DNA of 64,000 nucleotides from Haloplanus sp. GDY1. GTDB taxonomy: Archaea > Halobacteriota > Halobacteria > Halobacteriales > Haloferacaceae. Positions 1 through 64,000 of the stretch are shown here, in pieces; within the stretch, counting starts at the first letter, position 1, and every line of letters starts with the position of its first letter. Below the pieces are notes generated by a model, which saw only the letters and a list, made by a program, of their open reading frames with translations, did not search any database and was not told the origin of the DNA. Where the stretch lies: the NCBI RefSeq assembly GCF_023703775.1, contig NZ_CP098514.1, positions 1,116,001-1,180,000 of the forward strand, written 5' to 3'. Position numbers and translations under genes: made by a program.

Positions 1-486
1 CGGTTCGACTCCGTCTCCGCCCGCCTCGGGCAGGCGATGATGTCGGTGCCCGCGGCGACGGCCTTCGAGTTCGGCCTCGGACGCGAGGCCCGCCGGTACA
101 CGGGGTCGGAGCGCAACGAGGACTGGGAGTTCGACGAGTCGGGCGATCCGGTCCCCGTGGGCAACGACCACGGCGGCATCCAGGGCGGCATCACGACCGG
201 CCAGCCCATCACGGGCGAGGTGACGTTGCACGCCCCGACCTCCATCCCCAAGACCCAGACGACGGTCGACTGGGAGACGGGCGAGGAGAAGGAGATTCAG
301 GTCGTCGGCCGGCACGACCCGGTGTTGCCGCCGCGGGGCGTCCCGGTCGTCGAGGCGATGCTCGCGCTGACGCTCGTCGACTTCATGCTGCTCGCGGGGC
401 GGATCACCCCCGACCGACTGGACGACAACCCGGGCGAATACGACACCGACTACCACCCCCGGAGCCCGGAGAACGTGGACCGGTAG
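1..486 (+). CDS. aroC: Chorismate synthase, C-terminal part (5' end outside window)
   Basis: The window opens inside this gene; the frame is open from base 1 and ends with TAG at 484-486. Chorismate synthase converts 5-enolpyruvylshikimate-3-phosphate to chorismate with reduced FMN, the last common step of aromatic amino acid synthesis. The visible 161 residues match the family's C-terminal half: a GQAMMSVPA-like helix, then NDHGGIQGGITTGQPI, the family's substrate/FMN-binding signature, and the RHDPVLPPRGVPVVEAM segment. The start and N-terminal half are not visible. The call rests on family motifs and is firm. Confidence 0.95.
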   Translation, partial: RFDSVSARLGQAMMSVPAATAFEFGLGREARRYTGSERNEDWEFDESGDPVPVGNDHGGIQGGITTGQPITGEVTLHAPTSIPKTQTTVDWETGEEKEIQVVGRHDPVLPPRGVPVVEAMLALTLVDFMLLAGRITPDRLDDNPGEYDTDYHPRSPENVDR

Positions 487-555
487 CCGCCGCCTTTCAC
501 GGCTGATAACGCGGGCGGAGTCTATATGTCGTACGTGTCCGTTCCCGTCACAGAG

Positions 556-1335
556 ATGGCCGCCGACGCGCCTCCGTCCAGCCTCCGTGACTTCTTCGCC
601 GACGTCGACGACCGTGAGGTGTCGCTCGTCACGGTCAACCGGACCCACCCGCAGCCGGTGCAGGACCTCATCGCCGACGCCTTCGCGACGCAGTCGGTCG
701 AACTGTCCGAGCGGTCGCTCCCGACCGACGCCGACGACCTGCTGGCGCTGCGTGAGGACGGGGACGTCACCGCCGTCTCGTCGCTGGATCGGGTGATGCG
801 GTCCTTCCTGCTCGTGAACGCCGACCAGTTCCGGACGAGCACCCGGGGGTTCGACGGCGACGTCCCCGCGGTGCTGACGAACATGGACGGGACGCTGTTC
901 GACCTCCGGGGGTATCCGGCGTCGAACAAGGAGAAACTCCTCCTGATCCTCGTCTCCCGCCACGTCGAGCGACTGGCCTACGAGGCGGGCGAGGGGACCC
1001 TCCGCTCGACGTTCCAGCGGCTCTCGCGACTCGAAGACGAGTACGGCACCCGGACGGTGTACGAGCGCCTTACCGGGCGGGCGCTCGACGTCCACGTCTA
1101 CGGCGTGCCGGACGAGCGGCCGACGTGGCTCGACGCGACGGTCCACGGCGGCACCAGCGACGAGTACCGCAACTCGTGGTGCGTGGCGTACCGGCCGCCG
1201 TCGGACTCGGGGGCGGAGTCGACGCCGGCGGCGCTGGTCGCCCACCAGAAGGAACCGAACCGCTGGAAGGGGTTCTGGACGTACGACGCCGAAAGGGTGG
1301 CCCGCATCGACGCCTACCTCGAACGGGCGTTCTGA
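556..1335 (+). CDS. DICT sensory domain protein
   Basis: A 259-residue soluble acidic protein that looks like a haloarchaeal DICT-domain protein, a putative sensory module named from its occurrence with diguanylate cyclases and two-component systems. The domain begins near the N-terminus (SLRDFFADVDDREVSLV) and covers most of the chain; no DNA-binding or kinase domain is visible. An ATG at 526 gives ten more residues, but a TATA-like TCTATAT at 521-527 lies about 30 bp before the ATG at 556. That favours a leaderless transcript starting at 556. It is followed by a 305-bp gene-free stretch. The ligand is unknown. Confidence 0.7.
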   Translation: MAADAPPSSLRDFFADVDDREVSLVTVNRTHPQPVQDLIADAFATQSVELSERSLPTDADDLLALREDGDVTAVSSLDRVMRSFLLVNADQFRTSTRGFDGDVPAVLTNMDGTLFDLRGYPASNKEKLLLILVSRHVERLAYEAGEGTLRSTFQRLSRLEDEYGTRTVYERLTGRALDVHVYGVPDERPTWLDATVHGGTSDEYRNSWCVAYRPPSDSGAESTPAALVAHQKEPNRWKGFWTYDAERVARIDAYLERAF

Positions 1336-1640
1336 GCGCCGGACGCGGGGCCGTCCGGCCTGGCCCCCGTCGCGCCGCCGGCAGGGTGCGACGGGCGGAC
1401 GCCACCGACGGCGCATCAAATATAATATATTTGATATAATATCCGCTGGAGACGCCGGCGGAGCCACCCTCGGCGGCGGTGAAACGCCGTCGAGCGGTTT
1501 CCACCCCCGAACGTCGTCGGCCACGGTCCTCGAAACCGGCGATCTTACATCATTTTTGCTTGGTAACGTATAGCAAAGGCTTTAGTCGAACCGTGGTCAA
1601 CTTTCCCGGTAGTGGCCCCCCTGCGGGCCGTGATGTGAAT
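1336..1640. promoter_or_regulatory. Gene-free region upstream of porA with AT-rich palindrome
   Basis: A 305-bp stretch without a convincing gene. It holds an island of A/T in otherwise very GC-rich DNA. At 1415-1435 there is a perfect 21-bp palindrome: arm ATCAAATATA at 1415-1424, centre A at 1425, arm TATATTTGAT at 1426-1435. Further on, an inverted repeat TTTGCT (1555-1560) / AGCAAA (1572-1577) lies just before a TATA-like CTTTAG near 1580. These could be operators for the porAB operon or, for the first, a terminator or promoter element. Function is inferred only from symmetry and position. Confidence 0.55.
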
Positions 1641-3527
1641 ATGACTGACCACGAACTCATGTGGCGGATCGCTGGCGGGTCGGGCGACGGCATCGCGTCG
1701 ACCAGCCAGAACTTCGCCAAGGCCCTGATGCGAGCGGGGCTCCACGTCTTTACGCATCGACACTATCCGTCGCGGATTCGCGGCGGCCACACGTACACCG
1801 AGGTGCGTGCCAAGTCGGAACCGGTACAGTCCCGCGGCGACGGCTTCAACTGCCTCCTCGCGCTCGGGGACTCCTTCGCCCGCAACCCCCAGGAGGACGC
1901 CTACTACGGGGACGAGGAGATCAAGCCGCTGTCGGAGAACCTCGACGAACTCAACGAGGGGGGCGTCATCGTCTACGACACCGGCCTGCTCGACAGCGAG
2001 GACATCCCCGACTTCGAGCAGCGAGTCGAGGAGAACGACTGGCACGTCTACCCGATCAACCTTCGCGAGATCGCCCGGGACCACGGACGGGAGGTCATGC
2101 GGAACACCGCCGGCGTCGGGGCGACCGCCGCCCTCCTCGGCATCGACCTCGAGTATTTCGAGCAACTGATGGCCGAGTCGATGCCCGAGGACATCCTCGA
2201 ACCCAACAAGGAGATCCTCCACTACACCCACGACATGGTGGAAGAGGAGTTCGAGTTCACCCACGACCTCCGCGTTCCCGAGGGGAGTCACGACGAGGAA
2301 CAGGTGCTCCTGTCGGGCAGCGACTCCATCGCCTACGGCGCCCTCGACGAGGGCTGTCGGTTCATCGCGGGCTACCCGATGACGCCGTGGACCGAGGTGT
2401 TCACCATCATGTCCCAGGCGCTGCCGGAGGTCGGCGGCGTCTCCGAACAGGTCGAAGACGAGATCGCGGCCGCGGCGCTCGCGCTCGGCGCCTCCCACGC
2501 CGGCGTCAAGGCGATGTCCGGCTCCTCCGGCGGCGGGTTCGCGCTGATGTCCGAACCGCTCGGCCTCGCGGAGATGTCCGAGACGCCGGTCGTCCTCGTG
2601 GAGGCGATGCGCGCCGGTCCCTCGACCGGGCTACCGACCAAGCCCGAACAGGCCGACCTCGAACACGTCCTCTACACGAGCCAGGGTGACTCCAACCGGG
2701 TCGTGCTGGCGCCGGGGACGGTCTCCGAGGCCTACGAACAGTCACGGCTCGCCTTCCGAATCGCGTACGGGTACAACATCCCGGTCATCCTGCTCTACGA
2801 CCAGAAGCTCGGGGGCGAGCTGATGAACGTGCCCGCGAGCCACTTCGACCGCGAGCCCAACCCCGACCTGGGCGCCGTCACCACGGAGGAGGAGTTGGAG
2901 GACGCGCCCCACGGGCCGGGCGGGAAGTTCTACCGCTACCGCTACGACGCCGAGGACGGCGTCAGTCCGCGGTCCATCCCGGGACAGAAGGGCGGACACT
3001 TCCTCGTCACCGGCAACGAACACAATCAGGCCGGCCACATCGACGAGGACCCCACCAACCGCGTCACGCAGATGGAGCGCCGGATGTCGAAGGTCGAGGC
3101 CGTTCGCGAGTTCCTCGACGACAGGGACACCCAGACGTACATGGGTCCGGACGACGCCGAGTACGGCCTGATCACCTTCGGGAGCCAGCAGGGGACCGTC
3201 GAGGAGGCAGTCGCCCGCCTCAACGACGCCGGCCACTCGGTGCGCGGCATCGGCGTCAGCGACATGATGCCCTACCCCGAGGAGGAGATGACCGAGTTCC
3301 TGGAGAGCGTCGACGAGGCGCTGGTCGTCGAGATGAACGCCTCCGGGCAGTTCCGAGGGCTCACCCAGAAGGAACTCGGCCGCTTCGGCGACAAACTCTC
3401 CAGCCTCCTGAAGTACAACGGCGAACCGTTCGAACCCGCGGAGATCGTACAGGGCTTCGAAGCGAGCATCCAGGGGCAGGACGTCCCCGACCAGCAGACG
3501 ACCTACGTCCCGGCGGCAGGTGACTAA
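1641..3527 (+). CDS. porA: Pyruvate:ferredoxin oxidoreductase, alpha (gamma-alpha fused) subunit
   Basis: A 628-residue subunit of a 2-oxoacid:ferredoxin oxidoreductase, which decarboxylates a 2-oxoacid to acyl-CoA and reduces ferredoxin. The N-terminal third is the gamma-type domain (GGSGDGIASTSQNFAKAL); the rest is the alpha domain (GYPMTPWTEV, then SGSSGGGFALM and a C-terminal transketolase-like part). Haloarchaea have two such enzymes, for pyruvate and 2-oxoglutarate; the lengths of this subunit and its partner (312 aa) fit the pyruvate enzyme better. ATG 1641 is chosen because the family alignment starts there; upstream in-frame codons are not family-like. porB follows 2 bp downstream, so one operon. 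Confidence 0.88.
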   Translation: MTDHELMWRIAGGSGDGIASTSQNFAKALMRAGLHVFTHRHYPSRIRGGHTYTEVRAKSEPVQSRGDGFNCLLALGDSFARNPQEDAYYGDEEIKPLSENLDELNEGGVIVYDTGLLDSEDIPDFEQRVEENDWHVYPINLREIARDHGREVMRNTAGVGATAALLGIDLEYFEQLMAESMPEDILEPNKEILHYTHDMVEEEFEFTHDLRVPEGSHDEEQVLLSGSDSIAYGALDEGCRFIAGYPMTPWTEVFTIMSQALPEVGGVSEQVEDEIAAAALALGASHAGVKAMSGSSGGGFALMSEPLGLAEMSETPVVLVEAMRAGPSTGLPTKPEQADLEHVLYTSQGDSNRVVLAPGTVSEAYEQSRLAFRIAYGYNIPVILLYDQKLGGELMNVPASHFDREPNPDLGAVTTEEELEDAPHGPGGKFYRYRYDAEDGVSPRSIPGQKGGHFLVTGNEHNQAGHIDEDPTNRVTQMERRMSKVEAVREFLDDRDTQTYMGPDDAEYGLITFGSQQGTVEEAVARLNDAGHSVRGIGVSDMMPYPEEEMTEFLESVDEALVVEMNASGQFRGLTQKELGRFGDKLSSLLKYNGEPFEPAEIVQGFEASIQGQDVPDQQTTYVPAAGD

Positions 3528-3529
3528 CC

Positions 3530-4468
3530 ATGAGTGCATTCTCAGCCATCGGCGAAGAGCGCGAAATCGACCGCGAAGAGTTCACACCCACCCTCGAACC
3601 ACAGGCGACGTGGTGTCCGGGCTGTGGCGACTTCGGCGTGCTGAAGGCGCTGAAGCAGGCCATGCCCGAAGTCGGCCGCAACCCCGACGAGGTGTTGCTC
3701 GTCACCGGCATCGGCTGTTCGGGCAAGCTCAACAGTTACTTCGAGAGCTACGGCTACCACTCGATCCACGGGCGCTCGCTGCCCATCGCCCGGGCGGCGA
3801 AGCTCGCCAACCCCGAACTCGAAGTGATCGCGGCCGGGGGCGACGGCGACGGCTACGGGATCGGTGGCAACCACTTCATGCACACCGCCCGCGAGAACCA
3901 CGACATGACCTACATCGTCTTCGACAACGAGATCTTCGGCCTGACGAAGGGGCAGACCTCGCCCACGTCGCCGAAGGGCCACAAGTCGAAGACCCAGCCC
4001 CACGGCAGCGCCAAGGACCCCATCCGCCCGCTGTCGCTGGCGCTCACCTCCGGCGCGTCCTACGTCGCCCGGACGGCGGCGGTCAACCCCAACCAGGCGA
4101 AAGAGATCCTCGTCGAGGCGATGCAACACGACGGCTTCGCCCACGTGGACTTCCTCACCCAGTGTCCGACCTGGAACAAGGACGCCCGGCAGTACGTCCC
4201 CTACACGGACATCAACGACGCCGACGAGTACGACCACGATCCGACCGACCGGAGCGCGGCCCAGGAGATGGCCAGCGAGGCCGAGCAGTCGCTCTACGAG
4301 GGTGAGGTGCTCACCGGCCGGTTCTACGTCGACTCGGACCGGCCCTCCTACTCCGAGGAGAAGCAGGCCATCGGCGAGATGCCCGAGGACCCCCTCGCCG
4401 AGCGGTACTTCGACGACGACTACGAGTGGGAGCGGTCCCACGACCTGCTGCTCGACCGGCACAAGTAG
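3530..4468 (+). CDS. porB: Pyruvate:ferredoxin oxidoreductase, beta subunit
   Basis: A 312-residue beta subunit carrying thiamine diphosphate. The TPP signature is visible as GGDGDGYGIGGNHF followed about 25 residues later by DNEIFG. Cysteines in WCPGCGDFG, GIGCSG and TQCPTW are placed as ligands for the proximal [4Fe-4S] cluster of this family. It forms the active complex with PorA, encoded immediately upstream (stop 3527, start 3530). An Lrp-type regulator lies 83 bp downstream on the same strand. Substrate assignment to pyruvate rather than 2-oxoglutarate rests on subunit length and is probable, not proven. Confidence 0.88.
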   Translation: MSAFSAIGEEREIDREEFTPTLEPQATWCPGCGDFGVLKALKQAMPEVGRNPDEVLLVTGIGCSGKLNSYFESYGYHSIHGRSLPIARAAKLANPELEVIAAGGDGDGYGIGGNHFMHTARENHDMTYIVFDNEIFGLTKGQTSPTSPKGHKSKTQPHGSAKDPIRPLSLALTSGASYVARTAAVNPNQAKEILVEAMQHDGFAHVDFLTQCPTWNKDARQYVPYTDINDADEYDHDPTDRSAAQEMASEAEQSLYEGEVLTGRFYVDSDRPSYSEEKQAIGEMPEDPLAERYFDDDYEWERSHDLLLDRHK

Positions 4469-4518
4469 GGCTCCGGAACCCTCCGGATCCGATCCGCGAA
4501 CGCGTTTTCGTCTTCGCA

Positions 4519-4530
4519 ACATATTTTTTC
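4519..4530 (+). promoter_or_regulatory. TATA-type promoter of the Lrp regulator gene
   Basis: An AT-rich ATATTTTTT tract at 4521-4529 sits about 25 bp before ATG 4552. That is the expected distance for an archaeal TATA box and a leaderless transcript. It suggests the regulator is transcribed separately from porAB. Confidence 0.55.
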
Positions 4531-4551
4531 CGTGGACCGAAAGGGATCCTC

Positions 4552-4980
4552 ATGGGAACCACCGCTACGGAACGTCGCATTCTCTCCGTCCTCGAGGAGG
4601 ACGCACAGGCGTCCTACGGGGAGATAGCGGACCGTGCCGGCGTCTCGAAGCCGACGGTCCGAAAGTACATCCAGCAGATGGAGGAGGAGGGCGTCATCGT
4701 CGGCTACTCGGCCGAGGTCGATCCGAAGAAACTCTCGGGGCAGTCCATCGCCATCGTCGGCATCGAAGTCGAGAGCGAGCGCTACGTCGAGGTGACGCGC
4801 GCGCTGAAGGCGATGGAGGCCGTCGAGGCGCTGTACACCTCCTCCGGGGACCACATGCTGATGGCGGAGGTTCGGGCGCCGGACGGCGACGCTCTCGGGG
4901 ACGTGATCAGCGACGACATCCGCGACATCGAGGGCGTGACGGCGACGCATCCCTCCTTCCTGCAGGAACGACTGAAGTAA
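4552..4980 (+). CDS. lrpA1: Lrp/AsnC family transcriptional regulator
   Basis: A 142-residue Lrp/AsnC protein: N-terminal winged helix-turn-helix (residues about 5-55, with GEIADRAGVSKPTVRKYI) and a C-terminal RAM effector domain (about 65-140). Such proteins sense amino acids and bind DNA as octamers. Longer upstream starts exist, but ATG 4552 fits the family N-terminus and a TATA box 25 bp upstream. From memory, an Lrp gene called lrpA1 lies beside porAB in other haloarchaea, so the symbol is given by neighbourhood and is tentative. The stop codon abuts the right end of the transposon that follows. Confidence 0.85.
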   Translation: MGTTATERRILSVLEEDAQASYGEIADRAGVSKPTVRKYIQQMEEEGVIVGYSAEVDPKKLSGQSIAIVGIEVESERYVEVTRALKAMEAVEALYTSSGDHMLMAEVRAPDGDALGDVISDDIRDIEGVTATHPSFLQERLK

Positions 4981-4983
4981 ATT

Positions 4984-5006
4984 GCCTCGGGGTCAAGCCC
5001 CGAGGC
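4984..5006 (-). ncRNA. Right-end hairpin, probable omega-RNA scaffold tail
   Basis: A perfect 9-bp stem, GCCTCGGGG (4984-4992) with CCCCGAGGC (4998-5006), and a 5-nt loop. It lies 20 bp beyond the tnpB stop on the tnpB strand. In TnpB elements the 3' end of tnpB plus this hairpin forms the omega-RNA scaffold, and the flanking DNA supplies the guide. Here the guide would be antisense to the last codons of the Lrp gene. Transcription is not visible from sequence; the role is inferred from family knowledge. Confidence 0.6.
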
Positions 5007-5025
5007 TTTCGCGTGGACTCCCGTT

Positions 5026-6242
5026 CTATGCCTCACCCGAGGCAGGAGGGTTATACTCCCCACTCACGTTCAGCGTCCCGCGATTCAAGCGCACATCTAC
5101 GGGTGCGCCTCCGTCGTCTGCGTTTTGCCGACGGCGGAGATACTGCAATCCGACGTTTTTTGCCGCATTGTAGTCGGCGTGGTTCTTGTACCCGCACTGT
5201 CGACACTCGAACGACTCCCCGTTACGGTTATGATCGTGGGTGAATCCACACGTCGAACAACGCTTCGACGTATTCCGAGGGTCAACCTGCACGACTTCGA
5301 TACCGTGTTCTTCGGCCTTGTATTCGACGTACTCGGAGAGGCGTCGGAACGCCCAAACGTGTTGCCACGTCGCCCCGGGGATATTCTCCCGAATGTGGGT
5401 CAAGTCCTCAAACACAATGTGCGAACAGTCGTTCTCGACAGCGTCCTCGATAAGCTCGTTCGCCACCGTGTGCAGGTATATCTCGAACCTCCCGTCCTCT
5501 TTCTGCCCGACTGATTCGATGGTTTCGTGGGCGTAGCGAGACCCACACTGCTGGAGCGATGCACGGCGTTTCTCGTACTCTCGTCGCCAGTGGTTGAACT
5601 CGTCTGCCGACCAGAACCGCCCCGTCGAAGCAACGGCCAGGTTGTTCACGCCCAAATCCACACCAAGGACTGTTCTGTGCGTGGATTCGGATTCAGACGC
5701 TTCCTCGTCTGCTTCGACGTTCCGCATCGAGGCGTGCAAGTACCAGTCGCCGTCTCGGTACTGTAAGTGAGCCATCCGAAACTCGAAATCCTCGTCGGAG
5801 ACGTACTTGGTTGGCGGTGTCTCCGAGTCGTCGGGAAGGATGTAATCGCACTCAACACGCCCGTCTACTGTGGAGAGCGATACGCGGTCACGGTGGAACG
5901 TCGCACTTCGCTTGTCATAGACCGCGCTGTCCGCTGAGAAGTATGGTCGTGACGTGCGCTCTCCTCGTTGAGGCGCTCGACGCCGCTTTTGACGGCTTCG
6001 ACGGCACGCCTGATCCCTTTCTGGACGAGGTTGGCAGTAAGGTCGGTTTCGTCGCGGAGTTGGTCGTACAGAGCGCGTTCGGCTTTGGCTTTGGAGGTGA
6101 CGTGGTGTCCGTCGTCGCCGTGCCAACACCACTCGCTTGCGGTGTTGGCGCAGTGTTTGAACTGCTCGACAGTCTCACGGAGGAGCGAATCGACCCCTTC
6201 GGGTATGTCGAGTTTGATGACGGCGGTACGGCGGTATTCCAC
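5026..6242 (-). pseudogene. tnpB: tnpB (RNA-guided nuclease of IS200/IS605), frameshifted
   Basis: TnpB is an omega-RNA-guided DNA nuclease, ancestor of Cas12. The N-terminal part is read from GTG 6242 (EYRRTAVIKLDIPEG) to about 5963; the rest continues in another frame down to the TAG at 5026. Restoring one base near 5963-5966 would join VERLNE to GERTSRPYFSADS and give a normal chain of about 405 residues. The C-terminal catalytic part is intact: RuvC acidic residues in GVDLGVNN, VFEDLTH and NHADYNAAKN, and a four-Cys zinc ribbon (CSTC, CRQC). Function is probably lost unless recoding occurs or the downstream fragment is expressed. Confidence 0.85.
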
Positions 6243-6334
6243 TGTATTTTCACATATATGGTTGTGGTTTCTTATACAACGGGGAGTCGAGCAGCCACTG
6301 TAGTGTGAATTGCGTCATTGAGTGTCGGCTTCCT

Positions 6335-6355
6335 CCCCGACCTCAAGGGTCGGGG
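6335..6355 (-). repeat. Second hairpin upstream of tnpB
   Basis: A perfect 8-bp stem, CCCCGACC (6335-6342) with GGTCGGGG (6348-6355), loop TCAAG. The loop is the same as in the right-end hairpin, but the stem differs. It is either the left-end hairpin of this element or the omega-RNA tail of a second, deleted TnpB element. It lies about 85 bp before dinB. Confidence 0.5.
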
Positions 6356-6441
6356 CATCCGCCTCGTCCCGCCTGTGAATCCACGGCGACGGCACGCCCG
6401 ACGGGCGGAATCTTGAGGATGCTCCGCGACCGACGGTGACC

Positions 6442-7704
6442 ATGTCCGACGGGGGGACGCTTCCCAGCGTGACCGACGACGGCGAGCCCCGCATCGTCTG
6501 TCACGTCGATATCGACTGCTTCTACGCCTCCTGTGAGCGCCTGCGCGATCCGGCCCTGCGCGGCGAACCCGTCGTGGTGGGGATGGGCTACGAATCCGGC
6601 GAACCGCACGGCGCCGTCGCCACGGCGAGTTACGAGGCCCGGGAGTTCGGCGTCGAGAGCGCCCAACCCATCTCACAGGCGCTGGAACGGCTCCCGCGGA
6701 TGGCGACGGCCCGCGACGACCCCGACCTCGATACGGCTGCGGCGGGGTACTACCGCCCGGTCGACCTGGAGTACTACCGCGAGGTGGCCGCGGAGATCAA
6801 GGGTATCCTGCGGGAGTGTGCCGACCGGCTTCGGGAGGTGAGTGTCGACGAGGCGTACCTCGACGTGACCGAGCGGACCGCGTGGACCGTCGTCAACGGC
6901 CGACCGCTCGCCGAGGGGTACGCCCGCCACGTCAAGGAACGGATCGCCCGCGAGGTGGGCGTGCCCGCGAGCGTGGGCGTCGCGCCCAACATGAGCGCCG
7001 CGAAGGTGGCGAGCGACCACGACAAGCCGGACGGCCTCGTCGTCGTCGAACCCGGCGAAGTGCGGGACTTTTTCGCCCCGCTGCCCGTCTCGGCGGTCCA
7101 CGGCGTCGGCCCGGTGACGGCGCGGGAACTGGGCGAGATGGGCGTCGAGACGGCCGGCGACCTCGCGGCCGCCGACCCCACAACCATCGAGGAGCGGTTC
7201 GGGGAGCGCGGGGTGACGCTCCACGAGCGAGCGCGCGGGCACGACGACCGGGAAGTGACGCCGAAGGGGCGGCCAAAGAGCCTCTCCCGGGAGTCGGCGT
7301 TCACCGAGGCGACCGACGACGCCGACCGGCAACGCGAGACGGTGGCGGGGCTGGCGGCGGACGTGGCCGACCGGGCCGAGGGGAAGGGCGCACTCTACCG
7401 CACCATCGGCATCAAGGCGGTGACGCCGCCGTACGACGTGAACACGCGCGAGCGGTCGCTGCCGGGACCGGTGGCCGACCCGGACCTCGTGCGGGAGGTG
7501 GCGCTCGACCTCCTGGCGGAGTTCGCGGGCGAACCGGTCCGCAAGCTCGGGGTTCGGGTGTCGAACCTCCAGTTCGCGGCGGCCGAGCAGGCGAGCCTCG
7601 ACGGCTGGAACCGGGGCGAGGGCGCGGAGACGGCCGACCGCGAGGACGCCGACGACGCGTCGCCCGGACAGTCCTCGCTCGGGGACTTCGATCGGGGCGA
7701 GTGA
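6442..7704 (+). CDS. dinB: DNA polymerase IV (Y-family)
   Basis: A 420-residue Y-family translesion polymerase. Catalytic acidic residues are visible at Asp23 (CHVDIDCFYASC) and Asp136-Glu137 (SVDEAYLD); the helix-hairpin-helix thumb (AVHGVGPVTARELGEMG) and little-finger domain follow. After an acidic linker the chain ends in QSSLGDF, a PCNA-interacting PIP box (QxxLxxF). ATG 6442 is chosen over the GTG at 6436 because the family begins shortly after. The gene sits right behind the transposon remnant, whose hairpin lies in its upstream region; whether that affects expression is unknown. Confidence 0.95.
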   Translation: MSDGGTLPSVTDDGEPRIVCHVDIDCFYASCERLRDPALRGEPVVVGMGYESGEPHGAVATASYEAREFGVESAQPISQALERLPRMATARDDPDLDTAAAGYYRPVDLEYYREVAAEIKGILRECADRLREVSVDEAYLDVTERTAWTVVNGRPLAEGYARHVKERIAREVGVPASVGVAPNMSAAKVASDHDKPDGLVVVEPGEVRDFFAPLPVSAVHGVGPVTARELGEMGVETAGDLAAADPTTIEERFGERGVTLHERARGHDDREVTPKGRPKSLSRESAFTEATDDADRQRETVAGLAADVADRAEGKGALYRTIGIKAVTPPYDVNTRERSLPGPVADPDLVREVALDLLAEFAGEPVRKLGVRVSNLQFAAAEQASLDGWNRGEGAETADREDADDASPGQSSLGDFDRGE

Positions 7705-7829
7705 CCGTCGGTGCGCGTCCGATCGCAGTATGGCGTCCGATCGGACGCGGACGCGGGGTCGGTCGCCACGATGGCATCGGACGCCCGTCTGACGCGGAAC
7801 TATGGGGGACGGGACCCTCTCACGCACCG

Positions 7830-9977
7830 ATGACGGAGACGGAAACCATCACGGTCGCGGACGTGAGCGAGGGCCCGGGCGGCGACGCCGACGCCGATCC
7901 GGGGACGCCGGTCTCGCTCCCGGTGGTGGAACTGCTCACCGGCCGGGGGTTCGTCACGGGGAAGTCGGGGTCGGGGAAGTCGAACACCGCGTCGGTGCTC
8001 GTGGAGAACCTCCTGGAGAACAACTTTCCGGTGCTCGTGGTCGACACGGACGGCGAGTACTACGGCCTGAAAGAGGAGTTCGAACTCCTGCACGCGGGCG
8101 CGGACGACGAGTGTGACATCCAGGTCAGCCCGGAACACGCCGAGAAGATCGCGTCGCTGGCGCTGGAGGGGAACGTCCCCATCATCCTCGACGTCTCGGG
8201 GTACCTCGACGACGACGAGGCGAAGGAACTCCTGCTCTCGGTCGCGCGCCACCTGTTCGCCAAGGAGAAGAAACTGAAGAAGCCGTTCCTGATGCTCGTC
8301 GAGGAGGTCCACGAGTACATCCCGGAGGGCGGCGGCCTCGACGAGACGGGGAAGATGCTCATCAAGATCGGCAAGCGGGGCCGGAAACACGGCCTCGGCA
8401 TCGTCGGCATCAGCCAGCGCCCCGCCGACGTGAAGAAGGACTTCATCACGCAGTGCGACTGGCTGGTGTGGCACCGGCTGACGTGGAACAACGACACGAA
8501 CGTGGTGAGTCGGATCATCGACGCCGAGCACGCGAACGCCGTCGAGGACCTGGGCGACGGCGAGGCGTTCCTGATGACGGACTGGAGCGAGTCGGTGCGG
8601 CGGGTGCAGTTCCACCGCAAGCGCACCTTCGACGCGGGGGCGACGCCCGGCCTCGACGACTTCGAGCGCCCGGAACTCAAGTCGATCAGCGACGACCTGG
8701 TGGCGGACCTCCGCGAGATCAGCGACGAACAGGAGCGCCGGGAGAGCGAACTCGCCGACCTGCGACAGGAGGTGGAGAAAAAGGAGCAGCGCATCCGCGA
8801 ACTGGAGGCGGAACTGGAGGAGGCCCGCGACCTCTCGCGGATGGCCGACAAGTTCGCACAGGCGATGCTCCGGAAGGCCGAGGCGCCGTACCGCGGCGGC
8901 GAGGGCCGGAACCGCTCCCGGCCGATGCCGTCGGACCAGGCGGAACTGGGGGCGTACGAACCGGACGACGACGGGGCCGAGGACGACCGGAGCGCCGCCG
9001 AGGCGGCGGACGCGCCGACCGACGACGGGGGGAGCGAGGCGTTCCCGAGGATCGAGCCGAACGACTGGCCGACGCCCGGGCCGGTGGCGATCAGGGGCGA
9101 CGACGGGGACGGGAGCGGCGAGGAGGAGTCGGCGACCGGTGACGCGACGGTCGACGACACGGCGCCCGACGACACGGCGCCCGACGACGCGACGGCCGAC
9201 GACACGGCGACCGACGACGCGCCGGACGGGCAGACGGACGTGACCTTCGACGCCGGAGGCGCGCCTCCCGAGGCCGCGAGCGCCGACGCGGACGACGACG
9301 GGGCGGTCGACGACGGGGCGGCCGACGACGACGGAGCGGCCGCCGAACCCGGAACCCGCGAGGCGGTGGTCGCCCGACTGCGGCGGACGGTTCAGGACCT
9401 GCCGGACCTCTCGCGGGCGATGCTCGCCCACTACCGCGAGGCCGGGCGAGCCGACCCGGTCGACGCCCACGTCGCGGCGGGCGGGACGCCGAAGAGCACG
9501 CTCGCCTACGGCCGGAACCGGCCGCTCCGCCGGGCGGGGCTGATCGAACACGTCGACCGGGAGACCTACCGGTACGCCCTCCCCGACCGGGTGGCCGAAC
9601 GCTTCGACGGACACCTCGACGACGACGCCCTCGCGTCGATGACGCGATCGGTCGAGCGCGCGTTCGTCGACGAGGCGACGCTCTCGGGCGAGTCGCTCGG
9701 CGCGAGCGCCGACGGCGGTGCCGACGCCGACGACCCGGGGCACGTTCCGACCGAGGAGCGGCCGGACGTGGAGGTCGTGTCGGACGACGACGCCGTGCAA
9801 CCGGACGACGGGTTCGTCGCCGAGGACGCGGCGATCATCGACGACGGGACGGAGGACGGGGCGGCCGACGCCGAGGACGACGAACGCGAGTCGAAGCAGG
9901 ATGCCACGGACGCGGGCGACGGCGAGGGGAGCGCGACGCCCGCCGAGAGCGACACCGGCGGCGTGGAGATCCTCTAG
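7830..9977 (+). CDS. HerA-like ATPase with long acidic linker and C-terminal winged helix
   Basis: A 715-residue ATPase of the HerA/FtsK superfamily (DUF87 group). Walker A GKSGSGKS is at residues 44-51; Walker B is FLMLVEEVHEY; the arginine-rich sensor region GISQRPADV follows. A coiled coil (RRESELADLRQEV... near residues 295-345) leads into a disordered acidic stretch with DDTAPDDTAPDD repeats (near 9150-9230). A C-terminal winged-helix-like segment (TPKSTLAYGRNRPLRRAGL) follows, then another acidic tail. No NurA nuclease gene is adjacent, so a role in end resection is uncertain; related proteins pump DNA. ATG 7830 is the first codon consistent with the family; a longer frame to 6816 overlaps dinB and is spurious. 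Confidence 0.85.
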   Translation: MTETETITVADVSEGPGGDADADPGTPVSLPVVELLTGRGFVTGKSGSGKSNTASVLVENLLENNFPVLVVDTDGEYYGLKEEFELLHAGADDECDIQVSPEHAEKIASLALEGNVPIILDVSGYLDDDEAKELLLSVARHLFAKEKKLKKPFLMLVEEVHEYIPEGGGLDETGKMLIKIGKRGRKHGLGIVGISQRPADVKKDFITQCDWLVWHRLTWNNDTNVVSRIIDAEHANAVEDLGDGEAFLMTDWSESVRRVQFHRKRTFDAGATPGLDDFERPELKSISDDLVADLREISDEQERRESELADLRQEVEKKEQRIRELEAELEEARDLSRMADKFAQAMLRKAEAPYRGGEGRNRSRPMPSDQAELGAYEPDDDGAEDDRSAAEAADAPTDDGGSEAFPRIEPNDWPTPGPVAIRGDDGDGSGEEESATGDATVDDTAPDDTAPDDATADDTATDDAPDGQTDVTFDAGGAPPEAASADADDDGAVDDGAADDDGAAAEPGTREAVVARLRRTVQDLPDLSRAMLAHYREAGRADPVDAHVAAGGTPKSTLAYGRNRPLRRAGLIEHVDRETYRYALPDRVAERFDGHLDDDALASMTRSVERAFVDEATLSGESLGASADGGADADDPGHVPTEERPDVEVVSDDDAVQPDDGFVAEDAAIIDDGTEDGAADAEDDERESKQDATDAGDGEGSATPAESDTGGVEIL

Positions 9978-10021
9978 CCCGCGGATCGGCGGCCACGACC
10001 GCCGATCCGCTACAGTGAACC

Positions 10022-10669
10022 CTATCGCACCCCCGACACCAGGTCCGCCAACGCCGCCCGCGGATCGGCGGCCTTCGCGACGCCGCTGGCGAGGAGGACA
10101 CCCTCCGCGCCGAGGTCGGCGGCCGCCGCCAGGTCGTCGCCGGTCGAGACGCCCGCACCGCAGTAGACGGCCACGTCGGGGTCGACGGCGTCGGCGGCGG
10201 CGACGGCTCCCTCGACGACATCGGGGTCGGCGGTGGCGACGGAGACGTCCCCGCCGATGAGTTCCGGCGGTTCGACCGCCACGGCGTCGGGGCCGAGCGA
10301 GGCCGCGGCGGACACCTGTCCGGGGTTGTTGGCGCAGACGACCGTCTCCAGGCCGGCGCGGTCGGCGGCCGCGAGGGCGCCGTCGATGTCCGCGAGTTTC
10401 AGGCGGCGCTCGGAGTGGTTGAGCAGCGTGCCAGTCGCGCCGGCGTCGACCACGGCCTCGGCCAGCGCGTGGCCGGTGTGGCTGCCGTGGTCGACGGGGG
10501 CGACGTGCTGGGCCCACGTCTCGACGCCCGTCTCGGCGACGCGCTCCACGTGAGCGGCCTGCGGGGCGACGGCGATGCGGACGCCGGACTCCTCGGCCAC
10601 CGCGTGGGCCGCCTCGGCGACGGCGACCGGGTCACAGGGGTACGCCTTCAGGTTGACGAGGACGAACAT
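10022..10669 (-). CDS. tpiA: Triosephosphate isomerase, archaeal type
   Basis: A 215-residue TIM, the short archaeal form that is usually tetrameric. It interconverts glyceraldehyde-3-phosphate and dihydroxyacetone phosphate. Catalytic positions are visible: Asn-x-Lys in LVNLKAY, His in LLNHSERR, Glu in AVEPPELIG, and the C-terminal phosphate-binding GAGVSTGDD. The start at 10669 (MFVLVNLK) is preferred to 10678 because the family begins there. It is the last gene of a minus-strand run, MBF1-nitrilase-tpiA, with gaps of about 35 bp. Confidence 0.95.
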
Positions 10670-10705
10670 ACCCGCCATGGGGAGGGCGCCGGTGAAAAAA
10701 CGTGG

Positions 10706-11803
10706 CTATCCGTCGTCCGCGATGGCGTCGGCGATGCCCTCCACCGCCTCGATCGGCACGTCGTACTCCTCGGCGAGCGACTGGGCCCGCGCGGCGGAGA
10801 GGGCCGGCCGGTCGGCGTGGTGGTCGTGGACCGGGTCGGGCCGGCCGTCGCGCACCTCCAGGTTCACCGCGTCCCAGCGGGTGTAGTGGCCCATGGCGTC
10901 GAAGTAGGCCTTGGTGGCGCGGCGCTCGTCGCGGTCGAACTCGGCGGTCAGCAGCGTCTCCTCCCCCACCGCCGGGCCGGCCTTCACGATCCCCGCGGGG
11001 TTGACGAGCATGCTTCCCCCGTTGCCGACGCCGAAACCGATCTCCCCCTCCTCGAACCCCTCGGGGACGTCGTCGCTCATGTAGGCGGAACACGAGGCGA
11101 CGAAGGACTGGGTCTCGAAGGCGTACTCCCGGACCGCGGGGTAGATGTCGCAGGTGTCGCGGGCGTCGGCGGACTCGGCGCGGGTCTTGTCGCCGGGGTG
11201 GCCGTGTTGCTCCCAGAAGCCCGGCCAGACGGCCGCGTGTATCTCCTCGCCGTCCGCACACAGCGCCGCCTTCGAGAGGGTCATGTGGTTCTCGTAGCAG
11301 ACCAGTCCGCCGAGTCGCCCCACGTCGGTGTCGTGGGTGGTGAGGTGGGCGGGGTCGCCCCGGCCCCAGATGCTCCGCTCGTCGTGGGTGGGCATGAGCT
11401 TCCGGTGTCGGCGGACGAGTTCGCCCGATCTGTCGAAGAAAAACAGCGAGTTGTAGAGCGTCTCGCTCCCCCGGCGGTCGTCCACCTCGTTCGTCCCGAG
11501 GACGAGGTGGAGGTCGGCGTCGGCGACGGCCTCGCCGACGATCGAGACGGCGTCGTCGTCGACGTGGAGGCTGTTCGCGCCGAGGTCGACCATCAGGTCG
11601 GTCCACCGGGCGATGGAGGTGCTGCGCCGCCAGTAGGGGTAGCCGGGGAAGTACGTCTCGGGGAAGACGAGGACGTCGACGCCGCGGTCGCCGGCGCGCT
11701 CGATCCACCGGCAGGTCTTCGCGAGGGTGCCCTCGGCGTCGTGATACTCCGGTTCGATCTGTGCGGCACCGAGCGTGAACGTCTCGGCCACGTCACGGGA
11801 CAT
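10706..11803 (-). CDS. Carbon-nitrogen hydrolase, nitrilase branch
   Basis: A 365-residue nitrilase-superfamily enzyme. The Glu-Lys-Cys triad is visible in FPETYFPGYPYW, RRHRKLMPTH and GGLVCYENHM. Branch-1 nitrilases usually have CWEN at the nucleophile; here it is CYEN. Length and motifs fit aliphatic nitrilases or related amidases that hydrolyse nitriles to acids and ammonia; the substrate is unknown. The start at 11803 (MSRDVAETF) is preferred over a longer start at 11830, since the domain begins at FTLGAAQIEP. It lies 33 bp behind the MBF1 gene and 36 bp before tpiA, probably co-transcribed. Confidence 0.82.
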   Translation of the reverse strand: MSRDVAETFTLGAAQIEPEYHDAEGTLAKTCRWIERAGDRGVDVLVFPETYFPGYPYWRRSTSIARWTDLMVDLGANSLHVDDDAVSIVGEAVADADLHLVLGTNEVDDRRGSETLYNSLFFFDRSGELVRRHRKLMPTHDERSIWGRGDPAHLTTHDTDVGRLGGLVCYENHMTLSKAALCADGEEIHAAVWPGFWEQHGHPGDKTRAESADARDTCDIYPAVREYAFETQSFVASCSAYMSDDVPEGFEEGEIGFGVGNGGSMLVNPAGIVKAGPAVGEETLLTAEFDRDERRATKAYFDAMGHYTRWDAVNLEVRDGRPDPVHDHHADRPALSAARAQSLAEEYDVPIEAVEGIADAIADDG

Positions 11804-11836
11804 GGTCGGGGGGACGGCCCCGACCGACATAACGCC

Positions 11837-12364
11837 CTAGTCCTTTCGCTTGACCACGTCGCCGAGGGTCGTCGTCGTCGAGGAGCCACCGGACCACTCG
11901 GCGTCACCGTCGCCGCCGCCCTCGGAGAGCGAGATGTCGAGTTCCCGCTCGAGTTTCCGCTGTACCTCGTCGCTGGGGAGCACGTCGCCCCGTTCGAGTT
12001 TGCGGATGAGGCTCGCCTTCTCGTTGAGTTCCTTCGCCAGGTCCTCCTGGCTCAGGCCGCGTTCCTCGCGGGCCGACCGGATGCGGTCGTCGTAGTCCGT
12101 GGCGAGTTCCTCCATGTCGTCGAACATGTCCCGGCGGCGGGTCGAGCCGCCACCGCTCGAACTCGATCCGCCGGACGACGAGGACGACGACGATGACGAC
12201 GAGGACGACGAGGTGGAGTACTTCGTCGAGGTGGAACTCTCCGACTCGGTCCGCACCTCGGTCCCGAAGTCCGTGCAGTCGTCACAGAGGTCCAGTTCCG
12301 CCCCTTCGACTTTCGTCGTCGTGAGGGATGAGCTCTCGGCACCGCACATTTCACACTGGGGCAT
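11837..12364 (-). CDS. mbf1: Archaeal multiprotein bridging factor 1 (aMBF1)
   Basis: A 175-residue protein with an N-terminal zinc ribbon (CEMC near the start, CDDC about 25 residues later), a low-complexity Ser/Gly linker (runs of serine near residues 60-85) and a C-terminal helix-turn-helix of the MBF1/Xre type (REERGLSQEDLAKELNEK, residues about 105-155). MBF1 bridges TBP and regulators in eukaryotes; archaeal versions associate with ribosomes. ATG 12364 gives the canonical MPQCEMCG start; the upstream extension is not family-like. It belongs to the hisC-to-tpiA minus-strand block. Confidence 0.9.
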   Translation of the reverse strand: MPQCEMCGAESSSLTTTKVEGAELDLCDDCTDFGTEVRTESESSTSTKYSTSSSSSSSSSSSSSGGSSSSGGGSTRRRDMFDDMEELATDYDDRIRSAREERGLSQEDLAKELNEKASLIRKLERGDVLPSDEVQRKLERELDISLSEGGGDGDAEWSGGSSTTTTLGDVVKRKD

Positions 12365-12422
12365 ACCCCTCCGTAGCGGACGCCGGGGGATAAAAGGTGC
12401 GCCCCCGGCACCCGACACGCGG

Positions 12423-13025
12423 TCAGGAGAGGTCGCGCCAGGCGCCCCAGAACCGCTGGAGCGCCGTCAGATGCCCAACGACGGCGAAGAAGGCGAGCAG
12501 CCAGCCGACGACCGAGAGGGGGCCGAGGGGTCGGGAGACGGCCGCGGCGACGACGCCCGTGATCCCCACGAGGGCGAGGCGGTCCGCGCGCCCCACGAGG
12601 CCGCCGTACTCCCGGCCGAGCCCGACGGCCTGGATCTGCGTGCCGAGGTAGGAGGTCATCAGGACGCCGGTGACCGCGAGGAGGCCGAGGTCGTAGCGGG
12701 AGACGCCGGCCGCGAGGCCGACCACGAGGACGACGTCGGCGTAGCGGTCGAGGACGTGATCCAGCAGGTCGCCGGCCCGCGAGTCGACGTTCTGCGTGCG
12801 GGCGAGCGCGCCGTCCAGCAGGTCCAGCCAGCCGTTCGCGAGGACACAGAGCGCCCCGAGGAGGTAGCCGAGCGGGGTCGCGAGGTAGAAGCCCGCGGCG
12901 GCCGCGAGCGCGAACCCGAAGGCGATCACGCTGACGCCGTCGGGCGTGAGGCCGATCCGGTCGGCCGCGGCCACCATCGGATCGAGGGCGAGTTCGGCCA
13001 CCGGGCGCAGGCGGTCGAGGGTCAT
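12423..13025 (-). CDS. CDP-alcohol phosphatidyltransferase family membrane protein
   Basis: A 200-residue membrane enzyme that transfers a phosphoalcohol head group to or from CDP-activated lipid. The full CDP-OH_P signature DG(x2)AR(x8)G(x3)D(x3)D is present within residues about 68-90 (DGALAR ... GDLLDHVLD). About six hydrophobic segments surround it. In haloarchaea such enzymes make archaetidylglycerol-type or inositol-type lipid heads; the acceptor cannot be told. The start at 13025 overlaps the stop of the adenylate kinase gene (ATGA), so it is translationally coupled. Confidence 0.88.
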   Translation of the reverse strand: MTLDRLRPVAELALDPMVAAADRIGLTPDGVSVIAFGFALAAAAGFYLATPLGYLLGALCVLANGWLDLLDGALARTQNVDSRAGDLLDHVLDRYADVVLVVGLAAGVSRYDLGLLAVTGVLMTSYLGTQIQAVGLGREYGGLVGRADRLALVGITGVVAAAVSRPLGPLSVVGWLLAFFAVVGHLTALQRFWGAWRDLS

Positions 13026-13531
13026 AGGTACTCGAGGAAGTCGACGTCGCCGGCGCTCGGCTCTCGGTCGCCGGCGATCACCGCCTCGATGTCCGCGGCC
13101 ACCTCGGCGGGCGTCCGCCCGGTCGTGTCGATCTCGTAGACGTTTCCCGTGCCGTGGCGGTCCACCGCTTCGGAGAGAATCACGTCGAGCGCCTCGCTCT
13201 CGGCGTTCTCGGCCGCCTTCTCCTCGCTCGCGCCGCGTTCGCGCAGGCGGTCTTCGAGCACGTCGGGCCGGCACCGGAGGACGACCACCCGGTCGGCGTC
13301 GAGGTGGTGAGCGAGGTGGGACTCGGCGACGCCGGACCAGTCGCCGACCGCCTCGCGGACGGCCTCCAGGTCGGCGACCAGCGAGTCGCGCTCCTCGTCG
13401 CGCTCGGTCCAGAGGCCCGCCTCCCGAACGAGTTCGTTGAGGTGGACGACCGGGCCGTCGAGCAGGGTCGTCGCCGTCGTCTTGCCGGTGCCGGGGGTGC
13501 CGGTGACGGCGACCCGCAGGTCGTCGCTCAC
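13022..13531 (-). CDS. Adenylate kinase, Fap7/hCINAP type
   Basis: A 169-residue nucleotide kinase starting at GTG 13531, overlapping the hisC stop by 4 bp. The P-loop GTPGTGKTT is at residues about 11-19; HLNELVRE and the Asp/Arg-containing LID region (VLRCRPDVLEDRLRERG) follow. This short archaeal group is related to Fap7, which has adenylate kinase activity and acts in late small-subunit rRNA maturation with Rps14. So it may serve ribosome assembly as well as nucleotide balance. Middle gene of the hisC-adk-phosphatidyltransferase operon. Confidence 0.87.
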   Translation of the reverse strand: MSDDLRVAVTGTPGTGKTTATTLLDGPVVHLNELVREAGLWTERDEERDSLVADLEAVREAVGDWSGVAESHLAHHLDADRVVVLRCRPDVLEDRLRERGASEEKAAENAESEALDVILSEAVDRHGTGNVYEIDTTGRTPAEVAADIEAVIAGDREPSAGDVDFLEYL

Positions 13532-14610
13532 GCGCGCACCTCCGCCAGGACGTCGTTGATGGTCTCGACGGCCCGAGGCGTGGTCTCTCGGGTGCCACAC
13601 GAGACGCGAACGCACTCCGGAAGGCCGAAACTGGAGCAGTCGCGGACGATGACGCCCCGGCGCTGGGTGGCGTCGGCGACGGCGGACGCGTCGCCGACCT
13701 CCGCGAGGACGAAGTTGCCGCCGCTCTCCCAGGTCGGCGCGTCGAGTTCGTCGCGGAGGTAGGCACGCGCCCAGCGGGCCGTCTCGACGGTCCGTTCGAG
13801 GTGGTCGTCGTCGTCGAGGGCGGCCAGCGCGGCCCGACAGCCCACCTCGCTGGCGGCGAAGGGGGTGTTGACGCGGGCGTAGGCGTCCGCCCACGACTCG
13901 GGCACGACGCCGTAGCCGACGCGCAGGCCGGCGAGGCCGTAGGCCTTCGAGAACGTCCGCGTGACCGCGAGGTTGTCGTACTCGTCGAGCAGGTCGACGG
14001 CCGACGGCGCCTCGGTGTACTCGGCGTAGGCCTCGTCGACGACGAGGAGCGTGTGGTCGTCGACCGACGCGGCGAGTTCGCGGATCGCCGGCCGCGAGAA
14101 CTCGGCACCGGTCGGGTTGTGGGGCGTCGTGAGGTAGACGATCCGCTCGCCGTCGTAGGCGTCGAGGACGGTGGCGGGCGTCTGGGCGAAGTCGTCGGCC
14201 TTCGACAGCGGGTAAGTGGCCACCTCGCCGTGGTGATAGCGGGCGCTCATGCGGTAGTAGGAGAAGCCGGGGTCGGGCGCGAGCACCCGGTCGCCCGGGT
14301 CGAGGAAGGCCCGGGAGAGGTAATCGAGAGCGCCGTCGGCACCCGGCGTCACCCAGACCTGTTCGGGGGCGACGTCCCAGCGATCGGCGAGTTTCTCGCC
14401 GAGGTCCGTGTGGGAGGCCTTGGGGTAGACGCCGACCCGGGGCGCCGTCTCGCGGATGGCCTCGACGGCCGCCGGACTCGGGCCGTGCGGGTTCTCGTTC
14501 GAGGAGAGTTTCGTGAGGTCGTCGGGGTCCATCCCCAACTCGCGGGCGACCTCCTCCGCGCCGCGGCCGGGGACGTACGGCGAGAGTCCCGAGAGATCCC
14601 GTGGTTGCAT
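13528..14610 (-). CDS. hisC: Histidinol-phosphate aminotransferase
   Basis: A 360-residue class I/II PLP aminotransferase of the HisC family, which makes histidinol phosphate from imidazole acetol phosphate. Family marks: LSSNENPHGPSP near the N-terminus, HNPTGAEFS, DEAYAEY, and the PLP lysine in RTFSKAYGLAGLRVGYG. ATG 14610 (MQPRDLSG) fits the family start. A CTTAAG motif 23-28 bp upstream (near 14633-14638) could be its TATA element. It heads an operon whose genes overlap by 4 bp. Confidence 0.93.
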   Translation of the reverse strand: MQPRDLSGLSPYVPGRGAEEVARELGMDPDDLTKLSSNENPHGPSPAAVEAIRETAPRVGVYPKASHTDLGEKLADRWDVAPEQVWVTPGADGALDYLSRAFLDPGDRVLAPDPGFSYYRMSARYHHGEVATYPLSKADDFAQTPATVLDAYDGERIVYLTTPHNPTGAEFSRPAIRELAASVDDHTLLVVDEAYAEYTEAPSAVDLLDEYDNLAVTRTFSKAYGLAGLRVGYGVVPESWADAYARVNTPFAASEVGCRAALAALDDDDHLERTVETARWARAYLRDELDAPTWESGGNFVLAEVGDASAVADATQRRGVIVRDCSSFGLPECVRVSCGTRETTPRAVETINDVLAEVRA

Positions 14611-14665
14611 GGTCGGAGGATGCGGACGCCGACGCTTAAGCGTGGTCAATGACCCCCGGCCACGC

Positions 14666-15151
14666 TCACGCGTCGATGGCGTCGATCCCCTCGTGAGCCA
14701 GTTCGAGCGTCTCGGTCGCGACGTCGGGGCGGTCGGCGGCCAGTTTCGGGCCGGCCCACCGAAGGGGCGTGGCCGCCCGACAGCGCCAGCCCCGCGCCCG
14801 GTCGCCGGCGTCGTCGAGCAGGAAGACGCACACGTCCCGCGCCTCGACGGCGCCGTCGACCCAGTCCCGCAGCCAGTCCCAGAGCCGTCGGTCGTCGGTG
14901 ACGCCGCGGCGGAGCCGGAGGGGCGGCGAGTCGGTGCGTCGCCGCTCCGGTGTGGGCGCGGCGCCGAGGGCTCGCCCGGGGCGGTCGAGCCAGTCGAACC
15001 AGTCGGGCGCGCCCTCGTCCCCGTCGGCCGGCCGGGCCTGGACGCGAACCGAGAGGCCGGTCACCTCGGTGAAGCCGAGCGGCGGGCGGTCGTCCCCGAG
15101 GTCGACGTCGAACCGGTGGCGGAGGTAGGGGTCGACTGGCCGGTCGGTCAT
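14666..15151 (-). CDS. Phage/eCIS tail-tube-like protein (T4 gp19 family), second copy
   Basis: A 161-residue protein of the gp19-like tail-tube family (TIGR02241-type). Diagnostic segments: GFTEVTGLSV in the N-terminal strand region, LRLRRGVTDDRRLWDW in the middle, and the C-terminal pattern CRAATPLRWAGPKL ... TETLELAHEGID. Tube proteins of this family stack as hexamers inside contractile tails of phages and extracellular contractile injection systems. The middle contains a divergent insertion (WFDWLDRPGRALG). ATG 15151 overlaps the stop of the upstream homologue (ATGA). No sheath, baseplate, spike or AAA+ gene is near; function here is unknown. Confidence 0.78.
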   Translation of the reverse strand: MTDRPVDPYLRHRFDVDLGDDRPPLGFTEVTGLSVRVQARPADGDEGAPDWFDWLDRPGRALGAAPTPERRRTDSPPLRLRRGVTDDRRLWDWLRDWVDGAVEARDVCVFLLDDAGDRARGWRCRAATPLRWAGPKLAADRPDVATETLELAHEGIDAIDA

Positions 15152-15717
15152 CGCTTCGTTCGGGAGTCCGTGCCGTCCCGCGATCCGCCCCTCGGCGTCT
15201 CGGACGGCGCGTCGAGGGACGCCTTCCGCGGTGGCGCCCGCTCGTCGCGGCGGCTCCCGCCGTCCGTCTCTCCGGAGGCGTCGGCGCGCTCGACCCCCTC
15301 GGAGACGATTTCGAGCGTCTCGATGGCGACGGCCGAGCGGTTGGCGTCGAGCGCTGGCCCCTCGTAACGGGCGGGCCAGGCGTTGCGGAACTCCCACCGG
15401 GCCGCCGTCGCCCCTTCCTCGTCGAGGAGGACGACGGCGATGGCCCGGCGCGCCTCGTCGACCTTGCCCGACTCGACGAGACGCCGCCACTCGGCGAGTT
15501 CGACGGAGGCGTCCGTGACGCCCGCGCGGAGCACGAGGGGGCCGTAGTCGTTCAGGCCGGCGAGTTTCCGTGGCGTCGGCCGCTCGTTGCCCTCGCGATA
15601 CTCCACGACCGACGTCGACGCGGACGGGAGCCGACAGCGGCTGAAGCCGGCCTTCGCGATGCCGTCGATTTCGAGGAGGAATCGGGCCACCCGGAGCGGG
15701 CCGTGTCGGTCAGGCAT
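15148..15717 (-). CDS. Phage/eCIS tail-tube-like protein (T4 gp19 family), first copy
   Basis: A 189-residue gp19-type tube protein with an almost complete family pattern: FLLEIDGIAKAGFSRC, VVEYREGNERPTPRKLAGL, LVLRAGVTD, WRRLVESGKVDEARR, WEFRNAWPARYEGPALDA and VAIETLEIVSEGVER. The last 50 residues are a disordered charged tail (from about residue 140) not typical of tube proteins. It overlaps the next tube-like gene by 4 bp, and the two share only family-level similarity, like the paired tube proteins of Afp/PVC-type systems. The divergent gene at 15858 is an unrelated amidohydrolase. Confidence 0.82.
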   Translation of the reverse strand: MPDRHGPLRVARFLLEIDGIAKAGFSRCRLPSASTSVVEYREGNERPTPRKLAGLNDYGPLVLRAGVTDASVELAEWRRLVESGKVDEARRAIAVVLLDEEGATAARWEFRNAWPARYEGPALDANRSAVAIETLEIVSEGVERADASGETDGGSRRDERAPPRKASLDAPSETPRGGSRDGTDSRTKR

Positions 15718-15857
15718 GGACGCGCTCCGGGGACGGCGGTGTCGATTCTCGTGGTGTGGTACCGTGACTCATTCAGTTGGGACGACTCACCGTGCGCTCT
15801 TGAAGGTTTCCGGTGTGACCGGTCGGTATTTTGAGTGGTGGCCCCGTTGCACGAGAT

Positions 15858-17102
15858 ATGCGGATCGCTATCGACCGACGACGACTCGTCGACCGACTGC
15901 AAGAACAGGCGAACATCGGCGGCATCGACGGCGAACGCGGGCTCGACCGGGTGACGCTGTCGGAGGCCGACCGCGAAGTTCGCGACTGGTTCCGGGACCG
16001 GATGACCGACGCCGGACTCGACGTCCGCGTCGACGAGGTGGGCAACGTGTTCGGCCGGCGACCGGGGGCGGACCCGGACGCGGGGACGGTGCTGCTCGGG
16101 TCCCACCTCGACAGCCAGCCACACGGCGGCATCTACGACGGCCCGCTGGGCGTTCTCGCCGCCCTCGAGTTCGTCGAGACGCTGGAAGACGAGGGAATCA
16201 CGACCGAGCGGCCGGTCGAACTCGTCAACTGGACCAACGAGGAGGGGTCCCGCTTCCAGCCGGCGATGATGGGGAGCGGCGTCTGGGCCGGGGCGCTTTC
16301 GCAGGAGGCGGCGTACGAGGCGACCGACCGGGACGGGGTTCGCTTCGTCGACGCGCTGGAGCGGATCGGCTACCGCGGCGACGTCCCCGCGGAGCCGGGG
16401 TACGACTACGACTCGTATCTCGAACTCCACATCGAACAGGGGCCGCGCCTCGACGACGCCGGCGACGACGTGGGCGTCGTCACGGGCGTGGTGGGGTTCC
16501 AGTGGGGGGAGATCACGTTCGAGGGACAGGCGAACCACTCCGGCACGACCCCGATGCACCACCGGCGCGACGCGCTGGTCGGCGCCGCGGACGTCATCAC
16601 GGGGGTGCGTCGGATCCCGGGAACGCTCGGGGAGCGAACCGTCGGCACGACGGGCGTCATCGAGGCCGATCCGGGATCGATCAACATCGTCCCCGGCGAG
16701 GTCACGTTCACCGTCGGCTTCCGGGACCCGGACGACGAGACGGTCGCGGAGGCGGTCGACCGGGTCAAGGGCGAGGCGGCGGCGGCGGCGGAGCGCGAGG
16801 GCCTGGAGTGGCGCTACGAGGAGCGCATGTCGGTCGAGAGCGTCGACTTCGCCGACCGGTGTGTCGACGCCGTCCAGTCGGCGGCCGACGACCGGGGGTA
16901 CGCCTCCCAGCGACTGGTCAGCGGCGCCGGCCACGACGCGACGCGCGTCGCGAGCGTCTGCGACGCCGCGATGGTCTTCGCGGTGAGCGAGGACGGCAAG
17001 AGCCACTCGCCACAGGAGTTCACCGACTGGGACGACTGCTACGCGGCGGCGGACACGCTGGCGAACGCCGCCCTCGACCTGGCCGGAGTGGCGGACGAGT
17101 AG
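15858..17102 (+). CDS. Amidase, hydantoinase/carbamoylase family (M20)
   Basis: A 414-residue zinc hydrolase of the N-carbamoyl-L-amino-acid hydrolase / allantoate amidohydrolase group. Metal-binding motifs are in order: GSHLDSQPHGGIYDG (His, Asp), NEEGSRF (Glu pair), ELHIEQGP (His) and GAGHDATRVA (His). It would cleave an N-carbamoyl group to amino acid, CO2 and ammonia. Hydantoinase genes hyuAB lie 37 kb away on the other strand; a shared pathway is possible but not shown. ATG 15858 matches the family start. Its promoter region is shared with the divergent tail-tube gene. Confidence 0.85.
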   Translation: MRIAIDRRRLVDRLQEQANIGGIDGERGLDRVTLSEADREVRDWFRDRMTDAGLDVRVDEVGNVFGRRPGADPDAGTVLLGSHLDSQPHGGIYDGPLGVLAALEFVETLEDEGITTERPVELVNWTNEEGSRFQPAMMGSGVWAGALSQEAAYEATDRDGVRFVDALERIGYRGDVPAEPGYDYDSYLELHIEQGPRLDDAGDDVGVVTGVVGFQWGEITFEGQANHSGTTPMHHRRDALVGAADVITGVRRIPGTLGERTVGTTGVIEADPGSINIVPGEVTFTVGFRDPDDETVAEAVDRVKGEAAAAAEREGLEWRYEERMSVESVDFADRCVDAVQSAADDRGYASQRLVSGAGHDATRVASVCDAAMVFAVSEDGKSHSPQEFTDWDDCYAAADTLANAALDLAGVADE

Positions 17103-17140
17103 CGGGCGACGAAGCGGTCGTCGCGGCCGGCGACCGCCCG

Positions 17141-17872
17141 TCAGTCCTGCCGGACGGAGAAAGAGAGGGTCTCGACGCCCTCGACTTCGACCGCCACCTC
17201 GTCGCCGTCCTCGAGGCCGCCGACGCCGGAGGGGGTCCCCGTCGAGATGACGTCACCCGGTTCGAGGGTCATGTACGTCGAGATCTCCTCGATCAGTTCC
17301 GGCACCGTGAAGATGAGTTGGGTGATGTCGGAGGACTGCTTCGTCTCGCCGTTGACGCGGAGGCTGACCTCGGCGTCGTCGGGGAGGTGTTCGGGGTCGG
17401 CGACGACCGGGCCCAGGGGCGCGGCGCCGTCGAAGGCCTTCCCGCGCACCCAGTTTTGCTCCTGGCGCTGGTCGTCGCGGTTGGAGACGTCACAGACGAC
17501 GGTGTAGCCGGCGATCACCGACTCGGCGTCCGCGGCGTCGACGTTGCGACACTGCTCGCCGACGACGACGCCGAGTTCGGCCTCCCAGTCGACCTGCTCC
17601 TTGCCCTCGGGCAGGGTGACGGTGTCGCCGTGTGCGGCCACGGTGTTCGGCGGCTTCAGGAAGAGCATCGGACGGTCCGGGATGTCCATGCCCTCCTCCT
17701 CGGCGTGGTCGGCGTAGTTGAGGCCGATACAGACGATCTTCGACGGTTCACAGGGCGCGAGGACGTCCACCTCGTCGAGGTCGTACGTCTCGTCGGCGAA
17801 ACTGACGGCGTCGCCGTGCCACTCGCCGGTCCGTACCATCCCTGCGGGGTCGCGGAATCTGACCTGTCGCAT
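17141..17872 (-). CDS. Fumarylacetoacetate hydrolase family protein
   Basis: A 243-residue FAH-domain protein. The metal-binding acidic residues of the family appear in KQ-x-DWEAELGVVVG and VVCDVSNRD, and the fold signature GKAFDGAAPLGPVV and GDVISTGTPSGVG are present. Family members hydrolyse or decarboxylate beta-dicarbonyl acids (acylpyruvates, oxaloacetate, 2-hydroxyhepta-2,4-diene-1,7-dioate). The exact substrate cannot be told. It is convergent with the amidase, with 38 bp between stops. Confidence 0.88.
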   Translation of the reverse strand: MRQVRFRDPAGMVRTGEWHGDAVSFADETYDLDEVDVLAPCEPSKIVCIGLNYADHAEEEGMDIPDRPMLFLKPPNTVAAHGDTVTLPEGKEQVDWEAELGVVVGEQCRNVDAADAESVIAGYTVVCDVSNRDDQRQEQNWVRGKAFDGAAPLGPVVADPEHLPDDAEVSLRVNGETKQSSDITQLIFTVPELIEEISTYMTLEPGDVISTGTPSGVGGLEDGDEVAVEVEGVETLSFSVRQD

Positions 17873-17999
17873 GGAGGCGAGTCATCGGCGGGCGAAATAA
17901 GCCTTCCCCGTTCGGTCGAGCGCGGTCGGGACCGCCGGGTGTCCCGAGGCGCGGCGGGGGACAAGATTGACGTGCGGTTCCCGACAACTCAGTAACGCA

Positions 18000-18734
18000 A
18001 TGGAGCTCACCTGGCACGGCCACTCCACGTGGTACGTCACCGTCGACGATACGTCCCTGCTGATCGATCCGTTCTTCGACAACCCGTTCACGTCACTCGA
18101 TCCGGCCGAGGTACCGTCGCCGGAGTACGTCCTGTTGACTCACGGTCACGCGGACCACATCGCGGACGTGGGCGCGTTCACGGACGCGACGGTCGTGGGA
18201 ACGCCGGAGCTGACCGGCTGGGTCGCCGACGAACACGGCGCCGAGGACACCGTCGGGATGAACCTCGGCGGGACCGTCGAGTGTGGCGACGCCTACGTGA
18301 CGATGCACCGCGCGGACCACACGAACGGCATCGGCACGGACTACGAGTACAGCGCCGGCATGCCCGCCGGCTACGTCATCGGCGACACGAAGCCCACACA
18401 GGAAACCGACGAGGACGCCTTCGCCTTCTACCACGCGGGCGACACCGGGCTGATGACCGAGATGCGGGACGTGATCGGGCCGTTCCTCGAACCCGACGCC
18501 GCGGCGCTCCCGGTCGGCGACCACTTCACGATGGGGCCGGCACAGGCCGCCATCGCCGCCGACTGGCTGGACGTGGATCACGTCTTCCCGATGCATTACG
18601 ACACGTTCCCGCCCGTCGAGATCGACGTCGACCAGGTGGGCCGGGAAGTCGCCGCGACCGGGTCGGACGCCGAGGTTCACGTCCTCGACGGCGACGAGAG
18701 CTACGCCTTCGAGCGCCCGTACGCCGACGAGTGA
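18000..18734 (+). CDS. Metal-dependent hydrolase, UPF0173 / UlaG-like beta-lactamase fold
   Basis: A 244-residue metallo-hydrolase with the N-terminal [11 protein letters not shown] strand typical of UPF0173, the HGHADH metal motif (residues about 44-49), a second His/Asp set (HRADHTNG), and YHAGDTG near the centre. The C-terminal MHYDTFP supplies the last histidine. Substrate unknown; relatives hydrolyse phosphoesters or lactones. An earlier in-frame start at 17967 lacks family similarity. An OsmC-type gene follows on the same strand. Confidence 0.85.
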
Positions 18735-18792
18735 CGGCGACGGTCCCGGGATGGACAGCGTTTAGACGCCCCGGGACGTTCGGCCCGGTGGA

Positions 18793-19191
18793 ATGAGCGA
18801 CATCGAGACGATCACCGTCAGCGAGGAAGGCTTCGCCTGCGTCAATCAGGTCGGCGACTTCGAGTTCACCGTCGACGCCACCGACGAGTCCGGTCCGAAC
18901 CCGAACGCGGCGCTGGTGGCGACGTACGCCTCCTGTTTCCTGCCCGCGTTCCGCGTCGGCGGCCAGCAGCGCGGCCACGACGACCTGGGCAAGATCCAGA
19001 TCGACGCCGACGCCGACCTGGACGAGGAGGAGGACCTGGAGTCGATCAGCTTCGCGGTTCACGTCGCCGCCGACCTCTCCGAGGACGAGTTGGACGAAAT
19101 CGTCGGGCGCGCCGAGGACATCTGTCACGTTCACTCGGCGCTCCGCGAGGAACTCGAAGCCGACGTCGACGCGTACGGCGACGCCTTCTGA
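18793..19191 (+). CDS. OsmC-like family protein
   Basis: A 132-residue OsmC-fold protein. The family core is visible: NPNAALVATYASCFLPAF with the catalytic-type Cys, followed by the basic GGQQRGH segment and the C-terminal helix with AEDICHVHSAL, which holds the second conserved Cys. OsmC/Ohr proteins are usually thiol peroxidases that remove organic hydroperoxides. The usual arginine that polarises the thiol is not obvious, so activity is uncertain. Confidence 0.82.
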   Translation: MSDIETITVSEEGFACVNQVGDFEFTVDATDESGPNPNAALVATYASCFLPAFRVGGQQRGHDDLGKIQIDADADLDEEEDLESISFAVHVAADLSEDELDEIVGRAEDICHVHSALREELEADVDAYGDAF

Positions 19192-19292
19192 GGCGGCACT
19201 CGCGCCGGCGCTCGGTCACCGTTCGGGGCGGTGGGGGCGGGGCGCTCCGACGGCGCCGCCGCTACACGTCGTGGCGCGCGGACGAAACGTCG

Positions 19293-19436
19293 TCAGCGGC
19301 GGTACCAGCGGTAACTCATCGCCCGGCCGTCGACGATGACGACCTCCTGTCCCTCAGTCGAACGGTTCCGTGGCTCCTCGTCCGCGTCGTCCGGAACCTC
19401 GTCACGGAAGACGTACGGGCTGTCATTCGCTGCCAT
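19293..19436 (-). CDS. Small conserved-looking haloarchaeal protein, 47 aa
   Basis: A 47-residue acidic ORF beginning MAANDSPYVFRDEVP and ending in MSYRWYRR. A TATA-like TTATTTATC (minus strand, about 19459-19469) lies 25-30 bp upstream of the ATG, fitting a leaderless promoter. The sequence has haloarchaeal codon use and no low-complexity pattern. No known domain; it resembles the small single-domain proteins common in this class. It lies between an OsmC gene and an APC permease. Confidence 0.6.
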   Translation of the reverse strand: MAANDSPYVFRDEVPDDADEEPRNRSTEGQEVVIVDGRAMSYRWYRR

Positions 19437-19663
19437 GCCCCATGGTAGGGTTCCGGAGATAAATAACGTTGCGTCAGACGCACCGCTGACGGTCGACGCC
19501 GCGGGTTTCGGGGACGAGTCGTGGATCGGCCGGCCGCCGACGTTCCCTCGGACTGGGAGCCACGCCCCGTATTTTTGTGGCCGCCCTCCGTGTCCGCAGA
19601 CGGTCCGGTGATGGACGGCAACGAGCGACGGGGAACGGTGCGGGGTCGAGGAGCGTGGGCGGC

Positions 19664-21106
19664 GTGAGCAGCCACGGCGAGCGCGCCCCGGAGTCCGACC
19701 TCGGGCTCCTGGACGCGACGATGATCGGCATGGGGGCGATGATCGGGGCGGGGATCTTCGTCCTGACGGGGCTGGCGGCCGAGATCGCCGGCCCCGCGGC
19801 GATCCTGGTGTTCGTCCTCAACGGCGTCGTGACGGCGTTCACCGGGCTCTCCTACGCGGAACTCGCGTCCTCGATTCCGAAGAGCGGCGGCGGCTACGCC
19901 TTCGTCAGGGAGGTGTTCGACGACCTGTCGTCCTTCCTGATGGGGTGGATGCTCTGGTTCGCCTACATGATCGCCGGCGGGCTGTACGCGCTGGGGTTCG
20001 CGCCGAACTTCCTCGAACTCCTGCACGTCTACGACGTGGCGCCGGCGCCGGACGCCGTCGGCGCCGTTTCCCTCCCCGTCGTCGACGCCGGGATTCCGGC
20101 GGCGGTCCTGCTGGCCTCGCTCGCGGTGTTTCTCCTGGTCGGCCTGAACGCGCTGTCGACGGCCGCGAGCGGGAGCGTCGAGACGGTGTTCACGCTGATC
20201 AAGGTGGGCATCCTCGTCGTCTTCGTCGCCTTCGGGGCCACCTCGCCGATGTTCTCGTCGGCGGAGTTCCAGCCGCTGTTCCCGGGCGAGGCCGGCCCCC
20301 TCAGCGTCCTCCCCGCGATGGGGCTGACGTTCATCGCCTTCGAGGGGTACGACCTCATCACGACGGTGACCGAGGAGGTGAAAAACCCCCGCGAGAACAT
20401 CCCGAAGGCCATCTTCGCGAGTCTGGCGGTGACGGTGGTCGTCTACCTCGCGGTGGTGGGCGTCGCCGTCGGCACCCTCGGGGCCGACGGGTTGGCGGCG
20501 GCGGGCGAAGCCGGTATCGCCCAGGCAGCGACGGAGTTCATGCCGACGGGGCTGCCGGTGATCCGGAACGGCGGGGCGATCATCGTCTTCGGCGCCGTCT
20601 TCTCGACGCTGACGGCGCTGAACGCCGTCGTCATCGCCTCCTCGCGCGTGGCGTTCTCGATGGGGCGGGAGGAACAGCTCCTCCCCTCGTTCGGACAGCT
20701 TCATCACCGGTACGGGACGCCCTTCGTCGCCATCCTCGCGAGCGGGGTGGTGATGCTCGGCTCGGTCGTGTTGCCGACCCAGAGCGCCGGCAACATGTCC
20801 AGCCTGTTTTTCCTGCTCTCCTTCATCGTCGTCAACGCCTCGGTGATCAAGCTCCGGCGGGAGCGACCGGACATGAACCGGCCGTACGAACTGCCGTACT
20901 ACCCCGTCCCGCCGATCCTCGGCATCCTGCTCAACCTGCTGTTGACGGGCGTGCTGGTCCGGTATCTGCTCCGGACCGACACGCTCGCGCTCCTTCTCAG
21001 CGTCGGCTGGATCGCCCTCGGCGCCGTCGCGTACGCCGTCCACAACAGGCTGCGGGCGAGCGAGGCGACCGACGGCGACGGACGAACCACACCGGGAGAC
21101 GACTAA
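19664..21106 (+). CDS. APC family amino acid permease
   Basis: A 480-residue transporter with about 12 transmembrane helices. The APC signature is at helix 1 (MIGMGAMIGAGIFVLTG) and helix 6 (GLTFIAFEGYDLITTVTEEVKNP). It would import amino acids or amines by cation coupling. GTG 19664 is chosen as the codon nearest the first helix; a likely TATA tract (TATTTTT, 19570-19576) implies a leader of roughly 65-70 nt. A TrkA-type nucleotide-binding protein starts one base after the stop, so the permease is probably gated by that partner. Confidence 0.9.
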   Translation: MSSHGERAPESDLGLLDATMIGMGAMIGAGIFVLTGLAAEIAGPAAILVFVLNGVVTAFTGLSYAELASSIPKSGGGYAFVREVFDDLSSFLMGWMLWFAYMIAGGLYALGFAPNFLELLHVYDVAPAPDAVGAVSLPVVDAGIPAAVLLASLAVFLLVGLNALSTAASGSVETVFTLIKVGILVVFVAFGATSPMFSSAEFQPLFPGEAGPLSVLPAMGLTFIAFEGYDLITTVTEEVKNPRENIPKAIFASLAVTVVVYLAVVGVAVGTLGADGLAAAGEAGIAQAATEFMPTGLPVIRNGGAIIVFGAVFSTLTALNAVVIASSRVAFSMGREEQLLPSFGQLHHRYGTPFVAILASGVVMLGSVVLPTQSAGNMSSLFFLLSFIVVNASVIKLRRERPDMNRPYELPYYPVPPILGILLNLLLTGVLVRYLLRTDTLALLLSVGWIALGAVAYAVHNRLRASEATDGDGRTTPGDD

Positions 21107-21107
21107 C

Positions 21108-21761
21108 ATGCCCAGTCACCTCACCATCATCATCGCGGGCGGCGGACGTGTCGGCTACCAGGCAGCGGTCACCCTCGACGATCGGGGGCACGACCTCACG
21201 GTGATCGAGCGGGATCCGGACCGGTGCGACGCCATCGCCGACGAGTACGTGGCGACGGTCATCCGCGGCGACGCCTCCAACCCCGACATCCTCGGCCAGG
21301 CGGGCGTGGAGTCGGCGGACGTGATCGCCGGACTGACGGGCGAACCGGGGCTGAACCTGGCGGTCTGCATGGAGGCCGCGGAACTGGCGCCCGGGATCCG
21401 AACCGTCGCGCGAATCGACAGCACGGAGCGGGCGGGCTACCGTCGCTTCGTCGACGAGACGGTGTTCCCGGAGGACGCCGGCGCGCGCGTCGCCGTCAAC
21501 GAGATCGAGGGGAGCGACGTGCGCTCGCTCGCCGACGTGACCGGCGACCTCGACATCGTGGAGATCCGGGTCGAGGAGGGCGCGCCGGCCGCGAACAAGG
21601 AACTCCGCGAGACCCGGTTCCCGGCGGGCACGCTCGTCATCTCGGACGACGACGGTGACCGAGTCGCCCGGCCGGACACGACGCTCACGCCCGGCAAGCG
21701 CTACGTCATCGCGGTCGAGTCGGACGTGGCCGACGAGGTGATGAACCTGCTTCGCGGCTAG
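21108..21761 (+). CDS. TrkA-type RCK protein (NAD-binding plus TrkA-C)
   Basis: A 217-residue cytoplasmic regulator. The N-terminal Rossmann fold has GGGRVGYQAA and the acidic ERDPDR that binds the ribose. The C-terminal part (about 140-217) is a TrkA-C/RCK-C domain with FPAGTLVIS and PGKRYVIAV. TrkA-like proteins sense nucleotides and gate transporters. It directly follows the APC permease with one base between stop and start, so it probably controls that permease rather than a potassium channel. The stop codon is interlocked with that of the convergent HAD gene in CTAG at 21758-21761. Confidence 0.87.
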   Translation: MPSHLTIIIAGGGRVGYQAAVTLDDRGHDLTVIERDPDRCDAIADEYVATVIRGDASNPDILGQAGVESADVIAGLTGEPGLNLAVCMEAAELAPGIRTVARIDSTERAGYRRFVDETVFPEDAGARVAVNEIEGSDVRSLADVTGDLDIVEIRVEEGAPAANKELRETRFPAGTLVISDDDGDRVARPDTTLTPGKRYVIAVESDVADEVMNLLRG

Positions 21762-22534
21762 AGGAGCCGGTCGAGGTCGGCCAGCGAGTCGAGGACGTAA
21801 TCGGGCGTCACGTCGCTCCGGGCCAGGTCGTCGTCGTCGGTGACGCCGGTGCGGACGAGCGCCGTCGTCATTCCGGCGCGGTCCCCGAGCGCGACGTCGG
21901 TGTCGAGGCGGTCGCCGACGACCAGACACGCCGCGGGCGGGACGCCGAGGCGGTCGCGGACGATCCGGAGCGCGGGGTCGGAGGGCTTCCCGAGGACGAT
22001 ATCGGGATCACGGCCGACGACGCCGGCGACGGCGTTGATGATCGCCCCCGATCCGGGGACGTCGCCCTCGGCCGCGGGGATCACCATGTCGGGGTCGGTG
22101 CCGACGAGCGTGGCGCCGCCCGCGCACGCCCGCAGCGCCGCACAGAGGCGGTCGTAGTCGAACGACCGGTCGATCGAGAGGACGACGGCGTCGGCCCGGG
22201 TTTCGTCGGTGACGACGGTCAGCCCCGCGTCGGTCAGCTGGTCGACGAGCGCCGGTTCGCCGACGACGAAGAGGTCGTCCTCGGCGTGGTTGTCGGCGAG
22301 GTAGGTCGTGGCGACCGTCCCGGCGGTGACGATCTCCGCGGGGTCGACCTCGAAGCCGGCCCGTCGGAGCCGGTCGGCGTAGGCCGGCGGCCGTTTGGTC
22401 GGGTTGTTCGAGACGAACAGCCGCCGACAGCCGGCCGCCGCCAGCCGGTCGAGTCCCTCGGCCGCGCCGGGGATCGGGTCGTCGCCGCGCACCACCGTCC
22501 CGTCCACGTCGAGGACGACTCCGCGGTAGGTCAT
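21758..22534 (-). CDS. HAD-IIA family phosphatase (NagD-like)
   Basis: A 258-residue HAD hydrolase. Motif I DVDGTVVRGD is at the N-terminus, motif II is FVSNNPTKRP, motif III and IV are GKPSDPALRIV and VVGDRLDTDVALG. The cap lies between motifs II and III, as in the NagD/4-nitrophenylphosphatase group. It dephosphorylates small phosphates; the substrate is unknown. ATG 22534 matches the family start. Confidence 0.88.
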   Translation of the reverse strand: MTYRGVVLDVDGTVVRGDDPIPGAAEGLDRLAAAGCRRLFVSNNPTKRPPAYADRLRRAGFEVDPAEIVTAGTVATTYLADNHAEDDLFVVGEPALVDQLTDAGLTVVTDETRADAVVLSIDRSFDYDRLCAALRACAGGATLVGTDPDMVIPAAEGDVPGSGAIINAVAGVVGRDPDIVLGKPSDPALRIVRDRLGVPPAACLVVGDRLDTDVALGDRAGMTTALVRTGVTDDDDLARSDVTPDYVLDSLADLDRLL

Positions 22535-22662
22535 CGCCGATGCGTAGGGGTGGCGGGCAGTTGAGACTGCCGGCTGCGGGTCGATCCGCCCCTTCGTTTC
22601 GGCCGCGTCGCGCCGGTTGCAAACCAAAGAGCCATTGGGACGCCGCCCCACCTCCCGACACC

Positions 22663-23439
22663 GTGACGAACACGCAGCTGACGCTCGTTCAGATCGACAA
22701 CTACGGGCCGTGGACGGTGACGCCGGAACCGCGCCGGGAGATGGACCTCCAGACGCTCCAGTCGCGTCTCTTCGCCGACATCGCACAGTTCGTCGGCCAC
22801 CGGGGCGGCTACGCCTTCTTCACCCGTTTCGACAACATGGTCGCGGTGACGAACGGGCTGGGCGCCGACGCCCACCGACTCCTCCAGGAGTCGACGGGCA
22901 ACCGCTACCCGGTCACCCTGAGCCTCGGCGTCGGCGTCGACGCGAACCCGGCGGTCGCACTGGAGGCGGCGACCGAGGGCCTCCAGCGCGCCGGCAGCGC
23001 ACAGGACGGCGACCGCCGGGAGGTGCTCGCCGGGGACCCGATCACCGACGGGAGCGACGACGTCTCCATCGCTCACTTCGACGTGAACGACGCGACCGAG
23101 AAGTACACCGACCGACTCAACGAGTTCGACTCCTTCATCGAAATCGAGCAGGGGTACGCGACGCTGATGCGCTACCTCCGGGAGGAACACGGCGGCCTCT
23201 CCTTTTTCGTCGGCGGCGACAACATCATCGCCGTCACCCCCGAGATGGGGAGGGACGCCTACCGCGACGCCATCGACCACGTGGAGGAGTCGGTGGGCGT
23301 CGAACTCAAGGTCGGGGTCGGCCGCGGCGCGACCGCTCACGAGGCGGGCATGGCCGCGAAACACGCGTTAGAGGAGTGCCGTCACCGCGGGACCGCGGTG
23401 GAACTCGACGACGTGGCGGCGGGCGTCGAAGGGGAGTAG
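22663..23439 (+). CDS. gch3: GTP cyclohydrolase III
   Basis: A 258-residue archaeal GTP cyclohydrolase III, which opens GTP to a formylaminopyrimidine phosphate, an early step toward riboflavin or F420. Two cyclase-like ferredoxin folds are visible with GYAFFTRFDNMVAVTNGLG and SFFVGGDNIIAVTP; GVGVDANPAVALEAATE and GVGRGATAHEAGMAAKHALE are the tandem helix motifs. GTG 22663 begins the family sequence (TNTQLTLVQIDNYGPW). A long nested inverted repeat follows the stop. Confidence 0.93.
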   Translation: MTNTQLTLVQIDNYGPWTVTPEPRREMDLQTLQSRLFADIAQFVGHRGGYAFFTRFDNMVAVTNGLGADAHRLLQESTGNRYPVTLSLGVGVDANPAVALEAATEGLQRAGSAQDGDRREVLAGDPITDGSDDVSIAHFDVNDATEKYTDRLNEFDSFIEIEQGYATLMRYLREEHGGLSFFVGGDNIIAVTPEMGRDAYRDAIDHVEESVGVELKVGVGRGATAHEAGMAAKHALEECRHRGTAVELDDVAAGVEGE

Positions 23440-23440
23440 A

Positions 23441-23516
23441 GTAGCGATTGAAAGTCACTGCACATCAGATCGAAGTACGGCGTACGATCTGAGGTGTATG
23501 CGGTTTCAATCGCTAC
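23441..23516. repeat. 76-bp nested inverted repeat between convergent genes
   Basis: Outer arms are perfect over 13 bp: GTAGCGATTGAAA (23441-23453) and TTTCAATCGCTAC (23504-23516). Inside lie 12-bp arms with one mismatch: CACATCAGATCG (23461-23472) and CGATCTGAGGTG (23485-23496). The whole is lower in GC than its neighbours. It starts right after the gch3 stop and ends six bases before the aminotransferase stop. It could be a bidirectional terminator, a MITE/REP-like repeat or a processed RNA structure. Confidence 0.7.
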
Positions 23517-23521
23517 GATAG

Positions 23522-24685
23522 CTACGCCTCGATCGTGGGCTCGTCCACGTCGAAGTTCTGGGCGTCGAGGGCCTCCTCCATCGCGGTCAGGAGGCAGGCG
23601 ACGTTCTGCCGGCGGGCGGAGTAGCCCATGCAGCCGATGCGCCAGACCTCACCCTCCAGCGCGCCGAGGCCGCTCGCGATGTCGACGTCGTACTCCGCCA
23701 TCAGGTACTCGATGACGGCGTCGTCGTCGACGCCGTCGGGCACCTCGACCGTGTTCAGGCTAGGGAGCCAGTACTCCTCCTCGGCGGCGGGCGTGAGACC
23801 GAGGTTCTGGAGGCCCTCACGGAGTTCGCCCGCCACCTCGCGGTGGCGCTCCCAGCGGTTCTCCAGACCCTCCTCGGCGACGATCCGCAGGGCCTCGCGG
23901 AGGCCGTAGAAGTTCGTCGTCGGGGCGGTGTGGTGGTAGTTGCGCTCCTCGCCCCAGTACTCCATGACGAGGTCGAGGTCGAGATACCAGGAGCCGGTGT
24001 CGTCGTCGCGGTTCAGTATCTTCTCGCGGGCGCGCTCGCCGATCGTGAGCGGCGTCGCGCCGGGGGTACAGGAGAGGCACTTCTGGGGGCTGCCGTAGGC
24101 GGCGTCGATGCCCCAGTCGTCGACGCGGAGTTCGACGCCCGAGAGCGAGGTGACACAGTCCGCGACGACGACGGCGTCGTGGTCGTGGGCGATGTCGGTG
24201 AGGTCCGGCACGTCCGGCTGGCGGACGCCGGTGCTGGTCTCGGCGTGGACGAACCCGAACACGTCGGGCTGGTGCTCGTCGAAGGCGTCGGCGACGTCCG
24301 CCGGCTGGAGCGGTTCGCCCCACGGCGCGTCGACGGTCACCACGTCGCCGCCCGCGCGGCGCGCGATCTTGCCCATCCGGTCGCCGAAGTAGCCGTTGGT
24401 CGGAACCAGCATCGTGTCGCCCGGTTCGACGAGGTTGCCGATGGCCGTCTCCATCGCCGCGGTGCCCGTCCCACTGGTGGCGAGCGTCCACTCGTTGTCC
24501 GTCTGGAACGTGTAGCGCAGCAGTTCCTGGATGTCGTCCATCACCTCCAGGAACGACGGGTCCATGTATCCGAGCGCCTGCGTCGACATCGCGCGCAGGA
24601 CGCGCGGGTGGATCATGCTCGGACCGGGACCCATCAGGATTCGTGAGGGAGTGTCGAGTTCACTCGTCTCGGGTGGACTCCTCAT
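23522..24685 (-). CDS. Alanine-glyoxylate / serine-type PLP aminotransferase
   Basis: A 387-residue class V aminotransferase. Family marks: RILMGPGPSMIHPRVL at the N-terminus, SGTGTAAMETAIGNLVEPGD, FVHAETSTGV, DCVTSLSG and the PLP lysine in YGSPQKCLSCTPG. These match alanine-glyoxylate, serine-pyruvate and ureidoglycine-glyoxylate enzymes; the true substrate pair is open. ATG 24685 is supported by a TATA-like TTTTTAC (minus strand, near 24708-24714). An inverted repeat 52 bp further upstream may be its operator. Confidence 0.88.
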   Translation of the reverse strand: MRSPPETSELDTPSRILMGPGPSMIHPRVLRAMSTQALGYMDPSFLEVMDDIQELLRYTFQTDNEWTLATSGTGTAAMETAIGNLVEPGDTMLVPTNGYFGDRMGKIARRAGGDVVTVDAPWGEPLQPADVADAFDEHQPDVFGFVHAETSTGVRQPDVPDLTDIAHDHDAVVVADCVTSLSGVELRVDDWGIDAAYGSPQKCLSCTPGATPLTIGERAREKILNRDDDTGSWYLDLDLVMEYWGEERNYHHTAPTTNFYGLREALRIVAEEGLENRWERHREVAGELREGLQNLGLTPAAEEEYWLPSLNTVEVPDGVDDDAVIEYLMAEYDVDIASGLGALEGEVWRIGCMGYSARRQNVACLLTAMEEALDAQNFDVDEPTIEA

Positions 24686-24736
24686 ACCCGACCCGACGGA
24701 CGAGCGAAGTAAAAACCCCCGTGTTCGTGGCAATAT

Positions 24737-24761
24737 ATTGTCGAAGGAGAGGTTCGACAAT
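24737..24761. promoter_or_regulatory. 9-bp inverted repeat upstream of the aminotransferase
   Basis: Perfect arms ATTGTCGAA (24737-24745) and TTCGACAAT (24753-24761) with a 7-bp spacer. It lies about 25-45 bp upstream of the TATA-like element of the minus-strand aminotransferase gene. Symmetry and distance suit a dimeric regulator binding site. No adjacent regulator gene identifies the protein. Confidence 0.4.
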
Positions 24762-24926
24762 TGCGACATGTGAGCATCCCCCGTGTCGTTCTCACCCACG
24801 GATATGGACGGCCGTTCAAGTCCGGGAGGCTTCCCGGCGACGGGTGGTCGTCGGCCGGTGGAGGCCCGGACCGTCGGCCGTGAGGTCGTCGGCACGCCGG
24901 ATGCCACACGCCCACGGCCGGCGGTA

Positions 24927-25169
24927 TCAGATCACGCGCGGAAGCAGACGCCGCCAGAGGAGGGTGAGCGCGGCGACGACGACGTACGCGCCCACCAGCG
25001 AGGCGCCGAAGTAGAGCGCCAGTCGGTCGAGGGGCATCGATCCGGCGGAGACGGCGGCGCTGACGCTGTACGCGAACGCGAGCGCGTGGTGGTACCAGCC
25101 GAAGAAGGCGTCCGATCCGCCCGGATCCGGCCGGAACTCGTCGGTCGGGGCGTCCGGCGGTGAACCCAT
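24927..25169 (-). CDS. Small two-helix membrane protein, haloarchaeal
   Basis: An 80-residue protein of unknown function. A polar Pro/Asp-rich N-terminus (about 20 residues) precedes two predicted membrane helices: FFGWYHHALAFAYSVSAAV and LYFGASLVGAYVVVAALTLL, with a basic end. It is divergent from the aldehyde oxidoreductase gene. A GC palindrome, CCCCGGC/GCCGGGG at 25171-25191, lies directly before its start codon, between the likely TATA element and the ATG, where a repressor could act. Confidence 0.65.
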   Translation of the reverse strand: MGSPPDAPTDEFRPDPGGSDAFFGWYHHALAFAYSVSAAVSAGSMPLDRLALYFGASLVGAYVVVAALTLLWRRLLPRVI

Positions 25170-25252
25170 ACCCCGGCCTCGGGAGCCGGGGTGAAAAGTC
25201 CGAGGGCTCGCGGGGGCAACCGTTTAATAGCACGGGGCGCCCGACTCCGACC

Positions 25253-26875
25253 ATGCTCACCATGGAGGGTCCGCTCCTCACGGTCGACGTGGGATCGCGG
25301 CGGGTCGAGACCGAGGGCGTCGACGACGTCCTCGACGCCTACATCGGCGGCCGGGGCGTCGCCACCCGCCTCGCCCACGACCGGATCCCGTTCGACGCCG
25401 ACCCGCTGGGACCGGAGAACCGCGTCTACTTCACGACCGGCCCGATGCAGGCGTCGTCGATGAGCTTCACCGGCCGCACGTCGGCGACGGCCGTCTCCCC
25501 GCTGACGGACGGCCTGCTCTCGACCAACGCCGGCGGGTTCGTCTCCCGGAACCTGCTCGGCACCGGCAACGCCGTGATCGAACTCGTCGGGGCGAGCGAC
25601 GTGCCCCTGATCGTCCACGTCCGCGAGGACGGCGTCGAGTTCGAGGAGGTGCCCGACCTCGCCGGCGCGGAGGTGCCCGCCGTCACGGAGTACGTCGAGG
25701 CGGAACACGACCTGGGCGCCGAACACGTCGCCTGCATCGGCCCGGCCGGGGAGAACGAGGTCCGCTTCGCCTGCATCATGACCAGCGAGACGCGGGCGTT
25801 CGGCCGCGGCGGACTGGGCGCCGTCCTCGGGTCGAAGAACGTGAAGGCGCTCACCTTCGACGGCGACGCCGTCCCCGACGTGGACGTCGACGCCGAGGCG
25901 GCCACCATCCACCGCGAGGCGGCCACCAGCGACCACATCATGAAACGGCAGGGGACCGCGAGCGTCACGGACCTCGCCAACGAGATCGGCTCCTTCCCCA
26001 CCCGCTACTTCGAGGACGTCCGCTACGAGGCGTTCGAGAAGATCAACGGCGACCGGGTGGAGGAGAAAAAGTACAAGAAGGGGACCTGCTCGCAGTGTGC
26101 CTTCGCCTGCAAACTGCCGACGCGGGACGAGGCATCGGGCGTCGAGACGGAGGGGCCGGAGTTCGAGACGATCATGGCCTTCGGCGGCAACTGCGAGGTG
26201 GACGACGTCGTCTCGATCATGCAGTCGAACGACCTCTGTGACCGCCTGGGGATGGACACCATCTCCTGTGGCAACGCCGTGGCGGCGTACCTGAAGGCGA
26301 ACGACGCCTTCGGCGACGACGAGTTGATCCACGAGACGGTGGAGCGAATCGCCCACCGGGAGGGCGACGGCGACCTGCTCGCCGAAGGCATCCATCGCTT
26401 CCACGACGAACTCGGCGTCGAGGACTGGACGGTCAAGGGGATGACCTTCTCCGCGCACGACGGCCGCACCCTCAACGGGCAGGGCCTCGCCTTCGCCACC
26501 GCGAACCGCGGCGCCGACCACATGTACGCGACGTTCTACGCCTACGAGTACCCCCTCGTCGACGCCTCGGAGGCGTTCGAACCGGCGGGGCTCTCGGCGG
26601 CCAAGGCGGAGAAGCTCGTCGAACTGGAGAACAAGCGTGCGCTGGAGGACTGCGGCGTCGTCTGCCGGTTCTCGCGGGGCATGATGACCGACGAGCGGTT
26701 CGAGAAACTGTTCGGCGCCGACTTCGAAACCCTGCTCGACGTGGGCGGGCGCGTCGTCGAACTCGAACGCCACTTCAACAACCGGCGCGGGTTCGACCGC
26801 GCCGACGACGACCTGCCCTACGACCTGCCGGACTTCGAGGCGGCGCTCGACGCCTACTACGACGCCCGCGGGTAG
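25253..26875 (+). CDS. aor: Aldehyde:ferredoxin oxidoreductase (tungsten/molybdenum pterin)
   Basis: A 540-residue AOR-family enzyme that oxidises aldehydes to acids with ferredoxin as acceptor. The bis-pterin binding region AFGRGGLGAVLGSKNVKAL is present. The [4Fe-4S] ligands are CSQCAFAC (CxxCxxxC) near residue 285 and the distal Cys in EDCGVVC. The start at 25253 is supported by GTTTAATAG at 25222-25230, 27 bp upstream; a second ATG is at 25262. A ferredoxin gene follows 111 bp downstream and may be the electron partner. Confidence 0.92.
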   Translation: MLTMEGPLLTVDVGSRRVETEGVDDVLDAYIGGRGVATRLAHDRIPFDADPLGPENRVYFTTGPMQASSMSFTGRTSATAVSPLTDGLLSTNAGGFVSRNLLGTGNAVIELVGASDVPLIVHVREDGVEFEEVPDLAGAEVPAVTEYVEAEHDLGAEHVACIGPAGENEVRFACIMTSETRAFGRGGLGAVLGSKNVKALTFDGDAVPDVDVDAEAATIHREAATSDHIMKRQGTASVTDLANEIGSFPTRYFEDVRYEAFEKINGDRVEEKKYKKGTCSQCAFACKLPTRDEASGVETEGPEFETIMAFGGNCEVDDVVSIMQSNDLCDRLGMDTISCGNAVAAYLKANDAFGDDELIHETVERIAHREGDGDLLAEGIHRFHDELGVEDWTVKGMTFSAHDGRTLNGQGLAFATANRGADHMYATFYAYEYPLVDASEAFEPAGLSAAKAEKLVELENKRALEDCGVVCRFSRGMMTDERFEKLFGADFETLLDVGGRVVELERHFNNRRGFDRADDDLPYDLPDFEAALDAYYDARG

Positions 26876-26956
26876 ACAGACCGGGGCGTCGTCCCCGACG
26901 GTGCCGTCGGGGCGAGCGCGGACTGATCGCGGCGGCCGTCGAGCGTTCGGTCGTAG

Positions 26957-27316
<360 letters not shown>

Positions 27317-27387
27317 TCGCCCCACCCTTTCCGTGACCCACCGGACCATCACGAACGATTAAGTACGACACCCTGTTACAGGGTCCC

Positions 27388-28128
27388 ATGGAACTGACCG
27401 AGAAACTGAACTTCGATCACGAGGACCGCCGGGACATCTACGACTACATCGAAGCCCACGGGGAGGTGCGGGCGGACGGGGCCCGCCGGGCGTTGAACCT
27501 CGACCCCGAGGCCTTCGGTCACCACGTCACCATCCTCCGGCGCGACGGCTACATCAGGCGTGACGGCAACAAACTGCGGGTGGCCTACCAGGAGGAGGAC
27601 GTGGAGGAACACGACGCCGAGGACCTCACCTACACGATCAGGGCGGCCCAGCAGCGGGACCTCTCCGGTCTGATCGGCGTCATCCGCGCCGTGGCGGAGG
27701 AGGGGACCTACATCGAGGCGGAGACGGTGGCGGACCTGCTGGATCACGAGGAGGTGATCCTCCGGCACAACGAGGTGCGGTCGCGGATGGTGTTCGTCGC
27801 CTGCGTCGACGACGAGGTGGTCGGCTGGGTCCACCTGGACCTCCCCGAGACGGAGAAACTGGCCCACACCGCGGTGTTGACGGTCGGTCTCCTGCCCACC
27901 TACCGCGGGCACGGCATCGGCACCGCGCTCCTGGAGCGCGGGTTCCGCTGGGCCTGCGACCACGACTTCGAGAAACTGTACAACAGCGTCCCCGCGACCA
28001 ACGAGGCGGCCATCGACTTCCTCGAGGCCCACGGCTGGGAGACCGAGGCGGTGCGCGAGGACCACTACCGCATCGACGACGAGTACGTCGACGAGGTGAT
28101 GATGGCCCGGTTCCTCGACTGCGCGTAG
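27388..28128 (+). CDS. GNAT N-acetyltransferase with N-terminal winged helix
   Basis: A 246-residue protein with two parts. Residues about 10-65 form a winged-helix-like domain (RADGARRALNLDPEAFGHHVTILRR). Residues about 78-240 form a GNAT acetyltransferase with the acetyl-CoA motif LPTYRGHGIGTALLERG and the C-terminal NEAAIDFLEAHGW. It may be a DNA-bound or effector-responsive acetyltransferase; the substrate is unknown. A TATA-like TTAAGTA near 27359 sits about 27 bp before the ATG. Its stop is 78 bp from the convergent tmcA stop. Confidence 0.83.
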   Translation: MELTEKLNFDHEDRRDIYDYIEAHGEVRADGARRALNLDPEAFGHHVTILRRDGYIRRDGNKLRVAYQEEDVEEHDAEDLTYTIRAAQQRDLSGLIGVIRAVAEEGTYIEAETVADLLDHEEVILRHNEVRSRMVFVACVDDEVVGWVHLDLPETEKLAHTAVLTVGLLPTYRGHGIGTALLERGFRWACDHDFEKLYNSVPATNEAAIDFLEAHGWETEAVREDHYRIDDEYVDEVMMARFLDCA

Positions 28129-28206
28129 TCCCGTATCGTGAGCCAGTCCCGGTGGTTCGCCGGGCCGTCTCGGCGAACGTCCGGGACACAGTCACAACCA
28201 CCCGTA

Positions 28207-30438
28207 TCACTCGTACCGGCGGCGTTCCTCGGCCGCGGCCTCGGTCCCGTACGCCTCGACCAGCGGCCGGTAGGCCTCGCCGAGCGCCCGCATGCACTGC
28301 CGGGTCGAGACGTAGTCGAGGTCGGCCGCGACTCGCTCCCACCCGTGTGCCTGCAGCGGTTTGCGCACCAGCAGCCGCTCGGCCCGGGCCGAGAGGTCGG
28401 CCGTCGGGGCCGTCAGGTGGGCGAGCGCCAGGTCCCGGAACGCGCCGGGGGCGGCGTCGTACAGTCCCGGTCCGAAGGCCGCGGCGGCGACGACCCGCCA
28501 CTCGTGATCGGAGAGCGACGGCGCGAACGCGCCGTCGGTCGCGCGCAGCGTCGCCCGCGCGACGTCGGGGTCGAGGTCGCGGAGGGCGTCGGAGAGGCCG
28601 TCACGCATCCGGCGGCGGAACCGCCGGGCGTGGCGGTCGTGGAGCGCCTCGCCGGCCGGGCTCGTCGGCCGGAGCATCACCGCCGAGTACTCGCCGCTGG
28701 TCGCGTTGCGGGTCGTCGAGCAGTGGACCGTGCGGTAGCCGTTTCGCTCCCAGAACCGCACGAGCCGCGGCGTCGCGCCGTAGCCGACGCCGAACCAGTC
28801 CACGTCGTCGTCGAACTCCTCGTGGCAGGCCGACAGGAGCCGCGAGCCGAACCCCTCCGAGCGGAGCGCGTGGTGGGTGGCGATGCGCAACACGCGGTGG
28901 CCGACGGGCTCGCCCGCCTCGCGGTCGCGCAACTGACTCGTCAGCACGTCCGGGAGCATGTTCCCCCGGACCCGCGCCCCCTCGTACATCTCCTCGCGGA
29001 GGTCGGCGGGGAGTCCCCCCTCCCGGGCCAGGAGGGCGACGGCGGCGACGTGGCCGTCGACGAGCAGCGCCCGGGCGGTGAGGTTGGGTGCGTCGAGCAG
29101 GCGCGCCAGGTCGTCCGGCTCCGTCCGGTAGTGTGCGAGGACGAGGAGGCCGAACGCCTCCCGCAGGAGGTGTTCGTCGGCGAGCAGCGTCTCGGCGTCG
29201 AGCGTCCGGTAGGTGGCGTCGGCGGGCGTCGCGCCCGCGAGAAGCTGGTCGACGGCGGGGCGGGCGTCCAGCAGGAGGGCGCGGAACGCCCACACCTCCA
29301 CCGGGTCGCCGGCGGCGTACCGAATCGGGTCGTCGAGGCGGGCGTCGACCACCTCCCGGTCGCTCTCCGCGAGGCGGTCACGGAACCGCACGTCGAACCC
29401 GCGGCCGGTCCCCTCGTAGCCGTGGACCGTCGTGACGAAGGCCGTCGCCGGCGCGTCGAGGAAGGCTTCGAGGCGGCGGACGGGCAGGGCGGCCGCCTCG
29501 TCGACGACGACGGCGTCGGGGGCGTCCGGCAGGGCGGCCGCCGCCCCGGGGTCGAGAAAGCGGACCCTGCCGCCGCCGGCCGCCGACAGGACGTGCGCCT
29601 CGCCGTCCGCGTCGGCGAGGGTTCCCAGTCGGTCGAGCAGCGCCCGCGCCCGCTCGAACACCTCCGCGGCGTTGCGGTAGGCGGGCGCGGTCACGAGGAC
29701 GTCACGGCCGTCGGCGGCGAGACAGCCGGCGGCGAGGCCGGCGGCCGCGGACTTCCCGCGTCCCCGGTCGGCCTCGACGACGACGGCGACGCCGCGCTCC
29801 CGGAGGCGCTCCAGCGCGGCCAGGGCGTCGGCCTGATCGGCCGTGAGACAGGCCTCGTAGGCCGCTCGCGGGAAGGCGGCGTCGTCGGGGGCCGTCACCG
29901 GCGCCCGTGGCCGCGCGGGCCCGGCGTCGGTCAGGCCGTCGCGCTCGATCACTTCGGCGTCCACGTCGACGACGGCGACCCCCGGGTGGGAGCGCAGGGT
30001 GTCGACCAGCCGCCGCCGGAAGTGCCCGGTCACCTCCGCGACGGTGAAGGGGGGGACGGCGAGGCGCTCGTCGGCGTCGGTTCGCGCCGCGGGCCAGTCG
30101 TCGAGGGCCGGCGTCACGAGGACGAGGAGGCCGCCGCCGTCGACGGCGCCGACGACCCGCCCGAGGGCGTTCGCCGAGAACGCCGCGTGGGCGTCGAGGA
30201 CGACGACGTCGCGCGTGGTGCCGAGGAGTCGGGACGCGTGGGCCGGATCGATCCGTTCGGCCCAGCCGACCCCTTCCCTGCCCGTGACGACCGTCGCGTC
30301 GGGGTCGTCGAACGCCGCGACGGCCTCGGCGGCGGCGTCGAGCCCTCGGTCCCGGTCGCCGGCGAGTGTCAGCAGGCGACGCTCGTTCGCGCGCTCGGCT
30401 TCGGCCCGCAGGGCCGCGACGACGCCGGCGAGGTCCAT
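28207..30438 (-). CDS. tmcA: tRNA(Met) cytidine acetyltransferase
   Basis: A 743-residue TmcA, the ATP-dependent RNA acetyltransferase that makes ac4C; archaeal homologues modify tRNA and rRNA. Domains in order: N-terminal TmcA_N (about 1-170), RecA-like helicase module with Walker A EADRGRGKSAAAG and Walker B VVVDEAAALP, GNAT domain (residues about 430-600, with IATHHALRSEGFGSRLL), and a C-terminal tRNA-binding part. ATG 30438 is used; the upstream start at 30465 adds nine non-family residues. Divergent from the dioxygenase gene. Confidence 0.93.
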   Translation of the reverse strand: MDLAGVVAALRAEAERANERRLLTLAGDRDRGLDAAAEAVAAFDDPDATVVTGREGVGWAERIDPAHASRLLGTTRDVVVLDAHAAFSANALGRVVGAVDGGGLLVLVTPALDDWPAARTDADERLAVPPFTVAEVTGHFRRRLVDTLRSHPGVAVVDVDAEVIERDGLTDAGPARPRAPVTAPDDAAFPRAAYEACLTADQADALAALERLRERGVAVVVEADRGRGKSAAAGLAAGCLAADGRDVLVTAPAYRNAAEVFERARALLDRLGTLADADGEAHVLSAAGGGRVRFLDPGAAAALPDAPDAVVVDEAAALPVRRLEAFLDAPATAFVTTVHGYEGTGRGFDVRFRDRLAESDREVVDARLDDPIRYAAGDPVEVWAFRALLLDARPAVDQLLAGATPADATYRTLDAETLLADEHLLREAFGLLVLAHYRTEPDDLARLLDAPNLTARALLVDGHVAAVALLAREGGLPADLREEMYEGARVRGNMLPDVLTSQLRDREAGEPVGHRVLRIATHHALRSEGFGSRLLSACHEEFDDDVDWFGVGYGATPRLVRFWERNGYRTVHCSTTRNATSGEYSAVMLRPTSPAGEALHDRHARRFRRRMRDGLSDALRDLDPDVARATLRATDGAFAPSLSDHEWRVVAAAAFGPGLYDAAPGAFRDLALAHLTAPTADLSARAERLLVRKPLQAHGWERVAADLDYVSTRQCMRALGEAYRPLVEAYGTEAAAEERRRYE

Positions 30439-30501
30439 GTCCGGCCGTACCCCGGCGGCGACCAAGGGCCTTGCCCTCCCCGGCGACGACGGTGACGGGT
30501 G

Positions 30502-30517
30502 GTGACACTAGTGTTAC
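30502..30517. promoter_or_regulatory. Palindromic operator candidate before the dioxygenase gene
   Basis: GTGACACTAGTGTTAC is a 16-bp palindrome with a perfect 10-bp core (ACACTAGTGT). It stands 7 bp before TTAAC at 30525-30529, the likely TATA box of the gene starting at 30554. A protein bound there could block or recruit TBP/TFB. It also lies between the divergent tmcA and dioxygenase promoters. Confidence 0.45.
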
Positions 30518-30553
30518 GGAGCCGTTAACTTGGGCCGAACCGTACTGGGGGAC

Positions 30554-31498
30554 ATGCCCGAAGCCATTCCCGGACTCCACCACGTCACCGCCGTCGGGAG
30601 CGACCCCGTTCGCAACGCGGCGTTCTACACCGAGACGCTCGGCCTCCGTCTCGTCAAGCGCAGCGTGAACCAGGACGACGTGTCGGTGTATCACCTGTTC
30701 TACGGCGACCACGGCGGCTCCCCCGGGACCAGCATGACGTTCTTCCCGTATCCGGACGCCGCCCCCGGACAGGTGGGAACCGGGCAGGCCAGCGCCGTCG
30801 CCTTCCTGATCCCGGGCGACTCGGTCGACTACTGGGTCGACCGGCTGGCGGCCGAGGGCGTCGACGCCGACGACCCCGTCGAGCGGTTCGGCGACGTCGT
30901 GATCCCGTTTCGCGACCCGGACGGCCTGCCGCTGGAACTCGTCGCCCGGGCCGACGCCCCGGCGGGCGACCCGCCGGAGGGTCCCGTCCCCGCCGAACAC
31001 GCCGTCCGTGGCTTCTTCGGCGTCACCCTCTCGCTGTCGGACGCCGAGCGGACGGCGACGCTGCTGGAGGCGATGGGCTTCGAGGAGTCGGGGAGCGAGG
31101 GCCGGCGCGTTCGCTACGAGTCACACGGCGACCTCGGATACGCAGTCGACCTGGTCGCGGACCCGTCGGCGCCACAGGGCCGCCCCGGCGCGGGGACGGT
31201 CCACCACGTCGCCTTCCAGGTGACCGAGGAGACCCAGCCCGAGTGGCGGCAGGTGTTGATGGACCACGGCCTGCGGCCCACGGAGATCATCGACCGCAAG
31301 TGGTTCGAGTCGGTGTACGCCCGCACCACGGGCGGCGTCCTCTTCGAGTACGCGACGACGGAACCGGGATACACGGTCGACGAGGATCTGGCCAACCTCG
31401 GCGAGCGCCTCGTCCTGCCGGAGTGGCTGGAGGGGCGGCGCGACGAGATCGAGGCGGGGCTGCCCGCGCTGGAACTGGACGAGGCGGTCAGCAGGTAG
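30554..31498 (+). CDS. Ring-cleaving dioxygenase, VOC superfamily (MhqO-like)
   Basis: A 314-residue extradiol-type dioxygenase or glyoxalase-like protein with two vicinal-oxygen-chelate domains (about 1-140 and 155-300). The metal-binding facial triad is suggested by LHHVTAV, VHHVAFQV and VLFEYAT. Such proteins open hydroquinone or catechol rings. ATG 30554 fits a leaderless promoter with TTAAC 27 bp upstream and a palindromic operator candidate beyond it. Probably inducible by an aromatic or quinone compound. Confidence 0.85.
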   Translation: MPEAIPGLHHVTAVGSDPVRNAAFYTETLGLRLVKRSVNQDDVSVYHLFYGDHGGSPGTSMTFFPYPDAAPGQVGTGQASAVAFLIPGDSVDYWVDRLAAEGVDADDPVERFGDVVIPFRDPDGLPLELVARADAPAGDPPEGPVPAEHAVRGFFGVTLSLSDAERTATLLEAMGFEESGSEGRRVRYESHGDLGYAVDLVADPSAPQGRPGAGTVHHVAFQVTEETQPEWRQVLMDHGLRPTEIIDRKWFESVYARTTGGVLFEYATTEPGYTVDEDLANLGERLVLPEWLEGRRDEIEAGLPALELDEAVSR

Positions 31499-31552
31499 TC
31501 CGGGCGAAGGCCCGTGTGCAGCGATCACACTGTCTCACGGCTTTGAAAGCGC

Positions 31553-31558
31553 TTTTAT
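31553..31558 (+). promoter_or_regulatory. TATA box of the rpl7ae operon
   Basis: TTTTAT lies inside the AT tract of GCTTTTATGG, preceded by the palindrome AAAGCGCTTT (31546-31555). With a usual spacing, transcription would start near 31583. That gives a leader of about 85 nt before the L7Ae start, unusual in a genome dominated by leaderless promoters. Confidence 0.55.
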
Positions 31559-31589
31559 GGGGGCCCCTGCTAACCGACTGTACAGCCTG

Positions 31590-31653
31590 CCCGCGGTTGA
31601 TGATTCGCCTCGCCATCAGGGACTCACTCTGGTGAGGTGTGCGAGCCGACGGG
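31590..31653 (+). promoter_or_regulatory. Kink-turn (box C/D-like) leader of rpl7ae, probable L7Ae autoregulatory site
   Basis: The leader contains TGATGA (31598-31603), the box C sequence. Next comes a stem, TTCGC (31604-31608) pairing with GCGAG (31641-31645), extended by CTCGCC (31609-31614) with GGTGAG (31631-31636). Then comes CCGA (31646-31649), a box D variant. Outer CCCG (31590-31593) can pair with CGGG (31650-31653). L7Ae binds such kink-turns. The element ends one base before the Shine-Dalgarno GGGAGG (31655-31660), so L7Ae binding could block translation. Confidence 0.6.
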
Positions 31654-31668
31654 TGGGAGGTACAAACC

Positions 31669-32031
31669 ATGTCAGTTTACGTCAATTTCGATGTCCCGGC
31701 GGATCTCGCCGAGAGCGCCATCGAGGCGCTCGAAGTAGCGCGAGACACAGGGAGTGTCAAGAAAGGAACGAACGAGACGACCAAGGCGGTCGAGCGCGGC
31801 AACGCCGAACTCGTCGTCATCGCGGAGGACGTCCAGCCCGAGGAGATCGTGATGCACCTGCCCGAACTCGCCGACGAGAAGGGCATTCCGTACGTCTTCG
31901 TCGAGACGCAGGACGACGTCGGCCACGCGGCAGGGCTCGAAGTCGGGAGCGCCGCGGCCGCCATCGTCGACGCGGGCGACGCGGAGGAACAGGTCGAAGA
32001 CATCGCCACGAAGGTCGAGGACCTCCGGTAA
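31669..32031 (+). CDS. rpl7ae: Ribosomal protein L7Ae
   Basis: A 120-residue L7Ae, a kink-turn binding protein of the large subunit that also belongs to C/D and H/ACA RNPs and archaeal RNase P. The RNA-binding signature [27 protein letters not shown] and [16 protein letters not shown] are intact. ATG 31669 is preceded by GGGAGG at 31655-31660, a good Shine-Dalgarno site. First gene of rpl7ae-rps28e-rpl24e-ndk. Its leader contains a candidate binding site for its own product. Confidence 0.97.
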
Positions 32032-32037
32032 GCGACC

Positions 32038-32262
32038 ATGAGCGCCGAAGAGAGTGCCAGCGACTCGATGCCCGCCGAGGTAATCGAGATCGTCGGCAAG
32101 ACCGGCATGCATGGCGAGGCCATGCAGGTCAAATGTCGCATCCAGGAGGGGTCGAATCAGGGGCGAATCATCACGCGCAACGTGCTGGGCCCCGTCCGCG
32201 AGGGCGACGTGCTCCAACTGCGCGAGACACAGCGCGACGCCGACTCCATCGGAGGACAGTAA
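32038..32262 (+). CDS. rps28e: Ribosomal protein S28e
   Basis: A 74-residue S28e with the OB-fold core [23 protein letters not shown] and the conserved C-terminal [22 protein letters not shown]. It contacts the mRNA exit region of the small subunit. The gene begins 6 bp after rpl7ae, and its stop TAA shares a base with the rpl24e start (TAATG). Confidence 0.96.
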
Positions 32263-32456
32263 TGGTCGACACACGCACCTGCGACTACACGGGCGAGGAG
32301 ATCGAACCCGGCACGGGGACCATGTACGTCAGGACGGACGGCACCATCCTGCACTTCGTGGACTCCAAAGCCGAGAAGAACTACTTCCTCGGCCGCGAGG
32401 CGAGGGATCTGGAGTGGACCGCGGACGGGCGGGCCGGCGGCGAGGGTGAGGAATGA
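32262..32456 (+). CDS. rpl24e: Ribosomal protein L24e lacking most zinc-ribbon cysteines
   Basis: A 64-residue L24e recognised by [17 protein letters not shown] and [16 protein letters not shown]. The family normally has a CxxC...CxxxC zinc ribbon. Here only Cys7 remains; the other three positions are Thr10, Val33 and Ala37. So this copy cannot bind zinc in the usual way. It starts within the S28e stop and ends overlapping the ndk start by 4 bp (ATGA). Confidence 0.92.
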
Positions 32457-32917
32457 GCGACGCCGAGCGCACCTTCGTGATGGTCAAGCCCGACGGGGTC
32501 CAGCGAGGCCTGATCGGCGAGATCATCTCCCGCTTCGAGGACCGCGGCCTCAAACTCGTCGGCGCGAAGTTCATGACCATCTCCGACGAACTCGCCCACG
32601 AACACTACGGCGAACACGAAGACAAGCCCTTCTTCGAGGGCCTCGTCGACTTCATCACCGCCGGCCCGGTGATGGCGATGGTCTGGGAGGGACAGGACGC
32701 CACCCGCCAGGTCCGCGCCATGATGGGCGAGACCGACCCCGCCGAGTCCGACCCCGGAACGATCCGGGGCGACTTCGGCCTCGACCTCGGTCGGAACGTC
32801 ATCCACGGCTCCGACCACGAGGACGAGGGTGCGAACGAGCGGGAGATCGACCTCTTCTTCGACGAGGACGAACTCCAGGACTACGAGCGAATCGACGAGA
32901 CCTGGCTGTACGAGTAG
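32453..32917 (+). CDS. ndk: Nucleoside diphosphate kinase
   Basis: A 154-residue NDK that balances nucleoside triphosphates by phosphoryl transfer through a catalytic histidine in RNVIHGSD. The N-terminal [18 protein letters not shown] and the [14 protein letters not shown] segment are typical. Last gene of the ribosomal operon; start overlaps the rpl24e stop. The stop is one base from that of the convergent HTH_10 gene. Confidence 0.97.
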
Positions 32918-32918
32918 C

Positions 32919-33638
32919 CTAGCTCGGCTCGCCGAGATACCCGGTAACCAGTCGTTCTTCGGCCCGACGCAACCGATAGGAGAGCGTCGACCGTGGCACG
33001 TCGAGTTCCCCGGCCAGGTCGTCGAGCGTAATCGCCCGCGGCGTCCGGTAGTAGCCGTGATCGAGGGCGGCCCGCATCGCTCGGCGCTGGTCGGGAGGAA
33101 GCGAAATCGATCCCAGCGAGTCGTGCCCCCACCCCTCGGCGTCGCCGAGGTGGCCCATGTGGAACGTGAGTCCCTGCCGCAGGTTCGCACTGAGCGCGTC
33201 GTACAGTAGTCCCACCTTCTCGTCAGACTGCAGGAAGACGCGCCAGCCGTGCCGAGATTTCCGTCGACTGGTACAGAAGAGCGATCCGCGCGGGAGATAC
33301 CGACCCGCGAGCGTCTGGACGGACTCGCCGTCCTCGACGCCCTCGAGGTAGGTGTAGATCACCCGTTCGTCCTCCGAGCGTTCGAGTACGTCGTGGACCC
33401 GGGTGGCCGAACAGTCCGCCTCGGTCACCGACGCCGTCCGCACCGTCTCGTCGAGGCGGAGGCGTTCGACGGCGTCGAGCGCCGCCGGTGGCCCCGTCAA
33501 CCGCTCCACACGCCAGAAACCGTCCTCGGTGACGTCACCGTGTAACGCCTCGGCGACGAGCGTCGGATGCTCGATGAACACGTCCATCACCGGATCGGCG
33601 CCCGTCTCGTACACGACGTCGAACGTGAACTCACGCAT
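32919..33638 (-). CDS. HTH_10 (Bat-type) transcriptional regulator
   Basis: A 239-residue haloarchaeal regulator. The C-terminal 55 residues form the HTH_10 domain (PRAITLDDLAGELDVPRSTLSYRLRRAEERL). The N-terminal part is a sensor-like region without a recognised PAS/GAF motif; a central basic segment (CTSRRKSRHGWRVFLQSDEK) is typical of these proteins. It is divergent from the methanethiol-oxidase-like operon and is the best candidate to regulate it. Its start is coupled (TAATG) to a 9-codon upstream ORF. Confidence 0.85.
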   Translation of the reverse strand: MREFTFDVVYETGADPVMDVFIEHPTLVAEALHGDVTEDGFWRVERLTGPPAALDAVERLRLDETVRTASVTEADCSATRVHDVLERSEDERVIYTYLEGVEDGESVQTLAGRYLPRGSLFCTSRRKSRHGWRVFLQSDEKVGLLYDALSANLRQGLTFHMGHLGDAEGWGHDSLGSISLPPDQRRAMRAALDHGYYRTPRAITLDDLAGELDVPRSTLSYRLRRAEERLVTGYLGEPS

Positions 33639-33667
33639 TACGTGTCCTCCGGGCCGTCGTCGGACAT
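33638..33667 (-). CDS. 9-codon upstream ORF coupled to the HTH_10 gene
   Basis: ATG at 33667 is followed by codons for SDDGPEDT and a TAA whose last base is the A of the regulator's ATG. A TATA-like CTTTTAG (minus strand, about 33697-33706) lies about 35 bp upstream, so the transcript should start just before this ORF. It may serve only to bring ribosomes to the regulator start by termination-reinitiation. That it is translated is inferred. Confidence 0.4.
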   Translation of the reverse strand: MSDDGPEDT

Positions 33668-33795
33668 CACGAACACACCCCCGGTACGCCGGCCAGGCTA
33701 AAAGCCTTCCCCAGAACCGCAGCGCGAGAGACGGGAGTTGGCGCTCGACAACTCAATGGTTATTTGTGAGTACCCCTTGTATGTTACTGTCTGCC

Positions 33796-35199
33796 ATGAG
33801 CACTGACGAACCGAGTACGGCTGCAGAGGAGCACGGACACGAACACCACGAGGTAGAGGGACCGGGGTATCCGACGCCGGCGGCGATGCGTACCGAATCG
33901 GAGCGCGAGAAGACGGCCTTCGTCATGGCGCTCCGGGTCGGCATGGACGTGGACGAACCCGACTTCGTCGGCGTCGTCGACGTGGACCCCGACTCGGAGA
34001 CGTACGGAACCCTGATCGACACGGCCGAGATGCCGAACAAGGGCGACGAACTCCACCACTTCGGCTGGAACACCTGTTCGTCGTCGTGTCACGCCGAGGG
34101 GCTGACCCGGGATCACCTGATCGTCCCCGGGCAGCGCTCCTCGCGCATCCACATCGTCGACGCCAGCGACCCGCGACAGCCGACAATCGAGAAAGTGATC
34201 GAACCGGAGGAGGTGTTCGAACACGACCTCTCGGCGCCGCACACGGTCCACTGCGTGCCCGGGGGGAAGATCGTCATCAGCATGCTGGGGAACGCCGACG
34301 GCGAACTCCCCGGTGGCTTCCTCCAGCTCGATCAGGACGACTTCTCCATCGACGGCCACTGGGAGGTCGACCGGGGCGACATGGAGATGAACTACGACTA
34401 CTGGTACCAGCCCCGACACGGCGTGATGCTGTCGACGGAGTGGGCGGCGCCGGAAACCTACTATCCGGGATTCGACCTCGACGACGTCGAGGCCGGCAAG
34501 TACGGCGACAGCATCCACGTCTGGGACTGGGAAACCAAGGAACACCAGCAGACGCTGACCTTCGGCGAGGAGGGACTCATTCCGCTGGAGATCCGGATGC
34601 CCCACAACCCCGAGGAGACCGAGGGCTACGTCGGCGCCGCGCTCTCCTCGAACGTCATCCGGTTCTGGGAGGAAGACGACGGACGCTGGGAGTGGGAGAC
34701 GGTCATCGACATCGAGGACCGCGAACACCCCGACTGGGACATGCCCGTGCCGGGGCTCGTCACCGACCTCCTCCTGTCGCTCGACGACCAGTACATGTTC
34801 TTCTCGAACTGGCTCCACGGCGACGTGCGGATGTACGACATCAGCGACACGGGGAACCCGCGACTGGTCGACCAGTGCTGGGTCGGCGGCAACTTCGGTG
34901 ACCGGCAGGAGGTGGCGGGCCACGACGTCCGTGGTGCGCCCCAGATGCTCCAGCTCTCCCGCGACGGCCGGCGGCTCTACTGGACCACCTCGCTGTTCTC
35001 GTCGTGGGACAACCAGTTCTACCCCGAAATCGGCGAGGAGGGGTCGCTGATGCTGAAAGCCGACGTGTACCCCGAGGAGGGACGGATGGAACTCGACGAG
35101 GACTTCGTCGTCGACTTCGGCGACGCCCCCGGCGGACCCGCGCGCGCCCACGAGATTCGCTGGCCCGGTGGTGACTGCACCAGCGACGTCTGGCAGTGA
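33796..35199 (+). CDS. Selenium-binding protein 56 / methanethiol oxidase family protein
   Basis: A 467-residue beta-propeller protein of the SBP56/SELENBP1 family, whose studied members oxidise methanethiol to formaldehyde, H2S and H2O2; the bacterial enzyme MtoX needs copper. The family Cys motif is seen in GWNTCSSSCHAEG, with His-rich stretches VHCVPGGKIVIS and RQEVAGHDVRGAPQ. The N-terminus is His/Glu rich (EEHGHEHHE). ATG 33796 is chosen over 33781 because the TATA element (TATTTG near 33761) would place the transcript start between them. The 2Fe-2S ferredoxin gene overlaps its stop. Confidence 0.88.
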   Translation: MSTDEPSTAAEEHGHEHHEVEGPGYPTPAAMRTESEREKTAFVMALRVGMDVDEPDFVGVVDVDPDSETYGTLIDTAEMPNKGDELHHFGWNTCSSSCHAEGLTRDHLIVPGQRSSRIHIVDASDPRQPTIEKVIEPEEVFEHDLSAPHTVHCVPGGKIVISMLGNADGELPGGFLQLDQDDFSIDGHWEVDRGDMEMNYDYWYQPRHGVMLSTEWAAPETYYPGFDLDDVEAGKYGDSIHVWDWETKEHQQTLTFGEEGLIPLEIRMPHNPEETEGYVGAALSSNVIRFWEEDDGRWEWETVIDIEDREHPDWDMPVPGLVTDLLLSLDDQYMFFSNWLHGDVRMYDISDTGNPRLVDQCWVGGNFGDRQEVAGHDVRGAPQMLQLSRDGRRLYWTTSLFSSWDNQFYPEIGEEGSLMLKADVYPEEGRMELDEDFVVDFGDAPGGPARAHEIRWPGGDCTSDVWQ

Positions 35200-35516
35200 C
35201 GACCCACGAGGTCCGGTTGGAGTGGCGCGACGGCCGCAGGGACACCGTCTCCGTCGCCGCGGACGAAACCGTCATCGACGCCACGGAGCGCGAGAACCTC
35301 GGCGTCCCCTACGGCTGCCTGTACGGTGCCTGTGGCACCTGTACCGGGCGCCTGCTGGAGGGTGACCTCGTCCACGTCGAGCGTCCGCGGGGCCTGAAAC
35401 CCCACCACCGGCGGGAGGGCTACGTCCTGCTCTGTGTGGCCGCACCGCGCTCCGACTGCCGCGTCGAGGTCGGCGCGCAGGTGCAGGCCGACCTCGTGCC
35501 GAACCCGTGGAAGTGA
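35196..35516 (+). CDS. Plant-type 2Fe-2S ferredoxin
   Basis: A 106-residue ferredoxin. Cluster ligands are in GCLYGACGTCTG (CxxxxCxxC) and a fourth Cys in YVLLCVAAP. It lacks the long N-terminal domain of the main halophilic ferredoxin, so it is a specialised electron carrier. GTG 35196 overlaps the stop of the SBP56-type gene (GTGA), implying coupled synthesis; it may pass electrons for that enzyme or its metal centre. The next gene also overlaps by GTGA. Confidence 0.87.
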   Translation: MTTHEVRLEWRDGRRDTVSVAADETVIDATERENLGVPYGCLYGACGTCTGRLLEGDLVHVERPRGLKPHHRREGYVLLCVAAPRSDCRVEVGAQVQADLVPNPWK

Positions 35517-36238
35517 CGCCGTCGTCCCGGCGCCTCGCCGCCGTCGCCGCGAGCACGCTCCTGTCGACGCCCGCGGCCGCCCACGGCGCGGGCGGTACCG
35601 CGACGGGGACGGGACTCGCCTTCCCGCTCGTCGTCGCGGCCGTCGTCGGCACCAGCCTGCTCGGTGGCGGGGGCGTCCTCCTGGCGTACGGTCGATTCGA
35701 CCGGGCCGAGGGCGCCACGCATCGAGCAGTCGTTCCACTGTTGGTGCTCGCACTCGGCGGTGCCGCCGCCGCGCTCGCGGTCACCCGGGCAGCGGCGGTG
35801 ACGCTCGCCGGCACCGCGCTGGGAATCGGCATCGTCTACGTGGGCCGTGACGCGGCCGTCACGGCCTGTGGCGGCTGTGCGGACGCGACCCTCGGTGCCG
35901 TGACGCTCCACCGCAGCCTCGAAGGCGCCGTCCTCGCGACTGTCTACGCCGCGGACGCCGCCGTCGGGACCGCTGGCGCCATCCTGGTGGCCGGCCACGC
36001 AGCGGCGGAGACGGCCGCCGTCGGCTCGTTGTACGCGTCTGCGGGCCGCCGCTACGCGGTCGGTGCCGTCCTCGTCGTTCAGTTGGGGTTCGTCGTCGGC
36101 GTCGGCGTCGGCTGGGACGTTATCGACGCCGTTCCCGCGGTCGTTCAGGCGGCGTTGCTCGCGGTCGTCGGTGGCGTCCTGCTGGCCGCGGGCGGCCACG
36201 AGGTGCGTCGCCGACGGGTGGCGGCCGTCCCGGCGTAG
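35513..36238 (+). CDS. ZIP-like multi-pass membrane protein, paralogue A
   Basis: A 241-residue membrane protein with about seven or eight helices and a signal-like N-terminus ending AAA before HGAGG. The motifs LHRSLEGAVLAT and AGHAAAETAAVG resemble the metal-binding HxxxEG and HxxxE of ZIP transporter helices 4 and 5. A conserved CGGCAD precedes the first. If signal peptidase cuts after AAA, the mature protein would start with His, as in some copper-binding proteins. A paralogue lies at 40910-41632. GTG 35513 overlaps the ferredoxin stop (GTGA); an in-frame GTG at 35507 is possible. Role in metal transport is inferred. Confidence 0.72.
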   Translation: MTPSSRRLAAVAASTLLSTPAAAHGAGGTATGTGLAFPLVVAAVVGTSLLGGGGVLLAYGRFDRAEGATHRAVVPLLVLALGGAAAALAVTRAAAVTLAGTALGIGIVYVGRDAAVTACGGCADATLGAVTLHRSLEGAVLATVYAADAAVGTAGAILVAGHAAAETAAVGSLYASAGRRYAVGAVLVVQLGFVVGVGVGWDVIDAVPAVVQAALLAVVGGVLLAAGGHEVRRRRVAAVPA

Positions 36239-37024
36239 CTACGACACCGGGACCCCGTCTTCCCACAGCAACTCGAAGAGCTGTGAGAGCGTCGCGTAGA
36301 GGTGCGGACTGGTCGTCGAGATGCCCACGTAGCCGTCGTCGTTCGGCGCCCGGAACGCGAGGAGGACGTTCTCGCCGTCGTAGGTGTAGAGCCGCCCCCG
36401 GATGTCCTGGACGAACCGAATCGTCATCAGCTCGGTCGCCCGGTCACGGACCGCGGGGTCGAGGTCCCGGTCGTCCGAGATGAGCGCCCTGATCTCCACG
36501 CCGGCGTCGGCCTTGGCCGCCAGGAGTTCGGCGTGGTGGTTGGCGATCCGTTCGAAGCTCTCGGGGGTCGTGATCATGAGAATCTCCTCGGTGGCGTCCT
36601 CGGCGAGTCGCTCCAGTTTCTCGAGGATGTGGTGGCGGTTCGGATACGACCAGCTGATATCCACCTCGTCGTCGCCCTCGTCGCCGTAGTCCGCCTCGTC
36701 GACGGCGTCGAGGAAGTGTTCGCCGAGCCCCTGAATCTCGTCGAGTCTCCGGACGTGTTCGCGGCGCTTGAAGTCGCGAAACTGTGACACCGCCTGGTTC
36801 GGCTCCACCGGGCCGAACTTCTTGGGACGGCCCTCCTGTACGACGACGAACCCCTTGGTGTTCAGGGAATCGAGGACGTCGTACACGCGCGACTGGGGGA
36901 CGCCGGCGCGCGAGGCGACCTCCTTGGCCGTCGACGTCCCCCCCTGCAACAGGCCGACGTACGTCGCCGCCTCGTACTCCGACAGCCCCATCTCCTGTAG
37001 GTAAATCTCCGGCTGGGAACTCAC
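36239..37024 (-). CDS. TrmB family transcriptional regulator
   Basis: A 261-residue TrmB-type regulator. The N-terminal winged helix (residues about 8-75) has LSEYEAATYVGLLQGG and GVPQSRVYDVLDSL; the C-terminal effector domain (about 115-255) has ILMITTPESFERI. Starts at GTG 37024. TrmB proteins bind sugars or other ligands and control nearby or global genes. It is divergent from the copper amine oxidase operon, the likeliest local target. Its stop abuts that of the ZIP-like gene. Confidence 0.88.
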   Translation of the reverse strand: MSSQPEIYLQEMGLSEYEAATYVGLLQGGTSTAKEVASRAGVPQSRVYDVLDSLNTKGFVVVQEGRPKKFGPVEPNQAVSQFRDFKRREHVRRLDEIQGLGEHFLDAVDEADYGDEGDDEVDISWSYPNRHHILEKLERLAEDATEEILMITTPESFERIANHHAELLAAKADAGVEIRALISDDRDLDPAVRDRATELMTIRFVQDIRGRLYTYDGENVLLAFRAPNDDGYVGISTTSPHLYATLSQLFELLWEDGVPVS

Positions 37025-37254
37025 ACCACCCTCTCGCCGCCCGATCCACTTGCCAGTTGCCCCGCTCGGTGCCCGATTTGAAGAATGAATATGCGTTAAT
37101 ACACCATATATTTACAACTCGTCGGTGGTGAAGTAGATATAATATCCCCAGAACGTCTGACTTTATCCGTGGAGAAGACAATGTTCGGCTACCAAGACAG
37201 AGAAAAGGAGAACGAACGAACACCAAAGATCGAAATAGGTGCAGGTGATTCGCA
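37025..37254. promoter_or_regulatory. AT-rich divergent promoter region, trmB-type gene / amine oxidase
   Basis: 230 bp without a gene. AT-rich tracts CCATATATTTACA (about 37105-37117) and GATATAATATCC (about 37135-37146) suit promoter elements. A weaker GAAATAG near 37225-37231 is at -27 relative to the amine oxidase ATG. No strong palindrome was found by eye. Confidence 0.45.
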
Positions 37255-39198
37255 ATGGCAGTAGACCTCGACGAGACGAGCGTCACGCACCCGCTGGACC
37301 CGCTGACGACCGACGAGATCGCCGCCGCGACCGACGTCCTCGAATCGGAGTGGGACGTCGCCGAGGACGCGGTGTATCACAACGTCGTTCTCGACGAACC
37401 CGAGAAGGAGTTCGTCCGGGCCTACGAGGAGGGCGATCACTTCGACCGCGAGGCCTTCATCGTCGTCCGACAGGGCGGGGAGACCTACGAGGCGACTGTC
37501 TCGATCACGGGCGAGGAGCTGCTCGGCGTCGAACACGTCGAGGACGTCCAGCCGGCGATCACGCCGCCGGAGGTCGACCAGGCCGAGCAGGTCGTCATCA
37601 ACGACCCCGAGTGGCAGGAGGCGGCGGCGAAGCGGGGCGTCGAGAACTTCGACCTCGCCATCGTCGATCCGTGGCCGGCGAGCGGCTTCGAACCGGACTC
37701 GCACGCCGACCGCCGCCTCGTCCGCGCCATCTCCTGGATCCGGACCGAGGAGGAGGACAACGGCTACGCCCGCCCCATCGAGGGCCTGTTCGCCTTCGTC
37801 GACCTGGACGAGATGGAGGTCGTGAAAATCGAGGACAACGGCGTCGTCGACGAGGACAGCCCGCTCCCGCCCGAGGACGCCGACTTCCGGGCCGACAGGG
37901 TGGCGACTCGCGACGACTTCAAACACCTCGACGTGGTCCAGCCCGAGGGGCCGAGCTTCGAGGTCGACGGCCAGACCGTCGAGTGGCTGGACTGGGAGTT
38001 CCAGGTCGGCTGGACGCCCCGGGAGGGCCTCGTCTTCCACGACGTGACCTTCGAGGACGAGGGCGAACAGCGGAAGGTGCTCCACCGCGCCTCGGCCTCC
38101 GAGATGGCCGTCCCGTACGGCGACAGCGACCCCAACCACTCCTGGAAGGAGGCGTTCGACATCGGCGAGTTCCACGTCGGTCGGATGGCGAACGTGCTGA
38201 CCGAGGGCTGTGACTGCCTCGGCGAGATGCACTACTTCGACGTGGCGATGAACGACACCAACGGCGACCCCAAGACGCTCCCGAACGCCATCTGCATGCA
38301 CGAGGAGGACGACGGCGTCCTCTGGAAGCACACGGAGTGGCGGAAAGAGCACACCGAGGTCCGGCGTCGTCGCCGCCTCGTCGTCTCCTTCATCGCCACC
38401 GTCTACAACTACGACTACGGGTTCTACTGGTACTTCTACCCCGACGGCTCCATCGAGGGCGAGGTCCGGCTGACGGGCATCGACTCCAACGGGATGGTGC
38501 CCGCCGACGAGGACGCCACCGACACCAACGGCGAGTACGAACTCGTCGCGCCGCAGGTCAAGACCTCGATCCACCAGCACCACTTCAACTTCCGCCTGGA
38601 CTTCGACATCGACGACACGCCCAACCGGGTGAAGGAGGTCCACAACGAACCCGTCGGGAGCGATCGCAAGAAGGGGTTCAAGGCGAAGGAGACGGTCCTG
38701 GAGTCCGAGATGGAGGCCCGCGACGACATCGACCCCCTGAACGGCAAGTACTGGCGGGTCGAGAGCACGGAGACGACGAACTCCTACGGCCGGCCCTGCG
38801 GCTACAAGCTGGAGCCCCACACCAACGTCAACTCGCCGGCGAGGCCCACCTCCAGCACGAAAAAGCGGGCCGGATTCATCCAGAACAACTTCTGGACGAC
38901 ACAGTACGACCCCGACGAGCGGTTCGCGGCCGGCGACTACCCCAACCAGAACGACGACACGACGGGACTGGCCGAGTGGACCGAGAAGGACCGCGACCTC
39001 GACGGCGAGGACGTGGTCTGCTGGTACACGCTCGGCGTCAACCACGTCACCCGTGCGGAGGACTGGCCGGTCCTCCCCGTCGAGGTCGCGAGCTTCTCCC
39101 TCAAGCCCGAGGGCTTCCTCGACAGCAACCCCGCCATCTCGCTCCCGCCGGAACCCTGCCACACCGAACACGACCTGACGTCCGTGGGGGACGACTGA
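37255..39198 (+). CDS. Primary amine oxidase (copper/topaquinone)
   Basis: A 647-residue copper amine oxidase, close in length to the Arthrobacter enzyme. It oxidises primary amines to aldehyde, H2O2 and ammonia. The tyrosine that becomes topaquinone is Tyr386 in TVYNYDYG (consensus NY[DE]). The catalytic-base Asp is Asp290 in PYGDSDPNHSW. Copper ligands are His440 and His442 in SIHQHHFNF and His597 in GVNHVTRAEDWP. There is no signal peptide, so it is cytoplasmic. Amt starts 2 bp after its stop, so the released ammonium and its transporter are in one operon. Confidence 0.93.
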   Translation: MAVDLDETSVTHPLDPLTTDEIAAATDVLESEWDVAEDAVYHNVVLDEPEKEFVRAYEEGDHFDREAFIVVRQGGETYEATVSITGEELLGVEHVEDVQPAITPPEVDQAEQVVINDPEWQEAAAKRGVENFDLAIVDPWPASGFEPDSHADRRLVRAISWIRTEEEDNGYARPIEGLFAFVDLDEMEVVKIEDNGVVDEDSPLPPEDADFRADRVATRDDFKHLDVVQPEGPSFEVDGQTVEWLDWEFQVGWTPREGLVFHDVTFEDEGEQRKVLHRASASEMAVPYGDSDPNHSWKEAFDIGEFHVGRMANVLTEGCDCLGEMHYFDVAMNDTNGDPKTLPNAICMHEEDDGVLWKHTEWRKEHTEVRRRRRLVVSFIATVYNYDYGFYWYFYPDGSIEGEVRLTGIDSNGMVPADEDATDTNGEYELVAPQVKTSIHQHHFNFRLDFDIDDTPNRVKEVHNEPVGSDRKKGFKAKETVLESEMEARDDIDPLNGKYWRVESTETTNSYGRPCGYKLEPHTNVNSPARPTSSTKKRAGFIQNNFWTTQYDPDERFAAGDYPNQNDDTTGLAEWTEKDRDLDGEDVVCWYTLGVNHVTRAEDWPVLPVEVASFSLKPEGFLDSNPAISLPPEPCHTEHDLTSVGDD

Positions 39199-39199
39199 G

Positions 39200-40528
39200 A
39201 TGGACGTCCTCCTCCAGGCCGATCCGGCGGTCATCGCCGAGGGGGTCAACCTCCTCTGGGTGATGGTCGCCACGTTCCTCGTGTTCTTCATGCACGCCGG
39301 CTTCGGGATGCTCGAATCCGGGCAGGTGCGCTCGAAGAACGTCGCCAACCAGCTGACGAAGAACGTCCTCACGTGGGGCGTTGGCGTCATCGCGTACTTC
39401 GTCGTCGGCGTGGCCGTCTCGGCCATCGTCGCCGGCGTCACCTCCGGCAGCGGGTTCTCGTCGCCGTTCGCCTACTACGCCGGCGGCTCGACGGCGTGGG
39501 CGAGCATCCTCTTCGGCGCCGCGTTCTCGATGGTCGCGGCCTCCATCGTCTCCGGCGCCGTGGCCGAGCGCGCCCAGCTTCGCGGCTACCTCGTCTTCAC
39601 CGTCGTCGTCGGGGCGCTCATCTACCCCGTCGCGACGGGACTGACCTGGGGCGGCGGCTTCCTCTCCACGCTCGGCTTCAGCGACTTCGCCGGCGCCGCC
39701 ATCGTCCACATGACCGGCGGGGTCTGTGGCCTCGTGGCCGCCTACCTCGTGGGACCGCGGGTCGACAAGTTCGACGCGGACGGTTCCCCGAACGTCATCC
39801 CCGGCCACTCGCTCCCCTACGCCATCCTCGGGACGCTCATCCTCGCCTTCGGCTGGTACGGCTTCAACGTCGGCACCGCCGTCAACGTGTTCCAGGTGAC
39901 CGAGGCCGGCGAACTCGCCCTCGCCGACTACGCCTACGCCGGCCGGGTCGCGATCAACACCGCGCTCGTCATGGGCGCCGGCAGCATCGGCGCCGCGCTG
40001 ATCAGCGTCGTCCGCAGCGGGAAGGTCGACAGCCTCATGACCGCGAACGGCCTGCTGGCCGGCCTCGTCTCCGTCTGCTCCATCGCGGCGGTTGCGAGCT
40101 GGCCCGCGACGCTCGTCGTCGGCTTCATCGCCGGCATCCAGGTCGTCCTCGTCTTCGACCTGCTGGAGAAGGTCGGCATCGACGACGTCTGTGCGGTGTT
40201 CCCGGTCCACGGCTCGGCTGGCGCGCTCAGCGCGCTGGCCTACCCCTTCGTCAACACCACCGCCGCGTTCTCCGTGGCCGACCTCGGCGTCCAGGTCGTC
40301 GGCATCGTCGTCCTGGCCGCCTGGGCGGCCGTCGCCACCGGCGTCGTCTACGGCGCCCTCAAGGCCCTCGGCTGGGCCCGGGTCAGCGAGGAACACGAAC
40401 GCGAGGGGCTCGACTCCTCGGAGCACGGCATCGTGACCTACCCCGAGTTCGGCGACAACTCCGTCGGCAGCGCGGGGACGCCGAACCCGGCCACGACCGA
40501 CGGCAGTGGGGTGGCCGACGATGACTGA
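39200..40528 (+). CDS. amt: Ammonium transporter
   Basis: A 442-residue Amt/MEP channel with about 11 helices. Family marks: [19 protein letters not shown] at the first helix, [33 protein letters not shown] with the pore His, and [14 protein letters not shown] with the second twin His. The last 50 residues are a cytoplasmic tail that GlnK binds in this family. The glnK start overlaps its stop by 8 bp. Follows the amine oxidase with one intervening base. Confidence 0.95.
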
Positions 40529-40868
40529 GATCGAGATGGTGGTCGCCTACATCCGCCCGGACAAACTCGGCGCGGTGAAACAGGCCGTCGCCGAGGCCGG
40601 CGCGCCCTCGATCACGGTGTCGAACGTCTCCGGCCGCGGGTCCCAACCGGCCAAAAAGGGCCAGTGGCGCGGCGAGGAGTACACCGTCGACCTCCACCAG
40701 AAGACGAAAGTCGAGTGCGTGGTCGCGGACGTCGAGGGGTCGGCCGTCGCCGACGCCATCCGCGAGGCCGCCCACACGGGCGAACCCGGCGACGGGAAGA
40801 TCTTCATCCTGCCCGTCGAGAACGCCATCCAGGTCCGCACCGGCAAGGAGGGACCCGAGGCGGTCTGA
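40521..40868 (+). CDS. glnK: PII nitrogen regulatory protein GlnK
   Basis: A 115-residue PII protein. It starts [13 protein letters not shown]; the T-loop has [10 protein letters not shown] with Tyr54 at the uridylylation site position; [17 protein letters not shown] is the C-terminal signature. PII senses 2-oxoglutarate and ATP/ADP and blocks Amt when nitrogen is plentiful. The ORF could start at 40506, but 40521 is the family start. Coupled to amt by an 8-bp overlap. Confidence 0.96.
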
Positions 40869-40909
40869 CGCCGCGCTCGCCCCGTCACACCATCGTCAGC
40901 CCTCCAGCC

Positions 40910-41632
40910 ATGTTTTCGGACGCACTCCGCACCCGCGTGTTGACGACCGCCGCCCTCGGTACGGCGCTGCTCGCGGCGCCAGCGGCCGCCCACGGCACGG
41001 GCGGCCGTGCGGTCGGCCTCGACTTCCCGGTCGTGGTCGCCGCCTCCGTCGGCGCGAGTCTGCTCGGCGGCGGCCTCGTCCTCGCGGCCGTCGACCGCCT
41101 CCCCCACTCGCGCGGTGGGATTCCCCTCCTGTTGCTCGCGCTCGGCGGCCTCTCGGTCCTCCTCGCCGCCGGTGAGGCGCCGACCGGCGCGGTTCCTGGC
41201 GTCGTCGCCGGCGTGGGCGCCGTCGCCCTCGCCCGCGGCAACGCCCTCACCGACTGCGGTGCCTGCGCGGACGCGGCGCTGGGCGCCGTGACCCTCCACC
41301 GGGGCTTCGAGGGCGTCGTCCTCGCGACGGTCTACGCCGCCGACGCCGCCCTCGGCCTGCTCGGCGCGGCCGTCCTCGCGGTCCACGCCGCGGCCGAGAC
41401 GGCCGCCGTCGGGTCGCTGTACGCCGCCACGCGCCGCCACGCCCTCGGTGCCGTGCTGGCCATCCAGGCGGGCTTCGTCCTCGGCGTCGTCGCGGGGTGG
41501 GGCGTCGTCGACGCCGTCCCGACGGTCGTCGAGGCGGGCGTCCTGGCGCTCGTCGGGGGCGTCCTCCTCGCCGTCGGTGCCCGCGAGACCTACGCCCGAC
41601 ACGTCGCGCCAGCGACGCCGGCGCCGGCCTGA
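40910..41632 (+). CDS. ZIP-like multi-pass membrane protein, paralogue B
   Basis: A 240-residue paralogue of the protein at 35513-36238. Shared features: signal-like N-terminus ending in AAA-HGTGG, CGACADAALGAVTLHRGFEG, ATVYAADAALG and HAAAETAAVGSLYAATRR, then two final helices. The ZIP-type HxxxEG and HxxxE spacing is conserved. It lies 41 bp after glnK in the amine oxidase operon, just as paralogue A ends the SBP56-type operon. A role in supplying metal to the linked copper-type enzymes is an inference; it could also be an unrelated carrier or sensor. Confidence 0.72.
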   Translation: MFSDALRTRVLTTAALGTALLAAPAAAHGTGGRAVGLDFPVVVAASVGASLLGGGLVLAAVDRLPHSRGGIPLLLLALGGLSVLLAAGEAPTGAVPGVVAGVGAVALARGNALTDCGACADAALGAVTLHRGFEGVVLATVYAADAALGLLGAAVLAVHAAAETAAVGSLYAATRRHALGAVLAIQAGFVLGVVAGWGVVDAVPTVVEAGVLALVGGVLLAVGARETYARHVAPATPAPA

Positions 41633-41695
41633 CCGCCGAGCGAGAACGTGTCACTCACGGCGTATTTAAGCCGTCGGCGAGCGTCCTCCCGACCG

Positions 41696-41908
41696 ATGTC
41701 ACTCAGTGCACGCAACCGGCTGAACGGCACCGTACGCAGCGTCGAGACCGACGGCCTGATGGCCGAAGTCGCGGTCGAACTCGACGGCGGACAGGTCGTG
41801 ACCGCCGTCATCACCGCGGGATCGGTCGAGCGGCTCGGGATCGAGGAGGGAGCGACGGTCAACGCCGTCGTGAAGGCGACGGAAGTGATGGTCGAAAGCG
41901 AGGACTAA
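41696..41908 (+). CDS. Molbindin-like TOBE-domain protein
   Basis: A 70-residue single TOBE (Mop) domain: LSARNRLNGTVRSVETDGLMAEV and VTAVITAGSVERLGIEEG. Such proteins bind molybdate or tungstate as oligomers and store or sense it. ATG 41696 has TATTTAAG 26-32 bp upstream (about 41663-41670). Earlier in-frame ATG 41648 is upstream of the promoter and rejected. Its stop is interlocked with the convergent metE-like stop in CTAA. Confidence 0.88.
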   Translation: MSLSARNRLNGTVRSVETDGLMAEVAVELDGGQVVTAVITAGSVERLGIEEGATVNAVVKATEVMVESED

Positions 41909-42963
41909 TCCGCGCGGACTTCCGGCCCGAGATCGATCTCGCCGGCGTCGAGTTCGGCCTCGATCTCGCGGGTGGCCGTGACCATGTTCTCGATCTTCTG
42001 ATACGCGACCTCGCGGGGCAGGAGCTTCACGCCGCAGTCGGGGCTGACGGTCAGGTTCTCCGGCGGGACGACCGTGAAGCCCTCCAAGATGTTCTCCTTG
42101 ATCTCCTCGACGCTCTCGACCTCCGTGGTGTGGACGTCGACGACGCCGAGCGCGAGGTCGGTCGTGAACTCGGGGTCGGTGAACACGTCGATCTGTTCGT
42201 AGTCGCCGTTACACAGCTCGACGTCGAACTCGTCGATGGGATACTCCAGCAGTTCGGGGTAGATGCGGGAGTAGTCGCCGTAACAGACGTGGAGGCCGAT
42301 GCGCACCTCGTCGGGCACGCCGGCGACGATGCGTTCGAGACACTCGCCGACGATGGCGTGGTCGTCGGGCGTCGTCGCGAGCGCGGGCTCGTCGATCTGG
42401 ATGTAGCGCGCGCCGGCCTCGACGAGTGCCTCGATCTCCTCGTTCACGAGGTCCGCGAGCGCGTAGGCGAGGTCGGCGTCCGTCTCGTAGGCCTCGTTGA
42501 ACGACCACGCCGCCAGCGTGTAGGGGCCGGTGATCGGCACCTTCACCGGCTTGCTCGCGGCCGACTGGGTGAACTCGAACTCGTCGACCAGCCACGACTC
42601 GTCGTACTCGACGTCGTCGACGACCGAGGGCTTGTCGAAGTAGTTGTGGCCCCAGACCTTCACGGGGCCGTTGAACTCGTAGCCGTCGATGCGGTCGGCG
42701 AAGAACTCGACCATCTCGTTGCGGCGCATCTCGCCGTCCGAGACGGTGTCGAGTCCCGCCCGCTCGTGTTCGTCGACGATGACGCGACAGGCGTCGTCGT
42801 GGGCCTCGTGGAGGTGGTCCTCGGTGAACTTCGAGTCGGGGTCCTCGGCGAGGTCCGACACCCGGTTGAGCCACTTCGGCTTCGGGTAGGAGCCCACGAT
42901 GGAGGTGAGCAGGAAGTGGTCGTTCGGGTGGTCCGCGGGGCGGAACTGCTCGCGGTTGTTCAT
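41905..42963 (-). CDS. metE: Cobalamin-independent methionine synthase, MetE core
   Basis: A 352-residue protein matching the C-terminal catalytic half of MetE. Zinc ligands for the homocysteine thiol are visible: His and Cys in GLHVCYGDY, Glu in DVELCNGD, Cys in SPDCGVKLLPR. The GSYPKPKWL and ITGPYTLAAWS motifs are also family typical. It lacks the long N-terminal MetE half, so the methyl donor may not be methyltetrahydropteroyl-triglutamate. ATG 42963 overlaps the stop of the second MetE-like gene (ATGA), implying a complex. Confidence 0.85.
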   Translation of the reverse strand: MNNREQFRPADHPNDHFLLTSIVGSYPKPKWLNRVSDLAEDPDSKFTEDHLHEAHDDACRVIVDEHERAGLDTVSDGEMRRNEMVEFFADRIDGYEFNGPVKVWGHNYFDKPSVVDDVEYDESWLVDEFEFTQSAASKPVKVPITGPYTLAAWSFNEAYETDADLAYALADLVNEEIEALVEAGARYIQIDEPALATTPDDHAIVGECLERIVAGVPDEVRIGLHVCYGDYSRIYPELLEYPIDEFDVELCNGDYEQIDVFTDPEFTTDLALGVVDVHTTEVESVEEIKENILEGFTVVPPENLTVSPDCGVKLLPREVAYQKIENMVTATREIEAELDAGEIDLGPEVRAD

Positions 42964-43952
42964 GCGTCCACCTCCGCGAGCGCGGCGGCGTCGCCGAGCG
43001 CCGCGAGTTTCTCCTCGAACTTGTTGACCGGCAGGTAGAACAGTTCGGTGTTCGAGGTGAGGTAGGCCCGCTCGAAGTCGGCGTGGGTCCGCTCCTCGAT
43101 CCACTCGACGCGGTCACGGACCGTCTCGGGGGACTCCACGAGCGTGTTCTGCCCGTCGACCAGCCCCAGCGCCACCCGATCCGTGGTGCCGTACTCGTTG
43201 ATGTTGTAGAGCGACGCGTCGGCGTCGGTCACGAAGTCGAAGCCGATGGCGTCGACGTCGGCGTCCATCAGGTGCGCGTAGGTCTTCTCCGGCACCGCCC
43301 CCCAGTAGGTGTGGACGACCACCTCGGCCTCGGTGGCGGCGGCGACGCGGTCGATGGCCTCGCTCGCGTGCTCGTCGGCGTCCTCGCCCGGCGGCGACTC
43401 GACCAGCGACGGTTCCAGCAGGAACAGCGTCTCGTGGGGCGTGAACCCCTCGATTTCGCCGGCGAGGTAGTCGGCGACGGCGTCCAAAAAGTCGGCTTCG
43501 TCGCCGTAGTACTCGTCGGTCGCCAGGTCGGCGAGCGAGTACGGACCGGGGAGGACCGCCTGCAGGCCCCCGGCGTCGGCGTCGACGGCCGCGAGTTCCG
43601 CGGCCACGTCGCCCGACGGCGTGAGTTCGCCCTCCACCTGCGGGTCGCGGTAGAAGTTGTTGTTGTCGTAGTAGCGGACGATCCCGCCCGTCTCGACGTT
43701 CTCGTGGATCGTCAGCGGATGGGCGAGCATGTCGTCCCAGCGCAACTGCCCCTCGACGATCCGGTCGAGGCCGGCGTCGACCTGCGCGTCGACGACGTCG
43801 CTCCGAGCGCGCCCGTAGGCGTCGACGATCTCCGCGCCCTCGTCGCCGCCGATGAGGTCGCCCTTCTGGTGACCCTTCAGCTCCGATAGTTCCTCCTTCG
43901 CCCAGTCCGGAAGCGGATACAGTCCCGGCGTCGTGGCGACCAGTTCGGTCAT
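42960..43952 (-). CDS. MetE-like protein without zinc ligands
   Basis: A 330-residue paralogue of the MetE barrel (TPGLYPLPDW, VLPGPYSLADLATDEYYG, LLEPSLVESPPGE, VALGLVDGQNTLVE). At the zinc site it has VHTYWGAV where the catalytic partner has LHVCYGDY, so the Cys is lost and no later Cys replaces it. It probably acts as a partner subunit, for example for donor binding, to the gene that overlaps it. Start at 43952 has a TATA-like AATATTAAG (minus strand, about 43976-43984). Confidence 0.78.
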   Translation of the reverse strand: MTELVATTPGLYPLPDWAKEELSELKGHQKGDLIGGDEGAEIVDAYGRARSDVVDAQVDAGLDRIVEGQLRWDDMLAHPLTIHENVETGGIVRYYDNNNFYRDPQVEGELTPSGDVAAELAAVDADAGGLQAVLPGPYSLADLATDEYYGDEADFLDAVADYLAGEIEGFTPHETLFLLEPSLVESPPGEDADEHASEAIDRVAAATEAEVVVHTYWGAVPEKTYAHLMDADVDAIGFDFVTDADASLYNINEYGTTDRVALGLVDGQNTLVESPETVRDRVEWIEERTHADFERAYLTSNTELFYLPVNKFEEKLAALGDAAALAEVDA

Positions 43953-43980
43953 CACGAGCGGCTAAGTGATGCCGTCGCTT

Positions 43981-44003
43981 AATATTTGCTAAACCAAAAT
44001 ATT
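43981..44003. promoter_or_regulatory. Inverted repeat at the metE-pair promoter
   Basis: Arms AATATTT (43981-43987) and AAATATT (43997-44003) with a 9-bp spacer. They sit just upstream of and partly over the likely TATA element of the MetE pair. They could be an operator for methionine control, or simply an AT-rich promoter. Confidence 0.35.
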
Positions 44004-44011
44004 CCCATAGG

Positions 44012-44611
44012 TTATTTCCCGTCGAGGCGGAGGACCGACAGCGTCTCGAAGGGGTACGACTCCTGGCGCACCGTCGACGCCGCGAAGCCGTTGCGCTCCG
44101 CGCGGTCGACGACCGCCTCGAACCCCGTGAGACTGCTGACGAGGAGGAGGACCACCCCGCCGGGCCGGAGGACGCGCCCCACGGCGTCGAGGAAGGGATC
44201 GACGACGGCCCGTCCCGACTCCCCGCCCGAGAGCGCCCGTTCCATCGGGTCGTCCCACTCGTTGTCCGGGTCGGTGGGGAGGTACGGCGGGTTGAAGGCC
44301 ACCGTGTCGAAACTGCTCGGTCGGAAGGGTTCGACCAGGTCGGCGCGGACGGCCGGGACTCCCCGGTCGCGGGCCTGTCGGCAGGCCTCGGGGTTGAGGT
44401 CGCTCGCGATCACCGCACAGTCCGTCTCCGTCGCGATCCGCTCGGCGACCCACCCCGACCCCGTGCCCACCTCCAGGGTCCGGCCGCAGGCGTGTTCGAC
44501 GGCCGCCTCGGCGAGCAACCGGGAGTCCTCCGCCGGCTGGTACACCACCCGTTCCGCCCCGCGCCGGTCCGCGAGGTCCGAGCGGGTGTCCGATCCGTCG
44601 GCGTCGGTCAT
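44012..44611 (-). CDS. HemK2/Mtq2-type protein methyltransferase
   Basis: A 199-residue SAM methyltransferase with LEVGTGSGWVAERIA (SAM binding) and VAFNPPYLPT (NPPY glutamine/lysine methylation motif). This short group methylates release factor aRF1 glutamine together with Trm112-like partners in archaea and eukaryotes. Its start overlaps the mscS-type stop by 4 bp. Last gene of DUF655-rsmA-mscS-hemK2. Confidence 0.88.
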   Translation of the reverse strand: MTDADGSDTRSDLADRRGAERVVYQPAEDSRLLAEAAVEHACGRTLEVGTGSGWVAERIATETDCAVIASDLNPEACRQARDRGVPAVRADLVEPFRPSSFDTVAFNPPYLPTDPDNEWDDPMERALSGGESGRAVVDPFLDAVGRVLRPGGVVLLLVSSLTGFEAVVDRAERNGFAASTVRQESYPFETLSVLRLDGK

Positions 44612-45732
44612 TCCCCCGTCCCGTCCTCCGGCCCGCCGTCCGGCGTGGCCGCCTGTGCCTCCCGACCCTCGGCGATGGCGAGGCCGCCCTCCTCGGCCCG
44701 GCCCATGAGTTCGCGCTGCGGGAACGGGATCTTGATCCCCTCATCGGCGTAGGCGTCGGTGACCGCCTCGATGACCGCCGTGCGCGCCCGCCACATCCGT
44801 CGGGCGCTGGGGTTGTCGATCCACACCCGGACGCCGAGGACGATGGCGGAGTCGCCGAAGCGCTTGCCGACCACCTGCGGCGTCGGGACGTTGAGGACTT
44901 GATCCAACTCCTTGACCGTCTCGCGGGCGACTTCGGCCGCGTGGCTCGGATCGTGGTCGTAGTCGACGCCCACCTCCACCTCGATGCGGAGGCGGCCCTT
45001 GCGCGTGCGGTTGGTGATCGGCTTGCTGCTCACCTCGTCGTTCGGAAGCATCACGTACTCGCCGTCGAAGGTCTGGAGTCGCGTCGTCACGATGGTGATG
45101 TCGGTCACGATTCCCTCGCGGTCGCCGACCTCGATCCAGTCGCCGATCTCGAACGGCCGGGAGAACATGAGGACGAACCCGGCGAGCATCGCGCCGAGGG
45201 TCTGGCGCGCGGCCATCCCGACGACGATGCCGAGAAAGCCCGCCCCGACCAGCAGGTTGCCGAGGTCCTGAGTGAACAGGCCGATGACCACCATGAAGGC
45301 GAGCGTGTAGAGCGACACCTGCGTCAGCCGGTAGACGATCTCCCGCTGGTGTTCGCTGATGCTCGCCTGGTTGCCCGTGAACTCGCCGATGACGCGCCCG
45401 ACGAAGCCCGTGAGCGCGTACGTCGCCGCCAGCACGACCACGGCGAGCAACACCCGCCCGGCGACGTCCTGTAACCCGAGGCTGCGGTACGAGCGCTCCA
45501 GCGGCCCGATCAGATCCCACAGGAGCACCACCGCGACGATGCCGCCGCCGGTCACCAGCGTGATCGCCGCCGACACCGCGAGTTTGGGGAGCGACCGGTC
45601 GCTCGCCCCCTCCCGGCCCACGAGCCACCGCCGCGCCCCGTACCTGATACCGAGGACGACGGCCACCACGAGCGTCGTCGCCAGCAGGCGGTTCGGCAGC
45701 GTCGACTCGACGGTCGCGAGCGCGTCAGCCAT
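44608..45732 (-). CDS. Small-conductance mechanosensitive channel (MscS family)
   Basis: A 374-residue channel with about five N-terminal hydrophobic helices and an MscS domain from about residue 155 (LVGAGFLGIVVGMAARQTLGAMLAGFVLMFSRPF, pore helix and beta domain) to 330. It would open on osmotic downshock. The start overlaps the rsmA stop by 8 bp, so the channel is embedded in an rRNA/translation-related operon. C-terminal 35 residues are disordered. Confidence 0.9.
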   Translation of the reverse strand: MADALATVESTLPNRLLATTLVVAVVLGIRYGARRWLVGREGASDRSLPKLAVSAAITLVTGGGIVAVVLLWDLIGPLERSYRSLGLQDVAGRVLLAVVVLAATYALTGFVGRVIGEFTGNQASISEHQREIVYRLTQVSLYTLAFMVVIGLFTQDLGNLLVGAGFLGIVVGMAARQTLGAMLAGFVLMFSRPFEIGDWIEVGDREGIVTDITIVTTRLQTFDGEYVMLPNDEVSSKPITNRTRKGRLRIEVEVGVDYDHDPSHAAEVARETVKELDQVLNVPTPQVVGKRFGDSAIVLGVRVWIDNPSARRMWRARTAVIEAVTDAYADEGIKIPFPQRELMGRAEEGGLAIAEGREAQAATPDGGPEDGTGE

Positions 45733-46573
45733 CCGGATCCCTCCGGCCGTACTCGGCCGCGAGCCCCGCGAGCGCGGCGAACTCGTCCGGCGCCACGTCG
45801 CCCGCCCGCCGCGACATGAGGTCCTCGTCGGCGGCTTCGACGACCGCGTCCGGGTCGTCGAGGCCCGAGATGTGAGCGGTGTTGCGGACGGCGTTTCGCA
45901 GCGTCTTCCGTCGCTGCGTGAACAGCGCCTTCACGAACCGCAGGAAGAAGGCCTCGTCGTCGACCTCGTAGTCGGGGTCGCGCGGCGTCGTCCGCACGAC
46001 GGCGCTGTCGACGGCCGGCGGCGGGGAGAAGGCCGTCGGCGGCACCGGTTCGACGACCGTCACGTCGGCGTAGTGGCCCGCGCTCACCGACAGGCGGCCG
46101 TACTCCTCGGTCCCCGCGTCGGCGGCCATGCGCTCCGCGAACTCCCGCTGGAAGGTGAGGACGGTCGGCACGCCGAGCGGCAGGAGACGGAAGGTGATCT
46201 CGCTAGAGACGCCGTACGGCAGGTTCGAGACGCTCGCGGTGACGTCCGGCAGGTCCACCTCGAGGGCGTCGCCCTCGATCACCGTCAGCCGACCCGCGTC
46301 GACCTCGTCGGCGAACTCCCGGCGGAGAAAGGCCGCGAGGTCCGGATCGCGCTCGACGGTCGTCACGCGCTCGCTCGTCGCCAGCAGGCGGTCGGTGAGC
46401 GCCCCCGTCCCCCCGCCGATTTCGAGGACGTGACTCCGATCCGCGTCGTCCGGCAGGTACGTCGGCAGCCGGTCGAGGACGCGCTCGTCGACGAGGAAGT
46501 GCTGATCGCGGTCGGGGTTGCCGCTCACGCCGGCCCGCCCGAGCAGTCGATCCGGTGAACGCGACCCTGTCAT
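45725..46573 (-). CDS. rsmA: 16S rRNA dimethyladenosine transferase
   Basis: A 282-residue KsgA/Dim1 enzyme that dimethylates two adjacent adenines near the 3' end of 16S rRNA. Motifs: DQHFLVDERVLDRL, LEIGGGTGALTDRLL, VERDPDLAAFL, EGDALEVDL and catalytic VSNLPYGVSS. The C-terminal RRKTLRNAVRN is conserved. Usual archaeal context is DUF655 upstream, as here (84 bp gap). Confidence 0.95.
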   Translation of the reverse strand: MTGSRSPDRLLGRAGVSGNPDRDQHFLVDERVLDRLPTYLPDDADRSHVLEIGGGTGALTDRLLATSERVTTVERDPDLAAFLRREFADEVDAGRLTVIEGDALEVDLPDVTASVSNLPYGVSSEITFRLLPLGVPTVLTFQREFAERMAADAGTEEYGRLSVSAGHYADVTVVEPVPPTAFSPPPAVDSAVVRTTPRDPDYEVDDEAFFLRFVKALFTQRRKTLRNAVRNTAHISGLDDPDAVVEAADEDLMSRRAGDVAPDEFAALAGLAAEYGRRDPDG

Positions 46574-46657
46574 CGTCCACGATAGCGCACGGGGCCGGGT
46601 AAATTCCCCGTTTCGCCGGCCGGGACCAGGGCGGCGCTGACGACCCCGTCTCGCCGG

Positions 46658-47278
46658 TCAGTCCGGTTCCCCACCCACGAACGTCCGGTACTTGAGGTCC
46701 TCGTCCCGGAGCTCCTCCAGGATCCGGTCGACGAGGACGCCCTTCGGATCGTGGAGGCCGGCGATCCGCTCCTCCAGGTCCGCGAAGCTCTCGAACGGCG
46801 CACGCTTGCGCTCGTCGAGCACGTCGTTGCGCAGTTTCTTCCCGATGCCGGGCAGCAGGTTCAGCTGGTGCAGTCGGAGGGTGATCGGCTGGGCGTCGTT
46901 GTAGAAGTCGACGAACCGCCGCTCGTGGCGGTCGACGATCTCCTCGACGACGTACTCCAGTTCCGAGTGAGCGGCGTTCGACAGGTCGTCGTACTCCACC
47001 TCGCGCACGCTCTCGACGGGGTCGCGCTCCTCGGCGGGATCGATCACGAGACGGTCGCCGATGCTCACGTCCGCGTCGTCGCCGAGGGTGAGTTCGAGGA
47101 GCCGGAACGCCGACTCCCCGAGGGCGTACGCCAGCGGCGATTTCTTGTACTGGGGGCGGTCGTCGTCGGGCCGCCCGTGGGGCAGGTGATCGAGGACCAC
47201 CGCGAAGGTCCGCTCCGCCTCCTCTGCGGTTTCGGCGCCGTCGTCGACGCCAGTCTCTCCGCTCTCGGAGGTCGTCAT
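46658..47278 (-). CDS. DUF655 family protein (helix-hairpin-helix)
   Basis: A 206-residue archaeal DUF655 protein. After a 25-residue acidic leader comes an OB-like part (FAVVLDHLPHGR ... SIGDRLVID), then a helix-hairpin-helix LNLLPGIGKKLRNDVLDERKRAPFESF. It usually neighbours rpl21e, rpoF and rsmA and probably works in RNA metabolism; here rpl21e and rpoF are absent upstream. TATA-like TTTAAATAG (minus strand, about 47302-47310) lies 27 bp before the ATG. Confidence 0.88.
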   Translation of the reverse strand: MTTSESGETGVDDGAETAEEAERTFAVVLDHLPHGRPDDDRPQYKKSPLAYALGESAFRLLELTLGDDADVSIGDRLVIDPAEERDPVESVREVEYDDLSNAAHSELEYVVEEIVDRHERRFVDFYNDAQPITLRLHQLNLLPGIGKKLRNDVLDERKRAPFESFADLEERIAGLHDPKGVLVDRILEELRDEDLKYRTFVGGEPD

Positions 47279-47340
47279 AGGGGAACTGTACGGCGACCGA
47301 CTATTTAAACCGTCGGCCGAGACGGCGCCGGCGTCGGGGG

Positions 47341-48240
47341 CTATCCGTAGTCGTCACCGAAATCCGCGGCCCGGAGTTCGCCCGCGATCCGCGTCTCGAA
47401 GCGGCGCTCCACCCGCTCCCACGACGGCGAGTCCCGCCCGGTCGCGTGGTGTAACACGCCGATCGGATACCGATACGGCGCGTAGTCGACGGCGATGCCG
47501 GCCGCGTAGTCGCCCGGCACCGACCGCTGGACGACGTGGTAGCTCCCGCGCTCCCCGCTCGCCCGCCGCACCGCCGCCAGGTCGACGCCGTCGAGGTGGT
47601 CGACGAGCGGGTCGTCCGCGACGGCCTCGGTGAGCGACGCGATCAGCGCGGCGTCGGCCGCGCTCACGACGATCCAGCGGCGCTCACCGACGGCGGCCGC
47701 GTACCCCCCGTACTCGAGGAGGTCGTAGCCCTCGGCGCCGCCGGACAGTCGCCGCCAGCCGTCGTCGACCATCCCCTCGACCGCCCTCCCGGCGGAGAAG
47801 TCGCCGCGGCCGAACGTCACGTTCGAGCGGCCGCCCGGCTGGACGTGGACGAGTTCGAACGCGTCGGAGTCCGTGTACTTCGGCGGCCCCGATCCGAGCC
47901 ACCCCTCGCGGAGTCGGCGGCCGACGGTGTCGTCGTCGACGCTCCCGAGCAGGTCCGCCGCGTCCAGGTGGCGCGCCCACACGTAGGCCGCGTCGGGCAT
48001 CTCCGGGTGGGTGGGCGTCCGCGCGAGCATCGCCTCGAAGCCGAGCGTCTCGTCCGGCGCGGGGCGGGGCGTGGGCGTGGGCGTGGGCGTGGGCGTGACC
48101 GTCGGCTCGGGCGTCGGGGTGGCCGTCGCCGTTCGCGTCGGCGTCCCCTCGTCGTCGGCGTCGGCGGCACACCCCGACAGCGCCAGGACGCCCGCCGCTC
48201 CCGCCGCCTCCAGCAGTCGCCGTCGGGAGAGCCGCGACAT
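47341..48240 (-). CDS. Tat-exported lipoprotein, haloarchaeal, function unknown
   Basis: A 299-residue lipoprotein. The signal has the twin-arginine SRLSRRRLLEAAG and a lipobox LALSGC at about residue 24. A Thr/Pro linker encoded by a tandem GGGCGT-type repeat (about 48068-48110) gives (TP) repeats, a cell-surface spacer. The exposed domain (residues about 65-299) has no recognised family. ATG 48240 fits a TATA-like AGTATAAGG 25-30 bp upstream. Confidence 0.75.
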   Translation of the reverse strand: MSRLSRRRLLEAAGAAGVLALSGCAADADDEGTPTRTATATPTPEPTVTPTPTPTPTPRPAPDETLGFEAMLARTPTHPEMPDAAYVWARHLDAADLLGSVDDDTVGRRLREGWLGSGPPKYTDSDAFELVHVQPGGRSNVTFGRGDFSAGRAVEGMVDDGWRRLSGGAEGYDLLEYGGYAAAVGERRWIVVSAADAALIASLTEAVADDPLVDHLDGVDLAAVRRASGERGSYHVVQRSVPGDYAAGIAVDYAPYRYPIGVLHHATGRDSPSWERVERRFETRIAGELRAADFGDDYG

Positions 48241-48337
48241 ACCCACCGGTCGGACCGGCGAGCCTTATACTTGCCCCGGCCCGGGTGCAGCCGCCCGTTT
48301 CGGGACGTTTATCCGCCCGTCCGTCCCCCATTCGGGC

Positions 48338-49306
48338 ATGAAGGCGACCGCCACGGCCCACCCCATCCAGGGGCTCGTGAAGTACCACGGGATGCGCGAC
48401 CCCGAACTGCGGCTCCCGTATCACGACAGCATCAGCGTCTGTACGGCGCCCAGTCGGACGCTCACGACCGCCGAGTTCGGCGCGACCGACGAGGACGTGT
48501 ACGTCGTCGACGGCGACCGCGTCGGGGGGCGCGGCGCCGAGCGCATCGACGCCGTCGTCGACGAGGTCCGCGAGCGCGCCGGCATCGACGCTCCCGTCCG
48601 CCTGGAGAGCGAGAACTCCTTCCAGTCGAACGTCGGCTTCGGGTCCTCGTCCTCCGGCTTCGCGGCGGCCGCCACGGCGCTCTCGGCCGCCGCGGGGCTC
48701 GACCTCTCGCGGCCCGAGATCTCGACCATCGCCCGCCGCGGGTCCTCCTCCGCGGCCCGGGCGGTCACCGGCGCCTTCTCCCAGCTCCACGCCGGCCTCA
48801 ACGACGACGACTGCCGCTCCGAGCGCATCGAGACCGACCTCGAGGACGACCTGCGGATCGTCGCCGCGCTCGTCCCCTCCTACAAGGAGACCGAACAGGC
48901 CCACGAGGAGGCCGCCGACAGCCACATGTTCCAGGCGCGGCTGGCTCACATCCACGAACAGATCGTCGAGATGCGCGACGCGCTCCGCACCGCCGACTTC
49001 GAGCGCGCGTTCGAACTCGCGGAACACGACTCGCTCTCGCTCGCGGCGACGACGATGACCGGCCCCGCCGGCTGGGTGTACTGGCAACCCCGGACGATCG
49101 CCGTCTTCAACGCGGTTCGGGCGCTCCGCAAGGAGGACGTGCCGGTCTTCTTCTCGACGGACACCGGCGCGAGCGTCTACGTCAACACGACGGTCGACCA
49201 CGTCGACCGCGTCGAGTCGGCCGTCGCCGACTGCGGCGTCGAGACCGAGGTGTGGGAGGTCGGCGGCCCCGCCGAGGTGCGTCCGGAGTCAGACGCGCTG
49301 TTCTAG
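48338..49306 (+). CDS. mvaD: Phosphomevalonate / diphosphomevalonate decarboxylase
   Basis: A 322-residue GHMP-fold decarboxylase for isoprenoid lipid synthesis. Marks: TAHPIQGLVKYHGMRD (family AxxNxAxIKYWG region), NSFQSNVGFGSSSSGFAA (phosphate loop) and the catalytic-region GRRGSSSAARAVTGAF. In Haloferax the homologue acts on mevalonate phosphate rather than the diphosphate, so the same is expected here. ATG 48338 with TTTATC 27 bp upstream. Stop shared with the convergent gene in CTAG. Confidence 0.92.
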   Translation: MKATATAHPIQGLVKYHGMRDPELRLPYHDSISVCTAPSRTLTTAEFGATDEDVYVVDGDRVGGRGAERIDAVVDEVRERAGIDAPVRLESENSFQSNVGFGSSSSGFAAAATALSAAAGLDLSRPEISTIARRGSSSAARAVTGAFSQLHAGLNDDDCRSERIETDLEDDLRIVAALVPSYKETEQAHEEAADSHMFQARLAHIHEQIVEMRDALRTADFERAFELAEHDSLSLAATTMTGPAGWVYWQPRTIAVFNAVRALRKEDVPVFFSTDTGASVYVNTTVDHVDRVESAVADCGVETEVWEVGGPAEVRPESDALF

Positions 49307-49833
49307 CCCTCGGTCCACTCGGCTCGGTGTTCGTAGGTCCGATCGGTTCCCCCGCGCAGCCACAGGATCGCACTCGACCGGTTGGGTTTCTCCTCCCCCG
49401 GGTGGCTCGGGTCGCGCGACCGGTAGTTGAGTTCCACCTCGGCACCGGAGGGGTACTCCCGGGCCACGTTGACCGTGTGGTACTCCCGATCGAAGCGGTC
49501 GATCGAGGGTGTGACGCGGTCGAACCCCTCCGGAACCGCGTCGGCGACGAAGGCCCGTCGCTCGTCTTCGGCCGCCAGCAGGCCCTCGAGCAACACCCCG
49601 AAGTCCGCGATGGCGTCCGTCGGCCCGGCCATCGGTAGGCCGCTCCGGTCGGCGAACTCCTGGGCCGCGGCCAGCCCCGCCGCCGTCGGGGTCGTCCCGT
49701 CCAGCAGTCCCGCCTCGCGGGCGTCCCGAAGCGCACCGAGCCCCGAGGGCAACTGCGCGGTCAGGACGCGTCGCAACTCGGTTCGGTCCTCGATCGTGCG
49801 TGCCGTCCAGCAGACGAACCCTTCGACACCCAT
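49303..49833 (-). CDS. Haloarchaeal protein of unknown function
   Basis: A 176-residue acidic soluble protein with no family I recognise. The N-terminal half is helical (TELRRVLTAQLPSGLGALRDA); the C-terminal part has strand-like REYPSGAEVELNYR and ILWLRGGTDRTYEH. ATG 49833 (MGVEGFVCW) is supported by a TATA-like AGTTAAGTG (minus strand, about 49856-49864). The longer open frame up to 51270 only mirrors the gene on the other strand. Confidence 0.62.
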   Translation of the reverse strand: MGVEGFVCWTARTIEDRTELRRVLTAQLPSGLGALRDAREAGLLDGTTPTAAGLAAAQEFADRSGLPMAGPTDAIADFGVLLEGLLAAEDERRAFVADAVPEGFDRVTPSIDRFDREYHTVNVAREYPSGAEVELNYRSRDPSHPGEEKPNRSSAILWLRGGTDRTYEHRAEWTEG

Positions 49834-49914
49834 CCGTTCGGCCGTCGGCACGCTCGCACTTAACTCTCGGCTCGCCGGGCGACCCTTCTTTGCCGTGGGG
49901 TCCAACCCCCGGGT

Positions 49915-51099
49915 ATGCGCGTCGCCGTTCTCGGTGCCGGGTACGCCGGCCTGACACTCGCTCGCCGCCTCGAATCCACGCTCCCGGACGCGGCCGACAT
50001 CGTCGTCGTCGACGAGTCCGACACCCACCTCGTCCAGCACGAACTCCACCGGGTCGTCCGCCGGCCCGCGGTGGCCGACGCCATCACCGTCCCCCTCGAC
50101 GACGCCCTCTCCCGGGCGACCGTTCGGCGGGGCCGGGTCGAGCGGATCGACCGCGACGCCCGGCGGATCCACCTGGGGGAGGGCGGGGAGCCGCGCTCCG
50201 CGGAAGACAGCGAGGAGCCACGGGCCGCGGGGAGCCGGACGGGCGCCCTCGACTACGACTACGCGGCGGTCTGTCTCGGCGCCGAGACGGCCTTCTACGA
50301 CCTCCCGGGCGTCCGGGACCACGGGCTCCCGCTCAAGCGACTGGCCCACGCCCGCCGGCTCCGTGAGGACTTCCTCGACACCTGCGAGGCGGGCGGGCGA
50401 GCGGTCGTCGGCGGCGCCGGCCTCTCGGGCGTCCAGGTCGCGGGCGAACTGGCTGCGCTCGCCGACGAGCGGGGCGCCGACGTCGAGGTGACCGTCCTCG
50501 AACGGCTGGAGTCGGTCGCGCCCGCCTTCCCCGCGGCGTTCCGGTCGGCCGTTCGCGACGCCCTCGAATCGGCCGGCGTGACGGTCCACACCGGTGCGCA
50601 GGTGACGGGCGCGACGGGCGACGCGGTGGAACTCGACGACCGGACGGTGCCCTACGACACGTTCGTCTGGACCGGCGGCATCCGCGGCCCGGAGGCCCTG
50701 GACGGCGACCGGCCGACGGTGCGTGGCGACCTCAGACTCGACGCGCGCACGTTCGCCGTCGGCGACGCCGCGAAGGTGGTCGACGCCGACGGGGAGGCCG
50801 TCCCCGCGAGCGCGGCGGCAGCCATCCGCGAGGCCCGAACGGTCGCGACCAACCTCGACCGCCTCGTGCGGGCCGCCCGCGACGGCGCCGACGACTTCGC
50901 CCCCCGTCTGGAGCCGTTCCGCTTCGAGGTTCCCGGCTGGATCGTCTCCGTCGGCGACGACGCCGTCGCGAAGGTCGGGCCGAAGGTGCTCCGGGGGGCG
51001 CCCGCGCGGGCGATGAAGGCCACCGTGGGCGCCGGTCACCTCTCCTCGGTCGGCGCGGTCACCCGGGCGGTCGAACTCGCCCGGGAGGAACTGCGTTAG
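49915..51099 (+). CDS. Type-II NADH dehydrogenase-like FAD oxidoreductase
   Basis: A 394-residue two-dinucleotide-binding-domain flavoprotein. The FAD motif VAVLGAGYAGLTLARRL is at the N-terminus; the NAD motif VVGGAGLSGVQVAGEL is at about residue 165; TFAVGDAAKVVD is the second FAD motif. It would move electrons from NADH to quinone without pumping. It could also be a related sulfide:quinone-like enzyme, but the sulfide Cys pattern is absent. Confidence 0.87.
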   Translation: MRVAVLGAGYAGLTLARRLESTLPDAADIVVVDESDTHLVQHELHRVVRRPAVADAITVPLDDALSRATVRRGRVERIDRDARRIHLGEGGEPRSAEDSEEPRAAGSRTGALDYDYAAVCLGAETAFYDLPGVRDHGLPLKRLAHARRLREDFLDTCEAGGRAVVGGAGLSGVQVAGELAALADERGADVEVTVLERLESVAPAFPAAFRSAVRDALESAGVTVHTGAQVTGATGDAVELDDRTVPYDTFVWTGGIRGPEALDGDRPTVRGDLRLDARTFAVGDAAKVVDADGEAVPASAAAAIREARTVATNLDRLVRAARDGADDFAPRLEPFRFEVPGWIVSVGDDAVAKVGPKVLRGAPARAMKATVGAGHLSSVGAVTRAVELAREELR

Positions 51100-51887
51100 G
51101 CGGCGTCGACGAGGCGTCTGACCCGCGCCTCCTCGACCGGCGCGGTCGTCTCGCCGCCGCGTTTCAGCGCCGTCCCGACGATCACGCCGTCGGCCACGGA
51201 GAGCAGTTCCGGGGCCGTCTCGGGCGTGACGCCGCTGCCCACGTACAGCGGCACGCCGCGCTCGGCACACCGCTCGGCGACCGCCTCGAGGCGATCCGTC
51301 TCGACCGCCTCGCCGGTCCGGGGGCCGCTGACGATCACGCCGTCGGCGAGGCCGCGGTCGACCAGGTCGTCGACGCCGTCGCCCGCGACACCGCGCTCCC
51401 CGCTCGCTCCGCCGAGCGGCGCCGAGTGTTTCACCCCCGTGTCGGCGAGGATCGACACGTCGGCGTCGAGGCGGTCACGCAGGCGCAGCGTCTCGTTGGC
51501 GCGCCCCTCGATCACTCCCTGGTCCGTGACGCGCGCGCCGGTGTGGACGTTGACGCGGACGAAGTCGGCGCCGGCCGCGGCCGCCACCGACACCGCCGCC
51601 GTCGCGTCGTTCCGGAGGACGTTCACGCCGACCCGGCAGTCCACCTCGCGGCGGACGAGCCCCGTCAGGTCGGTCATCGAGGCCACGACGTGTTCGGGGA
51701 CGTCGTCGGGGTGGAAGGGAGCGTCGCCGAAGTTCTCGACGATCAGGCCGTCGACGCCGCCGTCGGCGAGGGCCCGCGCGTCGGCGCGGACGCGGCGGCG
51801 AATCGCCCCGCGATCCCCGTCGAATCCCGGCGCGCCCGGCAGGGACGGCAGGTGAACCATGCCGACGATCCGTGGAAGGTCGGTCAT
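51096..51887 (-). CDS. BtpA/SgcQ family protein
   Basis: A 263-residue TIM-barrel protein of the BtpA family (first linked to photosystem I biogenesis in cyanobacteria, but widespread). Marks: IVGMVHLPSLPGAPG, DGLIVENFGDAPF, VNVLRNDATAA, FVRVNVHTGA and PLYVGSGVTPE. Its function in archaea is unsettled; a nucleotide- or sugar-phosphate enzyme is likely. Stop is interlocked with that of the NADH dehydrogenase gene (TTAG at 51096-51099). Confidence 0.88.
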   Translation of the reverse strand: MTDLPRIVGMVHLPSLPGAPGFDGDRGAIRRRVRADARALADGGVDGLIVENFGDAPFHPDDVPEHVVASMTDLTGLVRREVDCRVGVNVLRNDATAAVSVAAAAGADFVRVNVHTGARVTDQGVIEGRANETLRLRDRLDADVSILADTGVKHSAPLGGASGERGVAGDGVDDLVDRGLADGVIVSGPRTGEAVETDRLEAVAERCAERGVPLYVGSGVTPETAPELLSVADGVIVGTALKRGGETTAPVEEARVRRLVDAA

Positions 51888-51982
51888 CGGAGGGGAGTGG
51901 GCGCCGCCGATGCAAAACCTTCCGCCTCCTGCGACAGGGGGGTTTAATTGTCGTCGACGCGGGACTAGAGGTAGATCGGAGC

Positions 51983-52585
51983 ATGACCACGACCGAGGGG
52001 GGAACGGTGCTCATCGTCGACGACGACCGGGACGTCGTCCGCACGTACCGTCGATATCTCGAGGAGGCGTACGACACCCGCGAGGCGTACGACGGCGAGG
52101 AGGCACTCGACGAACTCGACGAATCGGTCGACGTCGTGTTGCTCGACCGGTTGATGCCCGGCGTCTCCGGTGGGGAGGTGCTCGACCGCATCCGGCAGCG
52201 TGACGTCGGGGTTCGCGTGGCGATGGTGACCGCGGTCGATCCCGATTTCGACATCCTCGATATGGGGTTCGACGACTACATCACCAAACCGACGAGCTAC
52301 GACGAACTCCGGTCGACCATCGACGACCTGATCGCGCTGAACCGACACGCCGAGCACGTCCGGGAGTATCACACTCTGCTGGCGAAACGCGAGGCCCTTC
52401 GGGAGAGCAAGGCGACGTACGAACTCGACCGGAGCGAGGCGTACGCCGACCTGGAGGCCCGAATCGAGACGCTCGAGCGGACGATCGAGTCCGAGGCCGA
52501 GGGGTACACGGACGACGCCCGCTTCGTCGCCACGCTGCGAGCCATCGACGAATCGGTGCCCGTCGAGGAGGGCTCCGATGGCTGA
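51983..52585 (+). CDS. HalX-domain response regulator
   Basis: A 200-residue receiver protein. The phospho-acceptor Asp is in DVVLLDRLMPGVSG; acidic VLIVDDDRD and the lysine in FDDYITKPTSY complete the site. The C-terminal HalX domain (about 125-190) is helical (AKREALRESKATYELDRSEAYADLEARI). No output DNA-binding domain. GGTTTAATTG at about 51941-51950 gives a TATA box. The next gene, a KaiC-like ATPase, overlaps its stop by 8 bp. Confidence 0.9.
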   Translation: MTTTEGGTVLIVDDDRDVVRTYRRYLEEAYDTREAYDGEEALDELDESVDVVLLDRLMPGVSGGEVLDRIRQRDVGVRVAMVTAVDPDFDILDMGFDDYITKPTSYDELRSTIDDLIALNRHAEHVREYHTLLAKREALRESKATYELDRSEAYADLEARIETLERTIESEAEGYTDDARFVATLRAIDESVPVEEGSDG

Positions 52586-53243
52586 GGGCGACGCCCGGGC
52601 GGACGGGTATCCGCTGACCGGTGGCCTGCCGCTCGGCATCGACGACCTGGATCCGGGAACGAACCTCCTGGTCTCCGGCCCCGCGATGTCGGGCAAGCGC
52701 CAGCTGGTGTTCGACCTCCTCGCCCCCGACGCGACGGCGGCCGACCCCATCGTCGTGATGACGACCGACGACCCGGCGCCGCGCATCCACACGCAGTTCG
52801 CGGACCGCGGCGTCGAGTTCGACCCGTCGACGTTCCGCGTCGTCGACGCTTCCGGGGCGCCCGGCGACGACGAAGCCGACGTCCACCGGGTCTCCTCGCC
52901 GGCCGACCTCACCGGCATGGGCGTCGCGTTCACGAAGGCCGTCGAGGAGATGGGGAGCCCGCCCCGCCTCCGTCTTGGCTTTCTCTCCATCTCGACGCTC
53001 CTCCAGTACGTCGACGCCGAGCGCGCCTTCTCCTTTCTCCACGTCCTCTCCCGACGGACGAGCGCGGCCGGCTACCTCGGCGTCTACAGCATCGACCCCA
53101 CGACACACGAGGATCGCTTCGTCAACGTCGTCACCTCCATCTTCGACGCCGCCATCGAACTCCGCGAGGAGGACGGCGACCGAGAGGTCCGGGCGCGCGG
53201 CCTCCCGGACGTCGCCCCCGAGTGGACGGCGTTCCCCTACTGA
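52578..53243 (+). CDS. Degenerate RecA/KaiC-like ATPase
   Basis: A 221-residue single RecA-fold protein. The P-loop is LLVSGPAMSGKRQLV; VVMTTDDPAPRI and FSFLHVLSRRTSAAGYLGVYSID follow as in KaiC/RadA-like haloarchaeal proteins. The usual catalytic Glu and Walker B DD are not obvious, so ATP use may be impaired. It is coupled by an 8-bp overlap to a HalX response regulator, so it is probably its signalling partner; no kinase is nearby. Confidence 0.78.
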   Translation: MAEGDARADGYPLTGGLPLGIDDLDPGTNLLVSGPAMSGKRQLVFDLLAPDATAADPIVVMTTDDPAPRIHTQFADRGVEFDPSTFRVVDASGAPGDDEADVHRVSSPADLTGMGVAFTKAVEEMGSPPRLRLGFLSISTLLQYVDAERAFSFLHVLSRRTSAAGYLGVYSIDPTTHEDRFVNVVTSIFDAAIELREEDGDREVRARGLPDVAPEWTAFPY

Positions 53244-54925
53244 TCCTCGGGGTCGAGGCCGTACGCCTCGCGGGCCGCCGCCGCCGACAGCGTTCCGAGA
53301 CGCAGGTCGCGAGCGACGGCCTCGGGGTCGCGCGCCGCCGGGTCGCCGTACCCGCCGCCGCCGGGCGTCCGGACGCTCACCACGTCGCCGGCGTCGAGGT
53401 CGTGGGTCGACTTCCCCGGGATGGGCTCCGTCTCGCCGTCGCGGAGCAGGTAGTCCTCGCCGGTCGCCCCGGAACCGCCGCCGGCGAGGCCGTACGGCGG
53501 GTGACGACGCCGGTCCGCGAGCAGGCTGAAGGCGACGTCGTCGGTCAACACCTCGATGTCGCGACGGAGGCCGAGGCCGCCGCGGAACTCGCCCGCGCCG
53601 CCCGAGTCCGGGCGGTACTCGTAGCGCCGGACGCGGAGGGGATAGACCGTCTCCAGCACCTCCGCCGGAGTGTTGAGCGTGTTGCTCATGTGGGCGTGGA
53701 CGCCGTCCATCCCGTCGGCGCCGGCCCGGCCGCCGTAGCCGCCGCCGACCGTCTCGTAGAAGGCGAAGGGCTCGCCGGCCCGATCCGTGCCGCCGAAGGT
53801 GACGCTGTTCATCGTCCCCTGGGCGGCCGCGACGGAGCGTTCGGGCGCCTCGGAGCCGAACGCCCCGAGGAGGGCGTCAGTCACCCGCTGGGAGATTTCG
53901 AGGTTGCCGCCGACCACGGCCGCCGGGGGGCGGGCGTTGACGACCGTCCCCTCGGGCGCCCGGATGTCGATGGGCCGGTAGGTCCCCGCGTTCGGCGGCA
54001 CGTCCGGGTCGGTCACGCAGCGCACCGCGTAGTACGTCGCGGACGCGGTCACCGCGAGGGGGGCGTTGATCGCGCCCGCGACCTGCTCGCTCGTCCCCTC
54101 GAAGTCGACGACGAGTTCGTCGCCGTCGACCGTCACCGAGACGGCGATCAGGAGGTCCTCGTGGCCCTGGCCGTCGTCGTCGAGGTAGTCCTCGAACTCG
54201 ACGGTGCCGTCCGGCAGGTCCGCGATCTCGCTCCGCATCCGGCGCTCGGCGTAGGCCTTGATCTCCGTCGTCGCCGCGCGCAGGGTGTCGAGGCCGTGGC
54301 GCGCGGCCAGGTCCCGGACCCGTTCGACGGCCGTCCGGTTGGCCGCCCGCTGGGCGCGGAAGTCGCCGCGGCGCTCGTCCGGCGTTCGCACGTTCGTCAG
54401 GAGGAGGTCGAAGGTGTCCTCGACGGGATCGCCGCCGTCGTAGAGTTTCACCGGCGGGACCCGCAGCCCCTCCTGGTAGATCTCGGTCGAATCGGCGGCG
54501 ACGCTCCCCGCCCGTCCACCGCCCACGTCGGCGTGGTGGGCGCGGTTGGCCGCGACGGCGACGAGGTCGCCCTCGACGAAGACGGGCGTCACGAGCGTCA
54601 TGTCCGGCAGGTGGGCGCCGCCGTGGAACGGATCGTTGAGCAGGATGGCGTCGCCGTCCGCCAGGTCCGCGGGCGGGAACGCCTCGATGGCCGCCGCCAC
54701 GGAGTACGGCATCGCGCCCAGGTGGACCGGGATGTTCTCGGCCTGGCTGATCATCTCGGCGGTCGCGTCCTCGCCACCGACGTCGAACAGGGCACACGAG
54801 CAGTCCCGGCGGTCCTTGATGTTCGGGGAGTAACTGGTCCGGACGAGCGTCGCGTTCATCTCCTCGGCGACGGCGACGCAGGCGTTGCGGAGGACCTCCA
54901 GGGTGACCGGATCGACGTCGGTCAT
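53237..54925 (-). CDS. hyuB: Hydantoinase B / oxoprolinase family subunit
   Basis: A 562-residue HyuB. Family marks: DPVTLEVLRNACVAVAEEMN at the start, LVRTSYSPNIKDRRDCSCALFD, GDAILLNDPFHGGAHLPDM and YETVGGGYGGRAGADGMDGVHAHMSNT. Together with HyuA it hydrolyses hydantoins or 5-oxoproline, often with ATP. Starts at 54925, overlapping the hyuA stop by 4 bp. Substrate not deducible; a carbamoylase-type amidase is encoded at 15858. Confidence 0.93.
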   Translation of the reverse strand: MTDVDPVTLEVLRNACVAVAEEMNATLVRTSYSPNIKDRRDCSCALFDVGGEDATAEMISQAENIPVHLGAMPYSVAAAIEAFPPADLADGDAILLNDPFHGGAHLPDMTLVTPVFVEGDLVAVAANRAHHADVGGGRAGSVAADSTEIYQEGLRVPPVKLYDGGDPVEDTFDLLLTNVRTPDERRGDFRAQRAANRTAVERVRDLAARHGLDTLRAATTEIKAYAERRMRSEIADLPDGTVEFEDYLDDDGQGHEDLLIAVSVTVDGDELVVDFEGTSEQVAGAINAPLAVTASATYYAVRCVTDPDVPPNAGTYRPIDIRAPEGTVVNARPPAAVVGGNLEISQRVTDALLGAFGSEAPERSVAAAQGTMNSVTFGGTDRAGEPFAFYETVGGGYGGRAGADGMDGVHAHMSNTLNTPAEVLETVYPLRVRRYEYRPDSGGAGEFRGGLGLRRDIEVLTDDVAFSLLADRRRHPPYGLAGGGSGATGEDYLLRDGETEPIPGKSTHDLDAGDVVSVRTPGGGGYGDPAARDPEAVARDLRLGTLSAAAAREAYGLDPEDQ

Positions 54926-56955
54926 GGCTCGATCACCACGTTGCCAAGGTCGTCGACGCTCGCTTCCGCTCCCGGCGGGACGACGGCCGTGCTCTCGACG
55001 CCCTCGACGATCGCCGGGCCGTCGAACGCCGCCCCCGTGGCGAGCGTCGAGCGGTCGTAGACCGGCGTCTCGTGGCGGTCGTCGGCGAACGACGCCCGCC
55101 GCGTCGTCCGAGGGTCGGGGTCGGCCGTCCCCCCCTCCGCCATCGACAGCGCCGGCGGGTCGACGACGCCGCGCGAGCGCAGGCGGACCGTGACGAGTTC
55201 GACCGGTTCGTCCGGCGAGGCGTGGCCGTACCGTCGCTCGTGGCGCTCGTGGAAGCGGTCGGCGACGGCCGAGAGGTCGTCGCCGTCGAGGTCCCCGTCC
55301 GGCAGCGGGATCCGGAGGTCGAAGGACTGGCCGCGGTAGCGCAGGTCGACCGCGCGCTCGAACCGCCGGCGCTCGGGCGGGTAGCCCTCGTCAGCGAGGC
55401 GCGCCCGACGGTCAGCGGCCAGCGCCTCGAATCGCTCGGTCAGGGTCGCGGGCTCCACCTCGGCCCAGGGCCGCACCGTCGAGACGCCGTCCTCGTACAC
55501 CACGTCGCTGATGAGGAGGCCGAGCGCCGAGAGGACGCCGGCCGACCGCGGGACCACCACGCGTGGCACGTCGAGTTCGGCGGCGAGTTCCGCGGCGTGG
55601 AGCGGCCCGGCGCCGCCGTAGGCGACAAGCGAGAAGTCCCGGGGGTCGTGCCCCCGCTCGACCGACACCACGCGCAGGGCGCGCTCCATGTTCGCGTTGG
55701 CGACCTCGAGGATCCCCTGTGCGGCCGCCTCGACGCTCAGATCCAGCGGCTCGGCCAGGCGCTCCCGGACCGCCTCGCGGACGGTCGACTCGTCGGCGCT
55801 CCCCTCGAAGAAGACGCCGGGGTCGATCCGCCCGAGCAACAGGTGGGCGTCCGTGACCGTCGGCTCGGTCCCGCCGCGGCCGTAACAGATCGGCCCGGGG
55901 TCGGCGCCGGCCGACCGCGGACCGACCCGGAGGCTCCCGCCCTCGTCGACCCACGCGATGGAGCCCCCGCCCGCGCCGATGGTGTGGACGTCGACCATGG
56001 GGACGGTGACCGGATACTCGCCGACCGTCCCCTCCGTCGTGACGACGGGGTCGCCGTCCCGCACCAGCGACACGTCACACGAGGTGCCGCCCATGTCCAT
56101 CGTGAGCACGTCGTCGAAGCCCGCCTCGCCGGCGACGTGGGACGCGCCCCGGACGCCCGCCGCCGGCCCCGAGAGCAGCGTGTTCACCGGGCGCTCGCGC
56201 GCGGCGCTCGCGGAGGCGACGCCGCCGTTCGACTGCATCACTCGCATCGCCGCGGGGACGCCGGCGTCGTCGATGCCCGCCGCCAGTCGACCCAGATACC
56301 GGTTCATCACCGGCTTGAGCGCGGCGTTGATCGTCGTCGCCAGCGTGCGCTCGTACTCCCGGATCTCCGGCAGCACGTCGCTCGACAGCGAACACTCGCA
56401 GTCGACGCCCTCCTCGCGGAGGATCTCGGCCATCCGGCGCTCGTGGGACGCGTCCTCGAAGGCGAAGAGAAAGCAGACGGCGACGCTCTCGACGTCGGCG
56501 TCGGCGACGGCCCGGGCCACCTCGCGGGCGGCCGCCTCGTCGAGCGGTTCGACGACGTCGCCCCGGCGGTCGAGGCGCTCCGGCACCTCGAACCGACGGT
56601 CGCGGGGGACGACCGGCGAGGGTTTCTCCGCGCCCAGGTCGTACAGGCTCGGCCGGGTCTGCCGGCCGATCTCGACCGCGTCCCGGAAGCCCGCGGTCGT
56701 CACCAGCGCCGTCGCCGCCCACTCGCGTTCGAGGAGGGCGTTCGTGGCGACGGTCGTCCCGTGGGCGAAGAAGTCGACGGCCTCGGGATCGAGGCCGGCG
56801 TCCTCGCCCGCGGCGTCGAGTCCGTCGAGGACGCCCCGATCCGGCGCGTCCGGCGTCGACGGTACCTTCAGCATCGTGATCCCGTCGGCGTCGGCGACGA
56901 CCACGTCGGTGAACGTGCCGCCGACGTCGACGCCGACACGGACGTCGGTTTCCAT
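54922..56955 (-). CDS. hyuA: Hydantoinase A / oxoprolinase family subunit
   Basis: A 677-residue ATP-dependent HyuA. ASKHA-type phosphate motif VGVDVGGTFTDVVV at the N-terminus, HGTTVATNALLER, GTSCDVSLVRDGDP and GAGGGSIAWVD follow, and the C-terminal half ends with the typical GPAIVEGVESTAVVPPG. It forms a complex with HyuB. A TATA-like TTTATGAATC (minus strand, near 56975-56985) stands 25-30 bp before ATG 56955, so this operon is hyuA-hyuB. Confidence 0.93.
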   Translation of the reverse strand: METDVRVGVDVGGTFTDVVVADADGITMLKVPSTPDAPDRGVLDGLDAAGEDAGLDPEAVDFFAHGTTVATNALLEREWAATALVTTAGFRDAVEIGRQTRPSLYDLGAEKPSPVVPRDRRFEVPERLDRRGDVVEPLDEAAAREVARAVADADVESVAVCFLFAFEDASHERRMAEILREEGVDCECSLSSDVLPEIREYERTLATTINAALKPVMNRYLGRLAAGIDDAGVPAAMRVMQSNGGVASASAARERPVNTLLSGPAAGVRGASHVAGEAGFDDVLTMDMGGTSCDVSLVRDGDPVVTTEGTVGEYPVTVPMVDVHTIGAGGGSIAWVDEGGSLRVGPRSAGADPGPICYGRGGTEPTVTDAHLLLGRIDPGVFFEGSADESTVREAVRERLAEPLDLSVEAAAQGILEVANANMERALRVVSVERGHDPRDFSLVAYGGAGPLHAAELAAELDVPRVVVPRSAGVLSALGLLISDVVYEDGVSTVRPWAEVEPATLTERFEALAADRRARLADEGYPPERRRFERAVDLRYRGQSFDLRIPLPDGDLDGDDLSAVADRFHERHERRYGHASPDEPVELVTVRLRSRGVVDPPALSMAEGGTADPDPRTTRRASFADDRHETPVYDRSTLATGAAFDGPAIVEGVESTAVVPPGAEASVDDLGNVVIEP

Positions 56956-57061
56956 ACCGGGAGCAGGGAAGGGCGATTCATAAACCCACGTCCCGGTCGG
57001 GACGGCCGGGGAACTCCGGGACGCGGCCGGGGTATAAGGCCACGGCGCCCCAGGGTCGAGT

Positions 57062-57985
57062 ATGAAGCTCAGACGCCTCGGAACCGCCGTCGCGGGGCTG
57101 GGTGCCGCGGCCGCCGTGGCCGACCGCCTCCTCCGGGACGCGGCGGGCGAACTCGAACCCGCCCTCGACGCGACCGAGCGGACGTATCGCTGGCGCGGGA
57201 TGGACGTCGCCTACGCGGAGGCGGGCGACCCGGACGACCCCGACCTCCTCCTCCTGCACGGCATCAACGCCGCCGGATCGAGCGGCGAGTTCCGCGAGAT
57301 CTTCGGCACGCTCGCGGAGATCCACCACGTGGTCGCGCCCGACCTCCCGGGGTTCGGCCGCTCGGACCGCCCCCCGCTTCGCTACTCCGCGGCGCTCTAC
57401 GAGGACTTCGTCGCCGACTTCCTCGGCGAGTTCGACGCCCCCGCCGTCGTCGCCTCGTCGCTCTCGGGGGCGTACGTCGCCCGCGCCCTGAACCGGGGCG
57501 CCGACGCCGACTCGCTCGTCCTGATCTGTCCGACGACCGTCGCCGGCCCCGACCCGCCGAAGGCGTGGCTTCGGGAACTCCTCCGCGCGCCGGTCGTGGG
57601 GACCGCCCTCTTCGACGCCCTGGTGTCCAGGCCGTCGATCCGCTACTTCAACGCCGATCACGCCTACGCCGACCCCGACGCGGCCTCCGCGGCGTGGACC
57701 GACTACCAGTGGCGCACCACCCACCAGGAGAACGCCCGCTTCGCCGTCGCCTCCTTCGTCGCCGGCCACTGCAACTCGACGATCGACCTCGGGGCTGCGC
57801 TCCGCGAGGCCGAGGTCCCCGTGACGATCGTCTGGGGCCGGGACGCGACGCTGCCGCCGCTCTCCCGGGGGCGCGACCTGGCCGACGAGGCCGACGCGCG
57901 GCTCGTCGTGTTCGATCACGCCAAACTCCTGCCCCACGTCGAGTATCCGGCCGCGTTCGTCGAGACGGTTCGCGGGGCTATCTAG
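57062..57985 (+). CDS. Alpha/beta hydrolase
   Basis: A 307-residue alpha/beta hydrolase. A short N-terminal helix precedes the fold; LLLHGINAAGSSGEF forms the oxyanion loop, APDLPGFGRSDRPP follows, and the nucleophile elbow is VVASSLSGAYVAR (SxSxG, not the usual GxSxG). The Asp is in TIVWGRDATLPP and the His in KLLPHVEYPAAF. Substrate unknown. TATA-like GTATAAGG at about 57031-57038. Stop overlaps that of the convergent DUF35 gene by 8 bp. Confidence 0.86.
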   Translation: MKLRRLGTAVAGLGAAAAVADRLLRDAAGELEPALDATERTYRWRGMDVAYAEAGDPDDPDLLLLHGINAAGSSGEFREIFGTLAEIHHVVAPDLPGFGRSDRPPLRYSAALYEDFVADFLGEFDAPAVVASSLSGAYVARALNRGADADSLVLICPTTVAGPDPPKAWLRELLRAPVVGTALFDALVSRPSIRYFNADHAYADPDAASAAWTDYQWRTTHQENARFAVASFVAGHCNSTIDLGAALREAEVPVTIVWGRDATLPPLSRGRDLADEADARLVVFDHAKLLPHVEYPAAFVETVRGAI

Positions 57986-58352
57986 CCCGCAACACCAGCA
58001 GGTCGTCGCCGGTCGTCCGGTTGGTGCCGACGGTCGGTTCGACCACCGTCCCGACGGCGACGTCCTCGGGGTCGACGCCGCGGACGACGCCCGTGAGGCG
58101 GACGTCGCCGAAGTCCGCGATGGCCGTCGCGTAGGGCTCCTCGTCCTCGAAGTCCGGACCGCCGACGTAACAGACGGTGTACGTCTCGACCGTCCCGGTC
58201 GTGGGCAGCGACTCGCGGCCGAGGTCGGTCGACCCGCAGTGGGGACAGACCCGCCGCGGGGGGAGCGAGCCGTGACCCTCCGGACAGCGGAGGTAGTAGC
58301 CCTCGCCGTCGTCGACGGCGTCGAGCCACTCGTCGTAACCCGCGTCGGTCAT
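57978..58352 (-). CDS. Zn-ribbon OB-fold protein (DUF35), thiolase partner
   Basis: A 124-residue DUF35 protein: zinc ribbon with LRCPEGHG and RRVCPHCGST, then an OB fold (TVETYTVCYVGGPDF, LTGVVRGVDPEDVAVG). Proteins of this type bind acyl-CoA and act as obligate partners of SCP-x/archaeal thiolases. It overlaps the thiolase stop by 4 bp (ATGA), so both are made together. Confidence 0.92.
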   Translation of the reverse strand: MTDAGYDEWLDAVDDGEGYYLRCPEGHGSLPPRRVCPHCGSTDLGRESLPTTGTVETYTVCYVGGPDFEDEEPYATAIADFGDVRLTGVVRGVDPEDVAVGTVVEPTVGTNRTTGDDLLVLRAR

Positions 58353-59515
58353 CGGTCCACCTCCAGAACGTGAACCACGGCGGAGGCGACGGTCCCACCC
58401 GCGTTGTGCGTCAGGCCGACCGTCGCGTCCTCGACGTGGTCGCTGTTCGGGTGGTCGCCACGGAGGAGACGCGTCATCTCGACGACCTGACTGCCGCCGG
58501 TGGCGCCGACCGGGTGGCCCTTGGCCTTCAGGCCGCCCGAGAGGTTCACCGGGCGCTCGCCCGTCGCGGTCGTCTCGCCGCGTCGCGCCGCGCCGATGCC
58601 CTCGCCCGCCTCGTAGAAGCCCAGCCCCTCCAGGGCCAGCACCTCGGCGATGGTGAAGCAGTCGTGCACCTCGACGACGTCCACGTCGTCCGGATCGCGG
58701 CCGGCGTCGGCGTAGGCCTCCGTCGCCGCGCGCTCCGTCGCCGGCGTGACCGCGAGGTCCTCGCGGTCCTGCAGGGCGAGGTTGTCGCCGCCCTGGCCGG
58801 TCCCCGTGATCGACACGGGCGCGTCGAGGTCGTGGTCGGCGGCGTACTCGTCGCTGACGAGGACGAGCGCGCTCGCGCCGTCGGTCACCGGACAGGCGTC
58901 CAGCAGGCCGACCGGATCGGACACCATCGGCGCGTCCAGCACCTCGTCGACGGTGATCGCGCGGTGGAACTGGGCGTACTCGTTGGGGAGGGCGTTGTCG
59001 TGGTTCTTCACCGCGACGTGGGCGAGGTCCTCCCGGTCGCCGCCGTACTGCTCGAAGTACGCCCGCGCCATCAGCGCGTACGCGCCGGGGAAGGTGATCC
59101 CCGCCCTGATCTCGTACAGTTCGTCGGCGGCGGTCGCCAGTCCCTCGGTCACGTCGGCCGTCGAGAGGTTCGTCATGCGCTCACAGCCGCCGGCGAGCAC
59201 CACGTCGTTTTCGCCGGAGCGGACGCTCCGGACGGCCTCACGCACCGCCACCCCGGCGGAGGCACACGCCTCCTCGTACCGGGTCGCCGGACAGTCCAGC
59301 CCGACCATCTCCGCCATGAGCGGCGCCTGGTGGCCCTGTCGCTCGGCGAGCGAGCCCATGAAGTTCCCGTAGTTGAGTTCCTCGATGTCGTCGCTGGGGA
59401 CCCCGGACTCCTCGCGGGCCGCGAGCGCCGCCTCCGCGAACAGGTCGCGGCCCGTGCGCTCGGGCTGTCGCCCAAACTGCGTCAATCCGACGCCGGCGAC
59501 TCGAACGCCAGTCAT
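58349..59515 (-). CDS. Thiolase family protein (SCP-x/archaeal type)
   Basis: A 388-residue thiolase. The nucleophilic Cys is in YEEACASAGVAVREAV, HDCFTIAEVLALEGLGF and GGLKAKGHPVGATGG carry the later active-site His residues. With the DUF35 partner it would cleave or condense beta-ketoacyl-CoA, e.g. acetoacetyl-CoA for the mevalonate pathway or in fatty acid breakdown. No HMG-CoA synthase gene is adjacent, so the pathway is open. Confidence 0.92.
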   Translation of the reverse strand: MTGVRVAGVGLTQFGRQPERTGRDLFAEAALAAREESGVPSDDIEELNYGNFMGSLAERQGHQAPLMAEMVGLDCPATRYEEACASAGVAVREAVRSVRSGENDVVLAGGCERMTNLSTADVTEGLATAADELYEIRAGITFPGAYALMARAYFEQYGGDREDLAHVAVKNHDNALPNEYAQFHRAITVDEVLDAPMVSDPVGLLDACPVTDGASALVLVSDEYAADHDLDAPVSITGTGQGGDNLALQDREDLAVTPATERAATEAYADAGRDPDDVDVVEVHDCFTIAEVLALEGLGFYEAGEGIGAARRGETTATGERPVNLSGGLKAKGHPVGATGGSQVVEMTRLLRGDHPNSDHVEDATVGLTHNAGGTVASAVVHVLEVDR

Positions 59516-59682
59516 GGCGTGTTATAGGCGGACGAGCGGATAAAGACCTGCCGGATGCGGCGCTTCTACCCCCCGGAATCGGCGGTTTGAGGTTCGACGA
59601 CTGTCACCAATCCGATCGACGTTCGACGTGTCCCCGGGTCGCCGACCGAAACCGTTAGTCGCTCGGGCGGACAGGAGGGGCC

Positions 59683-60978
59683 ATGAACGGCTGGATCGGC
59701 GAGACGTTCACGAGCGACGTCGGGTGGTCGCACCTGGAGCGACTGGTCGACATCGGGAATCGGATGGCCGGGAGCCCCGGCGAGCGCGAGGCACTGGACG
59801 CCACCCGCGACGCCCTCGCGGACGTCGGCGCCCGGAACGCGAGCGTCGAGCCCTTCGACGTGCAGGGGTGGGTCCGGGGGTCGAGCCGGATCGAGACGCC
59901 GTCGGGCGACGTCGACCCCATCGCCCTGCCCCGGAGTCCCGCCGGGGCGGCGACCGGCCGCCTCGTCGACTGCGGCGACGGCCTGCCCGCCGACTTCGAG
60001 GCCGACCTGGAGGGTGCGGTGGTCGTCGTCTCGGCGACGGTCCCCGACCACTACGACCGCTTCGTCCACCGGCGGGAGAAGTACTACCGCGCCGTCGAGG
60101 CCGGAGCCGCCGCCTTCGTCTTCCGCAACCACACCCCGGGCTGTCTCGCGCCGACGGGCAGCGTCGGCACCGACGCGTCGCCGATCGGTCCCGTCCCCGC
60201 CGTCGGCGTCAGCCGCGAGGCGGGGCTGCGGCTCGTCCGCCGCCACGAGGGCGAGGCGGTCACCGTCCGGGTCGACTGCGAGACGCCCGCGGCCGAGAGC
60301 GGCGTCGTCCGCGCCGACGTGGGGCCGGCCACCGACCGTGCCGTCTACCTCACCAGCCACGTCGACGCCCACGACATCGCCGAGGGCGCCGTCGACAACG
60401 CCGCCGGGACGGCCACCGTCCTCGAAGTCGCGCGCGCACTCGTCGACCGGGGCGACCTCTCTCGCCGGGTCCGGATCGTCTGCTTCGGCGCCGAGGAGGT
60501 CGGCCTCCGGGGGTCGAAGCGGGAGGCCGAGCGCGTCGACCCCGAAACCGTGCAGGCGGTCGTCAACTGCGACGGCGTCTGTCGCGGCCGGACCCTCCAG
60601 TGGTACACGGGCGGCGTCGACGCCCTCGACGCGGCGGTCGAGGGGGTCGCCGACCGCTTCGGCCACCCCATCTCCGTCCGCCCGACACAGCATCCCCACA
60701 GCGACCACTGGCCCTTCGTCGCCCGCGGAATGCCCGGGCTGCTGGTGTCGAGCGACGACGGCGACCGGGGGCGTGGCTGGGGTCACACCGCCGCCGACAC
60801 GCTCGACAAGCTCGAACGCCGGACGCTCCGCGAGGGGGCGATCATCGTGACGGGCGTCGTCGCCGAACTCGCGGACGCCGACCGGATCGACCGCCGGGAC
60901 CCCGAGGCCGTCGCCGCCGCCCTCGAGGCCGAGAACCTGGCCGCGGGCATGCGGGCGACCGGCGACTGGCCGTTCTGA
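59683..60978 (+). CDS. M28 family zinc peptidase with PA domain
   Basis: A 431-residue aminopeptidase-like protein. A PA domain (residues about 95-190) lies inside the peptidase fold. Zinc ligands: TSHVDAHDIAEGAVDNAAG (His, Asp), GAEEVGLRGS (Glu pair), VNCDGV (Asp) and WGHTAADT (His). No signal peptide, so it is cytoplasmic. It would remove N-terminal amino acids or cleave a modified peptide. The frame at 59628-61121 in another register is spurious. Confidence 0.87.
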   Translation: MNGWIGETFTSDVGWSHLERLVDIGNRMAGSPGEREALDATRDALADVGARNASVEPFDVQGWVRGSSRIETPSGDVDPIALPRSPAGAATGRLVDCGDGLPADFEADLEGAVVVVSATVPDHYDRFVHRREKYYRAVEAGAAAFVFRNHTPGCLAPTGSVGTDASPIGPVPAVGVSREAGLRLVRRHEGEAVTVRVDCETPAAESGVVRADVGPATDRAVYLTSHVDAHDIAEGAVDNAAGTATVLEVARALVDRGDLSRRVRIVCFGAEEVGLRGSKREAERVDPETVQAVVNCDGVCRGRTLQWYTGGVDALDAAVEGVADRFGHPISVRPTQHPHSDHWPFVARGMPGLLVSSDDGDRGRGWGHTAADTLDKLERRTLREGAIIVTGVVAELADADRIDRRDPEAVAAALEAENLAAGMRATGDWPF

Positions 60979-61075
60979 CGGGGCGCCTCGCTCGTCGCGG
61001 GGGTACGACAGTCGCCACGAAGCGTGGGGGCTTTTTACCGTCGTGGATCGACGTACGTCGCATGGAGCGGACGCG

Positions 61076-61813
61076 ATGCCGGGAGGGACCACACCCCCAC
61101 CGGGCCGGGAGGCGACGGTGAACGTCGCCGTCAGAGGGGCGGACGAGACTGCCGCGGGGTCGGTCGGCGTCGCCGGTGCCTCGGCCGTCGCCGAGGACGG
61201 CGACCGACCGGTCGACGCCGTCGTCGCCGTCGGTGACGACGCCATCCGGTCGACCGTCACCGACCCGCCCGCGGCGCCCGTCCTGCCCGTGACCGCCGAG
61301 GGCGGGCGACACCTCGTCGCACGGGCGGAACTGGACGGTGCCCTCGCGTCGCTCGTCGCGGGCGACGGCGGCCGCGAGGCACACCCCGTCGTCGGCGTCC
61401 ACCGCGACGGCCGCGTCGTCGCCCGCGCGGTTCGCGACGTCGCTCTCGTGACCGCCGCTCCCGCGAGCATCTCCGAGTACGGCCTCGCGGCGGGCGGGAC
61501 CGACCTCGGGTCGATCCGGGCCGACGGCGTCGTCGTCGCGACGCCGATGGGAAGCGACGGCTACGCCGCCGCCGCGGGCGGGGCCGTCCTCGAAGCCGGC
61601 ACCGGCCTCGCCGTCGCCCCGATCGCGCCGTTCTCGACGTCGCCCGACCGACACGTGGTCGACGCGGCGGCGGGACTCGGCCTCTCCGTGGAGCGCGAGG
61701 GGGCGGTAGCGCTGTTCGCCGACGGGGTCCGGCGAGCCACCGTCGACGCCGGGACCGACCTCCGGGTCGAGCGCGTCGGGTCGCTCGACGTGCTGACTCC
61801 CGGCCGCCGGTAG
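61076..61813 (+). CDS. NAD kinase-like protein with altered GGDG motif
   Basis: A 245-residue protein related to ATP-NAD kinases. The NAD-binding motif is seen as ATPMGSDGYAAAAGGAVLE, and APIAPFSTSPDRHVV matches the C-terminal part. The catalytic GGDG, which normally reads GGDGT, is replaced by VVAVGDDAIRS. It may be inactive, regulatory, or use another substrate. ATG 61076 is chosen; the TATA-like CTTTTTACC near 61030 excludes the longer start at 61043. Confidence 0.72.
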   Translation: MPGGTTPPPGREATVNVAVRGADETAAGSVGVAGASAVAEDGDRPVDAVVAVGDDAIRSTVTDPPAAPVLPVTAEGGRHLVARAELDGALASLVAGDGGREAHPVVGVHRDGRVVARAVRDVALVTAAPASISEYGLAAGGTDLGSIRADGVVVATPMGSDGYAAAAGGAVLEAGTGLAVAPIAPFSTSPDRHVVDAAAGLGLSVEREGAVALFADGVRRATVDAGTDLRVERVGSLDVLTPGRR

Positions 61814-61854
61814 GAACGGAAAACTTCTAATGAGTCACCGGCCCAGTTCGAAGT

Positions 61855-62295
61855 ATGCAACCGCTACAGTTCGTCGTCCCGGTCGGCGCCCTCGACGCGC
61901 TCGAACCGTACATCGCGCACGTGGTGCTGGCGCTGGTGGTGGTGAACATGCTCACGCGGATTCGAGCGCACTCCGTCCACGCCGAACAGGTCGAGGACGG
62001 CGCCGATGAACTGAGTCGGTACCTGCCGCACTCGCTGTCGACGGTCGCGCTCGTCCTCGCCTCGCTCGCGTTCCTGATCGTCGAACCCCACGGCGGGATG
62101 GTCATGTCGGTCATCGCCGTCGGCCTGTTCCTGACGGACTTCTTCGAGTTCGAGTCCCGGCAGGTCGAGGCCCGGAACGACATGACGTTCGAGCGGCCCA
62201 AAGGCGCCGTCGCGGCGTCGGTGCTCGCCCTCCTGTACGCGGGCTACCAGAGCCTGTTCGTCTTCGTCGAGCCCCTCTGGAACGCCATCGTCTAG
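61855..62295 (+). CDS. Haloarchaeal membrane protein near the cytochrome bc cluster
   Basis: A 146-residue protein with four predicted membrane helices (VPVGALDALEPYIAHVVLAL, TVALVLASLAFLIV, GMVMSVIAVGLFLTDFFEF, VAASVLALLYAGYQSLFVFV). No enzyme motif. It is convergent with a bc-complex gene cluster and may be functionally linked, but that is only context. TATA-like ACTTCTAATG near 61823. Confidence 0.7.
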   Translation: MQPLQFVVPVGALDALEPYIAHVVLALVVVNMLTRIRAHSVHAEQVEDGADELSRYLPHSLSTVALVLASLAFLIVEPHGGMVMSVIAVGLFLTDFFEFESRQVEARNDMTFERPKGAVAASVLALLYAGYQSLFVFVEPLWNAIV

Positions 62296-62402
62296 CCCGA
62301 CGCTCGTTCTCGGTCAGGACGGCCCCGTCAGCGACGGGTGAGGGCGAAGGGGAACGCCGGCGGTTCGACGAACCGGGAGCGGCGCGGAGAAGGGACGGTT
62401 CT

Positions 62403-62684
62403 TCAGGCGTTGCGGCGGTCGTCGACGGCCTTGCGTGCCTGTCTGGCTGCCGGGAGCAGCACCCAGAACGCCAGCGGCCCGAGGAGCGCGAACCAGAACA
62501 ACACGTCCATCAGGCCGATGGCCAGCAGGTTGAACAGGTCCGCGTTCGCCGGATTCGGCGACACCGGACTCACGAGCTGTCGGGTACTCTCGAAACTCGG
62601 CGTGCGGTACCAGCCCGCGAGCACGAGCCAGCCGAGGCCGGCCCCGGTGAAGATGCCGAGCCCCTTGATGAATTCGTCAGCCAT
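62403..62684 (-). CDS. Small membrane protein of the cytochrome bc cluster
   Basis: A 93-residue protein with two helices (LGIFTGAGLGWLVLAGWY and GLMDVLFWFALLGPLAFWVLLP) and a basic end. It is the last gene of a minus-strand run that begins with cytochrome b; its start overlaps the stop of the previous gene by 8 bp. Probably a supernumerary subunit of the complex; function unknown. Confidence 0.7.
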   Translation of the reverse strand: MADEFIKGLGIFTGAGLGWLVLAGWYRTPSFESTRQLVSPVSPNPANADLFNLLAIGLMDVLFWFALLGPLAFWVLLPAARQARKAVDDRRNA

Positions 62685-63075
62685 CGTTCGACGATTCGTC
62701 GGCGTCCTCTTGAGGGTTTCCCATTCCGCGGGCGCGAAAGCGCGTCCCGAGGACGTACACGCCCGCGCCGAACGCGATGGACGCGAGGCCGGCGACGGCG
62801 AGAGCCCCACTCAGGAGCGTCGACGGGGGGACGACGCCGACGGCCCGGAACAGTCCGACCACGAGGCGACGCAGGAGGCTGAGGCGGATGGTCGCGGCGT
62901 CCAGCAACACGAAGCCGACGACGACGCCGACGACGGCGATCAGCGTCGAGAAGACCGTGATCGTCTTGTAGAGACGCATCGGGACGACCACGTCGCGGTG
63001 GCCGTCCGCGGTCGAGCCGTCGCTCTCGACGGAATCACGGCTCGCGTCGTCGGCGTCGTCCGGAGGAGGGGTCAT
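62677..63075 (-). CDS. Membrane protein of the cytochrome bc cluster
   Basis: A 132-residue protein with an acidic 28-residue N-terminus, two or three helices (ITVFSTLIAVVGVVVGFVLLD, LSGALAVAGLASIAFGAGVYVLG) and an acidic tail. It lies 12 bp behind the cytochrome b C-terminal subunit gene and overlaps the next small membrane gene by 8 bp. No known domain; position suggests a bc-complex accessory protein. Confidence 0.7.
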   Translation of the reverse strand: MTPPPDDADDASRDSVESDGSTADGHRDVVVPMRLYKTITVFSTLIAVVGVVVGFVLLDAATIRLSLLRRLVVGLFRAVGVVPPSTLLSGALAVAGLASIAFGAGVYVLGTRFRARGMGNPQEDADESSNDG

Positions 63076-63087
63076 CGGCCGTCGGCG

Positions 63088-63861
63088 TTACTTCGGCGGC
63101 CGGAGCCGGTAGTACCGACGGTTGAGGTCGTACATGTACCCCTCGCGCATCGTCTTGAGGACGGCGTAGGTGACCGTCGCCGCGACGATGGGGAGGAGGA
63201 ACGTCAGGTCGAACAGCAGGTTGACGTCCATCGGCATCAGGTTCTTGACCGCCAGCAGGCTGATGGTCAGCGCGAAGACGACGCCGCCGACGCCGACGGC
63301 CGACCAGAACGGCTGCTCGACCGGGCGCCGCGCCGACCCCTTGTTCAGGAAGGGGACGATGGCGATGACGCCCACGACGACGACGTTCGCCAGCACGCCG
63401 TAGGTGCGGTCGGCGGTGAGCTTCGACCCGCCGAGGATGGCGAGATCGGGGTTCAGCGGACCGAGTTTCAGCAGGCCGAACGACCAGTAGAGATACCAGT
63501 CGGGCAGGATGATCGCCGGCGTCGAACTCGGGTTCGCGGGCGCGCCGATGTGCGGCGGCATCATCGCGGAGAGGAAGAAGATCATCCCGGTGAAGAAGGC
63601 CGCGATGGAGAGGTTCCGCACCGTCTCGTGGGGCCAGGTCGGGAAGGCGAGCACGTCGCGTTCGACGTAATCCGACTCCGTGCGCAGGTCCTGGTCCTCG
63701 CGCCGCGCGCGCTCGAAGTACTCGTAGGTGAGCCGCGAGAGGCCCGTCGTCCGTTCCTTGCGCTCGCGCCACGTCGGCGTCTCGTCGTCCGGGGCGACGA
63801 TGCCCGGACTGCCGCCGTCGGTTCGCGTCTCGTCGTCCGTGTCGGTGTCTGTCTCGCTCAT
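63088..63861 (-). CDS. petD: Cytochrome b C-terminal subunit (PetD/subunit IV-like)
   Basis: A 257-residue protein equal to the C-terminal half of cytochrome b. The quinol-site motif is ILPDWYLYWSFG, i.e. PDWY where high-potential complexes have PEWY; PDWY is associated with low-potential quinones such as menaquinone. A 90-residue acidic cytoplasmic N-terminus precedes three or four helices. It starts 2 bp after the stop of the N-terminal cytochrome b gene. Confidence 0.88.
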   Translation of the reverse strand: MSETDTDTDDETRTDGGSPGIVAPDDETPTWRERKERTTGLSRLTYEYFERARREDQDLRTESDYVERDVLAFPTWPHETVRNLSIAAFFTGMIFFLSAMMPPHIGAPANPSSTPAIILPDWYLYWSFGLLKLGPLNPDLAILGGSKLTADRTYGVLANVVVVGVIAIVPFLNKGSARRPVEQPFWSAVGVGGVVFALTISLLAVKNLMPMDVNLLFDLTFLLPIVAATVTYAVLKTMREGYMYDLNRRYYRLRPPK

Positions 63862-63863
63862 GG

Positions 63864-64000
63864 TTAGTGGGGTTCCGCGATGCCCTGCACCCAGACGATG
63901 CCGATGTGGATGGCGATCAGCGCCGTCACGACGAACGGGAGCAGGAACACGTGCAGGATGTACATCCGCTGGAGCGTCGCCTGGCTGAGTGTGAACCCGC
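63864..64000 (-). CDS. petB: Cytochrome b N-terminal subunit (PetB-like), 3' end only
   Basis: The last 45 residues of a gene that continues beyond the window. The sequence has ILHVFLLPFVVTALIAIHIG, where the two histidines spaced 14 apart are haem ligands of cytochrome b helix D. It ends GIAEPH and TAA at 63864-63866. With the next gene it forms the split cytochrome b of a quinol:acceptor oxidoreductase. Confidence 0.85.
   Translation of the reverse strand, partial: GFTLSQATLQRMYILHVFLLPFVVTALIAIHIGIVWVQGIAEPH

Follow-up and report, generated by a model that had tools for sequence, protein, structure and literature searches.

A sheath-free pair of tail-tube genes in Haloplanus and other Halobacteria suggests reuse of a contractile-injection tube

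What role can two tail-tube genes have in an archaeon when no sheath gene lies beside them? The question is raised by a locus within the window, i.e., the 64,000-nucleotide stretch of Haloplanus sp. GDY1 DNA analysed here (contig NZ_CP098514.1, positions 1,116,001 to 1,180,000), where two genes, referred to as A and B, overlap by a few nucleotides (Table 1). To our knowledge, every tail tube described so far belongs to a contractile or a phage machine. A previous inspection of the letters alone (the sequence-only reading) had recognized the ATGA overlap, which is plainly present in the sequence, and had taken both products for gp19-type tube proteins.

The latter assignment is borne out by profile searches. 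Both proteins match PF06841 (A: E 5e-37, 127 bits; B: E 3e-20, 73 bits) over nearly the whole profile of 134 positions, and both exceed the TIGR02241 cut-off of 62 bits with scores of 126 (A) and 66 bits (B). Among the NCBIfam equivalogs for contractile injection systems (CIS), CIS1_fam is the best match of A and CIS5_fam that of B, so that the likeness to Afp1/Afp5 drawn in the sequence-only reading is apt; the equivalog cut-offs themselves are missed by A (109 vs 220 bits for CIS1) and by B (68 vs 260 bits for CIS5). In the AlphaFold (AF2) models, pLDDT is mostly about 90 in the core of A and averages 83 in B. When these models were compared with the PDB, CIS tube and adaptor proteins ranked on top (Foldseek E about 1e-8), as the fold proposed earlier had led one to expect, with VIA Z values against solved structures of up to 11.8 for A and 14.4 for B, and sequence profiles of A and B led to the same relatives. 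A and B are members of the tail-tube protein family with a predicted gp19/Hcp fold.

Table 1. Features of the window around genes A and B, and loci of single tube-fold proteins in other genomes
Feature	Position	Strand	Remarks
hisC-type aminotransferase (flank)	13528..14610	-	own conserved upstream region; outside the unit
tube protein B (Cis5-like)	14666..15151	-	161 aa; putative ring-contact loop replaced
B segment replacing CIS loop YEEGGVNxxxHxLP	14924..15046	-	residues 36-76; variable insert
ATGA overlap, A stop and B start	15148..15151	-	4 nt; type typical of translational coupling; read in sequence
tube protein A (Cis1-like)	15148..15717	-	189 aa; gp19/Hcp-fold core residues 1-147, then disordered tail
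low-complexity C-terminal tail of A	15151..15282	-	about residues 146-189; mostly pLDDT < 50
leader ORF	15710..15772	-	20 codons, MSHGTTPRESTPPSPERVHA; TGA within ATGCCTGA at A start codon
promoter-like element	15799..15811	-	GGAAACCTTCAAG; a variant of the Haloplanus element GGAAAGTTTCAA upstream of A
M20-family amidohydrolase (flank)	15858..17102	+	divergently transcribed; elsewhere in the genus a GMC oxidoreductase gene here
single gp19-fold proteins with N-terminal twin-arginine-type signal	L068:9518-10090, L069:9728-10312, L071:9853-10413		

The sequence-only reading had seen nothing else tail-like around the pair and had proposed a look for sheath and ATPase genes elsewhere in the genome. 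In the whole genome (3.44 Mb, 99.5% complete; G000), A and B are the only PF06841 genes, and genome-wide searches found no sheath (PF04984), no Baseplate_J (PF04865), no Cis8-type spike and no gp25 (PF04965). A Cis15-type ATPase was likewise not found in this genome, which yields generic AAA+ matches of <=76 bits as compared with 567-1570 bits in CIS controls. Since the queries for sheath, spike, gp25 and Cis15 do score in haloarchaeal CIS genomes (the sheath query in 17 of the 17 such genomes in the family sample), these absences are meaningful within search sensitivity; the Baseplate_J query was run without such a control. The name CIS is inappropriate for the pair, as the defining parts were searched for and not found. 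The same results bear on the idea that A and B are the working part of a CIS encoded elsewhere in the genome. Orphan tube (hcp) genes of type VI secretion systems (T6SS) can feed a distant apparatus, and the pair might be an orphan tube island of this kind. However, given the missing sheath, baseplate J, spike and gp25 in a genome of such completeness, and the proven reach of the sheath, spike and gp25 queries, we regard this as very improbable.

The pair is not peculiar to the window. Among the 148 genomes of the family sample, 45 contain a relative of A: in 17 of them a sheath gene lies beside the tube gene (the CIS genomes), 24 have an adjacent A-B pair and in none of these does a sheath score above the cut-off, and four carry a single, more divergent tube gene. 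The sheath-free pair occurs in Haloplanus (eight genomes), Halorubrum (group g14, mostly of this genus), Haloferax (g28; H. prahovense, H. massiliensis, H. marisrubri, H. sulfurifontis and H. gibbonsii), Halorientalis (g51, of another family) and the strains XH8 (g26) and SHRA6 (g2), and in a more divergent form in one further genus (G350). In a class-wide sample of 391 genomes we counted 25 orphan-pair genomes including that of the divergent G350 pair; for G201, G256 and G350 the sheath search covered the 15-17 kb fetched, and the spike, gp25 and Cis15 searches were genome-wide. The survey of neighbourhoods suggested by the sequence-only reading has thus revealed a sheath-free pair that recurs in several genera. 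A description of such a pair was not found in the open-licence literature searched.

The genomic setting indicates what is gained or lost. Within each genus the position of the pair is fixed, and between genera its neighbours differ. Seven of the eight Haloplanus pairs are flanked by a GMC oxidoreductase gene on one side and by hisC on the other; in one of the seven, A is separated from the GMC gene by about 2 kb of other DNA. In the window the GMC gene is not beside the pair and its place is taken by the M20-family amidohydrolase gene, so the two neighbours had been named correctly from the start. In four congeners without the pair the GMC gene abuts hisC at a distance of 57-144 nt. From these clean empty sites it follows that the pair alone is the unit gained or lost, and its lack in some congeners implies that it is dispensable. 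Seven congeners have genes for a GMC oxidoreductase and a gluconate-dehydrogenase-subunit-3-like protein upstream; a functional connection of the pair with these was rejected as a general explanation because other genera have other neighbours and the empty sites keep the GMC gene beside hisC.

In a maximum-likelihood tree a single clade (100/97), nested within the haloarchaeal CIS tubes, unites all orphan A proteins and spans several genera and two GTDB families. It also takes in one long-branch fragment from a metagenome-assembled genome (MAG), and strict monophyly of the orphans was not rejected (p-AU 0.41). This fragment is the tube A of a Natronomonas MAG (L122:3308-3787) on a contig of only 5 kb, where B was not detected downstream and sheath was not found in the 3.3 kb upstream. 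A viral origin of the pair was rejected, as no relative was found in IMG/VR and the only phage matches are to Streptomyces phages at about 27% identity; a plasmid cassette was rejected too, the plasmid matches being distant, bacterial and below 60% identity. The dN/dS values obtained in three genera are 0.18-0.26 for A and 0.23-0.29 for B, and by this sequence-based measure both genes are under purifying selection.

These data bear on the two readings that had been offered for the pair, namely the last remains of an extracellular CIS or a domesticated tube with a new use. According to the former, A and B would be on their way to loss by drift after deletion of the sheath, baseplate and spike genes. 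Descent of A and B from CIS tube genes, the lack of the pair in four congeners and the disappearance from B of an otherwise invariant CIS loop (see below) are all compatible with decay. Nevertheless, decay is strongly disfavoured by the purifying selection measured in three genera, and it accords poorly with a single clade shared by several genera of two GTDB families, with the absence of frameshifts and the preservation of start-stop overlaps, and with new residues that are invariant in B. We therefore consider it quite unlikely. Domestication is favoured because the pair recurs in several genera, belongs to one clade, is under purifying selection, has lineage-specific derived features and possesses a putative promoter and a leader of its own.

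The nearest described relatives are the haloarchaeal CIS, or archaeal T6SS, of the Halogeometricum borinquense type (PMC11566945), whose cis1 and cis5 genes are homologous to A and B and occur in the same order. According to the same paper, Haloferax volcanii has no CIS. Most Cis1 proteins compared are 59-64% identical to A, the most distant one 45%. The orphan pair differs from these systems by the lack of sheath, baseplate, spike and Cis15 ATPase, by the adjacency of A and B as opposed to tube genes about 0.6 kb apart, by a leader ORF ahead of A, and by a B protein that lacks the EGG loop and contains C124 and W97. EGG is present in all CIS B proteins compared and in none of the orphan B proteins, which means that this hallmark of the Cis5 tube adaptor is missing from every orphan B. 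The segment found in its place contains tryptophan in most lineages and is rich in arginine in Haloferax. Cys124 is present in 17 of 17 orphan B proteins versus 2 of 40 from CIS, and Trp97 in 17 of 17 orphans. Among 80 loci of named genomes this variant of B was never found together with a sheath, and wherever a B was detected at a locus that has a sheath, it was of the CIS form. In Hcp1 of Burkholderia the L2,3 loop touches the next ring, and its mutation blocks ring stacking (PMC4650826). Judged from its position between strands, the EGG loop of CIS B proteins would correspond to this L2,3 loop.

A retains its own loop (YREG) and has changed in another respect, the net charge of its core being -4 (range -7 to -2) versus -13 (range -19 to -10) in haloarchaeal CIS tubes, with no overlap of the ranges. 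Cys28 of A was rejected as an orphan-specific mark because it is also present in 16 of 55 CIS rows. The sequence-only reading had further pointed to a disordered tail of 50 residues in A; disorder is indeed predicted, yet over about 40 residues only. The pairs of Halorubrum, Halorientalis and XH8 have no such tail, which is thus not a defining feature and was rejected as a functional hallmark. The tails of SHRA6 and Haloferax (L059, L060-L067) have in common a short motif, G-[LV]-PQGID, amid low-complexity sequence.

Expression of the pair appears to be organized in a particular way. A leader ORF, defined as 17 to 49 codons with an ATG or GTG start and a stop that begins at most 5 nt ahead of, or 8 nt past, the first base of the A start codon, was found before each of the 30 orphan A genes examined, which represent only about seven independent lineages. 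Such an ORF also precedes 56 of 246 other genes of the same loci, a control rate (23%) that is not negligible, and 0 of 10 CIS tube genes. The Haloferax leader has 24 codons in all eight genomes and evolves neutrally (pN/pS 1.01). A conserved peptide was rejected for Haloferax on these grounds, and it seems to be the reading of this leader, not its peptide, that matters. The junction of leader and A is ATGCCTGA in most Haloplanus genomes, which is the published -8 overlap, and by their coordinates A and B overlap by -4 in Haloplanus, Haloferax and SHRA6. In Haloferax volcanii, -4 and -8 overlaps mark coupling, and such short distances allow termination-reinitiation and show an 8-fold enrichment for heteromeric complexes (PMC10666635). 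Coupling of A to B is not universal, since gaps of about 10-120 nt separate the two genes in Halorubrum, Halorientalis and XH8. In Haloplanus the promoter-like element is conserved at a distance of 81-105 nt upstream; its strict pattern is found in six of the eight genomes and a looser form in the other two, with about 0.008 occurrences expected per 170 nt. The promoter regions of the pairs at L052-L054 and L056 (Halorubrum) and at L082 contain a palindrome-like element (GTTGTCAATAGACAAC and variants) that may be an operator.

Retention of the pair without sheath, spike and baseplate in several lineages suggests that the tube has been reused for a new job. We give about even chances to A and B forming a CIS-derived, stand-alone and co-translated ring or short-tube assembly. 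The fuller proposal is somewhat more tentative: a two-protein ring or short-tube nanostructure that was derived once, has no contractile part, is expressed under leader coupling and serves a new function, e.g., as a conduit, scaffold or capping device. In this scheme, A and B would be made in a fixed ratio, with the leader coupled to A and, in Haloplanus, A to B via ATGA. Having kept its ring-contact loop, A probably forms rings able to stack. Loss of the corresponding loop makes B probably a terminal or cap ring, or a partner of A in a mixed ring, which would halt extension. The product would then be cytoplasmic and short, an A/B assembly as opposed to a long sheath-driven tube, and it is tempting to speculate that the flexible Trp- or Arg-rich segment of B is a contact arm to a partner, a membrane or cargo. 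The high variability of the A tails and of the B insert suggests that there is no common partner, and no conserved neighbour hinting at a function was found across the genera.

Known tube proteins provide precedents for parts of this proposal. Afp1/Afp5, Pvc1/Pvc5 and the tube and adaptor of AlgoCIS have the same fold and the same pairing of paralogues as A and B; unlike the latter, they work inside a complete contractile particle. Hcp rings have the tube fold in common with A and B at a low identity of about 5-16%, and are T6SS-associated. In the solved Hcp2-Hcp3 heterohexamer of Bacteroides fragilis (PDB 9vne), two tube paralogues are combined in a single ring. As with A and B, the tube fold occurs without a sheath in single gp19-fold proteins with Tat-type signals from Halorubrum and a g6 genome (L068, L069 and L071), in whose genomes sheath was not found. 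These are encoded by one gene without a B partner, are 33-38% identical to A and were left out of the tree. L071, with a lipobox-like LSGC, passes TIGR01409, and L068 matches weakly, which suggests from sequence that exported tube-fold proteins exist in haloarchaea.

Such proteins document the fold in new settings, and together with the tube features kept by A they lend some weight to the possibility that A and B are the tube half of an unlinked, unrecognized device for delivery or export that otherwise consists of parts without homology to known CIS genes. On the other hand, A and B lack a signal sequence, no neighbour is common to the genera, and the clean two-gene gain or loss implies that no linked partner is needed; we deem such a device unlikely, although it deserves to be kept in mind. 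Similar odds apply to the main functional rival, i.e., that A and B act as an interference decoy which spoils the tubes of incoming contractile phages or CIS, either by co-assembly or by capping. Orphan and CIS-type pairs were found together in the same genome in none of 391 cases (about 2.9 expected, P about 0.04, ancestry being ignored), the presence of the pair is patchy within genera, and B would resemble a ring that is not extendable on one face. A decoy is at odds, however, with the lack of relatives in IMG/VR and of any related halovirus tube among our search results, with phage matches confined to those of Streptomyces mentioned above, and with loci at which no defence-gene neighbourhood was seen.

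If A and B are indeed a domesticated module, a sheath-free tube pair under selection would mean that the tube itself is useful in the cell, with a single traceable origin in Halobacteria. Direct tests are feasible, since Haloferax species close to a genetic model carry the pair.

Two further arrangements of tube genes were encountered in passing. In one genus, two genomes have a single tube gene with no sheath nearby (L167:7299-8586 and L178), which in L167 is followed by a gene whose product combines a Peptidase_S74 (tail-fibre chaperone) domain with a coiled coil. The CIS locus L168 (G212; 8261-9154) contains one sheath gene followed by two tandem Cis1-like tube genes.

Follow-up and report, generated by a model that had tools for sequence, protein, structure and literature searches.

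The palindrome between two convergent genes at positions 23441-23516 of the window (the whole stretch of 64,000 nucleotides of Haloplanus sp. GDY1 that was analyzed) belongs to a family of very small mobile elements found in salt-loving archaea, and this copy sits at the point where the two genes meet head-on at their ends. We consider it, with a probability of about 0.88, to be a non-autonomous element of the IS630/Tc1-mariner type (MITE) that inserts at TA, often within CTAG, and duplicates the TA. IS630/Tc1-mariner elements and their MITEs are known, and the element reads as a variant of these with a nearly fixed length, nearly full palindromy and a stop codon in its arm.

The site of the palindrome reported in the initial annotation was confirmed, and its copies extend the 76-bp unit to TATA-GTAGCGATTGAAA ... 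TTTCAATCGCTAC-TATA, that is, to 84 bp laid out as TATA-type ends, long outer arms, an asymmetric 7-bp segment per side, inner arms and a 12-bp centre. A covariance model, R1, built from 18 copies that include the window copy itself, scores 87.9 bits (E 1.4e-19, - strand) on 23437-23520. The features of the window are as follows:

23437..23520, no strand: complete element of 84 bp including both TATA-type ends (covariance model R1)
23437..23438, no strand: left copy of the duplicated TA (alignment with unfilled relatives)
23441..23453, + strand: left outer arm GTAGCGATTGAAA, 13 bp
23461..23472, + strand: left inner arm, 12 bp, 11/12 paired
23485..23496, - strand: right inner arm, 12 bp
23504..23516, - strand: right outer arm, 13 bp, perfect inverted copy of the left
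23519..23520, no strand: right copy of the duplicated TA (alignment with unfilled relatives)
22540..23439, + strand: left gene, GTP cyclohydrolase III (PF05165)
23522..24907, - strand: right gene, class-V aminotransferase (PF00266), stop just outside the element
7690..7773, no strand: second copy of the element, GC-rich (71%), R1 54.6 bits, E 3.3e-11

Both pairs of arms had initially been described as perfect, which is true of the outer pair, while the inner pair matches at 11 of 12 positions. The RNA fold of 23430-23530 has an energy of -44.9 kcal/mol against -26.1 +/- 3.2 for shuffled sequences (z -5.9), and none of 200 shuffles folded as well. The exact 13-bp arm occurs 12 times in the host genome and the reversed pattern not once, so the palindrome is not a chance symmetry. 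Its low GC content was also borne out, at 46% for the 84-bp unit compared with 67% for the genus loci.

The flanking pair is indeed convergent, consisting of the GTP cyclohydrolase III and class-V aminotransferase genes. The statement that the palindrome exactly fills the gap between their stop codons needs adjusting: the stop-to-stop gap is 23440-23521, of which the 76-bp unit leaves 1 + 5 bases, and when counted as 84 bp the element overlaps the TAG of the left gene, which is composed of the left TA copy (23437-23438) and position 23439. In four relatives (L067, L068, L071, and L106) the left gene ends GAG TAG at this junction, and alignment with unfilled relatives gives an inferred target of GTAG, not CTAG. 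To judge from these relatives, the target was probably GAG-TA-G-CTA, lying between abutting stops, and the right gene would have kept its own stop just outside the element. A single substitution separates TATAG from TAGAG, and the left gene probably regained its TAG after the insertion by one T-to-G change at 23439. Elsewhere in the window, at 21758-21761, there is a CTAG formed by the overlapping stops of genes 21108-21761 (+) and 21758-22786 (-) from which the element is absent.

The initial annotation had left open that the unit might prove to be single-copy. The 76-bp unit used as a query found matches in 7 of 60 genomes, and a hand count puts the places occupied in the host at 13; the copies are dispersed. 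Among the 76 copies first collected, a set restricted to candidates that were at least 60% symmetric and whose arms were close enough to one of three arm types, 74 are exactly 84 bp long; for the counts of gene context given below, nine copies were added and those of genome G057 left out. Five copies at different loci of genome G007 are identical over their 84 bp, indicating that the element moved recently. We refer to the family of the window copy as family 1; a sibling, family 3 (represented by its copies among the matches listed), has the same length and different arms (GTAGCGTTTGGAA / GTAGCCTTTGTAA). When 293 genomes of the order were sampled, with at most 15 candidates scored per genome, R1 matched 109 genomes and 38 of 87 genera, figures that cover families reached by element-derived queries and miss distant ones. 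Related elements were also present in 16 and 30 plasmid records of named haloarchaea, including Haloferax mediterranei, Natrialba magadii, Haloarcula hispanica, Halobellus and Natrinema, mostly at places with no gene beneath them in a gene table that is itself incomplete. Rfam returned two matches, both far below threshold, and we recognised no account of this element in the open-licence full-text literature, a scope outside which ISfinder lies.

A second family of palindromic MITEs has arms similar to TAGTGATTATTG, an inner CACCGGT and ends resembling those of an insertion sequence that we call IS630-B; its copies lie at L086:802-887, L100:806-887, L101, L050:43-127, L064:2920-3001 and L122:5364-5443. 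Among the matches listed it occupies, in other species, 3 of 10 family-1 junctions: the window junction in G003 (L086), the L060 junction in G008 (L101) and the L029 junction in G003 (L100). A third palindrome type (ATACTGCCGGCTGTAA...), which has the same asymmetric inner segments, was seen at L028:4432-4511 and L111:1026-1105. We also observed pairs of 84-bp elements only 1-5 bases apart, apparently side-by-side insertions, in genome G081 (C5:50921-51090, C48:137696-137864, and C49:27971-28143).

To reconstruct the insertion site, the flanks of ten family-1 copies were joined without the element and searched in 12 genomes of the genus, and 40 orthologous loci, among the matches listed, were aligned to the ten sites. 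At many of these loci a few bases separate the ends of the two genes. Among the matches listed, CTAG stands at the junction in at least one relative for five of the ten sites (L062, L041, L021, L048, and L050) and in no relative for the other five; three aligned loci carry another palindrome in place of the CTAG junction. The filled site reads C-TA-[TAGTAGCG...CGCTACTA]-TA-G, i.e., the TA is duplicated, and the base outside TATA, read outward, is C at 117 of 152 ends. Filled and unfilled sites and flank counts thus agree on the TA duplication of an IS630-type MITE, and the element is short, dispersed in many copies and, at 84 bp, too small to encode a transposase. Insertion of IS630 elements into TA with duplication of the TA is described in PMC2170065, and a CTAG preference of an IS630-type element is given by the title of a paper cited there (Tenzen and Ohtsubo, 1991).

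The ends of the element point in the same direction. We read one type of IS630 element, IS630-A, in 10 copies from four genomes (G003, G004, G182, and G209); it measures 1,059 bp from TATA to TATA in eight of them, and among the 10 copies the base beyond the left end is C in seven and the base beyond the right end G in nine. IS630-A and the MITE share the start TATAGTA, and their ends match at 15-20 of 25 bases, the next best TA-starting 25-mer in L128 having 13 matches. The right end of the MITE clearly prefers the right end of IS630-A (18-20 vs. 14-17 matches), and the left end has no preference (IS left/IS right 18/18, 17/16, 16/17, and 15/17); the inverted ends therefore resemble those of an IS630 element, with left/right polarity supported at the right end only. 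Two reading frames of IS630-A hit HTH_33 and DDE_3. The IS630-A transposase, at L132:968-1980, is split over two overlapping frames, an HTH_33 part and a DDE_3 part, which suggests programmed frameshifting. The ends of IS630-B are like TCATAGTG / TGATAGTG and resemble the second palindrome family.

Based on its ends, target and duplication, we infer that family 1 would be mobilized in trans by an IS630-type transposase. DDE_3 (IS630) genes were found in five of the 12 genomes of the genus and in six of the 15 genomes of the order that are rich in copies, the other nine having none. A matching transposase was not found within the same genome for either G007 or the host: G007, with the youngest copies, gave no DDE_3 hit, and the sole DDE_3 hit of the host (G000) has an internal stop. 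This is not disqualifying, since MITEs can outlive their enzyme (PMC3119063). No autonomous copy bounded by the family arms was found: the candidate lone ends turned out to belong to copies of 84 bp or to decayed ones, or else enclosed no transposase that we recognised. In comparison with IS630/Tc1-mariner elements and their MITEs, the element shares TA duplication, CTAG preference, inverted ends and a short non-coding unit, but differs in being nearly all of one length, palindromic almost throughout and, in family 1, endowed with an arm that contains a stop codon in frame; in addition, no matching transposase was found in the genome with the youngest copies. The SMR-A and SMR-B elements of Haloquadratum walsbyi are likewise haloarchaeal, 80-110 bp long, many-copied and bounded by inverted ends, and one element of that species, HqIRS41, has at 80 bp the length of ours minus the duplicated TAs; however, in PMC3119063 the SMRs are described as lacking a target duplication and hitting other mobile elements, whereas the TA is duplicated here.

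The placement of the copies was judged by scoring codon usage in flanks of 180 bases, with a threshold of 8 for the genus counts and 6 for those in two further genera, g31 and g6, and many copies had no clear gene call on one side. By this measure 30 of 48 family-1 copies lie between convergent genes, compared with 47/2628 random positions and 11/161 CTAG sites outside elements, a background from which the 40 loci aligned to the ten sites were excluded; within the family-1 loci plus the window, 10 of 87 CTAG sites are convergent. For family 3 the count is 1/36 among the matches listed. CTAG is itself depleted about tenfold in the genus (161 found vs. 1708 expected from base composition), and some of the sites are the overlapping TAG stops of two convergent genes, both stops being in frame at 10 of the 11 convergent CTAG sites. 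An in-frame TAG becomes TAT AGT AGC GAT TGA upon insertion, so that the arm adds YSSD and a stop four codons on; at such a target the arm gives a new stop to each gene whose end lay at the site, as the sequences show. Where a gene runs into a family-1 end, 61 of 72 ends are in this frame, as assigned by codon score; 56 of them stop at the arm TGA, and in five the first codon is already a TAG or TAA, three of these five ends having lost the TGA. The left end of the window copy is one of these five. A stop by codon 5 is present in all 61 in-frame ends and absent in 5 of 35 other family-1 ends (Fisher p 0.005), and both genes are in the arm-stop frame in 23 of the 30 convergent copies. We rejected a general rule by which an arm stop leads to convergent placement: it fits the contrast between families 1 and 3 and fails in g31, where none of 22 stop-bearing copies is convergent (convergent CTAG sites, 1/32). 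In g6, none of 16 stopless copies is convergent (CTAG sites, 1/28).

How family 1 came to be placed in this way admits of several explanations. The most probable, although we would give it somewhat less than an even chance, is survivorship only: insertion into overlapping stops is harmless, and copies there persist. The scarcity of CTAG and the in-frame stops at nearly all of its convergent occurrences are as expected from this, but non-coding CTAG sites outnumber convergent ones (71 vs. 11), yet hold 5 family-1 copies against 30. Moreover, copies with four or fewer changes are already convergent in 5 of 10 cases, and divergence does not separate the placement classes (p 0.19), by which we also rejected age as the cause. 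An account in which the element works in place, kept between convergent genes as a bidirectional terminator or protector of mRNA 3′ ends, appears unlikely. The convergent placement itself, the strong hairpin, the occupation of four sites in two species each and a coordinated change of paired positions, found both across families and within family 1 (in the latter, 20 complementary double changes vs. a shuffled mean of 4.4 and maximum of 15 in 500 shuffles), all speak for a role of this kind, but covariation would also arise in inverted ends recognised by a single enzyme, and family 3, which folds alike, is seldom convergent. Nor is there a terminator pattern: no hairpin followed by a T-run occurs in 23300-23700, the intrinsic form of the bidirectional terminator first proposed is thus not seen, and nothing in the sequence marks a terminator.

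The second copy in the window bears on the same point, as it is the copy with the most double changes. R1 has no match to it in the corresponding loci of 11 relatives, in six of which the junction is readable, and the copy is hence lineage-specific, making founder variants a simpler cause of its double changes than a working hairpin. We therefore did not take the compensatory changes to prove that the hairpin functions; palindrome-templated mutation is a possible further confounder. The TGA of this copy ends the upstream gene 6436-7704, whose last codons are provided by the arm. By eye, this gene encodes a DinB-type polymerase ending QSSLGDF-DRGE.

The remaining alternatives concern the identity of the element. 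GTAG-tagged REPs depend on another enzyme and are not known to produce a target duplication. They are palindromes with GTAG at one end and a length of 20-40 bp (PMC3733652), and a palindrome of the REP/BIME type, mobilized by a Y1 (RAYT) enzyme, would share with ours the extragenic position, the palindromy and the GTAG at the foot of the stem; the 84-bp length, inverted ends and TA duplicated at both ends make this very improbable. Of the REP/MITE-like mobile repeat originally suggested, it is thus the MITE that stands, on its dispersed copies, unfilled sites, TA duplication and IS630-like ends. Still more remote is a CRISPR-repeat remnant, an idea that derives from the arm ending in ATTGAAA. 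The units are single and dispersed, with no array of regularly spaced repeats (as already observed at the outset), unfilled sites exist, and the architecture recurs in sibling families whose arms differ; we consider the relation ruled out and the resemblance apparently coincidental.

Returning to the MITE, we tentatively suggest, as a possibility rather than the favored account of its placement, that convergent overlapping stops are a shared harbour for MITEs of haloarchaea and that family 1 is fitted to it, the arm TGA lying in frame with the TAG it destroys so that both neighbours gain YSSD and a stop and neither is harmed. If this is true, dozens of proteins of the genus would have transposon-encoded C-termini. 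The work describes a palindromic element of nearly fixed length that occurs in 38 of the 87 sampled genera of the order and illustrates a simple route for a transposon into a gene-dense genome, namely landing on overlapping stops and supplying new ones; its paired filled and unfilled orthologous junctions offer material for testing the effect of the hairpin on transcript ends.
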